Below are positions 1-64,000 of a stretch of 64,000 nt of DNA, in pieces. Source of the stretch: Echinarachnius parma (Eukaryota; Echinodermata; Echinoidea; Clypeasteroida; Echinarachniidae); NCBI GenBank assembly GCA_037951105.1, contig JBAMJV010003090.1, forward strand, positions 1 to 64,000, written 5' to 3'. How positions within the stretch are numbered: position 1 is the stretch's first letter; every line of letters begins with the position of its first letter. A program made the position numbers and the translations under genes. The notes under the pieces were generated by a model that had not been told where the DNA came from, did not search any database, and saw only the letters and a list, made by a program, of their open reading frames with translations.

Positions 1-139
1 TTCATTATTTTTCATTCTAATCACTGCAATCATTTAATTTTGGGCTAAAAATGGTTGAATAATGGTCAATAATTATTTTCATTGAAAAAACAATAAAAAA
101 CATAAGTCAAACAAACAAAGAAATACATAAGAAATGCAA

Positions 140-434
140 TTTTCGCATAATTAATTAGCTCTAATTAGCATATTATAATTAGAACAAAAAATTTAACTAT
201 GCAATATTGTATGGCTCATGGACATCTATCACCATGCCAAATTTGGAGTTGATTGGAGTTTCGATTGCCGAGAAAACTATGAAAAATACAAAAAAATATC
301 ATTTTCGCATAATTAATTAGCTCTAATTAGCATATTCTAATTACATTTTTTTTTTCAACTACGCAATATTGTAGACCTTATGGACATCTATCACGTTGCC
401 AAATTTGGAGTCGATCGGAGTTTCGGTTGCCGAG
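140..434. repeat. Two-copy tandem duplication, unit about 161 bp
   Basis: The block beginning TTTCGCATAATTAATTAG at about 140 recurs at about 301, with the same order of sub-blocks: an AATTAG-rich start, a GCAATATTGTA core and a final segment ending in TTGCCGAG. The copies differ by scattered substitutions and small indels. No coding potential is seen. The second copy is followed at once by a G-run and a C-run (440-483). Confidence 0.75.
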
Positions 435-439
435 ATCTT

Positions 440-483
440 AGGGGGGGGGGGGGCCCTTTTAGCCCCCCCCCCCCCCCCCCCCC
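440..483. repeat. Poly-G then poly-C homopolymer tract
   Basis: A run of G is followed within a few bases by a longer run of C, with a short TTTTAG spacer. The two could pair as a G:C hairpin. Similar long G or C runs recur throughout the window. Lengths of such runs are unreliable in assemblies. Confidence 0.85.
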
Positions 484-869
484 AGTTTTTTCAAGGTTCA
501 AAATAGCCCAGTCTTTTTAGGGTTAAACAACTATAATTGTCTAATATTTCGTTGGCCATTTAGAAATGATGCAATGTTTATTGACTTTAAAATTAATAAG
601 AATCGTGAGTCTCTTTGAGATCTCGATCGAGGTTGCAGCTGCCTTTAAGGGATCCGCCATACATAATGTGGTATATTATGGTTTATGTTGGAACTGTGTA
701 TACTGTGACACTAAATTCAATATTCGTGTGTGTGTTGGGGTGCATATTTATTAGTGTGTCAAATATTATTTTTGTTTTCTTCGTGAAAAATATATTTAAA
801 ATTTCTGGTTGATCAAATCATAACACGCTTTCCCAGATACAGTTAATCTTAAGCCCCAATTTCCTATCT

Positions 870-1385
870 AGGTATGCACCAGATTGCACAATTTCAAGTC
901 CAAAAATGCAAAAGCTCCCTACCGTGGGAGGGGGACATCCCCCTCCCACACCCTCCCCCCGCTCAGTCACTTCGTTCCCTCGGGCTTGGTCGCTTCGCTC
1001 CCTCGCAATGTCTCACTCTCACCTCTGGCTCAAAGTTGGCAACCCTGTGAGTGTGGTTTGGCATGAGCCCCTACACAAAAAAAATCGTGAGCCCCCTTAG
1101 GTCTTTGCCCCCCCCCCCCCCCCCCCCCAATCCAAAACTGCTTCCGGCGCGCCTGCCTAGTGGAATGAATCTAAAGTTATTTTACTGTTTAACAAAGGAG
1201 ACACAAAAGATATAAAGAATTACAGACCCATCCAAGGGCGTCAACATCCTCTCAAAAGTGAGGGGGACATTGCGAGGGTGCGCGAAGCGCCCGAGTGGGG
1301 GAAGGTGTGGGAGGGGGTGTCCCCCTTTCACAGTATGAAGCTTTTTTCATTTTTTGGCTTGAAATTGTGCGATTTGGTGCATACC
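870..1385. mobile_element. Foldback (MITE-like) element with about 100-bp inverted arms
   Basis: The left arm (870-960) begins AGGTATGCACCAGATTGCAC and reaches a GGGAGGGGGACATCCCCCTC block. The right arm (about 1290-1385) is its reverse complement, ending GATTTGGTGCATACCT. The interior contains a C-homopolymer near 1110-1128. No transposase frame is present, so it is non-autonomous. The terminal duplication was not resolved. Confidence 0.65.
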
Positions 1386-3070
1386 TGAGACAGACATTTT
1401 ACATATATGTAGTGCATTCTTATTGCCTCCACACCAACTTTTCTTTCTACTTGCCCATTCGGGCAAGTTAAATCAATATTTGTTTTCAAATTTACTTGCC
1501 CATAAAAAGCAACGTGAAAAAAAAAAAATTTTGCTAGGTAGCTCGATCTGCTTGGCAAATTTCTCTCTTGTATTTAAATGAGATGTAGACATAAGGAATT
1601 TAATTTTCTCTTGTACTTGAACAGTTGCCCGATTGAGCAACCAAACTAGACCATTTATTAAATTTGACTTGCCCGACATACATTTTATTTGCCCTGGGCA
1701 AAAGGGCAAGTGCTAGTGACTAAAACATGTGCACGTACATTGTGTTACTTGGTGTCTGTCCAACAGAGACCAAAAATCCAAAAAGTCCAAAAATTAGCAG
1801 CAGTGAGACCTGTCCTTCTGTACATGCATGTACACATGGAAATAGATATGTGACCTTTTTGTACAAACTCATCACTAAACTCCGATGCAACCAAGGCAAT
1901 CAAATCATGCTGCCAGTTTGTTAAACTCACTCTCTTCATTCAGCAGTGATCTGCCATATGCTGTACATGTACACATAGTATGTGACTATTTTGTACAAAT
2001 ACATCACTAAAATCCAGAGGCAACCAAGGCAATCAACTTATGCTGTCAGAATGTCAATTTTGCTTTATACGTTAGTTTGCTGCAAGCCTGCAATACCAAG
2101 CATCATTTATAAATGAATCACATAGATATATACACAATTATGCCAACAGTAGAAATTAACACTTTTTCCCGGTGGCTTGGAGATTTGGCCCCCAAAATGC
2201 CTCAAAAGAGCCCCCATTACATCTGAGCCATGATATAATATTTTCAGAGTTCAATGCAAAACAAATTGTAAAGTGCTATAGTTCAAAGCAGTAAGTCTCA
2301 GAAGTTGCCCCAGAAAAATAAAATGTTATTGCTTTCCCTGATTACTATCATATCTCACCAGTGACGCACATCATAAGCACTTTGTTTACTGTCAAATATA
2401 TTAATGGCATATACCAGCAACTAAATGATACACGTTGATCACATAAATACTTTTCTGCCATTTCTAAGGAAATATATAAACTGAATACCATAAAGATGTT
2501 CATGTTTCATTTCTTCAAAGATATAGCTTACAGTAGCCTTATAAATATTGGCAGGATTAAAATTGCTGGTAACACTGTAACGCTTGAGAAAAAAAATTAA
2601 AATAAAATAAAATAAAAAGAGCATACATGTGGTTTTGAGGAACATAATGGTTTTACACAAAATCTTACATTTTATTAAATATCCTGAAAATTTGTTCCAA
2701 AACTTTGATATTACCAGTCCATTGACTGCGTACATATTTATGTACAACAACTGATATTTCATCTCCGTAAGTGGACAGTTAGAAATTTGCCCTCCAACCA
2801 AGCCAAAGTGGGCAAGTAAAATCATGAATGCTCACACTTTAATTGCCAACGTACTTCTTGATGAGATTTACCCTTTTCCCTTTTCCCTCTCAAACTAGAC
2901 CTTTTATTATTGTTACTTGCCCACTATCAATTTTCACTTGCCCCGGGCAATAGGGCAAGTGCTAGTGTCGAGCATATATGGAAAAGTGGGGGGGGGGGGG
3001 GGGGGGGGGGGACAATCCCCTCCAATTTCAAATGTGGGGGGGGGGGGGACATGTCCCCCCGTCCCCCGCC
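1386..3070. other. AT-rich non-genic stretch with CTTGCCC/GGGCAAG repeat fragments
   Basis: No convincing exon is seen on either strand. Two related blocks contain CTTGCCC and GGGCAAG in both orientations, around 1440-1710 and 2790-2970. The ends near 1710 and 2965 share GGGCAAGTGCTAGTG. They look like pieces of one dispersed repeat family. A G-homopolymer lies at about 2989-3011, just before the RTE remnant. The open frames here (such as 2439-2825 minus) have low-complexity, AT-driven composition and no recognisable domain. Confidence 0.5.
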
Positions 3071-3092
3071 TGTTGACGCCCATGGAACCATC

Positions 3093-4345
3093 AGTTTATT
3101 ACCTCACATGTACAAAGTCTTCACAGAAATCATTATTGCAAGAATCCACAGATTGATAACAATCAGCCAGAACAGGCAGGCTTTCGAGCAGGATTCAGAA
3201 CATCAGATCATCTACACACCTTAAGTCAGATCATTGAAAAGGCAAAGGAATATCGTTTCAACATCTGTCTAGGATTCGTCGATTACGAGAAAGCATTTGA
3301 TAGTTTAGATCACCAATAACTATTAGATGCTTTGGAGAAACAGATAACCGATGATAAATACATACGCCTCATCAAAGCTATCTACAAAGACACTAGCGCC
3401 GAAATTCATCTGGAGAATACTACTACCAATGCTTTCAAAATCTTGAAAGGTGTCAGACATGGTGATCCAATTTCTCCGAAACTCTATACAGCAGCCATGG
3501 AAGACGTCTTCAGAAACCTGGATTGGCAATGAAAAGGAATTACAATAAATGGAAAATATCTTAATCATCTTAATCAAGGTTTGCATATGACATTATGCTT
3601 GTTAGCCATGATCCACAGGAACTACAGACAATGATCCATATGAGTTGAGCGTAGAGAGTAAAAAGGCAGGACTCAAAATGAACATTAAAAAGACTAAAGT
3701 AATGATGAGCAACCAGCTACAAGACCATACAATTAAAGTCGATGGCATGACAATCGAGAAGGTGGATAGCTACATATACCTCAGTAAAAACATCACCTTT
3801 GAAAATGAAACGGCAGGAGAAGTGCGAAGAAGAATACAGCTAGCGTGGGTGAAATTTGGGAAACTCAGCATCATATTCAGAGATGAGAATCTTCCAATCT
3901 CCCTCAAAAGACAAACCTTCAATCAGTGTATAATTCCGGTACTATCCTACGGGGCAGAGACTTGGGCAACAACTAAGAAATTGGAAAAGAAGCTTAGAGT
4001 CATAGAAAGAGCAATGAAGAGGATTATGGTAGGAGTTACAAGAAGAGACAAGGTCAGAAACGAGGACCTAAGAGAGAAAACAAATGCCAGGGATATTATA
4101 CAGGAGAAAAAACAAACAAAGAAATGGAGATGGGCAGGCCACCTTGCAAGGCGTAAGGACAACAGATGGACACATAATATAACTAATTGGACACCAAGAA
4201 CACAAACCAGACGAAGAGGCAGACAGAGTAGGCGTTGGATGGATGACATATCAAAGAATTTGGGGGTGTTACATGGATGCGACAAGCACAAGAAAGAAGA
4301 AAATGGAATGGTGATGAAGAGGCCTTCCTTTTGCAGTGGAGAGAC
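3093..4345 (+). mobile_element. RTE-type non-LTR retrotransposon remnant (reverse transcriptase and C-terminal part)
   Basis: Broken reading frames give, in order: an RT segment around 3160-3310 with the words QAGFR and FVDYEKAFDSL; the block GVRHGDPISPKLYTAAMEDV (about 3450-3505); a degenerate active site; and a 234-codon C-terminal frame (3645-4349) with CIIPVLSYGAETWA and WRWAGHLARR. These words are typical of RTE-clade endonuclease/reverse transcriptases. The catalytic F/YADD box reads FAYD (about 3586-3597), and stops and frameshifts separate the blocks, so the copy is dead. The 5' endonuclease part is missing. It ends directly in an (ATAG)n tract, as RTE elements often do. It lies downstream of the only patatin exon found. 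Confidence 0.8.
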
Positions 4346-4377
4346 ATAGGCTAGATAGATAGATAGATAGATTGATT

Positions 4378-4461
<84 letters not shown>
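4346..4461. repeat. (ATAG)n microsatellite
   Basis: A nearly pure tetranucleotide array directly follows the RTE remnant and probably grew from its 3' tail. The long open frame running through it on the minus strand (reading Ile-Tyr-Leu-Ser repeats) is an artefact of the repeat. Confidence 0.95.
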
Positions 4462-4462
<1 letters not shown>

Positions 4463-4558
4463 TGAAAACAAAAAGTATTTTGGGGCTTGGCCGCCAGCCC
4501 GCCCGGTCCCAGTTCGAGTCACACAGCCATGAACAATTTGTATTAATGATCGACTTAC

Positions 4559-4948
4559 TTGTACTGCACCTGCATATGCCAGGCCTTTGTTCCCCCCTCC
4601 CTCAAACACGACGTTCTCGAAAGGGTAATCGTAGGCGTCCATATCCTCCTCCACATCCCCATCGACCTCGTCATCAGCTTCCTCCTCTTTTACTTTGACT
4701 CCGCTAACATTATCGTCGGGAACGACGCCGATGAACGGATCGTCGTCGCTTTTATAGCACATCGGATCTAACTTCGTTTTTCTGTTTTTCTTCTTCGACT
4801 TCGAATCCGTCGGCTTCGTGGACACATTTTCCCCGATACCAGTTGACTGATTACCACGAACGATGTCGCGTTCGACGACCGTATACATTTCGGGTTGACC
4901 TTGCTTCGAAGAACCTCCGGTCGATTCTTTGGTTGCCTTCGAGCCCAT
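4559..4948 (-). CDS. Patatin-like phospholipase, first coding exon (partial gene)
   Basis: This exon encodes 130 codons starting MGSKATKE and ending at CAA|GTAAGT (donor at 4558), phase 0. The first 105 residues or so are hydrophilic, with Lys/Arg and Asp/Glu clusters (SKSKKKNRK near residue 55, an acidic stretch near 85-105). They lead to YPFENVVFEGGGNKGLAYAG at about 107-126. VFEGGGxKG followed by small residues is the oxyanion-hole signature that opens a patatin domain. The catalytic Ser (GxSxG) and Asp would be in later exons, which were not found to the left. The MGSK start could be N-myristoylated (inference). An RTE remnant and an (ATAG)n tract lie directly downstream in the intron. 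A second, partial copy of the exon start is at 5704-5832. Confidence 0.75.
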
Positions 4949-5562
4949 GTTCTAATCCGTCCGATGAACTTAGTCAATTTATCGAAACCTTTGTTTAGCT
5001 CTTTAAAAAACGGTATCGGTTGTTATAATAATATCATACCAGACAGTCAATCTGGCATTCGTTATAGAGAAACATAGATTGAACGACCGGAAAAGGATAT
5101 ATACGATATTTCACTTATGATTGCAATTTGCAAATAAAAATGTACCACAACATTAGTATCAACCATGTGGTTTGACAAACAACGCATTACACTAGATGCG
5201 TATTCAGTAAAGGCCTAGTATGTTATGTCGACTCGATTGAAAAACGAAGGTATTTAATGGTATTGGAAGGTAACGGAATGTAACGGCAGGTAAATTGGTA
5301 AAATTCGATGCGTACGCAGGCTGAGGGAGTAACTACCAAATATACTTATGAATTAGGTATACAGAATGTATTATTTCACCAATTTTTGTAAGTTAATTAA
5401 TTTTGGGGTTGGTTGCCCAAGCTGTACACAGTTGATTGCATCTATTATGTGAGAAATGAAATCAAGCGATGAATCTGGGGCAAGTTGATTCAGGTAACAT
5501 CCCTAACGTCAAGTTTACTAAAAACGCCCACTACAAAGATATTCAGTTTCAGTATCATTTGT
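4826..5562. repeat. Duplicated block, copy A (patatin exon start plus upstream region)
   Basis: This block covers the first coding half of the patatin exon and about 600 bp upstream. It aligns with 5704-6563: both have MGSKATKES, the upstream words GGTATCGGTTGTTATAA and AAACATAGATTGAACGACC, and a GATGCGTACGCAGGCTGAGG motif. Copy A keeps the full exon. Confidence 0.8.
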
Positions 5563-5703
5563 GTTATTTCTGCATTTTCAATAAAACATAACAAAAATAA
5601 CAATGAATATATTTTAGCAATATAATGGTAAGTAATGCAAGTAGTAATTCACAAATGAATAAATATGAGTAATCAAAAGAACAATTATCAAGCATATTTC
5701 AAA

Positions 5704-6563
5704 TTCATTTTCCCCGATGTCAGATGACTGATTCCCGTGATCGATGTCGCTTTCGACGACCGTATTTTTTTCGGATGGACTTAATTCCTTCGAAGAATCT
5801 CCGATCGATTCTTTGGTTGCCTTCGAGCCCATGTTCTAATCCGTCCAATGTACTTAGTCAATTGATCAAAAGATATGTTTGGGCGTTTGGCACTTTAGAA
5901 ACGGTATCGGTTGTTATAAAGATATCTACCAGAAAGTCAATCTGGCATGCGTTATAGAGAAACATAGATTGAACGACCAGAAAAGGATATATATATATAC
6001 GATATTTCACTTATGATTTCAATTTGCAAATAAAATTTTACCACAACATAAAGTATCAACCATGTGGTTTGACAAACAACGCATTACACTAGATGCGTAT
6101 TCAGTAAAGGCCTAGTATGTTATGTCGAGTCGTTTGAAAAACGAAGGTATGTAATGGTATTGGAAGGTAGCGGAATGTAACGGCAGATATTTGTAAAATC
6201 CGATGCGTACGCAGGCTGAGGGATTAATCCCTTCGAATTGCTAACAGTCGAATGCATAATTCAAATCAGTACCGCCCAATACAATTTTTCGCAACGATAC
6301 ATCATAACTATTTTAGCCTATTATGAAAGTACAACTACCAAAGATATTTATGAATTAGGTATAAATAATTCGTTATTTCATCCCTTTGTGTGTTTTGGGG
6401 TGGTTGCCCAAGCTGTATACCAGTCCTGTATACACAGGAGATTCCATTCTATTCAACCGATGAATCCGGGCCAAGTTGCTTTGAACAAGCAACATCCTAC
6501 ATAATATAAAACAATTATACACATAATAAAACACCCACTACAAGGATATTATATGTGTATCAT
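5704..6563. repeat. Duplicated block, copy B, with truncated patatin first exon
   Basis: On the minus strand a frame starts at 5832 (MGSKATKESIGDSS). It stays alignable with the functional exon for about 42 codons, to the GGGGAAAATG shared sequence near 5710, then diverges with no good donor at the break. Copy B carries an extra insert of roughly 85 bp near 6228-6312. It could act as an alternative promoter or first exon only if spliced from an internal donor. A broken partial duplicate is likelier. Confidence 0.75.
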
Positions 6564-6890
6564 GTAGGTGAAATTGCACGAATAAACTTGATATCTCCTT
6601 ATAGTCTCAGTATCAGGCTCATTCCCTTTCTTTCTGAATATATTATGTATCATCCTGGGCTGTTCTTAACCATGTTAACAAAGGATAAAATCAACCACAA
6701 GGCTGTATATGTCACAAACCCCCTTGATTTCTACCAAAATTGATTTAATTTTGGTTTGTGAACGTCAATACAAACAAGAAATACATAATTTGTTATTATA
6801 AACCTAGGCAGTAATAATTTATGCAAACTTTGATAGATTAGTATTCTTCCTCGAGAGTCTAAATAATTACACACATACACACTCTGTAAT

Positions 6891-7441
6891 TTGAATCTCT
6901 GAAACTTGGTTCTCTAGCCCTCCCTGTTCAATGTATAATATTCCTGGCTATAAGTTAGTCACTAACAATCGACAAAGTAAACCAGGAGGTGGAGTAGCAA
7001 TGTATATTTCTACATTACTAGAATACCAGATAGTACCTGAATTAAATATTATGAGTGACATGCTAGAATCTTTGTTTGTTGAGATTATTATTCCTGGGAG
7101 AAAGAATGTAATAGTTGGAGTTGTGTACAGGCCTCCTAGTGGTAATGTTGGCTCTTCTGTTAAAGAAATGTGTGATATTTTGTCTAACCCGATATTCAAT
7201 AATAAAACAGTACTTTTTATGGGTGATTTGAATGTGAACCTAGTACATTATGACCATGATATTTCTGTAAATGAATGTGTTAATGCTTTAAGTACTTTCT
7301 CTTTAATAAGCCAACTAGAATAACAGACAATTCACAAACTTTGATAGATAATATTTTCACTAATTTTCACCCTTTTCCATATGCTTGTATAGTAATATCT
7401 GATATATCAGACCATTTTCCACTTTTGCTAGAACCTCCCTG
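6891..7441 (+). mobile_element. CR1/L2-like LINE remnant, endonuclease region
   Basis: The translation gives the AP-endonuclease words ISETWF (about 6893), a Gly-rich GGGVAMYI (about 6984), VVYRPPSG and MGDLNVNL. After a frameshift near 7320 it continues with TLIDNIFTNF and ISDHFPLL. This is the order seen in the intact LINE at 26384-29602. The copy is truncated on the left, frameshifted and interrupted on the right by the element at 7483-7894. Confidence 0.8.
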
Positions 7442-7482
7442 GTGTCAAGTCAGCCTCATGATGTTACTTGCAATCTATATAT

Positions 7483-7894
7483 GAAGAGCTCGTTTCCAAA
7501 AGAGGTTAGGTCAATTTTCCATCAAAATTCATTTGTTTAGCTTAATCTATAGCTTTTGAGCAGCTATATCCGGTAAAGCTAACAGAAAACTCAAATTCAT
7601 ACTGGAAAGTTGTTAAAATTTACAAAGAAAATTCATTTTTTTTTCAAAAGAGGTTATGTCCAACAGTGTTGTTTCCAAAAAAAGTCAGGTCCAGAAAGAA
7701 AAACAAAAATTAATGAAAAAAAACAGAAGATGCTGGGATTGTTTTAAAGAGTTATTTTACAATCATATTATGATGCTCTTTCATGTAATAGAATTGTATA
7801 TCCTCTCAACATTGCTAACTATGAGAAATAAAAAACCCTCTTTTTCTCAACACTTACAAAAGTGGACCTAACCTTTTTTGGAAACGAACTCTTC
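7483..7894. mobile_element. MITE with about 35-bp inverted ends inserted in the LINE remnant
   Basis: The left end GAAGAGCTCGTTTCCAAAAG and the right end (reverse complement GGAAACGAACTCTTC at 7880-7894) are inverted. ATAT occurs directly outside both ends (7479-7482 and 7895-7898). The LINE reading frame is restored by removing the element and one ATAT, so this is an insertion with a likely 4-bp target duplication. The internal open frames have no transposase features. Confidence 0.8.
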
Positions 7895-8410
7895 ATATGC
7901 GGAAATTAAGTCAAGAGAATATGGCACAGTTCAAGAGAAATCTTGAAACTGCTGATTGGAATGAAGTTTTAAATGAGATTAATAAGTCTTTTAACAAATT
8001 TATGAAAATATTCATGTTACATTATGATAATAGTTTTTTTGTTCAGACAAAATGTAAACAAAATTATAAAATAAGACCTCGAATGCCATGGATTTCAAAA
8101 TCATTATTGAAGTCAATAAAGGTTTTTTTTTATTATAGGTATGAAGTTAAACAGACTCTTGATTTTAAACAGAAATATACTGCTTGTATACAGAAATATA
8201 CTTAGGCCTACTTCAGTGTTGCGCCATGCAAAGAAAGATTATTATTTTCTTCAATTTAGCTCAGTATGTAATAATGTAAAAGGAACATGGAAAGTGATTC
8301 GGAATATTTTGAATATTAGCCCTCAAACTCAGAGCATTGAAAGACTTGAGGTGAATGATAATATTATTATTATTATTGAAGATATGAAAATGATGGATGC
8401 TGCAGGTATA
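7895..8410 (+). mobile_element. CR1/L2-like LINE remnant, linker between endonuclease and RT
   Basis: This continues the same LINE after the MITE. It reads MRKLSQENMAQFKRNLETAD, RPRMPWISKSLLKSIK and, after a frameshift near 8200, ATWKVI/ILNI-type linker words. These resemble the corresponding region of the intact LINE (KKPWITSGLLKSIQ). It is cut off at about 8410 by a second DNA element. Confidence 0.7.
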
Positions 8411-8878
8411 CAGATTGTCCCAGATAAAACGAAACCGGATTTCATGGCAGACATTTTCTGTCATAATGAATAATTTCTTTGATAAGATATACATGTATGA
8501 AAAGCTCTCTTCTTTTCTCTTCTTTCATTTGATGTACAACTTATGGCACATAATCCACGCATGACTGAATTAGAACAATGGACATTGGTGTTACCAAAAT
8601 TCCATTTGCACGCATAAATTGCAATTTTGAGTGAGTTGTTATATTTATATTGAAAAAGGACAAACACCGCATACAAATTCATATTTTTATCTTTTATATG
8701 ACACCTCATGATTAAAAAATAAATGATTTATGCCAGAGAACGAGTACAATGATAAGTTGTACATCAAATGAAAGGAGAGAGGCAGAGCTTTTCTTTCATG
8801 TATATCTCATCAAAGAAAGTATTCATTATGACAAAATGTCTGCCATGAAATCCGGTTTCGTTTTTCTCGGACACTCTG
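8411..8878. mobile_element. Foldback element of the GTCCCAGA-ending family (short copy)
   Basis: TA lies directly outside both ends (8409-8410 and 8879-8880). The left end CAGATTGTCCCAGATAAAAC and right end GTTTTTCTCGGACACTCTG are inverted, with a further inverted match around GATTTCATGGCAGACATTTT. The same family forms the outer arms at 24458-30417. It has no transposase frame and is non-autonomous; a TA target duplication is consistent with the Tc1/mariner superfamily (inference). Confidence 0.75.
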
Positions 8879-8880
8879 TA

Positions 8881-9617
8881 AATATAATTTCATATAAATG
8901 TATGCTCAAGCCAGATGACAATCCAGTGATTAATTCAAACTTGTACTTACGTTATGTTACGTACGTTATGAATATTTACTTCATTACAGTCTACATGCCA
9001 TAAAGACTACACAGTGTACATAAAAACGTTATATAAATTAAATTCATATATAGAGAAGATATAGTGCAAGGTTTGGTTATTTGATTCATATACAAACTTT
9101 TTTTTAAATATAATTCTGATGAAATACATTATTACATAATATAATACAACAGTGAAGGATAGCCATGTACTACATTATATCATGTATATTATGTAATGAA
9201 ATTACGTTTTAACGTTTATGTATATTAAGATACGCAACATAATTATAATATACCTGACCCTAACCCTAGATTATAATATCACTGAAGAAGTAATAAGCTG
9301 CGACTAAGGTCTTACACTGTGACAATGAATGTGAGTGCGTCACAAGTACATTTTCTCATGCCCCAATTTACATATTATATTTTAGGTATATATAACATTG
9401 AACAGCTGCTATAACATTTGAATAAATCTTTAAAAAAAGACAGAGCTCTTTGGAATTAAAGTGATATAATTTGTTACATAAAGGCATTTCAATACATATT
9501 AAGGCTGTACGTTATAATATGTGATTCAAATAACAAATATTATGTAAATATGTAAAACGCATTAAGATGTCATAATTGTATTTTCTGAGTATGTATTTAC
9601 ATCAACCCACATCAATA
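8881..9617. other. AT-rich non-genic sequence
   Basis: No exon with coding composition is seen. A short CCTGACCCTAACCCTAG (about 9252) resembles a telomere-type repeat but is under three units. ACGTTATG-type runs around 8950-9240 are low-complexity. Confidence 0.4.
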
Positions 9618-10072
9618 CTTAAAGGGGGCCACCAGGCAAAGAACAACACATTATTATATGTTTTGGTACCGTTTTGTGATATCAAATAGATACCCAACAT
9701 TTTGCAAAGGGTTGTGTAATTCATAAACAAAGCAATTAATTTCCACCACTTACGGAACCACTGCTATTTACTGGTTCCATACGGGCCAACCATTTGCGAG
9801 TGCGCCAATGCAGCTATATTCACGGGCACGTTTGTAAACAATAGATTCCCGGGCGATTCGTTCACTCTGCACACGTTGCAATTCACCGCACACATAGCAG
9901 TCTGCGTAATTCAGACCGCATGAACGCATGCTTTAGAATGGTGATGCGTTTCCAATTATTTTTTCTTTCTTTCTGGAGACATATTTTTGTGAACTTGTTG
10001 ATGGAATGGAATAATAAAGATGTTACCTTTCTTTAATAGGAATATTATTTTTAGGTGGTGGTACCCTTTAAG
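9618..10072. mobile_element. Probable MITE with CTTAAAGGG...CCCTTTAAG ends
   Basis: The left end CTTAAAGGGGGCCACC and right end GGTGGTACCCTTTAAG are inverted with one gap. The interior is non-coding. The ends resemble the TTAAAGGGG family seen elsewhere in the window, but the inside differs. Confidence 0.5.
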
Positions 10073-10799
10073 AAAGTATTACAGTTAAGACAAAATGAAT
10101 GATTGAGTTCTGCGTAACCATGGTAACAGATCCGACATCAACTTATATAGGTATGACGAGGATGAGTGGAGTAAGAGTAGATGTCCGCTCTTCATAAACC
10201 AGTCGTCAATACCAGCCAGTTTACATATTGATGTCTGTAAGAATTATAATAGTAACAGGGAAAACATGTAACGAAATGAAACTTGGTAAATTGGTATCAT
10301 GAAATAATTGCATACGTACAATCTTACATACAATTTTATTACGCTATAATCCGTTGTCACTTTTGTTATATAGGAAAATGATTTAAAAGATGTACACAAA
10401 ATAAGAACAAGGAGAAGATAAAGCAGAATAGAAGAAAGAAGAAGAAGAAGAAGATTTTTGACTTTTCAAAAGGATATCTTTATTTACAAACTATACATCA
10501 AAGTTAGAGGTTTACAATACAAGAATAGTACACAATACGTGTACAACAATAATGTTTGTTTAAAATGATAATACAAGGATAAGCCTTGTTATTAAGGTAA
10601 CAATATCAAATCAATACATCATGATGAAATAAGAGGATTGGACACAGTTTTTGTACGAAACAAAGTATATTTGACACACTTGCAACTTATGATTTTAAAA
10701 AATGGCGAAAAGAAGAAGAAAATGGGTAAAGAGGAGCAGGAGGACGAAGTCTTTATTTTCTTAGTTTTTAATTTAACCTACCAGTTTGAATTGATTGTT

Positions 10800-11180
10800 G
10801 TAAAATGACCAAGAAGAAGAAAAGAAGAAAAAGAAGAAGAAGAAGAAGAAGATGATGATGAAGAAGAAGGAAGAAGAAGAAGATGATGATGAAGAAGAAG
10901 GAAGAAGAAGAAGAAGAATAATGGAAGAGTGAGGGGAAGAGTAGGAGGCAGTGGAGGAGGAGGAGAATATTGAGAAGAAAGAGGAGAAGGAAGACGACGA
11001 GGAGGAGGGGAGGGGGAGGAGATGGAGGAGGAAAGGGAATACTTTGTGAATATTGTAAGGATAGTGAGAAAAAACACATGGATGGGATGGGGGAAGAGGA
11101 GGAGAAGGAGGAGGAGAAGGAGGGGTGGAGTAAGAGGAGGAGGAAGAAGAGGAGGAGGATGATGAAGAGGACGAGGAGGA
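10800..11180. repeat. GAA/GGA polypurine microsatellite region
   Basis: Long purine-only stretches of AAG, GAG and GATGAT units run on the plus strand. All three minus frames look open because the tract is Ser/Pro/Leu coding by composition. These are not genes. The tract lies downstream of the last MS4A-like exon recognised. Confidence 0.9.
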
Positions 11181-11398
11181 TGAGTATATGTATGTGAATG
11201 ATGTAGATATGGATTCATTCTGTTCATCGCTCAACGCGAACCATCATCACCCAATAATGAGAAAAGGACGGTTTTCTTGTGGGGAAATAAACAGCTTATA
11301 CGAAACACTCGATCATCATTCAAAAAAATGATCGCAAGCTAATCTCCAATGTATGGCAAGCCATCTATCAGAATAGTGAATAGCCCAAGAGATGGTGG

Positions 11399-11423
11399 AG
11401 GGGGGGGGGGGGGGGGGGGGGGG
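11399..11423. repeat. Poly-G tract next to MS4A-like exon 6 donor
   Basis: An almost pure G run on the plus strand. On the coding strand it is a C run starting 8 nt after the 5' splice site. Confidence 0.9.
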
Positions 11424-11430
11424 AGCTTAC

Positions 11431-11527
11431 CATATGGTGCGGGTTTTCCCAGTTGTCCCAGCTGTACCGGCTGAGCAGGCTGAACCACGTAGCCATGGTT
11501 TGGGTTGCCACCATAAGCGTACGAGGT
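11431..11527 (-). CDS. MS4A-like exon 6 (cytosolic tail)
   Basis: The acceptor GAGCAG| precedes TSYAYGGNPNHGYVV... rich in Pro, Gln and Gly, ending CCATATG|GTAAGC in phase 1. A G-homopolymer on the plus strand (C on the coding strand) starts 8 bp past the donor. The following exon was not identified. Confidence 0.65.
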
Positions 11528-14500
11528 CTGCTCAAACATTGAACAAAATAAAGAAAAGATGAATATTATAGTAATGTTGGTTTAAACTAATTTTCACATA
11601 GGTTCCATTAACTTTATACAATTTAAACCCAAATCATTTGGAGCGTTCTCACTTCTTTTCATATATGTAGGCGGGGCGGGGGATGCAGCCTCCCCCCCCC
11701 CCCCCCCCCCCCTCCCCTTGGGATATTTCAAACGGCCATATTCGGACAAAACCATGCCACATTTCATATTTGACCAAATAATATTACATTCGGCCAGAGT
11801 CGTCTTATTTTCTGGAAAAACCGCCGTTTACTAGGGCAAAAATCGTGTTACTTTTCAGACTTAATCATCAAAAACATATCATTTTCGGGCATCGAAAAGG
11901 GCAAGAACCTTTTGTTTTAATGCTTTTAAAGGCGATTCAGCCAGAACACCTGAGCAAACAAGGCCGGGGTGGCCTTACGCCCCCCCCCCCCCCCCCCCCC
12001 TCCCCCTTCGCAATTGTTTGTATTGCTCCGGAGCGCGTATAGATGACGCCCTGCATGTCCCTGCTACTTGGCGACTTGTTTTCTCTTGGGTCTTGTGCAT
12101 AAACGCCCCCCTCTCAAAAAAATGAAATGGAAGCTCTTATTACCAATAATGTGAAAGAATATTATTATACTAATATAGGATCATCCAAATTTTGCCAAGA
12201 AACCGCCTACTAACTGATATATTTGCAGAATTGTATATCTGTCCCATTGGGACAGATATGTCGTCCATACGCTATGTGTATTACGACCAGCGGTTTTCTT
12301 CCGATATTTCTGTATTTAACGATGCGATGCTTATCGTCGGATTTTACCACACATGCCCTATTTCAATACATATTCAACAATAATGATCAATATAGATGTA
12401 TTCGGCTACTTTCCCGAAACTGATCTTGGGCTTTAAACCTAAGTTTTTGAAAATCGGACCTACCGTTACGAATTCACGTGACCTTTTGTTTATGCATGTC
12501 AGCCCGAAAATCGCTCAATTTCGTGATTTGTGTACAAAACATACGGAAATGTCAGTTTTCGTAAAAAGAGATATATCATTAGTCATTTGGTCTTGTTTAC
12601 ATATTAGAAGTTTGCTTTGGTGTTCAAAATAGTTGTATTATAGTTAGAAATAAAATAAACAACAAAAATAATAAAATACATATGTAAAAAAAAAAGAAAT
12701 ACATAAGAAATTATTTAAAAAAATAAGGATGAAACTGGCTCTCCCAAATTTGTTTGTTGTATTATTATTCCAAATGGTCTGAAGAACATATGTAGTGAAA
12801 ACCACTGTTTGATTATAAATAATATATGAATATAGGATATATGACGGGTATGTGCAGCTTACGAGACCCTTGTTTTCACATCCGATTGCCGCTCTAAAGA
12901 TACCCGATTTTCAAAATTGCCGCTCCCTATAGACCCCCGGAATGACTTGGCTAGGTAGTTGAGTAGCGCCGGGTCCATTATTGTTCTTCTAGTCAGTCCT
13001 TTTTGAGGGTTTCCGTATGTCTTTTGTAACTCCAGGTCCATGTGTTTTGTAGTTTTAGTCTTCTCCTTATACCCCTTAACTCCTGTTTCAGGATGTTTGT
13101 AGCTCCAAAAGCCCTAAATGTTGTGCTTGTAGTCATCTCTTATGACCCTTTTTTTCAGAGTTCCGTGAGGCACACCCCCGTCAAAAACTAATTCTAGTGC
13201 CCCCTCCCCGGAATTAAACATATAATAAAACCAATACATAATGTGTGAACCATTAACATCATACATGGGGTGTGTATAGCAGGGAACACATAAGTTGGGC
13301 CAAGTTATATACCATGTTGGAAGTGGTAGAGAGAGAGGTAATTTACATACCATGGTGGTGGACGTGATGGAGGTGGTATAAGTGGGTAGGCCGGGGAGAG
13401 GCAATGTTACATACCGTGGTGGTGGTGGTAGAGGTTGTAGAGGGGTAGGGAATGTTACTTACCGTGGTGGTAGAGGGAGAGGCAAGTTTACATACCGTGG
13501 TGGTGGTAGAAGTGGTAGAGGGAGAGGTAATGTTACATACCGTGGTGGTGGTGGTGGTGGTAGAGGTTGTAAGGGGATAGGTAATGTTACATACCGTGGT
13601 GGTGGTGGTGGTGGTGGTGGTGGTGGTGGAGGTGGTGGTGGTGGTGTAAGTGGTAAGGGTAGTGGTAATGTCACATACCGTGGTGGTGAATATAAGAGGA
13701 TAGGAAATGTTACATACCGTGGTAGTTGTGGTATATGTGGTAGAAGGGTAGGTAATGTTACTTACCGTGTTGGTAGAGGGAGAGGCAAGTTTACATACCG
13801 TGGTAGTGGTAGAAGTGGTAGAGGGAGAGGCAAGGTTATATATCGTTGTGGTATTGGTAGAGGTGCTTGTGGCAGTGGCAATGTTACATACCGTGGTGGT
13901 TGTGGTAGAGGTAGTAGATGGGTAGGCAATGTTACTTACCGTGGTGGTAGAGGGAGAGGTGGTAGAGGGAGTGGTAATGTTACATACCGAGGTGGTGGTG
14001 GTGGTAAGCGGATAGGTAATGTTACTTTCCGTGGTGGTATTGGTAGAGGTGGTAGAGAAAGAGGCAAGGTTACATACCGTGGTGGTGGTGGTGGTGGTGG
14101 GCGAGGGAGAGGCACAGCAGCAGCGGAGTCCCTCGCAGCAGATGGCTGCTCCCGCGATGGATACGACAAACTCAATGAAGGCTAGGACACCCAAGACGGC
14201 GTGGATAGCGACTTCTCCCTGAAAGTAGACATTCCGAATGAAATATTTTTTTGCATTCCACCCGATTATTCATTACAAAATATGTATCACATATATCGAG
14301 TTTGCACGTGAAGGTACGAGCTGGGCCCTTCCTGTTCGAGTTAGAGCAAGCACGAGATGGGGGCGGGGGGGGGGGGGGCGGGGGGGGGGGGCGGGGGGGG
14401 TAGGGGTCTCGCACCAAAATTGTCTGAGTCTGAGGCCAAGACTATAGGTTGAAAGTCGTGAAAAAGTCGTAAAAAGTGGACTCGAGAACGGTCACTAAAG

Positions 14501-16804
14501 GTCATACCCCTGCATGTATTAAATTATTAAATAACGTACTGTAAAATTAAATTAAACCCATTTTTAAGCTAATATTTGTAAGTAAATCAAAGTTGATTTT
14601 ACAACTGCATTATAATTAAATAAATCATATTATAATTGTTTAAAATTATATGTAACAAAGTGACCTAACATAAAAAGACATTACATTATAATGGGAATTA
14701 AAATAATACAACATTATGGGTAAACAATTAAAGGTTAAAGGGGTAGTTTAGTTTTGGTAAGGCTGAACTTTAGTAGCCAAAACCTGCACAGTAACATTGT
14801 AAACTAATAGTTATAACTCCACCATGCTCGAAAGGTATACACAATTACAAACGACTAAGTAAAAAGCCTGTTATCATTCAAAAAGCGCCATTAAAACTCA
14901 AGAGGGCGCTTTTTAAAAAGGCATTTGTTTCAACCATTTTTCATACAAAATTATGCATGTGATGTTTTGTTGATATAATGATTAAATAGCGAGATCATCA
15001 ACAACTATTTAAAAAACGTTTTTGAAAAATTTTGAAAAAGTGCAAGCATTTTTTTATTTTTTTCTAAAAATCATCTAATTATTTGGGGCCCAAATAATTA
15101 TAAGATCAGATATATTTATTGATATTTCAGCCATTTCTGGGTCGATTTTGACCAAATAAAGTTTATTCTGCCATTAAAATTGCATGTTCTCTCAAATTCG
15201 ACACTCAGTTTTTCATAACCTCACAAAAAAGTTGTGATGTGCAGCGCCCTCTCTACCAAAACTAAACTACCCCTTTAAGTATATTATATTTAAAATCGAC
15301 ACAAGCAGTTTTGAGTATAAACATAACGTGCGATCGGAATTCGTCACACACAAAATAGCCCGGTCACATATCAACGGATAGGGCAAACGTATATCAAACG
15401 GAGAGCTAATTTTTTTATCCGTTCTATGCGTTTCTTGTCCGTTCCTTATCCGGTGATGAACGTTGTTCTATGTTTTGTACATGAAGCAATGGAGACGACT
15501 TTTATCACCAGATAATTTAATTTCGCAAGTTGTCTATTCGTTGGGCATACGTTTCCGCTATCCGTTGATATCTGACCGGGCCATATAATAGTCAGTGCAC
15601 GCACCTCTGTATCACAGCTGGAAGAGCCGCAAGCGTTGAGTGCATCGAATACTTCGGAAATGGCGAAAAAGGAAACTTCGACGCACATCATACCGAACGC
15701 CTGCAGAGTGGAGAGGATGCTCATCACAAGGTAACCCGTGATCTACAAGGAGCAAGAGACAAATATGCGATGTCAAGAATTATGTGCGTCGATCTGTAAT
15801 CGATACCCATTCATCAAGGGGGGGTGATATATTCATTCATCCCCCTGATGACTAGGTATTACGTAAGTTTCAACGTCCATGTCAAGAATTGCCAAATGCC
15901 ATTTGGCCACGTCGATGGGATATACAATGCAGAGCACTTACTAACAATTGGGGAAAGGGAGGCCGCCTTTAAACCTTCTAAGACGGTGGAAAGGAGGGCG
16001 GGGGGTATAAGGGCCCCTCCTTCTTCCCCTTCCTTGATTCTCGCAATTACTCTAAAATGCGAAATTCTCATTTCGTGTAGCTTGATGAATTTTTCTATCG
16101 CGTTTGGCTCATCTTTTGAAAGAAAACTTGCGACTATGAATGGCTGTGGTGGTACGTGTCATTTTAAAAGGAAAGTATGCAGTTCTGGTCAAAGTTAATT
16201 TTAGTTAGTAAAACTTGTAAGTTATCATTACAAACGTATAGTTCAATGATGTTGAACGGTGCAGGTTTTGGTTACTAAAGTTCAGCCTTACCAAAACTGT
16301 ACCACCCCTTTAATGACACAAAATAAACTAAAACCCCAAAACAATACAATTAAGAGAAATGAACAGAACATTCAATGTGTTATGTTTTTCTTTTAATAAA
16401 AAGGGTTATGTAGGATCCAAGAAGGAGTTTAAAAAAGGAAAGGTTTTTTTAGTCGACTTACTGGAAATGATACTCAGTGTTAAAATACAATTGTATATAC
16501 ATGTCGCATACACGTACTGAACAATGACCGAGACAGGGACATCGCTTCAAAGTTATAGGATAAAGATGCCACCTAGTAATTTGACAAAATTCTACATTTT
16601 TAAAGGGGAGATACGTGTTATGCCTATAGCTATTTACCACACAAGTGCCCCTGTTTTTGGAGACGACCCCGAGAATCCCCGTCAGAAAGAAGAACTGCAA
16701 GATCAAAGAAAAGACAAGCATTATTCATTGTAATAATAATAATAGTAATGATGATAATAATAATAATACTACTAATAATAATGATAATAATAATAATAAT
16801 AATG

Positions 16805-16879
<75 letters not shown>

Positions 16880-16926
16880 TAATAATGATAATAATAATAA
16901 TGATGATAATAATAATAATGATGATG

Positions 16927-16996
<70 letters not shown>

Positions 16997-17066
16997 TAAT
17001 AATGATAATAAAAAATAAAAAATAATAATAATAATAATAATAAAAAAAATAATAATGATAATAATA

Positions 17067-17151
<85 letters not shown>

Positions 17152-20100
17152 TGATAATACAAAATAATAAGAAGAATAATAATAATTTCATTTTCATTTA
17201 ATTTCATTTGACTTCGTCCCAAAGAAAGGGGTAACTCAATTTGGCAAGTTGTTCTGACAATGGTTAAAAAAATACATGATACAAACATTTAAATGTATAC
17301 AACAATACTATGACTGTTTGAATAAAGTGTACAAATGAATACAAATACGAATACTGCTAACATTCAACCTCGAAACAGAAATTTCAATAAATTATTACTG
17401 CACTGACACAAAACAACATTCGAAAGAGCGAAGAATGATTGAAGAAGATTAAAGATAACATTTACGATAGTATAGGTTTTCCCATTCATTTGAACACTTG
17501 TGTTATTCAATTTCGTCCCGAGAAGCCGAGAATGTGCCAATGACAACTTCCATTTCGTCTATTGTTGACCAATTTTACAAAAAGTCCATTCAATTTAGTC
17601 ATTATAAAGTTATGAACCAGAGCACTAAAACACTGATTGCCCATTGAAGTAAAATTCATTTGGATGGGCATATATCTCAGGCAAAACTTCACATATTCAT
17701 TTTCGGTATTTGGACATTATTTATTACGCTCTTTCGGAAAATAAAGTTCAAATTTGAAAATTGTAAAAATAGATGTTTATGACGTCATATATAACGTCAC
17801 ACGAGTATGAATGGAAAATAATGAAATTAAATGCCCAATGCGGAAATTGATCATCACATTGTACACTGGCCGGAGTGATCGGACGAAATTGAATGAGCTT
17901 TGACTAAAACGATCGCTACATTGACGAACTCGGTTGCGAAAGAACCACTACATAGATCTGCAAGTGCGTTTAATTGACCCCGATAAAGTAACAATTCAAG
18001 ATAAGTTTAGGCACTGATGAATATGCTGATGATGATCATCATCATCGTCATCATCACCATACTCATATTGTTGACCCATTCTGTCCGAGAACCTTTGTAT
18101 GGTAGATACCTAGTCTATGATCTAGACCCTTGATCGAATGCTGAAAATTATCCCACCACCCAACGAGAGAGATCTGCACAACAGCAGTGATGGCTGCCAG
18201 ATATGCAGACCTCTCTCGTTGTGCAGATCTCTCTCGTTGGTGGCGCTACATCTTGGGGTGGTAGGAGCTAGTTCAGCATGCGATCGAGGGTCTCGATCCT
18301 AGACTAGTACATACCAGGGGACCAGACCAGAGGCCTGAGTGGACGTAGTAGTAGATGGTGATGGAGACAGATCCGAGGATGATGGATAGGACGGCGATGA
18401 TGAGCTGGATGATGCCCGTCACCACTCCCCCCGTCAAATTGAACTTCGTCGACGTCCCGCTGCAACACACCTCCTCCTGGGGCGCGCCCGCAATCGAAAA
18501 GAGCGAAACCAAAGTAAAATGAATTTTATTTTTTGCACCCCTTGACAAATATTTATTGCACTGAAATGGTTCTAGGACTACTATACCCCTGGACAATTTA
18601 CACCCCGGACAATTGCCCCCATGGACAATTTGGGCTACTAAACTTAGAAAACAGCCTTGAATTAATGATTTGGAATCAGTTTTTAGACTATTATCATTAT
18701 TTGTATTATAATTTTTCATTATTACTGTAAGTATTATTATTAGAGTTATTATTGCTCGTCATCACATGGTGGAATTCACAAAGGAGGTTTGTAGGAGGTT
18801 TTTACAAACCATGGTTCGACCAAGGTCTACATCTATGGAATGCCATTTGTAAACTGATGTAGAAAGAATGTAAACCCATTGTTAACTCCTTGTTAACAAT
18901 GTTGATTTACAATTTGCTTGTATACGAGCAGCATTCCATAGATGTAGACCATCGTCAAACCATGGTTTGTACATACCTCCTACAAACCTCCTTTGTGAAT
19001 GTCACCCATCTCTTATCACTACCAGCAGTGGTAGTCATAATCCAGATGGATGTTTCCGGACTATAGGTAGTGCTGATTTGAGGGGTATACTCGTCTGGGG
19101 GGAGGGGTAGGGATCGTCGGAGTTTGGGAATATTATTGGGGGTTATTGTCTCGGGGTAATCGTCCAGGGATAATTGTCTATTGAATACATGCATGAAAAA
19201 ATGTATAGCCAAAACAATGTTATTATATTATACTGGCTACGTAATTTTTTAAAGATTTGTTATTCGGTGTCAAGATGAAAAATAACCACAAATAGTGAGC
19301 AAATAAAAAAGTGAGTTTCGTTTGGAATCGAACCGAGACATTCGGATTGCAAGACCAGGGATTTCATCATGCTAATCATTAAAGGGTGACTAAATTACAA
19401 ATGCATGTTGACGTTTGTTGATCATTCTGAAATAATGAATGCATCACATATCTTTTGACTATTTGATGTACACTTTTGTTCTATATTTTCTATTATTTTT
19501 TCTATTAATGTTATTCTACCTGCTAAGCTCCACCACTAAAGAAAACCCTCCAGCATTGACTGTTGTGACATCATAATGCCATTCAACCATCAGTTAGCTA
19601 GATATACAGGAACAAAAGATATGTTCTCACCACTAAGTACCTTATTGCATTAGCATTGAATGTTTCCATTGAAACCCTTCTTTTCATGCTGAGTGGGCAT
19701 TGTATAAAACATGCAATGCTATCGTGAACAGGTGGTCAGTTGATAGGAAGAGAATTATCAATGTCGTTTGTTCATCTAGCTGACTGATGGTTGAATGGTA
19801 TTATGATGTCACAAAAGTCAATTGCTTCTGGAGGGGTTTTCTTAGGGGTGCATGAAGCTTAGTATGTAGAATAAAAGTAATAGAAAAAATAATGTAAACA
19901 ATATGACAAAAATGTACATCAAACAGTCAAAATATATGTGATGTATTCATTATCACAGATCAACAAAAGTCAACATGCGTTTGTAATTTAGTCACACTTT
20001 AAGCAGTGATATTTGAAAAATAAGCGTATTTTGTCATCTACGCGTATATGATCATGATGATATTGGTCTATACCGGATACCCTTTTCAATGCTCAATTAT

Positions 20101-21723
20101 TAGAAACTGTGTTATACATAAGCTTGAGATAAACCCGAATGTCTAATGATGAGTAAAGTATAGTAAAAGCATGCATGAACCAGGGCCTGTATTCTATAAA
20201 CTTGTAAGAAAACTTGCTTCAATCAAATTGACTAAGAAAATGTTCTTATGCCGTAAGCCGTATTCCATGACATTTTAAAGACATTAATTGCTTACAGTAA
20301 GCAAATTGCCTTTGCATTTTTGCTTACGTAAGAAAACTTATTTAGCCGTATTCTATGAACGATTTTGTCTTTGCTTAAAGGGATAGTTGAGTTTTGGTAT
20401 AGAGGGCGCTACACAAAATAATTTTGTATGAGATAAAGAAAAACTGGGTGTCAAATTTGAAAGAGCATACAATTATCAAGATCGGTTCAGAAACGGCTGA
20501 AATATTCGTAAACATCGTTGTGCGCCTTGGAATCTCCGGGACTCAGCAGCCCCTTACTCCCACGGCCAGTCACGGATACCGTGATAGACCGTGCGAAAAC
20601 TTGGCAAGACCTAACAAAACTTGAATACAGAGGGAATAAATGGCCCAAACCCCACGGCGCACTACGTTTCGGGAAACTCGGGGCTAATGCTATGGTTTAC
20701 ACTATGACCCCGGCGGCCACGGCAGCCCCGTTTGCCCAAAACGTAATGCGCCGTGAGATTTTGGCAAATTTTATCTGTGTATTCAAGTTTTGTTAGGTCT
20801 TGCCAAGTTTTCTCACGGTCTATCACGGTCTACCACAGTATCCGTGACGGGGCGTGGGGGGAAGAGCCCCTTCCCCCCACTGATGGTGTGTTTACACCAT
20901 GTTCCAAGCGGCCACGGCAGCCCCGTTTGAAGCCACCGTGGACAAAACGGGATTGCGTGAGACATCGCGGGGGGACGGAATGGGCAAACGTGACAGGCCG
21001 CGATTGCCGGGGATGCCGGGCCAGATTTTTAAACTGTCAACAAAATTGCCACGGCAGTCACGGTGCGGAAGTAAAACGGGGTGAACGCAACAAAACGTTA
21101 CAGTACCGTAATAGGCCGTAACAAAACTTGGAGGCTGTCCGTAGTAGGACGGGAAAGGACCATGAGATGTGGGGGAATTTCTTCCCGTCCTACTACGGAC
21201 AGCCTCCAAGTTTTGTTACGCCCTGTCACGTTTTGTTGCGTTCACCCCGTTTTACTACGGCCTGCTAGGTTGCCGTGGCAAATTTGTTGACAGTTTAAAA
21301 ATCTGGCCCCGCATACACGGCAGTCACGTTTGCCCATTCCGTCCCCCCGCGTTGTCTCACGTCTATCCCGTTTTGTCCACGGTGGCCTGAAACGGGGCTG
21401 CCGTACGTGGCCGCCGGGGTCATAGTGTAAACCTAGCATAACGTGGCCACCGGTAACATGGTGTAAACGTTGCATATACGGGGAAATTCAAGCAAAAATG
21501 CATATATCTAAGCATGTTTGCTTATGATAAGCAAAAAATGCTAGGATTTCTTGCTTAATTAATGTGTTTATGGAATACAGGCCCAAAACGATGTAACTAG
21601 TCTGTACCGGCGTCGGATTGACAATCACATTGGTTTGGCCTGGTTGAGGCTGGTAAACATCGGCTGATACCGGTTCTTGTAGGTATTGGTATGGAGGCTG
21701 CTGCATCTTGGTTAGTGGATTAT
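11431..21723 (-). CDS. MS4A/CD20-like tetraspan membrane protein gene (3' end not found)
   Basis: Six exons join in phase 0: 21723-21608 (ATG at 21706), 18476-18315, 16694-16638, 15742-15605, 14218-14078 and 11527-11431 (ending phase 1). The product is 231+ residues. The N-terminus is Pro/Gln/Tyr-rich and cytosolic. TM1 is in exon 2 (GIIQLIIAVLSIILG). TM2 is formed across exons 2-3 (SGLWSG then FFFLTGILG). TM3 is exon 4 (ITGYLVMSILSTLQAFG), followed by a loop with two Cys. TM4 is exon 5 (AVLGVLAFIEFVVSIAG), followed by a Cys-rich CCEGLRCCC likely palmitoylated (inference). A short TM2 exon of 57 nt and the W-G...TG-LG pattern are as in vertebrate MS4A genes. The tail in exon 6 is Pro/Gln/Gly-rich. 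A final exon should lie to the left. Family members organise membrane signalling complexes; the specific role here is unknown. No orthology is claimed. Confidence 0.75.
11640..13380. other. MS4A-like intron 5: non-coding sequence with C-homopolymers
   Basis: C runs lie near 11694-11712 and 11980-12000. A perfect palindrome, ATCTGTCCCATTGGGACAGAT, is centred near 12248. No further exon is recognised on either strand. Confidence 0.45.
13409..14101 (-). repeat. Minisatellite built on a 5' splice site (about 15 units)
   Basis: Read on the minus strand, each unit has an ACC/ACT (Thr) run, the donor-like CACGGTATGTAAC, and a short Pro/Ser segment; units are about 30-65 bp. The junction codons read VCN, VCK, VCD or VSN in 13 units (GTATGT or GTAAGT kept) and ESN or IYN in two (GT lost). 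The first unit is the exon 5 donor of the MS4A-like gene. Every GT lies in the same phase, and the minus frame stays open from exon 5 through the whole array (14194-13343). Unit divergence shows the array is not brand new. Confidence 0.85.
14078..14218 (-). CDS. MS4A-like exon 5 (TM4 and Cys-rich tail)
   Basis: The acceptor TTTCAG| precedes GEVAIHAVLGVLAF. 47 codons run to the first of many donors, ACG|GTATGTAAC (phase 0). The last seven codons are all Thr. Downstream copies of the same donor continue the open frame (see the minisatellite at 13409-14101), so the true 3' edge is uncertain. Confidence 0.7.
14735..15278. mobile_element. MITE of the TTAAAGGGGTAG family (complete copy)
   Basis: The left end TTAAAGGGGTAGTTTAGTTT and right end (reverse complement, AAACTACCCCTTTAA) are inverted over about 25 bp. 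The interior is AT-rich, with the family words AACTTTAGTAGCCAAAACCTG and TCATCAACAACTATTTAAAA. Related copies or parts are at 16200-16315, 20375-20520 and 59001-59540. Confidence 0.75.
15358..15581. mobile_element. MITE of the GCCCGGTCACATATCA family
   Basis: The ends GCCCGGTCACATATCAACGG and CCGTTGATATCTGACCGGGC are inverted. It lies inside the MS4A-like intron 4, ending 24 bp from the donor. A sister copy is at 22501-22744 and a diverged one at about 40190-40425. Confidence 0.75.
15605..15742 (-). CDS. MS4A-like exon 4 (TM3 and loop)
   Basis: This exon has 46 codons between CTTGTAG| and GAG|GTGCGT, phase 0. It starts ITGYLVMSIL and ends with the Cys-containing loop NACGSSSCDTE. A MITE lies 24 bp past the donor. 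Confidence 0.75.
16200..16315. mobile_element. Partial TTAAAGGGG-family MITE end
   Basis: The segment ends GTTCAGCCTTACCAAAACTG and ACCCCTTTAA, matching one end of the 14735-15278 element in inverted orientation. The other end is not present. Confidence 0.55.
16638..16694 (-). CDS. MS4A-like exon 3 (57-nt TM2 exon)
   Basis: This exon has 19 codons, FFFLTGILGVVSKNRGTCV, between CTTGCAG| and GTG|GTAAAT, phase 0 on both sides. A 57-nt TM2 exon is characteristic of MS4A genes, and the join restores the TG-LG...TC pattern. Confidence 0.7.
16732..17190. repeat. (AAT)n microsatellite with GAT interruptions
   Basis: A roughly 460-bp trinucleotide tract in the MS4A-like intron 2, starting about 37 bp upstream of the TM2 exon. 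The long Ile, Tyr, Leu or Asn open frames across it are composition artefacts. Confidence 0.95.
17191..17345 (-). mobile_element. Probable LINE 3' end fragment
   Basis: TTCATTTTCATTTAATTTC-type tail units (TGAAA on the minus strand) are followed by GACTTCGTCCCAAAGAAAGG. A matching block is at 33600-33720, and the intact LINE at 24841-29966 has a TGAAA tail. The call rests on this similarity only. Confidence 0.4.
18116..18306. mobile_element. Palindromic foldback next to MS4A-like exon 2 donor
   Basis: The left arm (CTAGACCCTTGATCGAATGC ... CCCACCACCCAACGAGAGAG) pairs with the right arm (CTCTCTCGTTGGTGG ... GCATGCGATCGAGGGTCTCG), and AACGAGAGAGATCTGCACAAC is inverted near the centre. The right end lies about 3 bp past the exon's GTATGT. 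Confidence 0.7.
18315..18476 (-). CDS. MS4A-like exon 2 (TM1 and start of TM2)
   Basis: This exon has 54 codons between CCCCAG| and CTG|GTATGT. It starts EEVCCSG, carries the hydrophobic TM1 and ends SGLWSGPL. A palindromic foldback begins about 10 bp past the donor. Confidence 0.75.
18768..19007. mobile_element. Foldback MITE with about 80-bp arms
   Basis: The left arm contains TTCACAAAGGAGGTTTGTAG and GGTCTACATCTATGGAATG. The right arm is the inverted copy (CATTCCATAGATGTAGACC ... CCTCCTTTGTGAA). The 75-bp centre has a TTGTTAAC palindrome. Only a few mismatches separate the arms. Confidence 0.8.
19318..19378 (-). repeat. tRNA-like fragment (tRNA pseudogene or SINE head)
   Basis: On the minus strand a box-A-like TTAGCATGATG, an anticodon-arm region TGGTCTTGCAATCC and a box-B-like GGTTCGATTCC are spaced as in a tRNA. 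The acceptor stem is not convincing. It resembles the 3' half of the tRNA-like sequence at 53172-53246. Confidence 0.4.
19379..20002. mobile_element. Long foldback element, arms of about 290 bp
   Basis: The left end TTAAAGGGTGACTAAATTAC and right end GTAATTTAGTCACACTTTAA are inverted. The arms match almost to the centre near 19690, including ACATCATAATGCCATTCAAC on the left and GTTGAATGGTATTATGATGT on the right. No transposase is present. Transcripts would form a long double-stranded RNA. Confidence 0.85.
20183..21584. mobile_element. Nested foldback element with GC-rich inner hairpins
   Basis: The outer ends GGGCCTGTATTCTATAAAC and GTTTATGGAATACAGGCCC are inverted. Inside are one end of a TTAAAGGG-family element (20378 on) and two GC-rich inverted repeats: 20545-20700 against 20740-20870, and about 20890-21130 against 21200-21450 (centre GGGAAAGGACC). 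The inner part contains many CACGG and CCGTG words. The right end is 24 bp from the MS4A-like exon 1 donor. The open frames inside follow the palindromes and are not genes. Confidence 0.7.
21608..21723 (-). CDS. MS4A-like exon 1 (first coding exon recognised)
   Basis: An acceptor TTGCAG precedes 21723. The ATG at 21706 starts 33 codons (MQQPPYQYLQEP... ending NPTP), ending at CCG|GTACAG (phase 0). The frame is open upstream of the ATG to the acceptor, so an earlier coding exon is possible. The GTACAG donor is weak. Confidence 0.6.
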
Positions 21724-22500
21724 CTGCAATTTGAAGACAAAAAGGGTGAATATGAATAACATTAATCAATATTGTCATAGTTTTCAATTTGTATCATAGA
21801 GGATTCAGAATTGTACAAAATAACTACTATTTGAAATAACCAATAGTTAGTTGGTTGTTGTAGTGATCAAATATAAATTGGAGTTTTCACATAAACTTCA
21901 TTGTTTTAGCAGAAACATAAATTTGATAAGCAGGGACATTGGGCCATTTATTCAGACTGCATGATAGACGATTGGGTCCTTTATGGGCCCTAATAACAAG
22001 AAGCCGCAATCATATCGTGGACAACCGCATGCAAAATATTTCATTTTATTTTAATTTCCAGTTTATTTAACTCATGAAACTGCAAAAAAATACAAATAAA
22101 ACAAAAATAATGACAACAACTACATAATAATGACATACTAAAAGAAACAAGTTAATAAGTAGTATAAATATATTAATAACACATTTTGAAATCAAATTGC
22201 ACAACTATTACAGCATTTGAACGGGTATGATTCTCATTTCACATTTTTCACATTTCATCAACTAATTTAGTGTCAAAGGGCCCCATTTCGGGAAGTTTCA
22301 ATACAAACATATTCAAGGTAAATCGTTATGTTCAACAAAACAAATCGCATTTAATCACAGCCAATTACTCGCCCACTGAGCACTGAGATCGAAGCCTGCA
22401 AACTTGCTAGTTGGACATAATATTATACACCTTTGTAATTCATCAGTAACTAAAAAAAAAAAAGGGAAACAAAAAAGGAATTGCCCGCGTTACATTCTAA
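21724..22500. other. Upstream of MS4A-like exon 1: no gene recognised
   Basis: AT-rich sequence containing a family word shared with 59385-59520 (GATTCTCATTTCACAT and a GGAAGT...CAATAC block), so a transposon fragment. No upstream exon or promoter could be assigned. Confidence 0.4.
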
Positions 22501-22744
22501 GCCCGGTCACATATCATCAGATAGCGTGAACGGATGCCCGACGAATATAACATTTGCCAAATCATCGGTAGGAGAAAGTCTTCTCTATTTCTTCATGCAC
22601 AAGATATTCTACTGGATAGAACAACGTACATCGCCTGACAATCAGGAACAGATAAGAAACGCATCCAAACGGAGACGAACGGATTTAAAATGTTACTCTC
22701 AGTCGGGCATCCGTTCACGCTATCCGGTGATATGTGACCGGGTC
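22501..22744. mobile_element. MITE of the GCCCGGTCACATATCA family
   Basis: The ends GCCCGGTCACATATCATCAG and CGGTGATATGTGACCGGGTC are inverted, with further inner matches (GATAGCGTGAACGG against CCGTTCACGCTATC). It has the same ends as 15358-15581. Confidence 0.8.
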
Positions 22745-23189
22745 TTTACAAATATCACAGAATACAACTTGTGAGGCCCACAACAAAAGTAATGAGCCTG
22801 AGGCAGTATATTAAAGCACAATGCTTCATGCAGATCAGGGTAATAATAATGAAAATCCCTTTCCAGGCCGTACTAGTTCCGCAAAGTACATAATGGGACA
22901 TAAACGAATTTTGATAATGACACCGGTTAAACTTTGCAAATAATATGCACTGTAGAAAACACATTTTTGTAAATTAAATCAACTATACCTATATTTATTA
23001 GAAGCATTATTTGAATAATGTTAGACAACAGCCCACTGCGGCTTTGTATGGTCAGAACATTTGGGATAAGGGCATTTATTTGTTTTTATTTATTTATTTA
23101 GCTCAGAAGGGCATTTTCGCCAGTAGAACGGCCGGTGTATGCTCGATCACTGTGGGCTCCGCCGCGTTTTTTAGGGGTCGGCCGACGTT

Positions 23190-24443
23190 TTTTCAATTCA
23201 ATAAAGGTTTATTAAAAAATGACATCATCGCAGCCGAAGCTGAATTGCCAAGTCATTTACATAGTAAAATACATGATAATGGTTAAAATAGTTAAAAACA
23301 GTCATGTACATGAATGAACATCCAAATTGAAATCATAATTATACTAATAAATGAATAAATAAGTAACTGTATCATTATATATAACATTATAATAATACAC
23401 ATGCGCATTAATCAATTTCATGAATAATAATTATTTAAGATCCGCACAAAAAAAGGAATTGAACTGTTTTTGAAACGATTGGTTTTACAATGTAATGGGG
23501 TGTATTTCTGGACATTTCGTAAATTAAAGTTAACCATTCTTTGATCTGGCAGCCATGAAGAACAAAGTTCGTGTTTTTCTAAACTAATAGCAAAATCAAG
23601 ACAAAGTTTCTCCCTACGTTCTTTCAATGTTGTAAATTTGCACACATCTAAAGCATGATTATAAGATTCATAGTTGAGTCCCAAGATAATTCTAAATGCA
23701 CGTTTTTGTATTTTTTCGATATCATCAGTTTGTTTACTTGTGAGGTTAGAATGAAAAGGTGGGGCACAATACTCTAATATTGGTCGTATGTATCCAGTAT
23801 AAACAATTAAAAGATCACAAATGGGTAGATTAAAACGTTTCAAAGTACGTAACATAAATAACTTTCTATTGCACTTCTTTATCATTTCCTTAACTTGAGT
23901 GTCCCATTTTAAATCACATTGAACATAAACTCCAAGTACTTTAATTACATTTTCTTCATTTAAGAGTGTTTCATTTATAGACAACATTTGTGGAGTTTTA
24001 TTCCTCATAAAAGAGACTGCCATAACAATACATTTAGATGGGTTAAGTTTCATATTATTGAGCGAAGACCAAGTTTCTAAAGATAATAATTCCGATTGTA
24101 ATGTTGATACTTGTGTAAAATTCCGACTTTCCACTATGGTTAAATCATCTACATACTTATAAAAAGGTAATACACAATCATAACATGCATCATTTACCAT
24201 AATTAAAAATAGAATAGGCCCCAACTTGGTACCTTGTGGAACTCCTGCATTATTTATTTTTACATCTGAAATATGGCCTTTGTATCTGACTACTTGTTGG
24301 CGGCATTCTAAAAAATCTACTATTAATGAAATAACACATGGTCGTACACCCAATTTAACAAGTTTACCGAAACCTGCTCCCGAATTCCAGCGATTTTCGC
24401 CCGATTCTTTTTGTTTACTGATGGGCGCCGGATTTCTGATCAA
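23190..24443 (-). mobile_element. Truncated non-LTR retrotransposon, RT domain to 3' end
   Basis: A 341-codon frame (24443-23418) begins inside the RT domain. It contains AGVPQGTKLGPILFLIMVND and the active site YVDD (about 24155-24144), then KLNPSKC and LGVYVQCDLKWD thumb words, and ends EILNN-like with a stop at 23418. The 3' part runs to an AATAAA at about 23213 and a short TTGAA tail near 23193. The endonuclease half is absent. The catalytic Asp pair is intact but the copy is too short to act. It is probably of the CR1/L2 or I group and is not the same family as 26384-29602. The left-hand foldback starts 15 bp upstream. Confidence 0.8.
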
Positions 24444-25269
24444 TGATGTCCATTATACACCGTGTCCCAGAAAAAACGAAACCGGGTTTCATGGCAGAAA
24501 TTTTCTGTCATAATGAATAATTTAATTGATGATATACATATGCCTGGAAAGCTCTGTGTCTCTTCTTTCATTTGATGTGCAACTTATGGCACATACTTCA
24601 AGCATGACTGAATTAGAACAATGGAAAGTGGTGTTACCAATATTCAATTTGCACGCATAAATTTGAAGTTTGGGTGAGTTTTAAAGAGTTGCAAACGTAC
24701 TTATTTTTAAAAAGGACAAACACCACATAAAAGTTCATATTTGTATCTTTTACATGACACCTCATGCTAAAAAAGTAAATGATTTATGCCAGAGAACGAG
24801 TACAATGAAAACATGCCTGATTTCTGTCCGAATGAGTGAAAGTTGAGTAAGAAGTCGCTCAGCTTTCCTGATTAGCAGCTGACAATGGTTGAGTCGGCAT
24901 AGTTATGACTCAGCTTTGCTTTTAACTCTAACTCTTGAGTATTCTGGACTGTATTTTACCATTCAATTATACTTCTGGACAATCAGTAACATGATCTAAG
25001 CATGTCTACATAATCTACAGCCAGAAATCTGCAAATTGTGACTCGTAATATGACCTGAAATTCGAAGTATCAATTCGGCAAGTACACTCAATTTATACGC
25101 TGAGTCCCACCTCATCATATTCGTGTTGGCTTTTCTCTGTCACTGACTATTTACACTAAGCTCCTGCCTGCTAGTATTGAATCCTCTTTGCCCGCAATCT
25201 TGCCTATACAAACACGGTTTGTTTGTTGACTCTTCACTATTGTTACTTTGTTGCTCACATAATACCGTC

Positions 25270-26120
25270 ATGTCTAACACCAAGCGAACAACAAGATCTA
25301 TAACTTCAAGCAACAAAGAACGCGCTGATGTCGATGAAGAGACTCTATTAAGCCACAACAAGGGCAATGAACTGGATCTTGATCGTATTGATGCTTGTGT
25401 TCAGAAAGCGGTCGAGAAGGCAATGGAAAAGGAGCGAGTAAAGATGAATGAGCAAATGGAGAGAAGAGAAAGACAGATGAGGGAGCTGATTGAACAGAAG
25501 CTTGGAAGCCTGCACGAGCTTGAAGTGGCCATCGACAGGAAGCTCAAAAATCTGCAAGATTCTCAGCAATCCTACGAGACCGAGAGAGAGAGGGTGACAG
25601 AGGTTACACGGGACCTAGACGACCTCCAGCAATACTCCCGTCGCAACAACATCCGCATCTTCGGGCTTCCTGAGAACGGCGGAGAAGACACCGACCAACT
25701 GGTCTGCGACCTAGCTGAGAGAATCGGCGTACGCGTCTTGGCTCAGGATATTGATCGCTCCCACCGCATTGGGAGACGGTCAACGCAACCCGCATCAACA
25801 TCGCAGGATATAACTCCTACGCCAGCGCAGCTCGGAAAGACCAGAGGGATACTCATGCTCGAGCTATCATAGTCAAGTTTATATCGTACAAGACTAAACT
25901 CTCATTCATTAAGAATCGGCGTAAACTGAAGGGCTCAGGGGTAGTGGTAGCGGAAGACTTAACAAAAAAGAATGTGAGTCTCCTGTCTCAGACGACGCGT
26001 CACGAAAAGGTGCGATCAGCATGGTCCATGGACGGCAGAATATTTGCCATGGTGAAAACCACGAACGGACAAGAGATGAGGAGACTCATAACATCACCTT
26101 CAGCCTTATCACACCTGTAA
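25270..26120 (+). CDS. LINE ORF1 protein (coiled coil plus RNA-binding domain), one frameshift
   Basis: The ATG at 25270 starts MSNTKRTTRS. A Glu/Lys/Arg-rich coiled coil follows (about residues 40-125), then an RRM-like segment with QQYSRRNNIRIFGLPENG and RSHRIG. At about 25760-25850 the frame shifts by one base. The second frame continues AIIVKFISYKTK and KGSGVVVAEDL and stops at 26120 (TAA). ORF1p of this class is a nucleic-acid chaperone that coats LINE RNA. Start at 25270 rather than 25177 is chosen because the protein looks coherent from there. The frameshift may be a mutation or a sequence error. Confidence 0.75.
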
Positions 26121-26383
26121 ACAAATCTTGCCACTTAAACATTTTTAATGACAATTGTAAGTACATTATGCTCTTATAGTTATTGATTATTATAATGTCA
26201 AATTTTAGTCATATTTATTTCGCAGATATTTATATATATTACCGATACTTTTTAAAAACATATTCTCACTGTATTGATTATTATTATCTCTCAATCGTAT
26301 TTGCAGTTTCTGGCTCCACCTCGTAAATTTTACTAGCATTTTATGAACATTTTTAGTGTCTGATGGTATGTGTGTAGTGTGAA

Positions 26384-29300
26384 ATGGTATTCATGTGTGA
26401 TATCTGTGGTGCATCTGTGGAATTTCATAATAATACACCTATTTCGTTTTGTTTGAATTGTTGTAATTTATTTCCTGTCAATCATTATGTACATGATGAT
26501 GATTTTAAACTTAATTTGTTTTGTTTTTTTAATTTGAATAATGATGTTGATTTGGCAAAATTTGAACGTATGAAAATTAATCCATTTGAAATAAGTAGTA
26601 GTATTGAAGATATAATATTTGGTGAAGATAATTCATTGTTAGGCACCCCAGAAGAATGTAGTTTTAGACAAAGACAAAAATGTAAATATATATTTACTGA
26701 CGAATTTCAATCAACCATAGATATACAGGACACATTTTCACTTCTTCATGTAAATGCAAGAAGTTTACCTCACAATTTTGATGATTTTATTTGTATGTTA
26801 ACATCACTCAATCATGAATTTACAGCAATTGGTATCTCTGAAACATGGTTTAATTTAAATACAAAAACAGAAATGTATAATGTTGATGGTTATAATTTGG
26901 TGTATTTAAATCGGAAAGATAAAAAAGGTGGAGGTGTCGCCTTATATATTGATAATAAATATGATTATATAATACATTCTGATTTATCTTTGAGTACACA
27001 AGAATATGATTCGCTATTTATTGAGTTAACGTCTAAAAACATGCAGTCAGTTGTAATTGGTTGTATATATCGTGCCCCTAACACAAATATTGATGTCTTT
27101 ATTGAGAAAATTAATGTTTATTTAGAAAATCTGAATCAAACAAATAAACATTTGTATATTATGGGTGACTTTAACATAAACTTATTAAACGTAGATACTC
27201 ATGAACAGTCAAGTAATTTTGTAGAATCCATGTTTTCTTGTAATTTATATCCGTTGATAACGAAGCCATCCAGAATTACACCCTCTACGGCAACCTTAAT
27301 AGATAACATTTTTTGTAATTCGATAGAAAGTACTTTTAATACTGGATTGATTATAGCTGATGTTTCAGATCATTTTCCCATTTTCTGTATTAAGAAGTTA
27401 AATAGAAGAACATTACAAAAGAATACGAATATTCATAGTAGATTAATTAATGATGAAAATATTGTTAAATTTAAAAATAAATTGAGAGAAGTAACTTGGA
27501 GTACAATGTATGAAAATGATAATATTGATGTCAATATGTGTTATGATCATTTTATGATTAAATTTTCTTTGATATATGACGAATGTTTCCCGCTAGTCAA
27601 ACAAAAATCACAACATAAGTGTAAATTTAAAAAACCCTGGATTACAAGTGGTTTATTAAAATCGATTCAGAAAAAACATAGATTATATAAAAATTATTTG
27701 AAAAAACCATGTGCTAATAATAAAAATAAATTTCTTAAGTATAAAAATAAATTAACTAATATACTTCGGACTGTAAAAGCCGATTATTATTATGCAATAT
27801 TTTCTAAATTGAAGGGTGATATTAAAAAAATGTGGATGAAAATAAATGATATTCTCGGGAATAAGAGACGCAATAAGTTGCCATCAATAATGTATCACAA
27901 TAATACTAAGCTGAACTCTGTGAAAAGTATTGTTGATGAATTTAATTCATACTTTATTTCTTTGGGGGAAAAAACGGTAGGAAACATTCCGATTGTCAAT
28001 AGTTCATTTGATTCTTTTTTACCAAATGACGTTGAATATAATTCTTTCTTTATGAGACCAACTACAGTAAATGAAATTATTGAAATAACTAAAAATTTAA
28101 AATCGTCCAAATCAATTGGCCCTGACAATATTTGTTCAAATATCATTAAAAATACTATTCATGACTATGTTGAACCTTTGTGTTGTATTTTTAATAAATC
28201 ATTACAAACAGGTATTGTCCCTAATAAATTAAAAATTGCAAAAATAGTACCAATTTATAAAAAGGATGATGTAAACGATATTACAAATTATAGACCAATT
28301 GCCATTCTCCCTATATTTGATAAAATTTTAGAAAAAATTATTCATAAAAGACTTTATAATTTTTTGCAGTATAATAATGTATTAATAGATGAACAATTTG
28401 GCTTCCGAAAAAATCATTCAACTGCCCTAGCCATTCTAAATTTAACGCATCAAATACAAAATGAAATAGAAAATGGCAAATATTGTATAGGATTATTCAT
28501 GGATTTATCTAAAGCATTTGACACCATTGACCATCGCATTCTTTTAAGTAAATTATATTATTATGGTATAAGAGGTACAGCCTTAAAGTGGTTTCAAGAT
28601 TACTTGAGTGATAGAAAACAATTTGTGATGGTCAATGGTGTCAAATCATCAATACAATACAATACCTGCGGTGTTCCTCAAGGATCTGTTCTGGGTCCTC
28701 TTCTGTTCCTTGTTTATATAAACGATATTGTTAATTCTTCAAATATTTTACGATTTTCCTTGTTTGCTGATGACACTGCAGCTCTTATGAGTAACAGCAA
28801 TTTACATACTCTACTGACATCCATGAACAAGGAAATTAAAAATGTATCATTATGGTTCAAGGTCAATAAACTTGCTTTGAATCTTACAAAAACTAATTAT
28901 ATTATCTTTAGAACAAGGAATAGGAGATTACCCACAAACTTACCAGAATTATATATTGATAATGTGATAATATCCAGATTGCAGAATTTTAAGTTCCTTG
29001 GTGTTATAATTAATGAAAATTTAGATTGGAATTCTCATATTTCTTCAGTCTGTAAATCTCTTGCTAGAAGGGTTGGTGTACTTATTAGACTTAAATTCAC
29101 ATTGCCTTGCAATGTTTTATATATGTTATATAATACTATTGTAATGCCACATTTGAATTACTGTAATTATATTTGGGGGAATACATATAAAACTCAACTC
29201 ACTAAATTATATATTCTCCATAAGAAAGCAGTAAGAATCATTTCTAAATCTGCATGGTCTTGTCCTAGCACCCCTCTCTTTAGACAGTTGCACATTTTAC

Positions 29301-29602
29301 CCATTTATGAATTAATTGCTTTTAATACATTAATATGTATGTACAGTGTACAATTTAGATTATTACCAGCTAAATATTGCAATATGTTTTTTGTTAACTC
29401 AAATCTTCACTCGTATTGTACACGACAACGCAATCATTTTCATCAACCTAAAGTTCGATTAACTTCCTCTTTAAACTCTATAAGTTATATTGGTGTTAAG
29501 GAATGGAATATGCTCAAAGAATCTATAAAATTAAGTACTACAATTACCAAATTTAAAAAACTCTGTCGTGAGTACCTTTTGGATTACATGCCACATTTAT
29601 GA
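26384..29602 (+). CDS. LINE ORF2: endonuclease and reverse transcriptase, intact
   Basis: This is 1,072 codons without interruption. An N-terminal Cys cluster (CDIC at 5-8, CLNCC at 23-27) may form a small zinc-binding fold. The AP-like endonuclease spans about 115-335, with LLHVNARSLP, ISETWF (about 151), MGDFNINL and SDHFPIF (about 328). The RT domain spans about 560-860, with DLSKAFDTIDH, GVPQGSVLGPLLFLVYIND (about 762) and the catalytic FADD (about 794). A C-terminal region has the words NYCNYIWGN and HKKAVRIIS. Together these nick target DNA and copy LINE RNA by target-primed reverse transcription. Key residues seem intact. Clade assignment between CR1 and L2 needs a tree. Confidence 0.92.
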   Translation: MVFMCDICGASVEFHNNTPISFCLNCCNLFPVNHYVHDDDFKLNLFCFFNLNNDVDLAKFERMKINPFEISSSIEDIIFGEDNSLLGTPEECSFRQRQKCKYIFTDEFQSTIDIQDTFSLLHVNARSLPHNFDDFICMLTSLNHEFTAIGISETWFNLNTKTEMYNVDGYNLVYLNRKDKKGGGVALYIDNKYDYIIHSDLSLSTQEYDSLFIELTSKNMQSVVIGCIYRAPNTNIDVFIEKINVYLENLNQTNKHLYIMGDFNINLLNVDTHEQSSNFVESMFSCNLYPLITKPSRITPSTATLIDNIFCNSIESTFNTGLIIADVSDHFPIFCIKKLNRRTLQKNTNIHSRLINDENIVKFKNKLREVTWSTMYENDNIDVNMCYDHFMIKFSLIYDECFPLVKQKSQHKCKFKKPWITSGLLKSIQKKHRLYKNYLKKPCANNKNKFLKYKNKLTNILRTVKADYYYAIFSKLKGDIKKMWMKINDILGNKRRNKLPSIMYHNNTKLNSVKSIVDEFNSYFISLGEKTVGNIPIVNSSFDSFLPNDVEYNSFFMRPTTVNEIIEITKNLKSSKSIGPDNICSNIIKNTIHDYVEPLCCIFNKSLQTGIVPNKLKIAKIVPIYKKDDVNDITNYRPIAILPIFDKILEKIIHKRLYNFLQYNNVLIDEQFGFRKNHSTALAILNLTHQIQNEIENGKYCIGLFMDLSKAFDTIDHRILLSKLYYYGIRGTALKWFQDYLSDRKQFVMVNGVKSSIQYNTCGVPQGSVLGPLLFLVYINDIVNSSNILRFSLFADDTAALMSNSNLHTLLTSMNKEIKNVSLWFKVNKLALNLTKTNYIIFRTRNRRLPTNLPELYIDNVIISRLQNFKFLGVIINENLDWNSHISSVCKSLARRVGVLIRLKFTLPCNVLYMLYNTIVMPHLNYCNYIWGNTYKTQLTKLYILHKKAVRIISKSAWSCPSTPLFRQLHILPIYELIAFNTLICMYSVQFRLLPAKYCNMFFVNSNLHSYCTRQRNHFHQPKVRLTSSLNSISYIGVKEWNMLKESIKLSTTITKFKKLCREYLLDYMPHL

Positions 29603-29966
29603 AAGTATTTTTTATGAATTTTGTTATACACATTGAAATTATTTGTATTATTATTTGTATTACGTTATCATGTACTTATATTGTTTATACAGTATTATAA
29701 ACATAGGTGTAGACAGATCTTTGCAAATATTCCACTTGTGTGTATGTGTGTGACTGTGAGTGAAATTACTTTTGTGTGCTTATCGTGTTTTATACTTCTA
29801 ATTGTGCATTTTAACTGTTTAAATGTATATTACTGGGCTATTTACTTACAAGCTTTGCTTTTTTAATAGTCCGAACCATAAAACATTGTATGTTTGATTT
29901 GTAATTTGTAATGTAATATTTCTGTATTACCTGTTTTTTATGGTTGAATAAACTGAAATGAAATGA
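29603..29966 (+). other. LINE 3' untranslated region and tail
   Basis: AT-rich sequence ending in GAATAAACTGAAATGAAATG. AATAAA is at about 29947 and the TGAAA tail units follow. The small open frame at 29621-29866 inside it has no domain. Confidence 0.6.
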
Positions 29967-30461
29967 AATGAGTGAATTTACACAAACATGGGGATCAGAA
30001 AACAGGCTAGATCAGGAAAGTTACTCATTTGGGCTGGAATCAAGCATGTTTTCATTGTATTCGTTCTCTGGCATATATAATTTTTTTTTTAATCATGAGG
30101 TGTCATATAAAAGATAAAATTATGAATTTTCATGCGGTGTCTGTCCTTTTTCAAAATAAGTACGTTTACTACTCTTAAAACTCTCCCCAAAACCTCACCC
30201 AAACTTGCAATTTCTGCGCGCAAATTGAATTTTGGTAACACCACTTTCTATCGTTCTAATTCAGTCATGCGTGAATTATGTGCCATAAGTTGTATATCAA
30301 ATAAAAGAAGAGACACATAGCTTTTCAGACATATATATATATCATCAAGGAAATTATTCATTATAACATAACATTTCTGCCATGAAACCCGGTTTCGTTT
30401 TTTTCTGGGACACGGTGTATTATGTGTTACTGACGTTTCCTGTATTTTTTTCATAGCTACA

Positions 30462-30541
30462 ATTTTATAATTATACGAGCAGTTTCGATATGCAATTATG
30501 ATAATAATTACATATCGAAACTGCTCGTATAATTATAAAAT
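30462..30541. other. Perfect 31-bp hairpin with 18-nt loop
   Basis: Left arm 30462-30492 (ATTTTATAATTATACG...) and right arm 30511-30541 are exact reverse complements. The loop is CAATTATGATAATAATTA. The size is that of a small foldback or a microRNA-like precursor. It sits about 45 bp outside the TA-flanked transposon. No function can be assigned. Confidence 0.7.
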
Positions 30542-33500
30542 GAAGCCTAACATCAACACATTTTTTTGTAATGAGTGTATGGTTTGTCCGAGTCGCTTTA
30601 TGCCTATGAACAGAATCAGCGAAGTAGAATCGGAGTGTGCAATCCCAAATCCAGCGTGGCCAGCAAAAATAATACTATTATGATAGGGAGCAGCAACAAT
30701 TATGCTAAATTAGGCAAAAATTAATTCCAAACGTCTCGGGAACAAGTTCTGTCCCAATGTTTCCTCAGACAACCCATTGGTTGAGAATCCTGTAAGCGGA
30801 TGGGGGAGGGGGGGGGGGGGGGGGGGGGGGGGGGCTAGTCGTAGAAAATTTTCGAGACCGAGACCATGTCAAATCTAACAGTTTCGAGACCGAGACCATG
30901 ATTTTTACACAAATTTCAAGGCCGAGACCAGGATGCTCCGAAAAATTGGTGATGATTGTCGAGGCTTTTTCTTCAAATTATGCCAGAAAAGCCCAGAATT
31001 ATGCCAAAAAGGGTCAAATTATGCCAGGCATATTATGCCAGATGCTAAAAGGGTCAAAATTATGCCAGAAAGCATAATTATGCCAGATATGGCAACATAG
31101 CGGCCAAATCCCTGGTGCAAGTATGCTTCTGTCAATTAGAGTGTGTCTTGTGTGTGTGTCGGGAGGTTGTGCCCGTTGTCAATGGTTGCCTGTGGTTGGT
31201 CCCTTCACTGTGTTGCACTTGCTAGAAGAATCAGGTGTCATCTAAAAACCATTTCTGTTATTAACCCACTCAAAATACTCGCGCTATAAAGGGTCAATGG
31301 AGAATACATATTATAGATAAATCAATCCGTCCTGAACGGGTTAAATTAGTGCCCGGAGTTATTACTTTGTGATTATTACTATTTTATGACTATGTTTTTT
31401 TTGTTATAACTTTGCAATGTTTGAAATGTGCGCCACGAGTGTTCGAGAGTGTTTATGTTTATGGGGGTTCGCGAGGGAGTGAAGCGACCATGCCGTGGGG
31501 GTGGGGGGGGGGGGGAGGGGGGCTGGGGGGGGGGGGTGGAGGGTTGTACCCATAGAAGTAGTATATATACAAAGGTTGTACCAAAGACGCTTAATGGAAA
31601 GACCGACCACTGTACAATTATCCTGTACAAAGTGAATGGGCAGAGCGCGATGTACAAAATTAACACCAGGGGGGTGTCACTCATAGAAGTATGACTCCAA
31701 CACTGCCGTTGTAGAACTAGAAGGTAAACTGTATTGCCCGTAGGTACCGTACCCCATACACTTTGTACATAAAGCAATGGCGGGCTGACGGTCTTGTTTA
31801 CGAGCAGTATTGAACGGAGGAAGTTTGTCACAAAACTGCATTGTGGGAAGATAATTATGACAAAACAATAGGAATGTGCGTAAGGCGCGCACTTTACCAA
31901 GCGCACTCACACTGTACATTTTCTATGGCAAATATGTCATTAGCGCGTACAGTTGTGATTTTGCGCGCGATGAATTTGTAAACAATTTTTGCCCTTGGCT
32001 GAGACAATGATCCGTGTATGAAGAGCGACTCTTCTGCAAATATTGAGCAATCATAAACAGTATTTAACACAAAATGTAACTTAAAATGTGGTCTTATTAA
32101 TGGTGTAGAAAAGGGCAACACAAATTGATTACGCTAGATAAAGAAGTGGTGAATATTTCACCGCTCAATGTGATGTATTTCATTATTTAATTCCAGATCA
32201 ATTTCGAAATACATAGCCTGTCATACTTTTGATGACGTTTTGTGACGTGGCTAAACTGCTTCTAATCGCATGCATACCTAACCGTCATGGCGGCTGAGTT
32301 TACCCCCCCTGGTGTCACTGCTGCCAGAGTGCAGCGATTTTTGCTCACCGGAAGAGCCTACAACTGGTTGCATTATGGGCTACTTGGGAACTACAGTTAA
32401 CCAATCACAGAGTAGTTCAAACGCGTCGTCACGGGATCGAGGTCAATAAAACAAGTTCATATGCATACGTCACAATGGCTCCCATTGTTTTCATAAGCGT
32501 GATGAAATCTAGGACAGTGCGCAGGAAAATAGGCGCGATAGTCTACGCACTGCATAAGCATGATGATTGGTCAATTATTTCTAGGTCACTACGCGATGAC
32601 GTAGAGAAGTAGGCTACGGGAGCTTCAAAAATCGGTTCACTCCGCCATGTTGCCCATGTACAAAGTCTATGGGACACGTGACTTGCGCGCGTTAAGTGAG
32701 CCTTCTAGACGGGTTGGTTTGTTTATTCGTACTTCTATGATTAACACGCACTTTCATACGTAGGCTTTTCATTATGACGTCGCAATAACAATGTTTACTT
32801 CGCCTGACTAAAAATAACTTCAAGAAGACGTGATAAAGTTTGACGACCCCAAATTTGCATATCGCGCGTGAAATTTGCTTTGCGCACTTGGGTACGCGTA
32901 CAATTATAAAGAATTAAATAAAGACAGTGCGCGGACTGAGCGCGCATTAACATTATAATACGCGATTAGCCATTGCCATTTTTCTCTACACGGTAAAAAT
33001 CTTTAAATTTAAAAAATGTTTCTCACAGCTTTGATTTCAATTGTAAAATCGCTATCGACTATAATTTTTAAATATTTTTCTTATCATGAGGATAATATTA
33101 ATTCTACATAAAGACATAGCCCTAAAGGTTACTATAGGTCTACCCTAAGCTGTTGTTCAATCTTCATGCTAGCCTGATTTGCCGAGTATTTGTAAGTACA
33201 GTTTGATCCTTATTTTCTTTAAAATTCTTACGAAAGAAGGGGACATCTGTTCCAAAAAATCTATCGACTATAATTTTTAAATGTTTTTTTATAAATAAAA
33301 ATGACACAAATGCAGTGATATAATAAATTCCCTATGGTTACTAAGGTCTGGCTTAAGCTCGATTTGAATCTTCATTCTGTTTGAAGGGACATCGCTGCGC
33401 GACCGCCAGTGATCTGTCTTGTAATTCTACAGTCTTTGGTTGTACCCATATTTGAGGGCTCTATTGCGCACTCACTCAGGACTACATACATTATGGTTGA

Positions 33501-35309
33501 AAAGCAGTTTCTCTATGTAGATAACAAAAAAAAACAATATTTTCGCCCAGATCTGCAATGATATATTGGCGTAAATGTGCACACGAATTAATGACAATGT
33601 GCTTTCAATTCGGTATTCATTTATTCACTTCATTCGACATTCATTTCATTTTATTTCGTCCCACAACAAAGGGGAAAATCAATTTGGCAATCAATTGTGG
33701 GTGAACTTCGCCTTGCATCGGCAAGCGAACAGACGAAACATTCTATAGAAATATCAGACAAAGCATTTTACCTAGAGGAGGAAAAACATACAAAAATTTG
33801 ACAATTTGATGATGTAGCAATCTGATGCAATATAATGCCATATACTTCCTCAAAACCCTGGGGGTATTATTTGCACACATATAGAATATATATATCGTAG
33901 ATTAATTTCGGTTACATCAGCGGTGGTAACAGGTATGGGTACGTTGGCTAAGATAGACTCTATTCTAAATAGTTGAAAATGTTGAGGAAAACTCCAAAGA
34001 TTTTTGTAAAAATATTTGATTGGTATGTCCTGAAAAGGTTATTCCAGTTGTGTAATATCCTCGATATTATAGAGTCACTTCAGGGATACATTTTTAGTAT
34101 AGAACATGAACAGTTAACTTGGGAAATAATACACTATTCTGACATACTCTGTGTTTATGTATATCATTTTCGGGGTGGATCTTTTTTGTTTTTGTTGTGT
34201 ATTCATTTGGTGAATGTATTAGTTTATCACAATATATTTAAACGTGACAAAATACACACGTAAAACGTCATATAAACGAACAACATACTTGAGAATGCTA
34301 TTAAATGTAACATAATAATTGTCATACTCATATAAATTTGTACTACTAATTGATTATTAAACCTATTTAAACCGTGATACTGTATATGAATTGTGTAAAC
34401 CTTATAGTCACATTTCCTTAAGTGCTAACATTTGCACGTGAATGACTGATATTGGACATCTCTGTTTCTTGCTAAAAACATAATTTGCACCATCTATAAA
34501 CACACACATACACATGAATACACTTATGGACACAGGAACACACGCACGTATACACAAACAAAACATACGCACACGAATCCGCATGTATACGAATGTGCCA
34601 GAAGCTTATTCATATTTTCAAGATTTAAGACATTTTCAGTCAAAATTATTGTTAAACAACTTAAATATAGTTGATTGCAGTCTGTATGTCATCGGGTGTT
34701 AGGCAGCAATAAGCGCCATTCGATTAGAATGTGATACGCCAAATAATAATAAACGGTTGGCTCGTTTCAAATCAACAAGTGAAATCATGAAAAGGTGATC
34801 GAGATCTCTGCGCGCACTATACAATAATTATGTTTCATTAAATGTAGAAAAAATAGAAAATATATAATTGAACTCACCCGAAGTGAAATGGTTGGTTTGT
34901 ATCTGCTGATGATTGTATGAGATAAGGCAACTATGTCCACTGAGTTACAGTTCAATCTGTAGACCTCGGCATACATATGCTTGAATGACCGTGTTGTTGT
35001 AAGAGCGCAGGTGAATAATAAATTGTGGTATAATGCGATGCACACGCATCACACGGTTTCAAATGTCAATGCAACATCATATTGAATTTCTCTCTCGCTA
35101 ACACAAACCATTTTCACATGTTCACGTTATTACCTCCAGTGCATGCGTGGTGTGGTCCGACTGATTGAGGGCGTGTATGTTGTGGGCATGTGAATTATTA
35201 GGGAGGGGTGAACACTCATTATATTTGTTTAGTGCTATATAATTGTATGTTGTTTATTATTTTGGTCAAATTATTGAAGGGCACACCCCCCGTGCACACC
35301 GTGCCCCCG
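30542..35309. other. Gene-poor stretch with G-homopolymers and repeat fragments
   Basis: G runs lie near 30807-30833 and 31500-31540. A TTATGCCAGA word recurs at 30975-31090. From 31440 to 32970 the sequence is less AT-rich with CGCGC words. At 33600-33720 a block resembling LINE 3' ends (TTCATTTCATTTTATTTCGTC) lies on the minus strand. CA-type repeats are near 34500-34570. No exon could be supported on either strand. Confidence 0.4.
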
Positions 35310-35925
35310 TACACACTAAGAAAAAATGGGTCACTTTTGCACCCTTGTTTTGCCACACTGGCAGCACCTTTATATAGGTGCACTTTTGCACCTTTATATC
35401 AACCAAAAAAGTTGCACCTTCGGGTTAAAAGTGCTTCGTTGCATCTTTCGGGTGCAACGTAGCACCCTAATAACATGCCAATCTGACCACTGTGTGTTTA
35501 ACGTTGCACCTTTAATCTAAAATGCAAATTTACACCTTACCTTCAGGTGCAAAGTTCCACCTAAAAATGAGCTGCCACCGTTGCAAATAAATTTCACCTT
35601 AAAAAGGTTTAAAATTGCGCCTTTTTTAAAGGTGCAGAAAAGGGTGCAAAGAAATAAAGTGAAACCATTTTTTTACTACATTTATTGTTTCACTTCAAAT
35701 TTTGCTTATCCATTAATATTTGTCTCAGCGATCAGAAAAATAAAAAATTAAGCTGTTTGAATACACGCTAAGTAAACGAGGATTAACTTTGCACCTATAT
35801 CGGTGCAAACCGTGCCACACTGGGAGCACCTTAAAAGGTGCATTTTTGCACCTTCTGGCAAAGTGCTATGGCTGCACCAAATAATTTGAAGGTTAAAAAT
35901 TGCACCATTAAGGTGCACCGAGCTG
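35310..35925. repeat. Region of clustered GGTGCA/TGCACC palindromic words
   Basis: GGTGCA or TGCACC, in both orientations, occurs more than 15 times in about 600 bp, commonly as AGGTGCA...TGCACCTT pairs. The segment GCCACACTGGCAGCACCTT (about 35351) recurs as GCCACACTGGGAGCACCTT (about 35812). It may be a diverged foldback element or a subterminal-repeat-bearing transposon. No reading frame is convincing. Confidence 0.55.
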
Positions 35926-36978
35926 TGAATTAGAGCGCATCGCACGTGTGTGTGGCTCGTCGGGAGAATTCTGCATAATGCATGCGGGACGTGATGAACC
36001 TGCTTCCTGATTGGTCGCTACGTATAGGGTAGAGGAATCATCGGAGAGCAACCCAGTTGAGAAAAGGCCATCTCGGCGAAACCATTCCGTGTGATAGTCG
36101 CGCTCTCCAGTCGTTCCTGCATAGTGCATACTATATCGTGCATTCAACTCAGCTCAGACAAGAGGCCTTGTCAAAAGGCTAGATATTTATTTGCAGTGGT
36201 CTCTAGTCATGATGAAAGTGAACACTTTAATGCATGGATAAGGCTCCCATTCCCCTCGTAAGAAGGGGCATATTATTTTTAAGAAATATGAATCCTTTAC
36301 AGTAGGTATATTTTGACTGGCTAAAGTAGATTATACATGTGTACTACACTTGATACAAAGTAACGTATATCTGTATAATATATATCAAACATATATGATA
36401 AATCAGCTAAACAAATGTATTGGCCGAAAGGTAGACAAGTACAGTAAAGAGAGGATCTGATCCATTTTTCTTTTTTATTTGTAGAATCCAAATCTAAAAT
36501 TTCATGTGGGTATTATTTCTTTCGCCATCTATCTACATACCACTGGACACCGTTTAGATGATTTGTAAATCACGGAGAGACTTTAATAGTAACATTGTCC
36601 AAATCCGCAAAACTTACTTGGAACTCTAGTGGTTCTATCAAACCTTGTTGTATTCATATTAACAATAAAAGCACGGGACAGGTTTCGTTTGTTTTCTTCA
36701 AATTTCCATTTCGTTAAAAAAATATTTACGATTGAAGTGTTCAGATGTTAAAATGTTAAAATGCTAAAACGGGATCATTTAAGGCGTGTACTAATTAGTA
36801 AGTGCAATGATTTAGTGAATATCACTTTGCAATTTTGCTAATTTCTCGGCCAAAAACATCAATTAAAGGGGTAGTACAGTCAAACCTGCTAATGCGACCA
36901 CCTGTCTAAAGCGACCACCTGCTCATAACGACCGCTGTCGGGTCAAATGTATTGTTCCTTTAATTTTTTCATTTCAGA
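35926..36978. other. Non-coding, possible upstream region of the 37-kb exon
   Basis: The stretch 35930-36150 is GC-richer, with an inverted CCAAT (GATTGG at about 36010), and could be a promoter for the plus strand; evidence is thin. A partial transposon end (CAGTCAAACCTGCTAATGCG with repeats of GCGACCACCTG) is at 36871-36945. Confidence 0.3.
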
Positions 36979-37644
36979 GTCGCTAACAACTTTGGACTCT
37001 CTTCTTCAAGAATGATCATTCTGACAAGGGCTCATCCCGTGTTGGAGTCTATTACCAGCGACCTTCTCAATCGACATACAAAGCTTTCCAAGTCACCACT
37101 ACAGATGGGTGAACCATCGGAAAAGGTTGTACCACCCTTCCTTTGCCGCAGTTTCAATCGCCCCAGCTTTGCTTCAATCTTTGACAGCAATGGAAGCAAA
37201 ACCTCCTATTCCAGCGGATTTTGCGGCTTCATGACCTCCGTCAAGGACAACATCGAAATCTGGCGATTCCAACGTCGAGTAAACCAGGCAAAGTCGCTGT
37301 TGGTCCGACTAGACCCGCGGCCGAGACCTCGCTCCATCTTCCTGGAGCGTCAGCGGAAGTGGTCTCTGTGTCCCGAGCGTCGTCAAAGGCGTTGGAAGCA
37401 GAAACTCGGGGAGCATAGAGGACGTCGACGAAGCCCAGGAGGAGGCAGATTGCGATGATGTTAATGATGGAGAATTCACAGCTAAACCAGCATCATCGCT
37501 ACCACAGGAAGGATCAAAACCTATCGGCAAGAAACGACACCTGGAAGCGCTGCAGCGTTTCTTGAAACGCGTGCTACAGTTTCGTCCAATGGTCTCCGGG
37601 TGCATGAAAGGGGTACCAGACACGGAGGATGAGGATGATCGGTG
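36979..37644 (+). pseudogene. Coding-like exon with shifting frame (possible terminal exon or pseudogene)
   Basis: A strong pyrimidine-rich acceptor (TTTTTTCATTTCAG) precedes 36979. The block is clearly GC-richer than its flanks. No single frame is open throughout. One frame covers 37012-37458. A second (37221-37418) reads Ser/Ala/Pro/Lys-rich, including ASSKALEAETRG. The third, from about 37314, reads SIEDVDEAQEEADCDD ... KKRHLEALQRFLKRVLQF ... DTEDEDDR and stops at 37644. The last looks like a genuine acidic/basic C-terminus. AATAAA occurs at 37895-37900. It may be a decayed gene, or a live one with base-calling indels. The product was not recognised. Confidence 0.4.
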
Positions 37645-38397
37645 ATTCTCCCACAAACACGTCTTCGTCCAACCTACCTTCATTTCAAGAGACCCATGGG
37701 GGAACGGTGCAAATGATGACTTCACAGACACATGTACTATGACGTCATATCCTCTTGAAGAACAGACTGTGACATACACCAAACATCCAAAGGAAAGAGA
37801 GTCAGCCGCTACCTGACGATCCGATGCCTCACCAGGCTAGGACAACGAATGCAAGCCTCGCTCACCTAAACTAAACTAACTTCACAAAATGTGCAATAAA
37901 CCTCTCGTCGTAGATTTCCACCCAAAACATTGTCATCTCCTAAATATATAACTCCTCCAAATTGCAATCAAATGATTTCATCTCTTTTCACGACTGTTTA
38001 ATTGAACTGCTATTAGTAATTTCGTGCTGGTGTTTAAATATAAAATAATGATAATGTATTTTATAACGAGAGATAAGAGGGAAGGAAATGAGAATTGAAG
38101 ATGCAAACTTATGATTACATTTTCTTTTGAATATTTGTATGAAAATATGATACTATTCGATATACTTATTGGTGATGATCGTGATGGCGAAAACTGAAAA
38201 GACGACATCGATGACAATAAGTTGATAGAAATATAAGCGACTGTTGAGTGACAATGACTATGCTGAAATCGAGGTTATCGTTAACGTCAGTAAACAATTT
38301 TATATTATGAATATCAATCATTTTGATATGAGAACGATTATCAATGTCTCATAAATGGATTTTCTTCAAGGGTCAAAAGATATGGAATGCTCCACCC
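37645..38397. other. Possible 3' untranslated region and AT-rich spacer
   Basis: The GC content falls back after 37860. A polyadenylation-type AATAAA lies at 37895. Nothing else is recognised. Confidence 0.35.
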
Positions 38398-38956
38398 CTT
38401 AAAGTGATACCTGTAAAGTGTCAGATATTGCACAAAATGACATTTGAGACTTCAATCCTATATCAATATCATTGTAAAATACAATTGAAAGATTTGTGAA
38501 AGTTTGGAAGAAAATGAACACTGTTTACCTAGTGAAAAAAACGAATATTGAGTTCATATTTTATCACCGAATACTGATGGTCTGCCATACTTTTGTCGCA
38601 GTAATGAATGATCCGTTTGAGATATTCGCACCCGTGTATTTTTACACACGTAGTACATAATTCATGGAATTTGAACTCGCTCGGCTCAAAGTTCAATCTC
38701 CGGAATGTTCTCACGGGTGCTGCATGCGGACGTTCTCAGCTAAGACAATTGTACTTTTTTCAATTGCGTTGATTAACGCTTTAGAAATAATGATTTTCAA
38801 TGATAATTATCTTCATATACTAAAGGGACATTTGAAAAAATCAAACCCTATTTTATTCTTCTCTTACCATAAGCTAAACAACACGTACGTAGAAGAGAAA
38901 CGAGGAAGCTCCAAGTAATTTTCGTGGATTTGGACACTTTACAGGTATGACTTTAA
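38398..38956. mobile_element. Foldback element, TTAAAGTGATACCTGTAAAGTG family
   Basis: The left end TTAAAGTGATACCTGTAAAG and right end CTTTACAGGTATGACTTTAA are inverted. The left arm continues with TGACATTTGAGACTTCAATC. A related element lies at 44588-44946 in the opposite orientation. Confidence 0.65.
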
Positions 38957-40190
38957 CATAATTGAAGTTGTTAAAGATGAGATTCAACAATATGCATCCC
39001 CATCTACTCCTATGCAAGTAGATGTAATTTGCTACCATTTGCAATATTTCCCAAAATTGGGGATCGTTTGAATGAAAAAAAAGTGGAATATGTTTGTCAC
39101 CGTTTGGGATTACAAACACACATCCACAAACATACACACACACACAAACAAACAAACAAACAAACACACACACAAACACACAAACAAACACACACAAACC
39201 CGAAAACACACACACAATCACACACGCACACACACACACACAAGCACACGCACACACATATTGTACATAAAAAAACATATGTGCATTAATACTCTTTTGG
39301 CAATGAGTTACATAATTATATTCATTTTGTTACAAGTAGTTCTCTTTTATTTACAAATAACATTCACGAATGTTTGCAGTTTGTAAGATTTTTCAACTTT
39401 CACTTAGCAAATTGTCAGCATGAATAAGATTATAACAGTGACTAAAACAATAATAATTCCTTGTCACATTCATAAAGGGAAAGACCAAACATGTTTTTTC
39501 AAAAGTGCCTAAATTAAATGTCTGGCAAATTAATCCCACTGCTCGAAGACAATTTATGATGAGAGTCAATATAGAGCCTACATTTGTTATCCAAGCGCAA
39601 TCTTCTTCAGAGGCTAAATGATGATGATACATAAAGAACATATGGAGCAGGGGCCGCGGAAAGGTTATGAAAGTGGGGGGGGAGGGGGGGCTGACCACAT
39701 AAATGGGTCGCACCCAGGTTTGGAGAGGGAGGGGGCAATTGAGGAGTTGAACACCACCCCCTCCCACCCCAACCCATCTCACACCACAATGAGTATCATT
39801 TATTAAATAACTGTTATTTCATGCTTGTAATTTGTTGTTTAAGGGTTCCCCTGCCCATGTGGAAGAAGAAGAAGATTCTGCTAGGATCAAACATTTAGGA
39901 ACTATATTGACTCTCATTTTTTATTACACAGACATTATCATTTATAGAAGATAAGCATTTTTCAGCAGTATTTTGCATCACAATACATGTTGTAACAAGT
40001 AGAGAAAGACAGATTTTCTGGAAGAGAGTGAAAAATGAAAAGGCATATACATGTAATTGCAATCAATAATAGCGAATACAATTCTTGCAAGACAAAAGAG
40101 AAAGCTGTGATGAAAGCAAAGTATGGAAGAAAGTTGTGTCGGGGAGAGGAAGTGGAATCATTTTGGAAGATAATTAGTTTCATTCTAAAG
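38957..40190. other. Non-genic stretch with (CA)n tract
   Basis: CA/CAAA dinucleotide-type repeats span 39118-39260. A short inverted pair flanks the GGGGAGGGGG block at about 39675. Open frames over the repeat (Thr-His or Cys-Val words) are artefacts. Confidence 0.6.
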
Positions 40191-40425
40191 GCCTTGTCAC
40201 ATAGCGAGCCGAAATTTCATTCCGTTCGTCTCCGTTCGATTGTTTACATTACTTGTCCATTTCTTGTTTCCGATGTACGTTGTTCTATCCGGCGGAATGT
40301 TTTGTGCATGAAACAATGGAGATGATCCTTTCACCACCGAATAATTTTATTTCGCAAATTTTATATCCGTCGGGCATCCATGCATTCACGATATGCAGTG
40401 ATATGTGACAACACCTTAACTAAAC
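40190..40425. mobile_element. Diverged MITE of the GGTCACATATC family
   Basis: CCTTGTCACATAGCGAGCC on the left and GATATGTGACAACACC on the right are inverted. The internal words GTTGTTCTATCC and ATGAAACAATGGAGA match the copy at 15358-15581. Confidence 0.55.
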
Positions 40426-40552
40426 CTGCTGGCTGGAATTCTCGTGAGCAGGTTAAATTGAGCCACTGTTTCACATAACTCAGAAGATACACACCAATTT
40501 GAGCCAATCAGAGTTGCCCATTTAGCCTTTTAGGTTATTAATCACAACTTTG

Positions 40553-40690
40553 CGATTGATTCCAACTCCTTATGCAACACCCCTGGATAGGCAGTAATGA
40601 TTAAATAACCATGGGGGTAGGGGCGTTGCGATTGATTCCAACTCCTTATGCAACACCCCTGGATAGGCAGTAATGATTAAATAACCATGG
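40553..40690. repeat. Two-copy tandem repeat of about 73 bp
   Basis: GATTCCAACTCCTTATGCAA ... GATTAAATAACCATGG occurs twice in direct order, beginning at about 40557 and 40630, almost identically. Confidence 0.85.
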
Positions 40691-40856
40691 TGGTAGCAAC
40701 TAGCAAAGTAGCACTTGATCGCAAAGTGGTGATAAATGGCAAGTCAGAAAATGCGGCGAAATGCGCAAATCTGATTGGCTCAAATGCGCACGCTTCTGAC
40801 TTACATCAATCGCAACTTTGCGATTAAGCGCAACTCTTCATGCAACATCACAGATA

Positions 40857-41079
40857 CCGTAGAACACCATCGTTAAGCACCCCCCAAGCACCTATACGCA
40901 TCTTGCTTTTAAAGACGTTTCCATGAGATTCACCTCCATTATTATCCTCATAAATATTCCTCACCGTTATTTGCATTCTTGATTAAAGTTTCCCGTATGG
41001 ACAGAGAGCGGGCGCTCCTTAAAAGCAAGATGCATATAGGTGTTGGGGGGGTGCTTGACGATGGTGTTCTACGGTATGC
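40857..41079. mobile_element. Foldback MITE with about 60-bp arms
   Basis: Left arm ACCGTAGAACACCATCGTTA ... GCATCTTGCTTTTAA; the right arm is its reverse complement (TTAAAAGCAAGATGC ... GATGGTGTTCTACGGT). Confidence 0.8.
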
Positions 41080-41309
41080 AGTAATGATGTTGGTACTAAA
41101 TTGAATAACCAAGTGGTAGTTCACAACAACCAAAGAAAGAAATCCACATCACATGAGCTATGTATGTATGTGGCAGAACCTTACACAGTGTGTAACAAAT
41201 CTACTATGACTGAATATTTGAATCTTCTTTACACATATTCACTCACAAGTCACAACTGTATGGGATCAATTTAAAGCATACATTCATCAGATACACATTC
41301 ATGAATAAA

Positions 41310-41902
41310 TAAAGAATTTATTATACATAAATAAATATAAATTAGTATTTAAACATTTATGGAAAGCTATATCTTTAAAAAGAGAAGTTTAACAATTGGA
41401 ACTCATTTGTCCATATTTGATTTCTATCACAATTACTACAAGCAAATTAAAGCATACAATTCTCAAAAGAAGATAGTTTCAAAGCCAGTTCTGAAATGTT
41501 CGGAGTCCAATGACAGCAGGTTGCCATAAAGATAAGTTTGACATAATTCAAATGGTTAGATTACATTGTAACAGTTCTAATTGAATTTCTTAATTTGCAA
41601 ATAAAACCATCTTTCTTTGAAAACTGGGAAAGCAGGTTTATGTCACTCTGTAAAATGGCTCCATGGTAGCCTGTAACAACATGTCCCTATATAGTTAATA
41701 CAGTCAACCCTGTGCATAATGACAACCTTAGGAAAACATGAGAAGTGACCACTGCATGTATACAGGTTCCATAATATTGATTTACCCTGCAGGAGATCAT
41801 GAGTAGTGGTCTCTATAGACAGGTTGGAGTGGCTCCATGGGAGTCTATTATAGTCCCTGTAGTTAACAGGTTAAAAAACATGCTACTAGTTGACAGCTAG
41901 TC
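41310..41902 (-). other. Probable CCDC148 3' untranslated region
   Basis: This follows the stop codon at 41905-41903. The minus strand has AATAAA at 41322-41317. Part of a GTGACCACTGCATGTATACAGG-type transposon end lies at 41700-41830. Confidence 0.45.
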
Positions 41903-42058
41903 CTATTTATTGTCGTCTTTGAATAGAGTTGATTTCATGTCTGGTCTTGGAGGCTTGAGCGGTTTGGTAGAGCTGATCATCCGACGGGCATACGGGTTGT
42001 CATGGAGACCAGCTCTCCTCAAGGCTTGCTCCAGCTTCAGTCGCGGGTCACTCATCAC
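41903..42058 (-). CDS. CCDC148 exon 13 (terminal)
   Basis: The acceptor ATGCCCAG| precedes VMSDPRLKLEQALRRAGLHD ... STLFKDDNK and TAG at 41905-41903; 51 codons. Confidence 0.82.
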   Translation of the reverse strand: MMSDPRLKLEQALRRAGLHDNPYARRMISSTKPLKPPRPDMKSTLFKDDNK

Positions 42059-45000
42059 CTGGGCATTCAGAGAAAAAAAGTAAACAAAAATATTATGTCA
42101 ATTGCATTTATCCTCCAGCAAGATATGTTACGCATTTCTCGCGTAGCTGAGCAACCTTAGCAAAATGGGGTTTACTAAGGTAGTGATTCCCCCACTAGTT
42201 TGCACATAGACCTATGGTTTTAGCAGAGATGGACGACTTCCCTTGAGTGGGAAATAAACACAGCGTGAGTTTGTTGACAGTAGAGATTAACAATCTCAGA
42301 AACTGAGAAGAATGAAGTCAACCAAGGAAGGAAAGAGGACCACCTAGATATAATTGAACACGCACGCTCGTGGTCCTCACGACCTACGCGACAAATACAT
42401 CGTGAATGTATTCACTACCTCTGCTCTCTACCAAGGTGTATAAATGGGGAGCGGGAAGAATAGGAAACGTGGTTTCTTGGGACTGTATGCGCCTAACAGT
42501 CGACTGGCCCGAATCTTCCCTAGGGAGTGGAAAATGTGAACTTTGTGTGCAGTCCGAGTGATTGCAGTGTGTATTCGTTGACCGGGGTAATAATAATAAA
42601 TTTAATGTGCTAAGTTACTCACATGAATAGCGCTATATATAATACTAGTATTATTATATTCGTATCATCATAATTGTAATCAAATCGTGCAAAACATACA
42701 TCAGACGGAACCATAATTCACAGAGTATGTGTCTCATTTCTCTTCACTCTCTATATGTTATACGATCATCAAAATGTCTTCCATCCATGGGTTTATACAG
42801 TGCCATACACCATCTACAATATACAGGTATATTATCAGATTACAGAAATACATTTCTTTAACCGAAAAATGCTCATTTCATCAAATCTTTGTCAGTTTTT
42901 GCACATGTCAATAAAGTTAACCCATTCCCTAGATTCTTAAATCTCCATAGACTTTGTACACAACCCATTCGGTTCCCGCAGTCCAGGGGTTAATAGATCC
43001 CTTTTATCCACTTACAGTCTCTGAAGAGAATGTGTTCATCTCAAAGAGGGGCTGCTGGATGTTGATGTCTTGCTCCACACCGATCCCCATTCGAGCTTTC
43101 GAGGACTATGGATGGATAAATAATAATTGGAATTAAAGAGGATGTGATAATCACGACATCAAGTGAAATGAAAGTCATATTTATTGTCATCTTAGAATAG
43201 AGTTGATCAAAATGTTGCATGTCTTGATACACACCGATCCCCATTCGAGCTTTCGGGGACTGCGCATGGATAAATAATCATTGGATTTAAAAAGGATGTG
43301 ATTTCAGTGGAACCTGGTTATAAAGAGCTGTGATATAAAAAGCCCTGTTTAAATTCTTGGTTTTGTTACCCTGATACAACAAGATACCTGATATAACAAG
43401 TCAATTCTCATGGTCCCAAGGATCTCGTTATAAAGAGGTTCCACTGTATCTGATATAACAAGTCAATTCTCATGGTCCCAAGGATCTCGTTATAATGAGG
43501 TTCCACTGTATCTGATATAACAAGTCAATTCTCATGGTCCCAAAGATCTCGTTATAATGAGGTTCCACTGTATCTGATATAACAAGTCAATTCTCATGGT
43601 CCCAAAGATCTCGTTATAATGAGGTTCCACTGTATCTGATATAACAAGTCAATTCTCATGGTCACAAAGATCTCGTTATAATGAGGTTCCACTGTATCTG
43701 ATATAACAAGTCAATTCTCATGGTCCCAAAGATCTCGTTATAATGAGGTTCCACTGTATCTGATATAACAAGTCAATTCTCATGGTCCCAAGGATCTCGT
43801 TATAATGAGGTTCCACTGTATCTGATATAACAAGTCAATTCTCATGGTCCCAAGGATCTCGTTATAATGAGGTTCCACTGTACCTTGCAAGTGAAACGAC
43901 TACCGTATTTGTCGGTGTATTAACCGCATGGTTTTCCCGACGGAATTACCGACGAAAAGGGGGGTGCGGTTTGTACACGGAGATAGGAAAAATTGCACAA
44001 AAATCTCCACTAGGACAATACAACACGGAACACTATACACGGGACTGTAATAAATTCTAGAATAAAAACGAAGACAAAACAACAAAAATGAATTATATTT
44101 CATAGACCAAAACTCTCTGAAAAAGAATTATGTTTTTACTTATCCTCGGCACATTTTGACCATCTAAAAATCAAGACCTTTACTATCAATTTTTTTTTTT
44201 TTCATGGAAAACCCCAAAAGTTAGGGATGCGGTTAATACACCGGAGCAGGTAATACACCGGCAAATACGGTAAGTAGATTTGATAACAACTAAATGTAAT
44301 TAATGCACATTTATTGCTTTATATATCAAGAAAGTTATAAATGCATCACTTTAAGAAAAAGTCTGAATCATAAGGAAACATTTACAAAAGACATGGTTTG
44401 AATCACTTTATTTTATCTTTATCTACCACTCATTCTCTTCTAGTACTAACCCTAGGTTTTGGAGCTGAAGTTAGCTTACTTGGCAGGATAGCAGGATGAG
44501 TCAAACAAAATATGGCAATTTGCCTCACTGACAAGAAACATACAAAAGAGTATTACTTTTGTGCGTCATGGATACAACCAAACACAATTTAAAGGGATGC
44601 CTGTAAAGTGTCTAACTCCACAAAAATTACTTGGAGCTTCCTCATTTCTCTTCTACTGCATTGTTTAGCTTAGTAGAAGAATAAAATAGGGTTATATTTT
44701 TTCAAATGCCCCTTAAGTATGACGATATCTATCATTCAGCTCAAAAGCGTTAATGAACGGTCATAAACCTCATTAACGTCCGTTGTAAAAGCTGACGCAT
44801 ATTTTCGCTTTTTTAAACAGGAAAGCAGTGTTCTTTTTCAATGAAACTTTCACACTTCATTCGAACATATCAATGATTTTGGTACAGGATTGAAGTCTTA
44901 AATGTCATTTTGGGCAATATCTGACACTTCACAGGTGCACCATTAAGGAATCTAAAGCACTTTCACCTATTCAACAAAATGCAAACTAGATAAATTCTTT

Positions 45001-46494
45001 CATGTAAAATTGAAATACCTTAACACTGTAGTGTACTCTTACCATTGTATCTCTCATCATACGCACTGGATCACTCTCCACATGCACTGCAACCTATGGG
45101 GAACAAACAAATTGAAGAACATTGCCAAGTTAAACATTTAAATTCTCATGAGGCAGATAAATAGCAAAAATGTTTCACTTGATTGCGATGTACATGTACA
45201 TGTAGGTCTATACAGGGTGGCTCCAAAAAGAACGGAACGGGGCACTTCCCAAAATATAGTAACAAAATAATTATGTCCATCCGATAGGGTGTCCTTTCTA
45301 ATGAAAACAGTAATTTTGGCCGAGTATTTTTTTGTTTAGGGTGATTAGAGTGACACCATGTCAGGTTTCCATTTTTTTCAATTTTTACCAAGTCAGCTGT
45401 GCCTGATAAATCGCACTGTCTGCCCGTCATAGCATCGAACAACCATGCCAAATCTCTCGGCACACAGCTGAATGCACACTAACAATAGCGCGCGTATTGC
45501 TCGTTGTTTGATGCTATCACGGGCAGTAAGTGCGATTTATCAGGCACTGACTTGGTAAAAATTGACAAAAATGGGAACCTGACATGGTGTCACTCAGAGC
45601 ACCCTAAAGCAATAACTACACGACCAAAATTACTGTTCTTGATATCGTTTTTCATTGGAAAAGATACCCTATCCGATGGACATAACTATTTTGTTACTAT
45701 ATTTTGGGAAGTGTCCCGTTCCGTTATTTTGGGGCCACCCTGTATAATGACCGAGGAAATAATGTCAAGTGCTTAGAGATAGAAATGACCCATATTGCAC
45801 AAAGCGATAGCTGAGGATAATGATAATTTCTACAACACGTGACTGACGTAACTGTGCTTAAATTTAATAAATCAATATAAACAAATTGTATGAGTGATAA
45901 AATAGGCACTACATATAAATACAATTATCATTATTATTATTATCATAATCTGACCTGCTCTCTCAGTGCTTCTAGTCTCCTTTCTCTCTCCTCTTCCTCC
46001 TCCTCCAACCTTCTCTCTTCCTCTCTCCGCTCCTCTTCTGTTATTATTATTATTATTATTATATTCTCACCTGCTCTCTCAGTGCTTCTAGTCTCCTTTC
46101 CCTCTCCTCTTCCTCCTCCTCCAACCTTCTCTCTTCCTCTCTCCGCTCCTCCTATATTATTATTATTATTATTATATTCTCACCTGCTCTCTCAGTGCTT
46201 CTAGTCTCCTTTCTCTCTCCTCTTCCTCCTCCTCTAACCTTCTCTCTTCCTCTCTCCGCTCCTCTTCTGTTATTATTATTATTATTATTATATTCTCACC
46301 TGCTCTCTCAGTGCTTCTAGTCTCCTTTCCCTCTCCTCTTCCTCCTCCTCCAACCTTCTCTCTTCCTCTCTCCGCTCCTCTTCTGTTATTATTATTATAT
46401 TCTCACCTGCTCTCTCAGTGCTTCTAGTCTCCTTTCTCTCTCCTCTTCCTCCTCCTCCAACCTTCTCTCTTCCTCTCTCCGCTCCTCTTCTGTA

Positions 46495-46525
<31 letters not shown>

Positions 46526-46725
46526 TCTCACCTGCTCTCTCAGTGCTTCTAGTCTCCTTTCTCTCTCCTCTTCCTCCTCCAACCTTCTCTCTTCCTCTCT
46601 CCGCTCCTCCTCTATTATTATTATTATTATTATATTCTCACCTGCTCTCTCAGTGCTTCTAGTCTCCTTTCTCGCTCCTCTTCCTCCTCCTCTAACCTTC
46701 TCTCTTCCTCTCTCCGCTCCTCCTC

Positions 46726-46757
<32 letters not shown>

Positions 46758-46960
46758 TCTCACCTGCTCTCTCAGTGCTTCTAGTCTCCTTTCTCTCTCC
46801 TCTTCCTCCTCCTCTAACCTTCTCTCTTCCTCTCTCCGCTCCTCCTCTATTATTATTATTATTATTATATTCTCACCTGCTCTCTCAGTGCTTCTAGTCT
46901 CCTTTCTCTCTCCTCTTCCTCCTCCTCTAACCTTCTCTCTTCCTCTCTCCGCTCCTCCTC

Positions 46961-46992
<32 letters not shown>

Positions 46993-47082
46993 TCTCACCT
47001 GCTCTCTCAGTGCTTCTAGTTTCCTTTCTCTCTCCTCTTCCTCCTCCTCTAACCTTCTCTCTTCCTCTCTCCGCTCCTCCTC

Positions 47083-47117
<35 letters not shown>

Positions 47118-47434
47118 TCTCACCTGCTCTCTCAGTGCTTCTAGTCTCCTTTCTCTCTCCTCTTCCTCCTCCTCCAACCTTCTCTCTTCCTCTCTCCGCT
47201 CCTCTTCTATTATTATTATTATATTCTCACCTGCTCTCTCAGTGCTTCTAGTCTCCTTTCTCTCTCGTCTTCCTCCTCCTCCAACCTTCTCTCTTCCTCT
47301 CTCCGTTCCTCTTCTGTTAGTATTATTATTATTATTATATTCTCACCTGCTCTCTCAGTGCTTCTAGTCTCCTTTCTCTCTCCTCTTCCTCCTCCTCCAA
47401 CCTTCTCTCTTCCTCTCTCCGCTCCTCTTCTGTA

Positions 47435-47465
<31 letters not shown>

Positions 47466-47555
47466 TCTCACCTGCTCTCTCAGTGCTTCTAGTCTCCTTT
47501 CTCTCTCCTCTTCCTCCTCCTCTAACCTTCTCTCTTCCTCTCTCCGCTCCTCCTC

Positions 47556-47590
<35 letters not shown>

Positions 47591-49180
47591 TCTCACCTGC
47601 TCTCTCAGTGCTTCTAGTCTCCTTTCTCTCTCCTCTTCCTCCTCCTCCAACCTTCTCTCTTCCTCTCTCCGCTCCTCTTCTATTATTATTATTATATTCT
47701 CACCTGCTCTCTCAGTGCTTCTAGTCTCCTTTCTCTCTCCTCTTCCTCCTCCTCTAACCTTCTCTCTTCCTCTCTCCGCTCCTCCTCTATTATTATTATT
47801 ATTATTATATTCTCACCTGCTCTCTCAGTGCTTCTAGTCTCCTTTCTCTCTCCTCTTCCTCCTCCTCCAACCTTCTCTCTTCCTCTCTCCGCTCCTCCTC
47901 TATTATTATTATTATTATATTATTATTATATTCTCACCTGCTCTCTCAGTGCTTCTAGTCTCCTTTCTCTCTCCTCTTCCTCCTCCTCTAACCTTCTCTC
48001 TTCCTCTCTCCGCTCCTCCTCTATTATTATTATTATTATATTCTCACCTGCTCTCTCAGTGCTTCTAGTCTCCTTTCTCTCTCCTCTTCCTCCTCCTCCA
48101 ACCTTCTCTCTTCCTCTCTCCGCTCCTCCTCTATTATTATTATTATTATATTATTATTATATTCTCACCTGCTCTCTCAGTGCTTCTAGTCTCCTTTCTC
48201 TCTCCTCTTCCTCCTCCTCTAACCTTCTCTCTTCCTCTCTCCGCTCCTCTTCTATTATTATTATTATATTCTCACCTGCTCTCTCAGTGCTTCTAGTCTC
48301 CTTTCTCTCTCCTCTTCCTCCTCCTCTAACCTTCTCTCTTCCTCTCTCCGCTCCTCCTCTATTATTATTATTATTATTATATTCTCACCTGCTCTCTCAG
48401 TGCTTCTAGTCTCCTTTCTCTCTCCTCTTCCTCCTCCTCCAACCTTCTCTCTTCCTCTCTCCGCTCCTCCTCTATTATTATTATTATTATATTATTATTA
48501 TATTCTCACCTGCTCTCTCAGTGCTTCTAGTCTCCTTTCTCTCTCCTCTTCCTCCTCCTCTAACCTTCTCTCTTCCTCTCTCCGCTCCTCCTCTATTATT
48601 ATTATTATTATATTATTATTATATTCTCACCTGCTCTCTCAGTGCTTCTAGTCTCCTTTCTCTCTCCTCTTCCTCCTCCTCTAACCTTCTCTCTTCCTCT
48701 CTCCGCTCCTCCTCTATTATTATTATTATTATATTATTATTATATTCTCACCTGCTCTCTCAGTGCTTCTAGTCTCCTTTCTCTCTCCTCTTCCTCCTCC
48801 TCCAACCTTCTCTCTTCCTCTCTCCGCTCCTCTTCTGTTATTATTATTATTATTATATTCTCACCTGCTCTCTCAGTGCTTCTAGTCTCCTTTCTCTCTC
48901 CTCTTCCTCCTCCTCCAACCTTCTCTCTTCCTCTCTCCGCTCCTCTTATGTTAGTATTATTATTATTATTATATTCTCACCTGCTCTCTCAGTGCTTCTA
49001 GTCTCCTTTCTCTCTCCTCTTCCTCCTCCTCCAACCTTCTCTCTTCCTCTCTCCGCTCCTCTTCTGTTAGTATTATTATTATTATTATATTCTCACCTGC
49101 TCTCTCAGTGCTTCTAGTCTCCTTTCTCTCTCCTCTTCCTCCTCCTCTAACCTTCTCTCTTCCTCTCTCCGCTCCTCCTC

Positions 49181-49212
<32 letters not shown>

Positions 49213-49539
49213 TCTCACCTGCTCTCTTAGTGCTTCTAGTCTCCTTTCTCTCTCCTCTTCCTCCTCCTCCAACCTTCTCTCCTCCTCTCTCCGCTCCTCC
49301 TCTATTATTATTATTATTATTATATCATTATTATAATCTGACCTGCTCTCTCAGTGCTTCTAGTCTCCTTTCTCTCTCCTCTTCCTCCTCCTCTAACCTT
49401 CTCTCCTCCTCTCTCCGCTCATCCTCTATTATTATTATTATTATTATTATATTCTCACCTGCTCTCTCAGTGCTTCTAGTCTCCTTTCTCTCTCCTCTTC
49501 CTCCTCCAACCTTCTCTCTTCCTCTCTCCGCTCCTTCTC

Positions 49540-49574
<35 letters not shown>

Positions 49575-49782
49575 TCTCACCTGCTCTCTCAGTGCTTCTA
49601 GTCTCCTTTCTCTCTCCTCTTCCTCCTCCTCTAACCTTCTCTCTTCCTCTCTCCGCTCCTCCTCTATTATTATTATTATATCATTATTATATTCTCACCT
49701 GCTCTCTCAGTGCTTCTAGTCTCCTTTCTCTCTCCTCTTCCTCCTCCTCTAACCTTCTCTCTTCCTCTCTCCGCTCCTCCTC

Positions 49783-49817
<35 letters not shown>

Positions 49818-49907
49818 TCTCACCTGCTCTCTCAGTGCTTCTAGTCTCCTTTCTCTCTCCTCTTCCTCCTCCTCTAACCTTCTCTCTTCCTCTCTCCGCT
49901 CCTCCTC

Positions 49908-49939
<32 letters not shown>

Positions 49940-50029
49940 TCTCACCTGCTCTCTTAGTGCTTCTAGTCTCCTTTCTCTCTCCTCTTCCTCCTCCTCTAAC
50001 CTTCTCTCTTCCTCTCTCCGCTCCTCCTC

Positions 50030-50061
<32 letters not shown>

Positions 50062-53000
50062 TCTCACCTGCTCTCTCAGTGCTTCTAGTCTCCTTTCTCT
50101 CTCGTCTTCCTCCTCTTCCAACCTTCTCTCTACCTCTCTCCGCTCCTCCTCTATTATTATTATTATATCATTATTATATTCTCACCTGCTCTCTCAGTGC
50201 TTCTAGTCTCCTTTCTCTCTCCTCTTCCTCCTCCTCCAACCTTCTCTCTTCCTCTCTCCGCTCCTCTTCTGTTATTATTATTATTATATTCTCACCTGCT
50301 CTCTCAGTGCTTCTAGTCTCCTTTCTCTCTCCTCTTCCTCCTCCTCCAACCTTCTCTCCTCCTCTCTCCGCTCATCCTCTATTATTATTATTATTATTAT
50401 TATATTCTCACCTGCTCTCTCAGTGCTTCTAGTCTCCTTTCTCTCTCCTCTTCCTCCTCCTCCAACCTTCTCTCCTCCTCTCTCCGCTCATCCTCTATTA
50501 TTATTATTATTATTATTATATTCTCACCTGCTCTCTCAGTGCTTCTAGTCTCCTTTCTCTCTCCTCTTCCTCCTCCTCCAACCTTCTCTCTTCCTCTCTC
50601 CGCTCCTCCTCTTTCAAGTCCTGCAAATGTTGCCGGAATGCAACCCTAAATGAGAATAGAAATAGAAAGTTATGTTATAATTATACTACTCCTACTAATA
50701 CTAAGCGGACGCATCCGAGATTGAGTTCACAATGCAACGCCATGAATCTTTATCCACCATGGATGTCTGCAAGTCCTCACACTGGATGTCCCTAGCAATG
50801 CAGTCCATGTACAGTTATAATTATGATCAAGTAGATTTTGGTTTATCCAGCTTTTCACCTAGCTGTCCAGTAATCTTCTCTGTTTATAGGGTCCAAGCCA
50901 GTTTAGCTGACAAAGCAACATAGATACATTAGGTTGTGAAACTGTTCTACTTCATAAATGTGCAGGGTTTTGCTATAGCCGGTCACAAAAAGTAAGTCAT
51001 GTTGCATAGACCTAATTCCCATTTCATCATGTTATAATTGTTTGTAAAATCAATGAACATCAAAACTTTGTTCCATACACTCAAAGTAAGAAATATAAAG
51101 AAATAAAACAATGCTTAAAAGAATCAAGGCAGTATAATTGTAAAATAAATATGGAAAATCAAGAATCTGTGATTCTTGGAGCAAAGCTTGTATCGCAGCT
51201 CCAGTGGATGTGACTGTTGACAAATCTTCCGATGTGGAAATGATTTATATTTTCCATTAGATATACAGTGTGACCATACACATTACAGGGCTCTCCTAAA
51301 TATATTTTTGGTCAAGCCCATTTGGGAAAGTAATCAAGAAAAGGCTAGTCTGTAATGAAATGCTACTAGCCTGAAAAGGGTACATTTATAGACTAAGAAC
51401 ATTAATTGTGTCATTGTTAAAAAAACACTAAATACTAAGTGATGATTGACAAAAGAAAGCCGTGAGAAATAAAATAAATAAAAGAGACACAACTTAACAG
51501 AGACCACAAGTATCTCACCTCTCTTTATCATGCTCAGCCTGAACCGCCATAGCTTGCCTCAGCTCTGCAAGCCGTTCTCTCTTCTTGTCTTCCTCTGCTT
51601 CATGCTCCTGGTGGAGACGCTCCTTGTACGAATGGATCTGTTAATTCAATGAAAACATTATTACTATCATCGTTGTCATCATCATCATCATCATCATCAT
51701 CATCACCGTTGTCATCGTCATCATCATCATCAACATCGTCATCATCATCATCATCATCTCCATCAACTCAGTCTGCAAGCCGTTCTCTCTTCTTGTCTTC
51801 CTCTGCGTCATGCTCCTGGTGGATACGTTCCTTGTAGGAATGGATCTGATAATTCATTCAAAACATTTATACTATCATCATTATCATCGTCATTGTCATC
51901 AACATTAACATCAACTCATCCTGCAAGCCGTTATATTTTCTTGTCTTCCTGCGCTTCATGCTCCTGCATTATTATTATCATCATTGTCATCTTTATCATC
52001 ATCATCATCATCAACATCGTCATCATCATCATCATCTCCATCAACTCAGTCTGCAAGCCGTTCTCTCTTCTTGTCTTCCTCTGCGTCATGCTCCTGGTGG
52101 ATACGTTCCTTGTAGGAATAGATCTGATAATTCAATCAAAACATTATCACTATCATCATTGTCGTCATCATCATTAGCAATGCCATTATCATTAATGTAT
52201 TATCCTACAACATCCTGCCACTAGCAGGCAAATTTTTAGCACTACATTTCTACTACACTTATTTCTTTCTGTACTTTCTTTTGTCTCGTAGCCTGAACTT
52301 TAATATCACAGTCTGCTCCCACAAAACACATAAAACAAAAATAAAGATAAAGAAATTAACAAAATTAAGAAAAAACTTACCTTCTCCTTGTCAGCATTCC
52401 TTCTCTTCTCTTTGTACATCCTTCAGTCTTGCTGTCTCAAATATATTCACTACAGTATTATACTATGCTCCCTAAACACACAGGCCCCACAAGGACATGA
52501 ACAGAAAAGAAAACACAAGATAGACAGAACAGAGTAACTCACCTTTTCCTTCTCAACATTCCTCCTCTTGTCTTCCTTCTGTCTCTCTAGCTCCAGTTCT
52601 TTCTGTACGTCCTTCAGTCTGGCTGCCTCAAATGTATTCACTACAATATTTATACTATGCTCCCTAAACACACAGGCCCCAAAAAGACATTGACTGGAAA
52701 CAAGACACAAGAAAGACAGAAGAGAGTAGCTAGCTCACCTTTTCCTTTTCAACATTCCTCCTCTTGTCTTCCTTCTGTCTCTCCAGCTCCAGTTCTTTCT
52801 GTACGTTCCTCAATCTGGCTGCCTCCAGGTCTGCCTCTATCCTCATAGCCTCCATCTTCTGCTCCCGCCATAACTCCACCTGTTCAAACAAGGGGGAAAA
52901 TGATTGCATATGTTACATGTACATGAAAGAACATAATAAAAGTTGGACATACACAGACAAAAACATGTGAATGCACAATAATTCATTTCTAGTTCACATT

Positions 53001-56000
53001 GGTTTTGTTTTATGTATATATCTTAATGTTCAATTATATCTTCTTCTTTTCTTTTTTTTTGGGGGGGGGGGGGGAGGGGGGGGGGGGGTAGGGGGAGGGG
53101 GGCAAATCTTCTTTTTAAAAATCTTGATTAAACAAAATTAAGGGGCTTCAGGGACGAGCACCGTACGAGGGTTTTCTATAGCTCAGTCGGTAGAGCACCG
53201 GTCTAGCAATCCGGAGGTCTCGGGTTCGAATCCCGATGGAATCCCATTTTCTTTGCCCTTTTTTAATCACAATATATTTCTGGTCAGTTTCTCTATATGT
53301 TTGAATTAATTTGTTTTAATCTTGTCAAAATCCATTTATGTACATGGAATAAATTTGTCCAACTCAGTGACTATACCAGGAGCAGTTCATATATTTCTTC
53401 TCAATCAAACCTTTTGATGCAGCTGTTGACAGATCTCCTCCTGTTTGTTTTTGTTGATAGCAGCTACCTCCTCTAGCTCTGAGGCGAGGCAGGCATCGGC
53501 AAAGATGGCGGCTGCCTTCTCGTAGAGCTCTTGTTTGTCCCTTGCCCAGCAGTCCACCAGAGTCCGACGTAACCGTGTGTAGTAGTGATGCTTGATCGTC
53601 CAGTTCTCATGATCAACCTGTAAATAAATAATAGAGCAGATAAAGGTAAAATTTCATAGAAATCATTCCAATTTTAATACAATTAGGTACAAACTTGGTA
53701 TGCAACCCAACTTGGGGATACTAAGCTTTTCAGAAAAAAACACTTAGACAAGCAAAAATCCAACATGGCAGCCATTTTCCAAGATAATAGTTGTGCTTGA
53801 TCGTCCAGTTCTCATGTTTAACCTGAAAATAAACAAGGATAGATCCAACAAGATACTTTGAATAAATAATGAAATTAGAGAAAAAATAGAAAGTGTCAAA
53901 ATGCAGACGTAGCCGTGTGTAGTAATGGTGCTTGATTGGCAATTTATCATTTGCAACCTGCAGATAAACAGAATGATAAATTAAACATGGTTTTAAAATA
54001 AAATGTTTCCAGTTGTTGCATTAAATTTAAAACACCCGGCATTTATCCTCCATGGCACAGCCAATCTAAATGGAGAATTAACGCTGCTGCCATAGTCGTT
54101 GCCGTAATTATAGACATTTATAAAAAGTGGACAGTTTATAAGAGACTTAACTTGATTTCTTTTGAAACAGCTAGTTTGCATATACTATCAATGTATAGCA
54201 GTCTCCTGATTGGATGTCTCTTGGATACATAAGCCCAATGGGCTAATAACACATTAGATCATTCTAGATTAGAGTCTGTTTGCATAAATAATACATTTTT
54301 TTTAAATCAAAAAAGTTAAGTCTTTCCCGTGCCAATTTTGTCACATAAGGCGGCGCCCATCTCTGATTCATTAGCCCTAGTTAGGCCACACGTTTACTAA
54401 ATGTAGCGAAAGCTACACAAGGGGGCCAGTCCTCTGGTAACTCGTGTGATTAACGTTCCCTTTTCCATACTACGAATGCTGAGCGCCTGGCTAGAAGGCA
54501 GAATTAAGGTACCATTTTTAACATTCTTTGGTATGACCCTGTATGGGTTTGAACCCGGGACCTCCCGTGCATGAGGCGGACACTGTTTGAAAAAAGATTT
54601 TGAAAATAAGTAGAGGTTTAATTACCAGTTCTGATCGTGGTTTCTTAGGGAACTGTTTCCTGAGTCTGTCGATGTACAGCATTCTTCTGTTCTTCATATC
54701 CCTTGGGTACATGGCCACAATGTTCTCGTAGGTCAAGTGGTCATCTCGCGTCCAGCTTCCGTATGGATGTCTAAAATAAAATGAGTTGTAAATTTATGAG
54801 TTGTAAATTTATGTTGATTGGACAGAGAAATAATAGTTACTTACAAGGCAAAAGCATGCAAAGAAAGAATATTCTTTGTAATACTTCTCTAATACAGTGG
54901 AACCTCGTTATAAAGAGGACGGATATAACAAAACCATCTTATAACAAGGTAATTTTGCTGGTCCCCGCTCTTTAAATTGCTTTGTTTTTTTACCCTGAAA
55001 TAATGAGAAACCTGATATAACAAGGTAATATCCATGGTCCCAAGGACCTCATTATAATGAGGTTCCACTGTATAATATTCAGATTCAATGTTCCAAATGG
55101 ATGCTCTAACATGAAATGAGGTGTAAACATTTAATTGAAATAGGATTGAGAATAGTTACTTGCAAGCCCAAGGCATGCAAATAATTAACCTTCTGTTAAT
55201 ACTACTACTAAAAGTAATACTACTATTGATCTAACATTGTTCTACACAGAACATATTTGTGTGTAACTAATACCAAAGCTTCTAACACACTAATACTCAT
55301 CTCATTGTAACACATTATAACCAACCCCCCCCCCCCCCCCACCACCACAGTTAACCATTTCGCATACCAATTGACTTACATATAAGCATGTCTTTGTGCC
55401 TCCTATCCAGGTCTCTCAGTCTGTCCAGGTATCTCTCATCTAGAGACACAAATTCCCAGAGTACGGCATCCCTCAGAGTGATGTCAGGGCATTCCATCAA
55501 CCTCATCCCGCCTCTTACACATCATCAACAACCCCCTGCTCTAACACCATTACTCCTCCCGTTGTAACACATTATAACTCTAGCTCCTCCACTACAGTTA
55601 ACTATTGCGCATGCCAATTAACTCACATAAGCATGTCTTTGTGCCTCCTATCCAGGTCTCTCAGTCTGTCCAGGTATCTCTCATCTAGAGACACAAACTC
55701 CCCGAGGACGGCATCCCTCAGAGTGATGTCAGGGCATTCCAGGACCTCAGCCTCCATGGGGATACCTTCCATCACTTGCTTCTCTGTTCCTGCAAATTAA
55801 AGGAGGGTTGATGTGCACAAAAGTAGATAAAACCATGTTTTTTTTACCGATTCCAGAGAATTTGACAACTCATTTATCATGTGAGAAATATTACACACCT
55901 ACACAGGTATAGAAACAAAAGCTAAAGTTTGTCTCTTTCTCATCTAGGGAGTGATGTCAGGGCATTCCAAGACCTCAGCCTCCATAGAGATACCCTCCAT

Positions 56001-59000
56001 AACCTGCTTCTCTGTGCCTACAAATGAAAGGAGGGTTGATGTGCAAAAACAGATAAAACCATGATTGTTACCAATTCCAGATAATTTGACAACTCATTTA
56101 TCATATGAGAAATGACACCTACACAGGTATAAAAACAAAAGGTACAGTTTGTCTCTTTCTCAGCTAGAGAATGATGTCTGGGCATTCCAGGACCTCAGAC
56201 TCCATGGGGATACCCTCCATGACTTGCTTCTCTGTGCCTACAAAGAAAGGAGGGTTGATGTGCAAAAAACAGATAAAACCATGTTTTTTACCAATTCGAG
56301 ATAATTATCAAGCCTGCTAAAAATACAATAAAAACAATACAAAAATGTGTGATACTATTTATTCATATATTCAATAATACCCCTTGCATATTATATTAAC
56401 TCTTCAAATCTACAACACAACATTGTAAAGTGACTTGAATTTGACAGGCACAAACTCCCCAATGACTGCATCCCTTACGAGTGATGTCAGGGCATTCGAG
56501 CACCTCAGCCTCCATGGGGATACCTTCCATCACCTGCTTCTCTCTGCCTACAAATGTGGGGTTTTTGTGCAAAAACAGATACAACCATGTTTTTTTACCA
56601 ATTCGTGATAATCGTGATCAATCCACTGAAAAACAATAAAAACAATACAAAAATGTGTGATGTACAAAAATGCTTGGCGGAATGCAATTATTCCTGTTTT
56701 TCCTGCAATAACACAGGCCTAGCATGGCGAGCGTGTGGGCAAATTTGTTTGGACAGTCCGCACAGACGTCATAATTCGCGAAGCATGTCGGGTAGTTACA
56801 CAAACATGGCCGTTCCCATCATCTTTTGCCGCCGTAAAAATTAGTAAAATTTGGGTATGTTCACAGAAGGATTTCATGGGATCAAAGTCATGTATCAAAT
56901 TAAATGTCTGTTCACCCTCTAAATGATTATAGTAGCCGAAAGCCATAGTTTCATTGTCCTTTAATGGATCACTTAAAAAAATGACTCTTACCTAGACTGA
57001 TACCCTGCAGGAATCCCGACTCCAGCTCACTCTCCAAAGCCCACTGTTCATTCTCCAGCTGCTTCATCACTTCAGCTTGTTGCTGCTTGACATTCTCAAT
57101 CACATCGCAGATCTCTGCGTGCTGAGCCTCGAGCTCATAATCACCTCGTTGAGCTTTGGTCTTGTTCCTGGCCAGCCAGATTTTCAGATCATCCTGAGAA
57201 AAAATGAAAAACATTAATGCGTTGCTGTAGTTGTTTGAAATTTTCAATCACATCGCAGATCTCTATGTGCAGTGCCTCGAGTTCATAATTGCTTTGTTGA
57301 GCTGTGTTTTGTCCCTGGCCAACCAGATTTTCAGATCATCCTGAGAAAAGACGTTCAAAAGATCGAAAACATGGTAAATTCTGTGAAAAAAAGGAAAAGC
57401 CATTAATGGTTGCCGTTGATGACATTTTCAATCACATCGCAGATCTCTGCGTGCTGTGCCTCGAGTTCATAATTGCTTTATTAAACTTTGTTTTGTCCCT
57501 GGCCAACCAGATTTTCAGATCATCCTTGGAAAAGACATTGAAAGGATTCATTGGTCAATTCTGTGTAAACAAAATGAAACGCCATTAATGGTTGCTGTTC
57601 TTTGACATTTGCAATTATATTTTAAATCTCTATGTGCTGTGCCTCAGGATCATAATTGCCTCCTGAGAAAAGACATTGAAAGGATAGAAAACATGGTACA
57701 CTCTGTGAAAAAGACCTGAAAAGCTTCAATTATATCGCAGAGTATCTGCGTGCTGTGCCCGCGGCTAGTATGCTCCCCGGGGAGTTGAGCATGTTGACAA
57801 GGTAATTATGCGGGTCTGAGCTGTACCAAATGACCAGGGATAATAATAAGCGGTTAGAGGCTGTTCTGGATTGATTAGGCGCTATTGATCTATTATTACT
57901 AGTATTACCTTAAGAGCCCAGACAGGATCTGCGCTGGCTTTCTTGAACCGCTCCAACTCGTCATCTAGCTGCATCTTATAATCCTCAGCCTCCAGCATGA
58001 ACATGGCGATAGATGAGGCCTCCGACGAGCCTTGCATGAACCCCCTCTCTTGGTCACCCTCCCTCCGATGCCGCTCTCCGTCCAGCTTTGTTAGCTCTCG
58101 CTGCCACACGGTGCGGTGCTGCTTCAGAAGAGTGTTCTCTTTACTTGCTTTGGAGAATTCCTGAAGAAAATAATAATAGTAGGGTTAATAATAGTGTAAA
58201 GCGCTTTATAGAGATGATATTGTATCATATTAGGCACTATATAAATCATACATAAATCATATTATTTAAAACAAACAAGGATAAAGAATAAGAAATGCAA
58301 GTAAGTATTAAATGAAAGAGAAATCATGGAACATGTTACAAGTGGATAATTTAGGAGCATTTTTTAAAATCAGTTTAGAACTGCCATGTATATAATGTAA
58401 ATTAGATACAGTTAACCCGTTGCTTACGGGAACCTGGTGGGCTATGTACAAAGTCTATGGGGATTTGAGAATTTTGTAGTGAATGGGTTAAAAAGCACAG
58501 AACTAAGATACTTTCATAAAACAAGCCCCTCTTCTCCAAGCTGATCATTGAAACTTCATTGTTTTTAAACAAATTAAATGGCCTTGGCTCAGAAACTGGT
58601 AAAAAAAGGTTCCCATTTTTTAACAGGCCTCATGCAAACCTATAAACAATAGTTTTCAGGGTCAACAGGTTAAAGACTGAATTAAGAAGCCAAAGCTGTT
58701 TATGTATAATGGTCCATGGGGATGTTTCACAAAGAGTCAAAGTTGAACTTAACTCCAAGTTGGACCTAACTATTATGGAAAGCTGTTATTTCTTTTTGTA
58801 CAATTGTTGAAATAGTTTTTTGAAACGGCATTCATTTTGATAAAAAATAGTTATATTCAATTTGTTATCATCAAAGGGCCTTGAAATCATAGGCCTATAC
58901 ATTTTTGTTAAAAGGCTCAAATACTTGTATTTTGTTGATTTTCAATGTTTTCTTCCAGGGCTATACATGGCTTTCCATAATTGTTAGATCCAACTTAGAG

Positions 59001-61865
59001 TTAAAGGGATAGTTCAGTTTTGGTCTAACTGAAATTTAGTAACCAAAACCTGCGCCATTACGGTACAAATGAATAGTTATAACTCCACCATTCTCGAAAG
59101 ATACATGTATTCACAATTACAAACGTAAAATCAAGTTAAAAAATGGTTTGCATTAAAAAAGAGCAGTTACAACTCAAGAGGACGCTCTCTAAAAACTCAT
59201 CGGTTTCAACCATGTTCATACAAAATTGTGCATGTGATTTTTTGTTAAAATAATTATCAACAACTATTTAAAAACCTCTATTGAAATTTTTTGAAAGAAG
59301 TGTATAAATTTATAAGCATTTTATGTAAATTAAAAAAAAAAGTCAAGATATCGTCTGGCCAGACGATATATAAAAATAAAATATTTTGAAATCAAATTTT
59401 AGAACTATGAGAGCATTCGAAAGGGAATGATTCTCATTTCACATGTTTTATGCAATGAACTTTCAAATGGAATTAAAACCAACCAATTTGGTGTCAAGGG
59501 GCATTTCGGGAAGTACCAATACTCAAGTGTACCTTTAAATTAAATCTTTTAGAATCTTTGTGAAACACCCCCCATATATTTTGGACATGCTACCTTTAAC
59601 TTGTTCATCTTGAGCAGTGAGCGGTTGCCGGTGATGCGGCGCTCCAGCGCTTGTGTTTTGAGCTGCTCATAATCTGCTGTCTTGTAGCGAGTGCTGCCAA
59701 GACCACCTTTCATCCGAACAAGGAGCTTATCTGAAGAGTATTTAAACAAATACATAATAGAGATGAGCTTAATATATACAGTCAAAGATGTGTATAGTGA
59801 CCACCCAGGGAAAACAAGAAAAGTGGCTACTGTAGACAAGTGACCTTGATAGGCAGATTCCATAACCTTTCTTTTCTGTAGGGGATCACTTTTGGTGGCC
59901 ACTATAGGCAGGTTGGCCGTTATAAACAGGTGGCCATTGAGTCAGGTTTAACTGTAACTGCAATATAGCAGCATTGATGAACAAAAAACCAACTTATTTT
60001 AATCTGATGACATTACTACTTTCACATCTTATGAAGAAAGCAGAGAAGTTTAAATGAGCATTTCAGTATTCTCGCACTTAAAATCCGTATTTTGCTGAGG
60101 AAACCAGTATTTTTGCATGCGGCAAAACTATGTTGAAAAACTTTATATTTTCATTAGTGCAAAACATCCTGCCTATGCTAAAAAAGTTTGTTTATATTCA
60201 TTTCTGTTATATTTAAAATGTGTATCTTTAGAAATAGTTTATCAGGATTCAACGTAATATTTGTTGCCATTTTCCCACCGTTACTATTTTTAAAAAACAC
60301 TATTTATTGCTTAAAAATTGTACTGCCGTCATGCCAATCTTTATTTGAAGGGATATATATAGCAACCCTCGAAATTAGCATAGGCCCGATGGCCCGGGGC
60401 CACTAAAAATTGCCGCCGGGCCAGTAAAAAAAATATTTGGTGGCCCGACTGGGCCAGCAAAAAAAAAAAAAAAAAAATAATGTTTTTTTTTTTTTGGCAG
60501 ATACCCAGTAGTCATGTTTAGTCCTGGCATGACAAGAGCTTGCTTTTAAAAGTAGCATTCTTCAAGTTATACTCTTTTCTCACACACAAAATATTGGTTA
60601 GTTAAAAAGTTGCAAGTAAATTGAGCAAGTTATACTGCTGCTAATGAATATATTATTCATACATTCTTGAGCAGCCATACTCATTTTGTAACCAGTTGTT
60701 GCTAACAAAAATTTCATATTAAAAATCGTTATTAGTAATTTCAGTTATTTGCTTATTTTGCATATCTAATGACATCATAAAATGCTGCTCATGAGTATTC
60801 ATATATTACTACTCAATGTACAACTACCCAATAAATGTGCAATTTTTGTACTACATGTAACCACTAATTTTTTACGTGAGAAAATGTTTATGTTGATGAA
60901 TGCTAGACCACAATGAATAAAAAGACATGCCGTAAATAGTCATTAATGACTGCGTCGCCATTAAAGCTTAAATAAAAAAAAGAAAAAAGACATGACACAC
61001 ACATATTCATATTAATTCATGTTTATTTAATTCATCTTACAATGAAACAAACGGGAATGAAAAACGTATTGCCTAGTACCCTGAAACTATCATTGTATTA
61101 ATTTTTCTTTTGTTTTTCCTTATTTTTTTCGGGCCAGTAGATTTTGGTGTCGGGCCACCAAATTTGGAAAAATACTAATTTTACTGGCCCGACCGGGCCA
61201 CCAGTAAAAAAAGTTAATTTCGAGCATATAGTAACATCGTCAAAATCCAAAAAAAATACTCAGAACTCAAATTAGTCATTATCATCATGCCTCCTAACAA
61301 TATTAGTATTAGGATTAAAGTAATTATGAAGTGATTTCCGAGTGGGGAACCCAAAATATTTTTGTGAGGAGTCCAGAACGGGTTAAGGAAAAAACAAAAA
61401 AATGTGAGAATTTAACTTGTTTGCCTTGTGTCCTAGTCAAGCAAGTAAAAACAAGATTGTTCACATTCCAGTGGCCTTAAACATTGATCTGGTGGCCCCA
61501 AACAAAGAAAAACAATACAAAACTCTGTAATACTCGGTTGCCAAATCCGGCCAGTGAAATTATGCTTTAATGAAATAAGGTGGCCCAAAGCTACTTATAA
61601 GTAGCACCGATGCCAGTGAGCCTGTCAGGATTTTGTCCGTAATGGTTCCAGACAAAAGCAACCTAGGAAAGGATGCGGCAACTGCTCTAAGTGATCCTAA
61701 CTTTCGATAGAAGTCCCAGAACTTTTCCCCCCTGAAATGAAAATATTTTGGCAATCGCTTCTAGAGTTGGTTAAAAGGTTACTGACCTGCTTCATCGGGG
61801 CGGCCTGTCTCCTTTGCCCCAGTCCTGTGCTGCGTGAGAAATGCTTTGTAGTCTCTCCCCGTCAT
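41903..61865 (-). CDS. Coiled-coil domain-containing protein 148 (CCDC148), 13 coding exons
   Basis: Exons: 61865-61787, 59730-59594, 58160-57909, 57193-56992, 55789-55627, 54770-54626, 53617-53411, 52879-52739, 51637-51519, 50645-50528, 45093-45043, 43105-43016, 42058-41903. All have AG/GT borders except that exon 5 ends CTTAT|GTGAGT, and phases match at every join. This gives 619 residues, close to the roughly 590 of the human protein. Family words seen: YKTADYEQLKTQALE (about 42-56), KENTLLKQHRTVWQRELTKL, VAMYPRDMKNRRMLYIDRLR (about 292-311), NWTIKHHYYTRL and a Glu/Arg-rich coiled coil (about 395-525). A stop (TAA at 61925-61923) precedes the ATG in frame. The family is conserved in animals with motile cilia, but its molecular role is poorly defined. 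Many exons have partial copies beside them. Confidence 0.88.
43016..43105 (-). CDS. CCDC148 exon 12
   Basis: 30 codons SSKARMGIGVEQDINIQQPL ... FSSET between CATCCATAG| and ACT|GTAAGT, phase 0. Confidence 0.78.
43165..43262 (-). pseudogene. Chimeric partial copy of CCDC148 exon 12 and exon 13 ends
   Basis: It starts like exon 12 with its intron flank (ATTTATCCATGCGCAG|, then SPKARMGIG), for about 30 nt. It then switches to a sequence matching the last 30 nt or so of exon 13 (ATCAACTCTATTC ... GACAATAAATA). The two parts are not adjacent in the gene. Confidence 0.7.
43305..43880. mobile_element. Pogo/Tigger-type foldback with internal 62-bp tandem array
   Basis: The left end CAGTGGAACCTGGTTATAAA and right end TTATAATGAGGTTCCACTG are inverted. 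Within 43386-43880 a unit of about 62 bp (CTGATATAACAAGTC ... GAGGTTCCACTGTAT) is repeated about 8 times, so the right end itself is tandemly multiplied. The ends resemble pogo-group transposons. No transposase is present. Confidence 0.8.
43901..44272. mobile_element. MITE with ACCGTATTTGTCGGTGTATT ends
   Basis: The left end TACCGTATTTGTCGGTGTAT and right end ACACCGGCAAATACGGTA are inverted, with a second inner inverted match (TTAACCGCA against TGCGGTTAA). TA lies at both outer borders. Confidence 0.75.
44588..44946. mobile_element. Foldback element related to 38398-38956
   Basis: The left TTTAAAGGGATGCCTGTAAAG and right end ATCTGACACTTCACAGGTG are inverted. TCTTAAATGTCATTTTGGGC matches the left arm of the element at 38398 in opposite orientation. 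Confidence 0.65.
45043..45093 (-). CDS. CCDC148 exon 11
   Basis: 17 codons VAVHVESDPVRMMRDTM between CCCATAG| and ATG|GTAAGA, phase 0. Confidence 0.75.
45211..45744. mobile_element. Long foldback, CAGGGTGGCTCCAAAAAG ends
   Basis: TA-bordered ends TACAGGGTGGCTCCAAAAAG and CTTTTTGG-type GGGGCCACCCTGTA are inverted, with arms of about 250 bp (AAAATATAGTAACAAAATAA against its complement) and a centre near 45478. The ends resemble Tc1/mariner elements; no transposase. Confidence 0.8.
45950..50606 (-). repeat. Minisatellite of about 40 units carrying exon 10 end, 5' splice site and (AAT)n
   Basis: The units average 117 bp. On the minus strand each has about 85 nt coding Glu/Arg-rich coiled coil ending LEALREQ, then the donor CAG|GTGAGAATA, then an AAT tract of variable length. 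About 40 donors were counted; in two units (near 45953 and 49332) it reads CAG|GTCAGATTA. Most length differences in the exon-like core are multiples of three (CTC steps). The first unit is the real exon 10. Read-through of a donor meets a stop (GTG AGA ATA TAA). If the first donor is used, the rest is in a 5.4-kb intron. Confidence 0.9.
50528..50645 (-). CDS. CCDC148 exon 10 (parental unit of the array)
   Basis: The acceptor ATTTAG| precedes VAFRQHLQDLK and a Glu/Arg-rich run ending EALREQ, CAG|GTGAGA, phase 0. The 3' 85 nt or so, the donor and the intron start are repeated about 39 more times downstream. Confidence 0.85.
50646..51518 (-). other. CCDC148 intron 9, no other feature
   Basis: AT-rich sequence without repeats recognised and without exon-like copies. 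Confidence 0.4.
51519..51637 (-). CDS. CCDC148 exon 9
   Basis: The acceptor TTAACAG| precedes IHSYKERLHQEHEAEEDKKR ... AEHDKER; 39 codons plus 2 nt, donor GAG|AG... read as AGAG|GTGAGA in phase 2. Confidence 0.82.
51655..52180 (-). repeat. (ATC)n tracts with three partial copies of CCDC148 exon 9 (acceptor side)
   Basis: Copies at 51849-51771, 51966-51915 (short) and 52129-52049 start with the intron end ATCAG| or lie close to it and cover HSYKERIHQEHDAEEDKKRE-type sequence, then break at CTTGCAGA. They alternate with ATC/GAT trinucleotide tracts, suggesting that the exon edge and the microsatellite expanded together. Confidence 0.8.
52377..52633 (-). pseudogene. Two partial copies of CCDC148 exon 8 (donor side)
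   Basis: The copy at 52633-52542 repeats EAARLKDVQKELELERQKED ... NVEKEK with AAG|GTGAGT and is in frame. The copy at 52450-52377 has an internal deletion and is frameshifted but keeps AAG|GTAAGT. Both carry the donor and the following intron sequence (a CTCCCTAAACACACAGGCCC word recurs in both). Confidence 0.8.
52739..52879 (-). CDS. CCDC148 exon 8
   Basis: 47 codons (396-442) VELWREQKMEAMRIEADLEA ... RRNVEKEK between GAACAG| and AAG|GTGAGC, phase 0; coiled coil. Confidence 0.85.
53058..53100. repeat. Poly-G tract
   Basis: Runs of G broken only by single A or T bases, in CCDC148 intron 7. Confidence 0.9.
53172..53246 (+). tRNA. tRNA-Ala-like gene (anticodon AGC), possibly decayed
   Basis: D arm GCTCAGTCGGTAGAGC, anticodon loop CTAGCAA (anticodon AGC), and T arm TCGGGTTCGAATCCCGA are all present; box A and box B are good. 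The anticodon stem has one mismatch (T-T). The acceptor stem pairs only 5 of 7, mispairing at the outer two positions. It ends CCA, encoded in the DNA. It lies in a CCDC148 intron, on the opposite strand. It may be a tRNA pseudogene or SINE head. Confidence 0.55.
53411..53617 (-). CDS. CCDC148 exon 7
   Basis: 69 codons (327-395), VDHENWTIKHHYYTRL ... EEICQQLHQK, between TTTACAG| and AAG|GTTTGA, phase 0. Confidence 0.85.
53775..53958 (-). pseudogene. Two partial copies of CCDC148 exon 7 (acceptor side)
   Basis: Copies at about 53822-53775 (VKHENWTIKHNYY) and 53958-53896 (VANDKLPIKHHYYTRLRLHF, with a CTGCAG acceptor) lie upstream of the real exon. Both keep frame over the aligned part, then run into unrelated sequence. 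Confidence 0.75.
54335..54590 (-). mobile_element. Probable tRNA-derived SINE (CCDC148 intron 6)
   Basis: On the minus strand a box-B-like GGTTCAAACCC with an upstream CGCCTCATGCACGGGAGG (anticodon-arm-like) is followed by a body with GAGGACTGGCCCCC and TGTGTAGCTTTCGCTACA. Box A is missing, so the head is truncated. The assignment is by structure only. Confidence 0.4.
54626..54770 (-). CDS. CCDC148 exon 6
   Basis: The acceptor TTTTAG| precedes 1 nt that completes an Ile codon, then 48 codons HPYGSWTRDDHLTYENIVAM ... PKKPRSEL, ending CTG|GTAATT, phase 0. The YPRDxxxRRMLYIDRL word is a strong family marker. Confidence 0.88.
54895..55070. mobile_element. Pogo/Tigger-type MITE
   Basis: TA-flanked, inverted ends CAGTGGAACCTCGTTATAAA and TTATAATGAGGTTCCACTG; 176 bp. 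The same ends as the element at 43305-43880. Confidence 0.85.
55321..55340. repeat. Poly-C tract
   Basis: A run of C in CCDC148 intron 5. Confidence 0.85.
55385..56552 (-). pseudogene. Four partial copies around CCDC148 exon 5
   Basis: Acceptor-side copies start near 56551, 56247 and 56026 and cover EKQVMEGIPMEAEVLECPDI before breaking. A donor-side copy is at 55503-55385 (starting within LECPDI, ending CTTATATGTAAGTC). The intact exon lies between them. The copies diverge by a few substitutions, and each carries a piece of adjoining intron. Confidence 0.75.
55627..55789 (-). CDS. CCDC148 exon 5
   Basis: The acceptor TTTGCAG| precedes residues 224-277: EKQVMEGIPMEAEVLECPDI ... RRHKDML. The donor CTTAT|GTGAGT is in phase 2. 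Confidence 0.8.
56992..57193 (-). CDS. CCDC148 exon 4
   Basis: 67 codons plus 1 nt (157-223) between TTTCTCAG| and CTAG|GTAAGA. It encodes DDLKIWLARNK ... ENEQWALESELESG. Three 5'-partial copies follow at higher coordinates (57250-57662). Confidence 0.85.
57250..57662 (-). pseudogene. Three partial copies of CCDC148 exon 4 (acceptor side)
   Basis: Copies at about 57342-57250, 57525-57425 and 57662-57605 repeat the start of exon 4, two with the CTCAG| acceptor side (or a near version) and the GATCTGAAAATCTGG start. The first copy has a one-base deletion relative to the parent, losing the frame. They lie upstream of exon 4 in transcription, as decoy acceptors. Confidence 0.75.
57909..58160 (-). 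CDS. CCDC148 exon 3
   Basis: 84 codons (73-156) between TTCTTCAG| and AAG|GTAATA, phase 0. It starts EFSKASKENTLLKQH and ends ADPVWALK; helical, charge-rich. Confidence 0.85.
59001..59540. mobile_element. TTAAAGGGATAG-family MITE copy
   Basis: The left end TTAAAGGGATAGTTCAGTTTTGG matches 14735; family words (AGTAACCAAAACCTG, TATAACTCCACCAT, ATCAACAACTATTTAAAA) follow in order. The right end (ACCTTTAAAT near 59529) is weak. Confidence 0.65.
59594..59730 (-). CDS. CCDC148 exon 2
   Basis: The acceptor CTCTTCAG| precedes residues 27-72, including GSTRYKTADYEQLKTQALE, the best-conserved N-terminal word of the family. It ends AAG|GTAGCA, phase 0. Confidence 0.85.
59779..59954. mobile_element. MITE with CAGTCAAA...TTTAACTG ends
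   Basis: The ends are roughly inverted and TA-flanked. The interior has repeated GTGACCAC and GTGGCCA words in both orientations. Confidence 0.6.
60362..61228. mobile_element. Foldback element with GGGCCA-rich ends
   Basis: CTCGAAATTAGC ... GGGCCACTAAAAATT on the left is inverted at the right (TTACTGGCCCGACCGGGCCA ... TTAATTTCGAG). The middle is AT-rich with A and T runs and encodes nothing recognisable. It lies in CCDC148 intron 1. Confidence 0.7.
61787..61865 (-). CDS. CCDC148 exon 1 (start)
   Basis: The ATG at 61865 begins MTGRDYKAFLTQHRTGAKET. The exon ends GAAGCAG|GTCAGT in phase 1. No ATG lies between the in-frame upstream stop and this one. The donor with C at +3 is weaker than average. 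Confidence 0.7.
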
Positions 61866-62176
61866 GATGACATCTCTTTTCGTCTTGATTCTCAATTTAA
61901 TATCTCTACCTCCACATAGAAATTAGAAATACATCTCTCGAAAGACCGAAAGGAGAAAAAGACTCTGTATATGAAAAACAAAAACAAATAATAGCTAGAA
62001 CAATTTAATTCCAGGAACTTGTTTAAAGGTTATATCTGTATGTAATGTTATAAAAGAGAAACTAGAAGTAGAATAGAGCGGAAGCTCTTGTGTCTTGTCA
62101 TCTGTAATCTATTAATAAACAAAAACAATGGCAATGCAATGTTTTAAAACTTAAGCAAATTGTTACTTTGCCAAAA
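61866..62176. other. CCDC148 5' untranslated region and upstream
   Basis: AT-rich. The transcription start and any non-coding first exon were not identified. Confidence 0.35.
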
Positions 62177-62419
62177 GGCAGTGTATACAACCACACTCGT
62201 GTGTCTTTAGCTTACGGCCACACTCGTGTGGCTGTATCCATAGAGCCGTGTATGGATACTGCCACACTCCATACGTATACACAGCTCTATGGATACAGCC
62301 ACACGCCGGCTATTCTTACGGCAGCACAATGCGTGTATTCCGACTTATAGCCATTAATCTGACCTATAGCCACTAATCTGACATATAGCCACTAAATAAA
62401 CTGACCTATAGCCACTAAA

Positions 62420-62449
62420 TTAGGGTTAGGGTTAGGGTTTAGGTTAGGG
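62420..62449 (+). repeat. Short interstitial TTAGGG-type repeat
   Basis: About five TTAGGG/TTTAGG units in a row, matching the metazoan telomere unit. Confidence 0.85.
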
Positions 62450-62511
62450 TAATATATATCCCCCGAAACTAATAAAGACAAAGCTTCTTCTGTTCCGCTG
62501 CAAATCAAGCC

Positions 62512-62590
62512 AATCCGCTGTGGCGCAATGGATATGCGTGCTGGTCTGATAATCTAAAGACGCCGTGTATCGAGTTCGATGCTCGGTACA
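62512..62590 (+). repeat. tRNA-like sequence inside the inverted-repeat element
   Basis: The box-A-like TGGCGCAATGG, an anticodon arm around CTGGTCTGATAATC and box-B-like GAGTTCGATGC lie at tRNA spacing. Stems are poorly paired. A tRNA pseudogene or SINE head is more likely than a working gene. Confidence 0.45.
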
Positions 62591-62763
62591 TGCCGCCGCT
62601 TCTTTTGCGTAATCTCGTACTCGATGTTCGATAATATACAAGTCGGAAATTTTAGCTATTCGCATGCGCAAGTGTGGTTGTATCCATACACCGCTCTATG
62701 GATACAGCCACACGAGTGTGGCCGTAAGCTAAAGACACACGAGTGTGGCTGTATACACTGCCT

Positions 62764-64000
62764 TGCCAAAAAGTATGAGACTTCATTAATAACTTGGAAA
62801 TGGCAAACTCAAAATGTGCCTTTAACGCCGCCTCGCCCTCAGAGTCAGGTCAGGACACTTATTTTCTCGGCCTACAATTATTGAAGATAATTCAGCCTTC
62901 AGGGAACGACGTGAAATTTTTGCTGAAAAAGTGAAAGTGAAAGAAAGTGTATGGACAGGTCTCTTAACTTCGCGCGTATCCCAACTTCGCGCATCATAGG
63001 CGAGATACGCAAAAATTAGAACACGGACACGGCGACGGAAATTGTCAACGGCAAATGAAATCTGAGCACACATGAATTACTCATCAACCAAAAAATTAGC
63101 AGATAAAGAGCTATATTTCTGGAGAAATACTCACTTTTTGTGGTCCTTTTGTAAATCACAACTTTGGTGTTTCAACAAAATTATGGAGGAAGAATCAAGC
63201 AAATTAAAAGGAAATCGTTCCAGTAGAACATATTTGTTCAAAATGCTCCTTTATTCGACCTACCCTTCAAATTTACTTTCGGATCGTGCAATCTCCGTAG
63301 ATAGCTTGACAACGCTGCGCGTGCTAAGATGCTAATGCGCGCATCATCACACTGCCATTGAAAATGCGTGTTACAGTTTGCCGCATGGGGATACGTGTTA
63401 AGTCAATGGCAGGCATACCTGTTCTTGTCATGTGTAAAATACTCTGTATGTTACACATGACACCACACACTGCGTGGTGTCTTTGTTCTATCCCGGTAGC
63501 GTCCGGTCGTATCCATTAACAACTCATTGTCAACTGGGTCAAAGTGAATTCGCCAACACCCCTCGCACAATCAATTGCCCCGCCGAGCGAAAAAATAACG
63601 CACTACGTCAATGTGATTCTGTATGCTACACACAAACGGTATAGGTGGTGGGGCTAGTGATGGCAGGGTGCCCTAGGCCTAGTAAGGTATTGACGCGCGA
63701 AGTATGGACACTTCCGTACTCAGTGAAAAAGTTCTTGCTGATAAGTGATATGACATGCCACGGAATCGGCTCATAATATAACCACGAATTGTGAGTTTAA
63801 AATGAAATCGTTCAAGATTAATCGAATCCTCAGAATTTGAGGGGTAATTTATGATTGTTTGATTGAGATTACTGTAATTTTCTTTATCCTAAGCCACTTT
63901 GAAAAAATCTGAAATTCTCGTGCGCGAAGTTGGGACACACCTTCAAGCTTCATGGCTTCAAATCAATACAAACGTGCAGTTGCACGACTTGAAAGACCAA
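62764..64000. other. Upstream of CCDC148: no gene recognised
   Basis: There are scattered CGCGC-containing words (CTTCGCGCGTATCCC near 62969 and GCGCGAAGTTGGGAC near 63932 are inverted to each other, so a foldback element may extend here). A TAACATACAGAG-type inverted pair is near 63440. No exon is supported. Confidence 0.35.

Follow-up and report, generated by a model that had tools for sequence, protein, structure and literature searches.

In the window (the whole 64,000-nucleotide stretch of Echinarachnius parma DNA analysed), a CCDC148-like gene on the minus strand has an intron that hosts a tandem array: an exon end, the donor attached to it and the beginning of the following intron are repeated about 40 times. 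Partial-exon duplications are numerous, both in this gene and in others, a context missed by the initial annotation of this DNA; the array seems to be the extreme outcome of the copying that also places half-exons next to other exons. It is very likely the product of neutral local tandem duplication, tolerated since one complete exon remains.

Structure of the array and its host gene

A tandem repeat of period 116 with 40.0 copies and 90% matches was reported by TRF at 45924-50612, and dissection of the window resolved 40 minus-strand donors of the form CAG|GT[GC]AGA, from 50527 down to 45954. Full units number 39 and measure 107-125 bp (mean 4573/39 = 117 bp), in agreement with the initial annotation of about 40 tandem units averaging 117 bp. 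Within a unit the intron start is followed by an (AAT)n tract and then by the last ~83 nt of the exon. The donor reads CAG|GTGAGAATA in 38 of 40 cases and GTCAGATTA in the two exceptions, unit 11 (49342) and unit 40 (45954), which bears out the claim that donor motifs are kept in nearly all units. Within the window, the minus strand has CAGGTGAGAATA 38 times, always inside the array, and the plus strand lacks it. Core length was 75 nt in 37 units and 72 nt in two, confirming that length changes are mostly multiples of three, and such steps are those that slippage of (GAG)n would give. The array RNA is 83% purine.

A search for a higher-order repeat within the array yielded one repeated two-unit block, which was not above shuffles (p 0.20). 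In 20 background stretches of 10 kb, TRF gave 22 rows with a period of at least 30, one of which had at least 10 copies; 3 of the 22 were at least 1 kb long, and the donor motif was present in the consensus of none of the 22.

A real acceptor and the rest of the exon occur only at 50645-50528, as had been stated of the parental unit. This complete exon has the acceptor CTCATTTAG|GGTTGC at its upstream edge and the donor CAG|GTGAGAATA at its end, translates as VAFRQHLQDLKEEERREEERRLEEEEEERERRLEALREQ and joins in frame with exon 51637-51519 (AG|G) upstream and with the exon beginning at 45093 (GTT GCA) downstream. With a human CCDC148 sequence as query, the minus strand gave collinear matches to seven exons (E 8e-13 to 0.21), and the plus strand one weak match (E 3.1). 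The array-adjoining exon gave no CCDC148 match of its own with the low-complexity filter on and was placed by position and frame; a Pfam search of the joined exons returned no families. Assignment to a CCDC148-like gene was upheld, but the designation exon 10 was not, the exon being the ninth of 12 located. In the mitochondrial COX1 frame of this genome, TGA stands at W, AGA at positions suited to S, ATA at positions suited to I and a single AAA at one suited to N; this usage agrees with the echinoderm code and makes an echinoderm or hemichordate the likely source.

Among eight donors of the gene scored for U1 pairing (three located donors were left out), the array donor was the strongest, at -11.1 kcal/mol compared with -4.9 to -9.7 for the others. 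The donor at the far edge of the array (Table 1), probably the ancestral intron start, scored -6.9 kcal/mol.

Table 1. Positions of the array, of exons of the CCDC148-like gene and of their partial copies in the window
Feature	Position	Strand	Content	Basis
Array	45924..50527	-	40 donors and 39 full units	TRF, dissection by sequence
Edge donor	45924..45954	-	GTCAGATTATGATAAT, runs into unique intron	sequence dissection
Unit 11	49219..49342	-	exact chimera of C12239 units 11 and 13; two-unit deletion scar	contig comparison
Complete exon	50528..50645	-	118 nt	acceptor, donor, frame with neighbours
Next exon downstream of array	45043..45093	-	VAVHVESDPVRMMRDTM	protein match, frame
Exon C	57004..57193	-	donor end set by eye; acceptor-side copies upstream 57533-57420, 57349-57226	
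Exon D	55627..55789	-	acceptor-side copies upstream 56596-56446, 56289-56168, 56069-55949; one donor-side copy downstream 55496-55339	
Exon F	53411..53617	-	acceptor-side copies upstream 53968-53906, 53836-53785	
Exon G	52739..52879	-	donor-side partial copies downstream 52629-52487, 52412-52376	
Exon H	51519..51637	-	acceptor-side copies upstream 52174-52045, 51905-51767, amid (GAT)n tracts	
Exon K	43016..43105	-	one acceptor-side copy upstream 43302-43212	

Partial copies of other exons

Partial copies with one splice site were found at 7 of the 12 located exons of the gene, and their polarity was uniform. Acceptor-side copies lay upstream in 10/10 cases and donor-side copies downstream in 42/42 cases (39 of them the array) on this contig, and the corresponding counts were 7/7 and 47/47 on C12239, another contig from this genome. 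For both contigs exon edges were set at AG and GT, and one match per contig was left out because it fell at the end of the last exon, where there is no donor. Copy number differed between the contigs for exons D, E and I and weakly for exon B, for which the C12239 copy is a weak 29-nt match (E 3e-5) and a 50-nt match ends ~3 nt past the donor. Similar copies accompany tRNA-synthetase exons. At one locus (L035) the exon is followed downstream by six further donor-like exon ends and preceded by one acceptor-side copy, and at another (L037) two acceptor-side copies lie upstream. Overlapping exon pieces were also noted among the match tables for other genes.

A preference of duplication for splice junctions, expected from the 7 of 12 exons, was not borne out by a control with introns of the same gene. 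A local copy was present at 8/22 junctions (7 with the low-complexity filter) and at 235/800 intron positions (Fisher p 0.48; 234/800 without the filter), a comparison with which a modest preference is compatible since some intron positions sit in the same duplications. In a genome sample 130-149 of 1200 positions had a local copy, and an earlier run with approximate exon edges gave 8/22, 117/400 and 137-153/1200 for junctions, intron positions and genome sample, respectively. Local copies were more frequent at junctions than in the genome sample, and the gene's introns exceeded that sample as well, by ~2.5x, an enrichment for which neutrality with a uniform rate offers no explanation.

Origin of the array

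Under the favoured explanation, a local tandem duplication would once have copied the exon end, the donor and the intron start including its (AAT)n tract, and unequal exchange among the copies would have produced ~40 homogenised units. The array would then be a splice-junction minisatellite, the largest of many such duplications in the gene, with the like in other genes. Duplication across one splice junction would keep one complete exon, leaving donor-side copies downstream and acceptor-side copies upstream. Because half-exons are without a partner site, exon definition should ignore them, and normal mRNA would be made from the first donor, which alone should be used. The partial copies are probably harmless and without effect, because each lacks the other cut signal.

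Homogenisation by unequal exchange, which the initial annotation had offered as a neutral alternative, is supported by one exact crossover between units (see below). Extra conservation of donor bases was not found, with 1 event in 9 nt as against 14 in 81 for the rest of the unit (p=1), a test with almost no power; this was the outcome which that annotation had set against its functional proposals. Other observations fit neutrality less readily. Synonymous changes made up 6 of 11 distinct core changes where 20-28% were expected (p 0.01-0.07, depending on mutation model and change set), a suggestive excess that would speak against neutral intronic copies unless the variants entered via the expressed exon. 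In addition, an array donor that is the strongest of those scored, beside a probable ancestral donor that is weak, hints at selection.

A bolder view, though an unlikely one, is of a genome full of one-splice-site half-exons that arise by ongoing local tandem duplication and differ between haplotypes, and in which, at this locus, the number of the 40 strong donors sets the efficiency with which the exon is spliced; if this were true, the locus would offer a naturally occurring series of donor doses in which to study donor competition and exon definition. It is also quite unlikely that the array acts in cis, its ~40 strong U1 sites holding U1 snRNP and slowing or misdirecting splicing or retaining the transcript, with unit number tuning CCDC148 mRNA. 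Such an effect would accord with the U1 pairing of each of the 38 identical donors, with the different unit numbers of the two contigs and, by analogy, with the CBS 31-bp VNTR, for which lower CBS activity with more repeats is described in passages of PMC5188458. Against it stand donor bases without special conservation (in a test of little power) and the splice-site half-exons beside other exons of the gene and in other genes.

Comparison with a second contig

C12239 carries the same array with 42 donors, an identical exon and near-identical flanks (differing by 0-0.2% up to 2 kb to its left and 2.4 kb to its right). A single exact recombination event over two units (246 bp) and 5 substitutions in 39 units separate the two arrays. 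After an exact u11/u13 crossover, confined to an 11-nt interval, 34 of the 39 units are identical and five have one base change each. Since the array recurs on an independent contig with so simple a difference, a collapsed or misassembled array, which had been named as a finding that would count against the annotation, appears unlikely. C12239 is probably the other haplotype, and the probable alleles have 40 and 42 donors.

That C12239 is a paralogous locus, with the unit difference lying between paralogues and not alleles, is very doubtful. Identity, ~99.9% close to the array, drops to 91-98% beyond 54 kb, and large indels occur on either side, as paralogues might show, but collinear contig pairs were noted for other genes too, which is what an assembly containing both haplotypes should give. 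Matches to tRNA-synthetase genes comprised three such pairs, one with a piece on a third contig.

Splicing potential of the units

Every donor except the first would lead to a stop after three codons, and the second would add 116 nt, which weakens the earlier suggestion that the array shifts the end of the exon. Inclusion of units as repeat exons, suggested likewise, also lost ground. Although TAG or CAG follows (AAT)n in 38 of 39 units (some reading TACTAACAG or ATTACAG), the 20 nt before the AG are 30-40% pyrimidine, and inspection of the sequence revealed a pyrimidine-rich acceptor in none of the 39 units. Hypothetical repeat exons would be of 80, 81 or 83 nt, usually 83, and joining two 83-nt exons brings TAG into frame. 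It is highly improbable, then, that the units are small exons with 24-42-nt introns that give the protein extra E/R-rich coiled coil, as the AG-bearing motifs and the lean of core changes towards synonymy might suggest; introns of that length are exceptional for an animal.

A recursive splice site consists of a pyrimidine tract followed by CAG|GT; in the array CAG|GT is present, but the preceding ~20 nt (AGACTAGAAGCACTGAGAGAG) are mostly purine. A telescripting array has cryptic polyadenylation signals within reach of U1 sites. Suppression of premature polyadenylation, proposed earlier and recommended by the many U1 sites in a row, is very improbable, as a search for AATAAA and ATTAAA found neither in the array (0 of each) and one ATTAAA in the intron tail, at 45868, 86 nt past the last donor.

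Relation to known systems

Among the papers listed in searches of the open PMC literature, the CBS cases were the sole close parallels recognised. By analogy, the closest known system is the 31-bp VNTR at exon 13/intron 13 of human CBS, c.1444_1467+7(16_21), which passages of PMC2630376 describe as polymorphic in unit number (16-21 copies) and whose unit, like that of the array, spans the exon end and the first intron bases. An exon end, a donor and an intron start are all contained in the array unit, and the array begins at the junction of a complete exon with neighbours in frame. It differs from the CBS VNTR in unit size (107-125 bp as opposed to 31 bp), in its 40-42 donors, in having (AAT)n inside the unit and in the presence of partially copied exons elsewhere in the gene.

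With ~40 near-identical donors beside a single complete exon, the locus is a natural experiment on the spliceosome's choice among equals. The half-exons in the gene, some of them variable between contigs, supply graded cases with 1 to 41 extra sites on the donor or acceptor side, which allow tests of exon definition without engineering. Tandem duplication can thus pile splice signals into introns with normal mRNA still possible, a step towards new exons or introns.

In the AGGT model of intron gain, tandem copies form a new working intron. The array resembles the process outlined in passages of PMC4974935 and PMC3443670 in being an intragenic tandem duplication of a segment bearing AG|GT, but it is purine-rich before each CAG and its copies lie inside an existing intron. 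By sequence, the usable acceptor per copy that intron gain calls for was not found, the stretch before each AG having the low pyrimidine content given above.

The splicing proposed here has a parallel in a duplicated intron 7/exon 8 junction which, as related in part of PMC2630376, still gives normal mRNA, the distal site being favoured and the upstream exon piece removed. That duplication comprises one extra copy on the acceptor side, whereas the array comprises ~40 on the donor side. The passage concerned in PMC2630376 speaks of donor sites, yet the boundary from intron 7 into exon 8 is an acceptor, and the work cited there (Romano 2002) refers in its title to a 3' splice site.

Structure of the array and of the adjoining gene

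The initial annotation had described about 40 tandem units, each made of an exon end, a donor and an intron start, and this array was confirmed, with 40 donors and 39 full units of 107–125 bp each (mean 117 bp). The array RNA is 83% purine. With units numbered from the complete exon, the donor of units 11 and 40 is GTCAGATTA; unit 40, which passes into unique intron, probably marks where the intron originally began.

Seven exons of the surrounding CCDC148-like gene were matched in order by tblastn with a human CCDC148 query (E 8e-13 to 0.21), which also gave one extra weak match on the plus strand (E 3.1). Twelve exons (A to L) were located in total, those beyond the tblastn matches being placed from frame and splice sites and the array-adjoining exon (exon I), which is among them, by eye. 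The reading frame was consistent, in that exon H ends in AG, exon I begins with G and finishes in phase 0 and the next exon opens GTT GCA. A Pfam search with the joined exons returned no family. Mouse Ccdc148 is reported to be a component of the ciliary central pair foundation (PMC11781205).

Features of the window in and around the CCDC148-like gene and at a patatin-like open frame
Feature	Position	Strand	Description
CCDC148-like gene	~59730 to 41908	minus	12 located exons
Dispersed repeat	50684-50760		intron just upstream of the array-adjoining exon; 84–97% matches on many other contigs
Complete exon beside array	50645-50528	minus	ends CAG, followed by GTGAGAATA
Array	50527 to 45924	minus	last ~83 nt of the exon, donor, intron start and (AAT)n, repeated
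Next exon downstream of array	starts 45093	minus	intron extends from the array to this point
Short tandem repeat	43388-43882		intron of the CCDC148-like gene; 62-bp unit x 8, 98% identity
Chimeric two-exon fragment	43302-43173		copy of exon K start, then 35 nt resembling the end of the last exon
Patatin-like open frame	3950-4951	minus	
Apparent partial copy of its start	5617-5835		upstream of the open frame

A second version of the array

The array is also carried, with 42 donors, by contig C12239 of the same 1.2-Gb assembly as the contig of the window, C3089. Alignment of the two arrays revealed a single 246-base gap and six substitutions. When one deletion was allowed, 34 of 39 units were identical and the other five differed by one base each, with no differences in length. 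Unit 11 of the window corresponded to the first part of C12239 unit 11 joined, within an 11-nt stretch, to the second part of C12239 unit 13. This single-deletion pattern is the trace expected of unequal exchange or single-strand annealing.

Differences between the array flanks were 0–0.2% within 2 kb on the left and 2.4 kb on the right. Near 54 kb of the window (stretch L012 of C12239), identity between the contigs fell sharply from about 99.7% to the 91–98% of the aligned pieces beyond, as though the haplotypes were mosaics. C3089 and C12239 are here taken as two haplotypes because tRNA-synthetase genes are likewise found in collinear pairs of contigs; three such pairs were seen, and one of them had a further piece on a third contig.

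Pairing with the 5' end of U1 was weak for the unit-40-type donor (-6.9 kcal/mol), whereas the array-type donor, at -11.1 kcal/mol, was the strongest of eight scored donors of the gene (the other seven, -4.9 to -9.7; scores cover donors other than those of exons C, D and E). Given that unit 40 is likely original and pairs weakly, a strong donor probably replaced a weak one and then spread.

Half-exon copies across the gene

Junction-containing partial copies were present in the adjoining intron of 7 of the 12 exons in the window (C, D, F, G, H, I and K). All 10 acceptor-side copies lay upstream of their exon (C 2, D 3, F 2, H 2, K 1) and all 42 donor-side copies downstream (D 1, G 2, I 39). 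Similarly, on C12239, 7 of 7 acceptor-side copies were upstream (C 2, F 2, H 2, K 1) and 47 of 47 donor-side copies downstream (B 1, D 2, E 1, G 2, I 41), these counts excluding, on each contig, one upstream match to the end of the final exon, an exon that lacks a donor. Within 6 kb, no match apart from the exon itself held both splice sites. When a duplication spans one junction, a single complete exon remains and the half-exon ends up on the side where its partner site is missing, and the polarity of the copies is therefore an outcome of tandem-duplication geometry.

The gene appeared to be in flux between the window and the corresponding C12239 stretches (L009–L013), with copy numbers varying for exons D, E, I and, weakly, B. 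Exon D had three acceptor-side copies and one donor-side copy in the window as opposed to none and two on C12239, and donor-side copies of exon E and, weakly, exon B were found on C12239 only.

A local copy, defined as a same-strand copy no more than 1.5 kb away that spans the position, was found for 8 of the 22 splice junctions in the gene (7 under a low-complexity filter), for 235 of 800 positions in its introns, array excluded (234 with the filter off), and for 130–149 of 1200 positions sampled from twenty 10-kb stretches of other contigs. Similar counts were obtained with coarser exon edges (8/22, 117/400 and 137–153 of 1200). The gene was richer in local copies than the genome sample, whereas its junctions were not richer than its own introns (Fisher p 0.48), and by this test splice junctions did not stand out as sites of duplication.

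Interpretation of the array

Most probably the array is a neutral splice-junction minisatellite, one that local tandem duplication, common in this genome, would have created, that unequal exchange would have amplified and that exon definition would make tolerable. Of the distinct substitutions, one event fell in the 9 donor positions and 14 in the remaining 81 (p = 1.0), a comparison of low power. Among distinct core changes, 6 of 11 were synonymous as opposed to 20–28% expected (p 0.01–0.06), or 7 of 14 with three pre-core changes added by eye (p 0.01–0.07). This excess counts against neutrality; the two could be reconciled if the variants originated in the expressed exon and were amplified only after selection there had let them through.

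The array is of the same splice-junction kind as the 31-bp VNTR of human CBS, c.1444_1467+7(16_21), in which each unit has 24 exon and 7 intron bases (PMC2630376), but its unit is longer, its copies are about twice as numerous and it stands against a gene-wide background. In a review, more repeats of the CBS VNTR are said to reduce CBS activity (PMC5188458). Normal mRNA is reportedly still produced from CBS 844ins68, a duplication of the intron 7/exon 8 junction (PMC2630376). No array like that of Echinarachnius was recognised in the open papers searched. An influence of unit number on splicing seems improbable for this array.

Three other functions proposed in the initial annotation were weakened. 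Inclusion of units as repeat exons would imply introns of 24–42 nt and exons of 80, 81 or 83 nt; TAG or CAG follows (AAT)n in 38 of 39 units, the 20 nt upstream of the unit AG are 30–40% pyrimidine and two consecutive 83-nt exons, as read from the sequence, run into TAG. A shift of the exon end to the second donor would add 116 nt that read VRI and then a stop. As to suppression of early polyadenylation, neither of the two signals sought, AATAAA and ATTAAA, occurred in the array, and a lone ATTAAA lay 86 nt beyond the last donor.

Half-exons in other genes

When tRNA-synthetase exons were searched for, overlapping pieces of one exon were listed near each other on several contigs. On C11573 (stretch L035, 880-2030), the roughly 570 bp downstream of such an exon held six further donor-like exon ends, GGTGAGTG or GGTGATTG, and a single acceptor-side copy lay upstream of it; an exon at C3355:62701-63900 (stretch L037) had two acceptor-side partial copies upstream. 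Half-exons at these two tRNA-synthetase exons therefore indicate that the habit extends beyond CCDC148, three genes having been read, two of them picked for overlaps in their tables. Comparable overlaps were noted for C7118 in the table of a PF01411 search. Mitochondrial COX1 (stretch L034, contig C14600) read with an echinoderm-like code.
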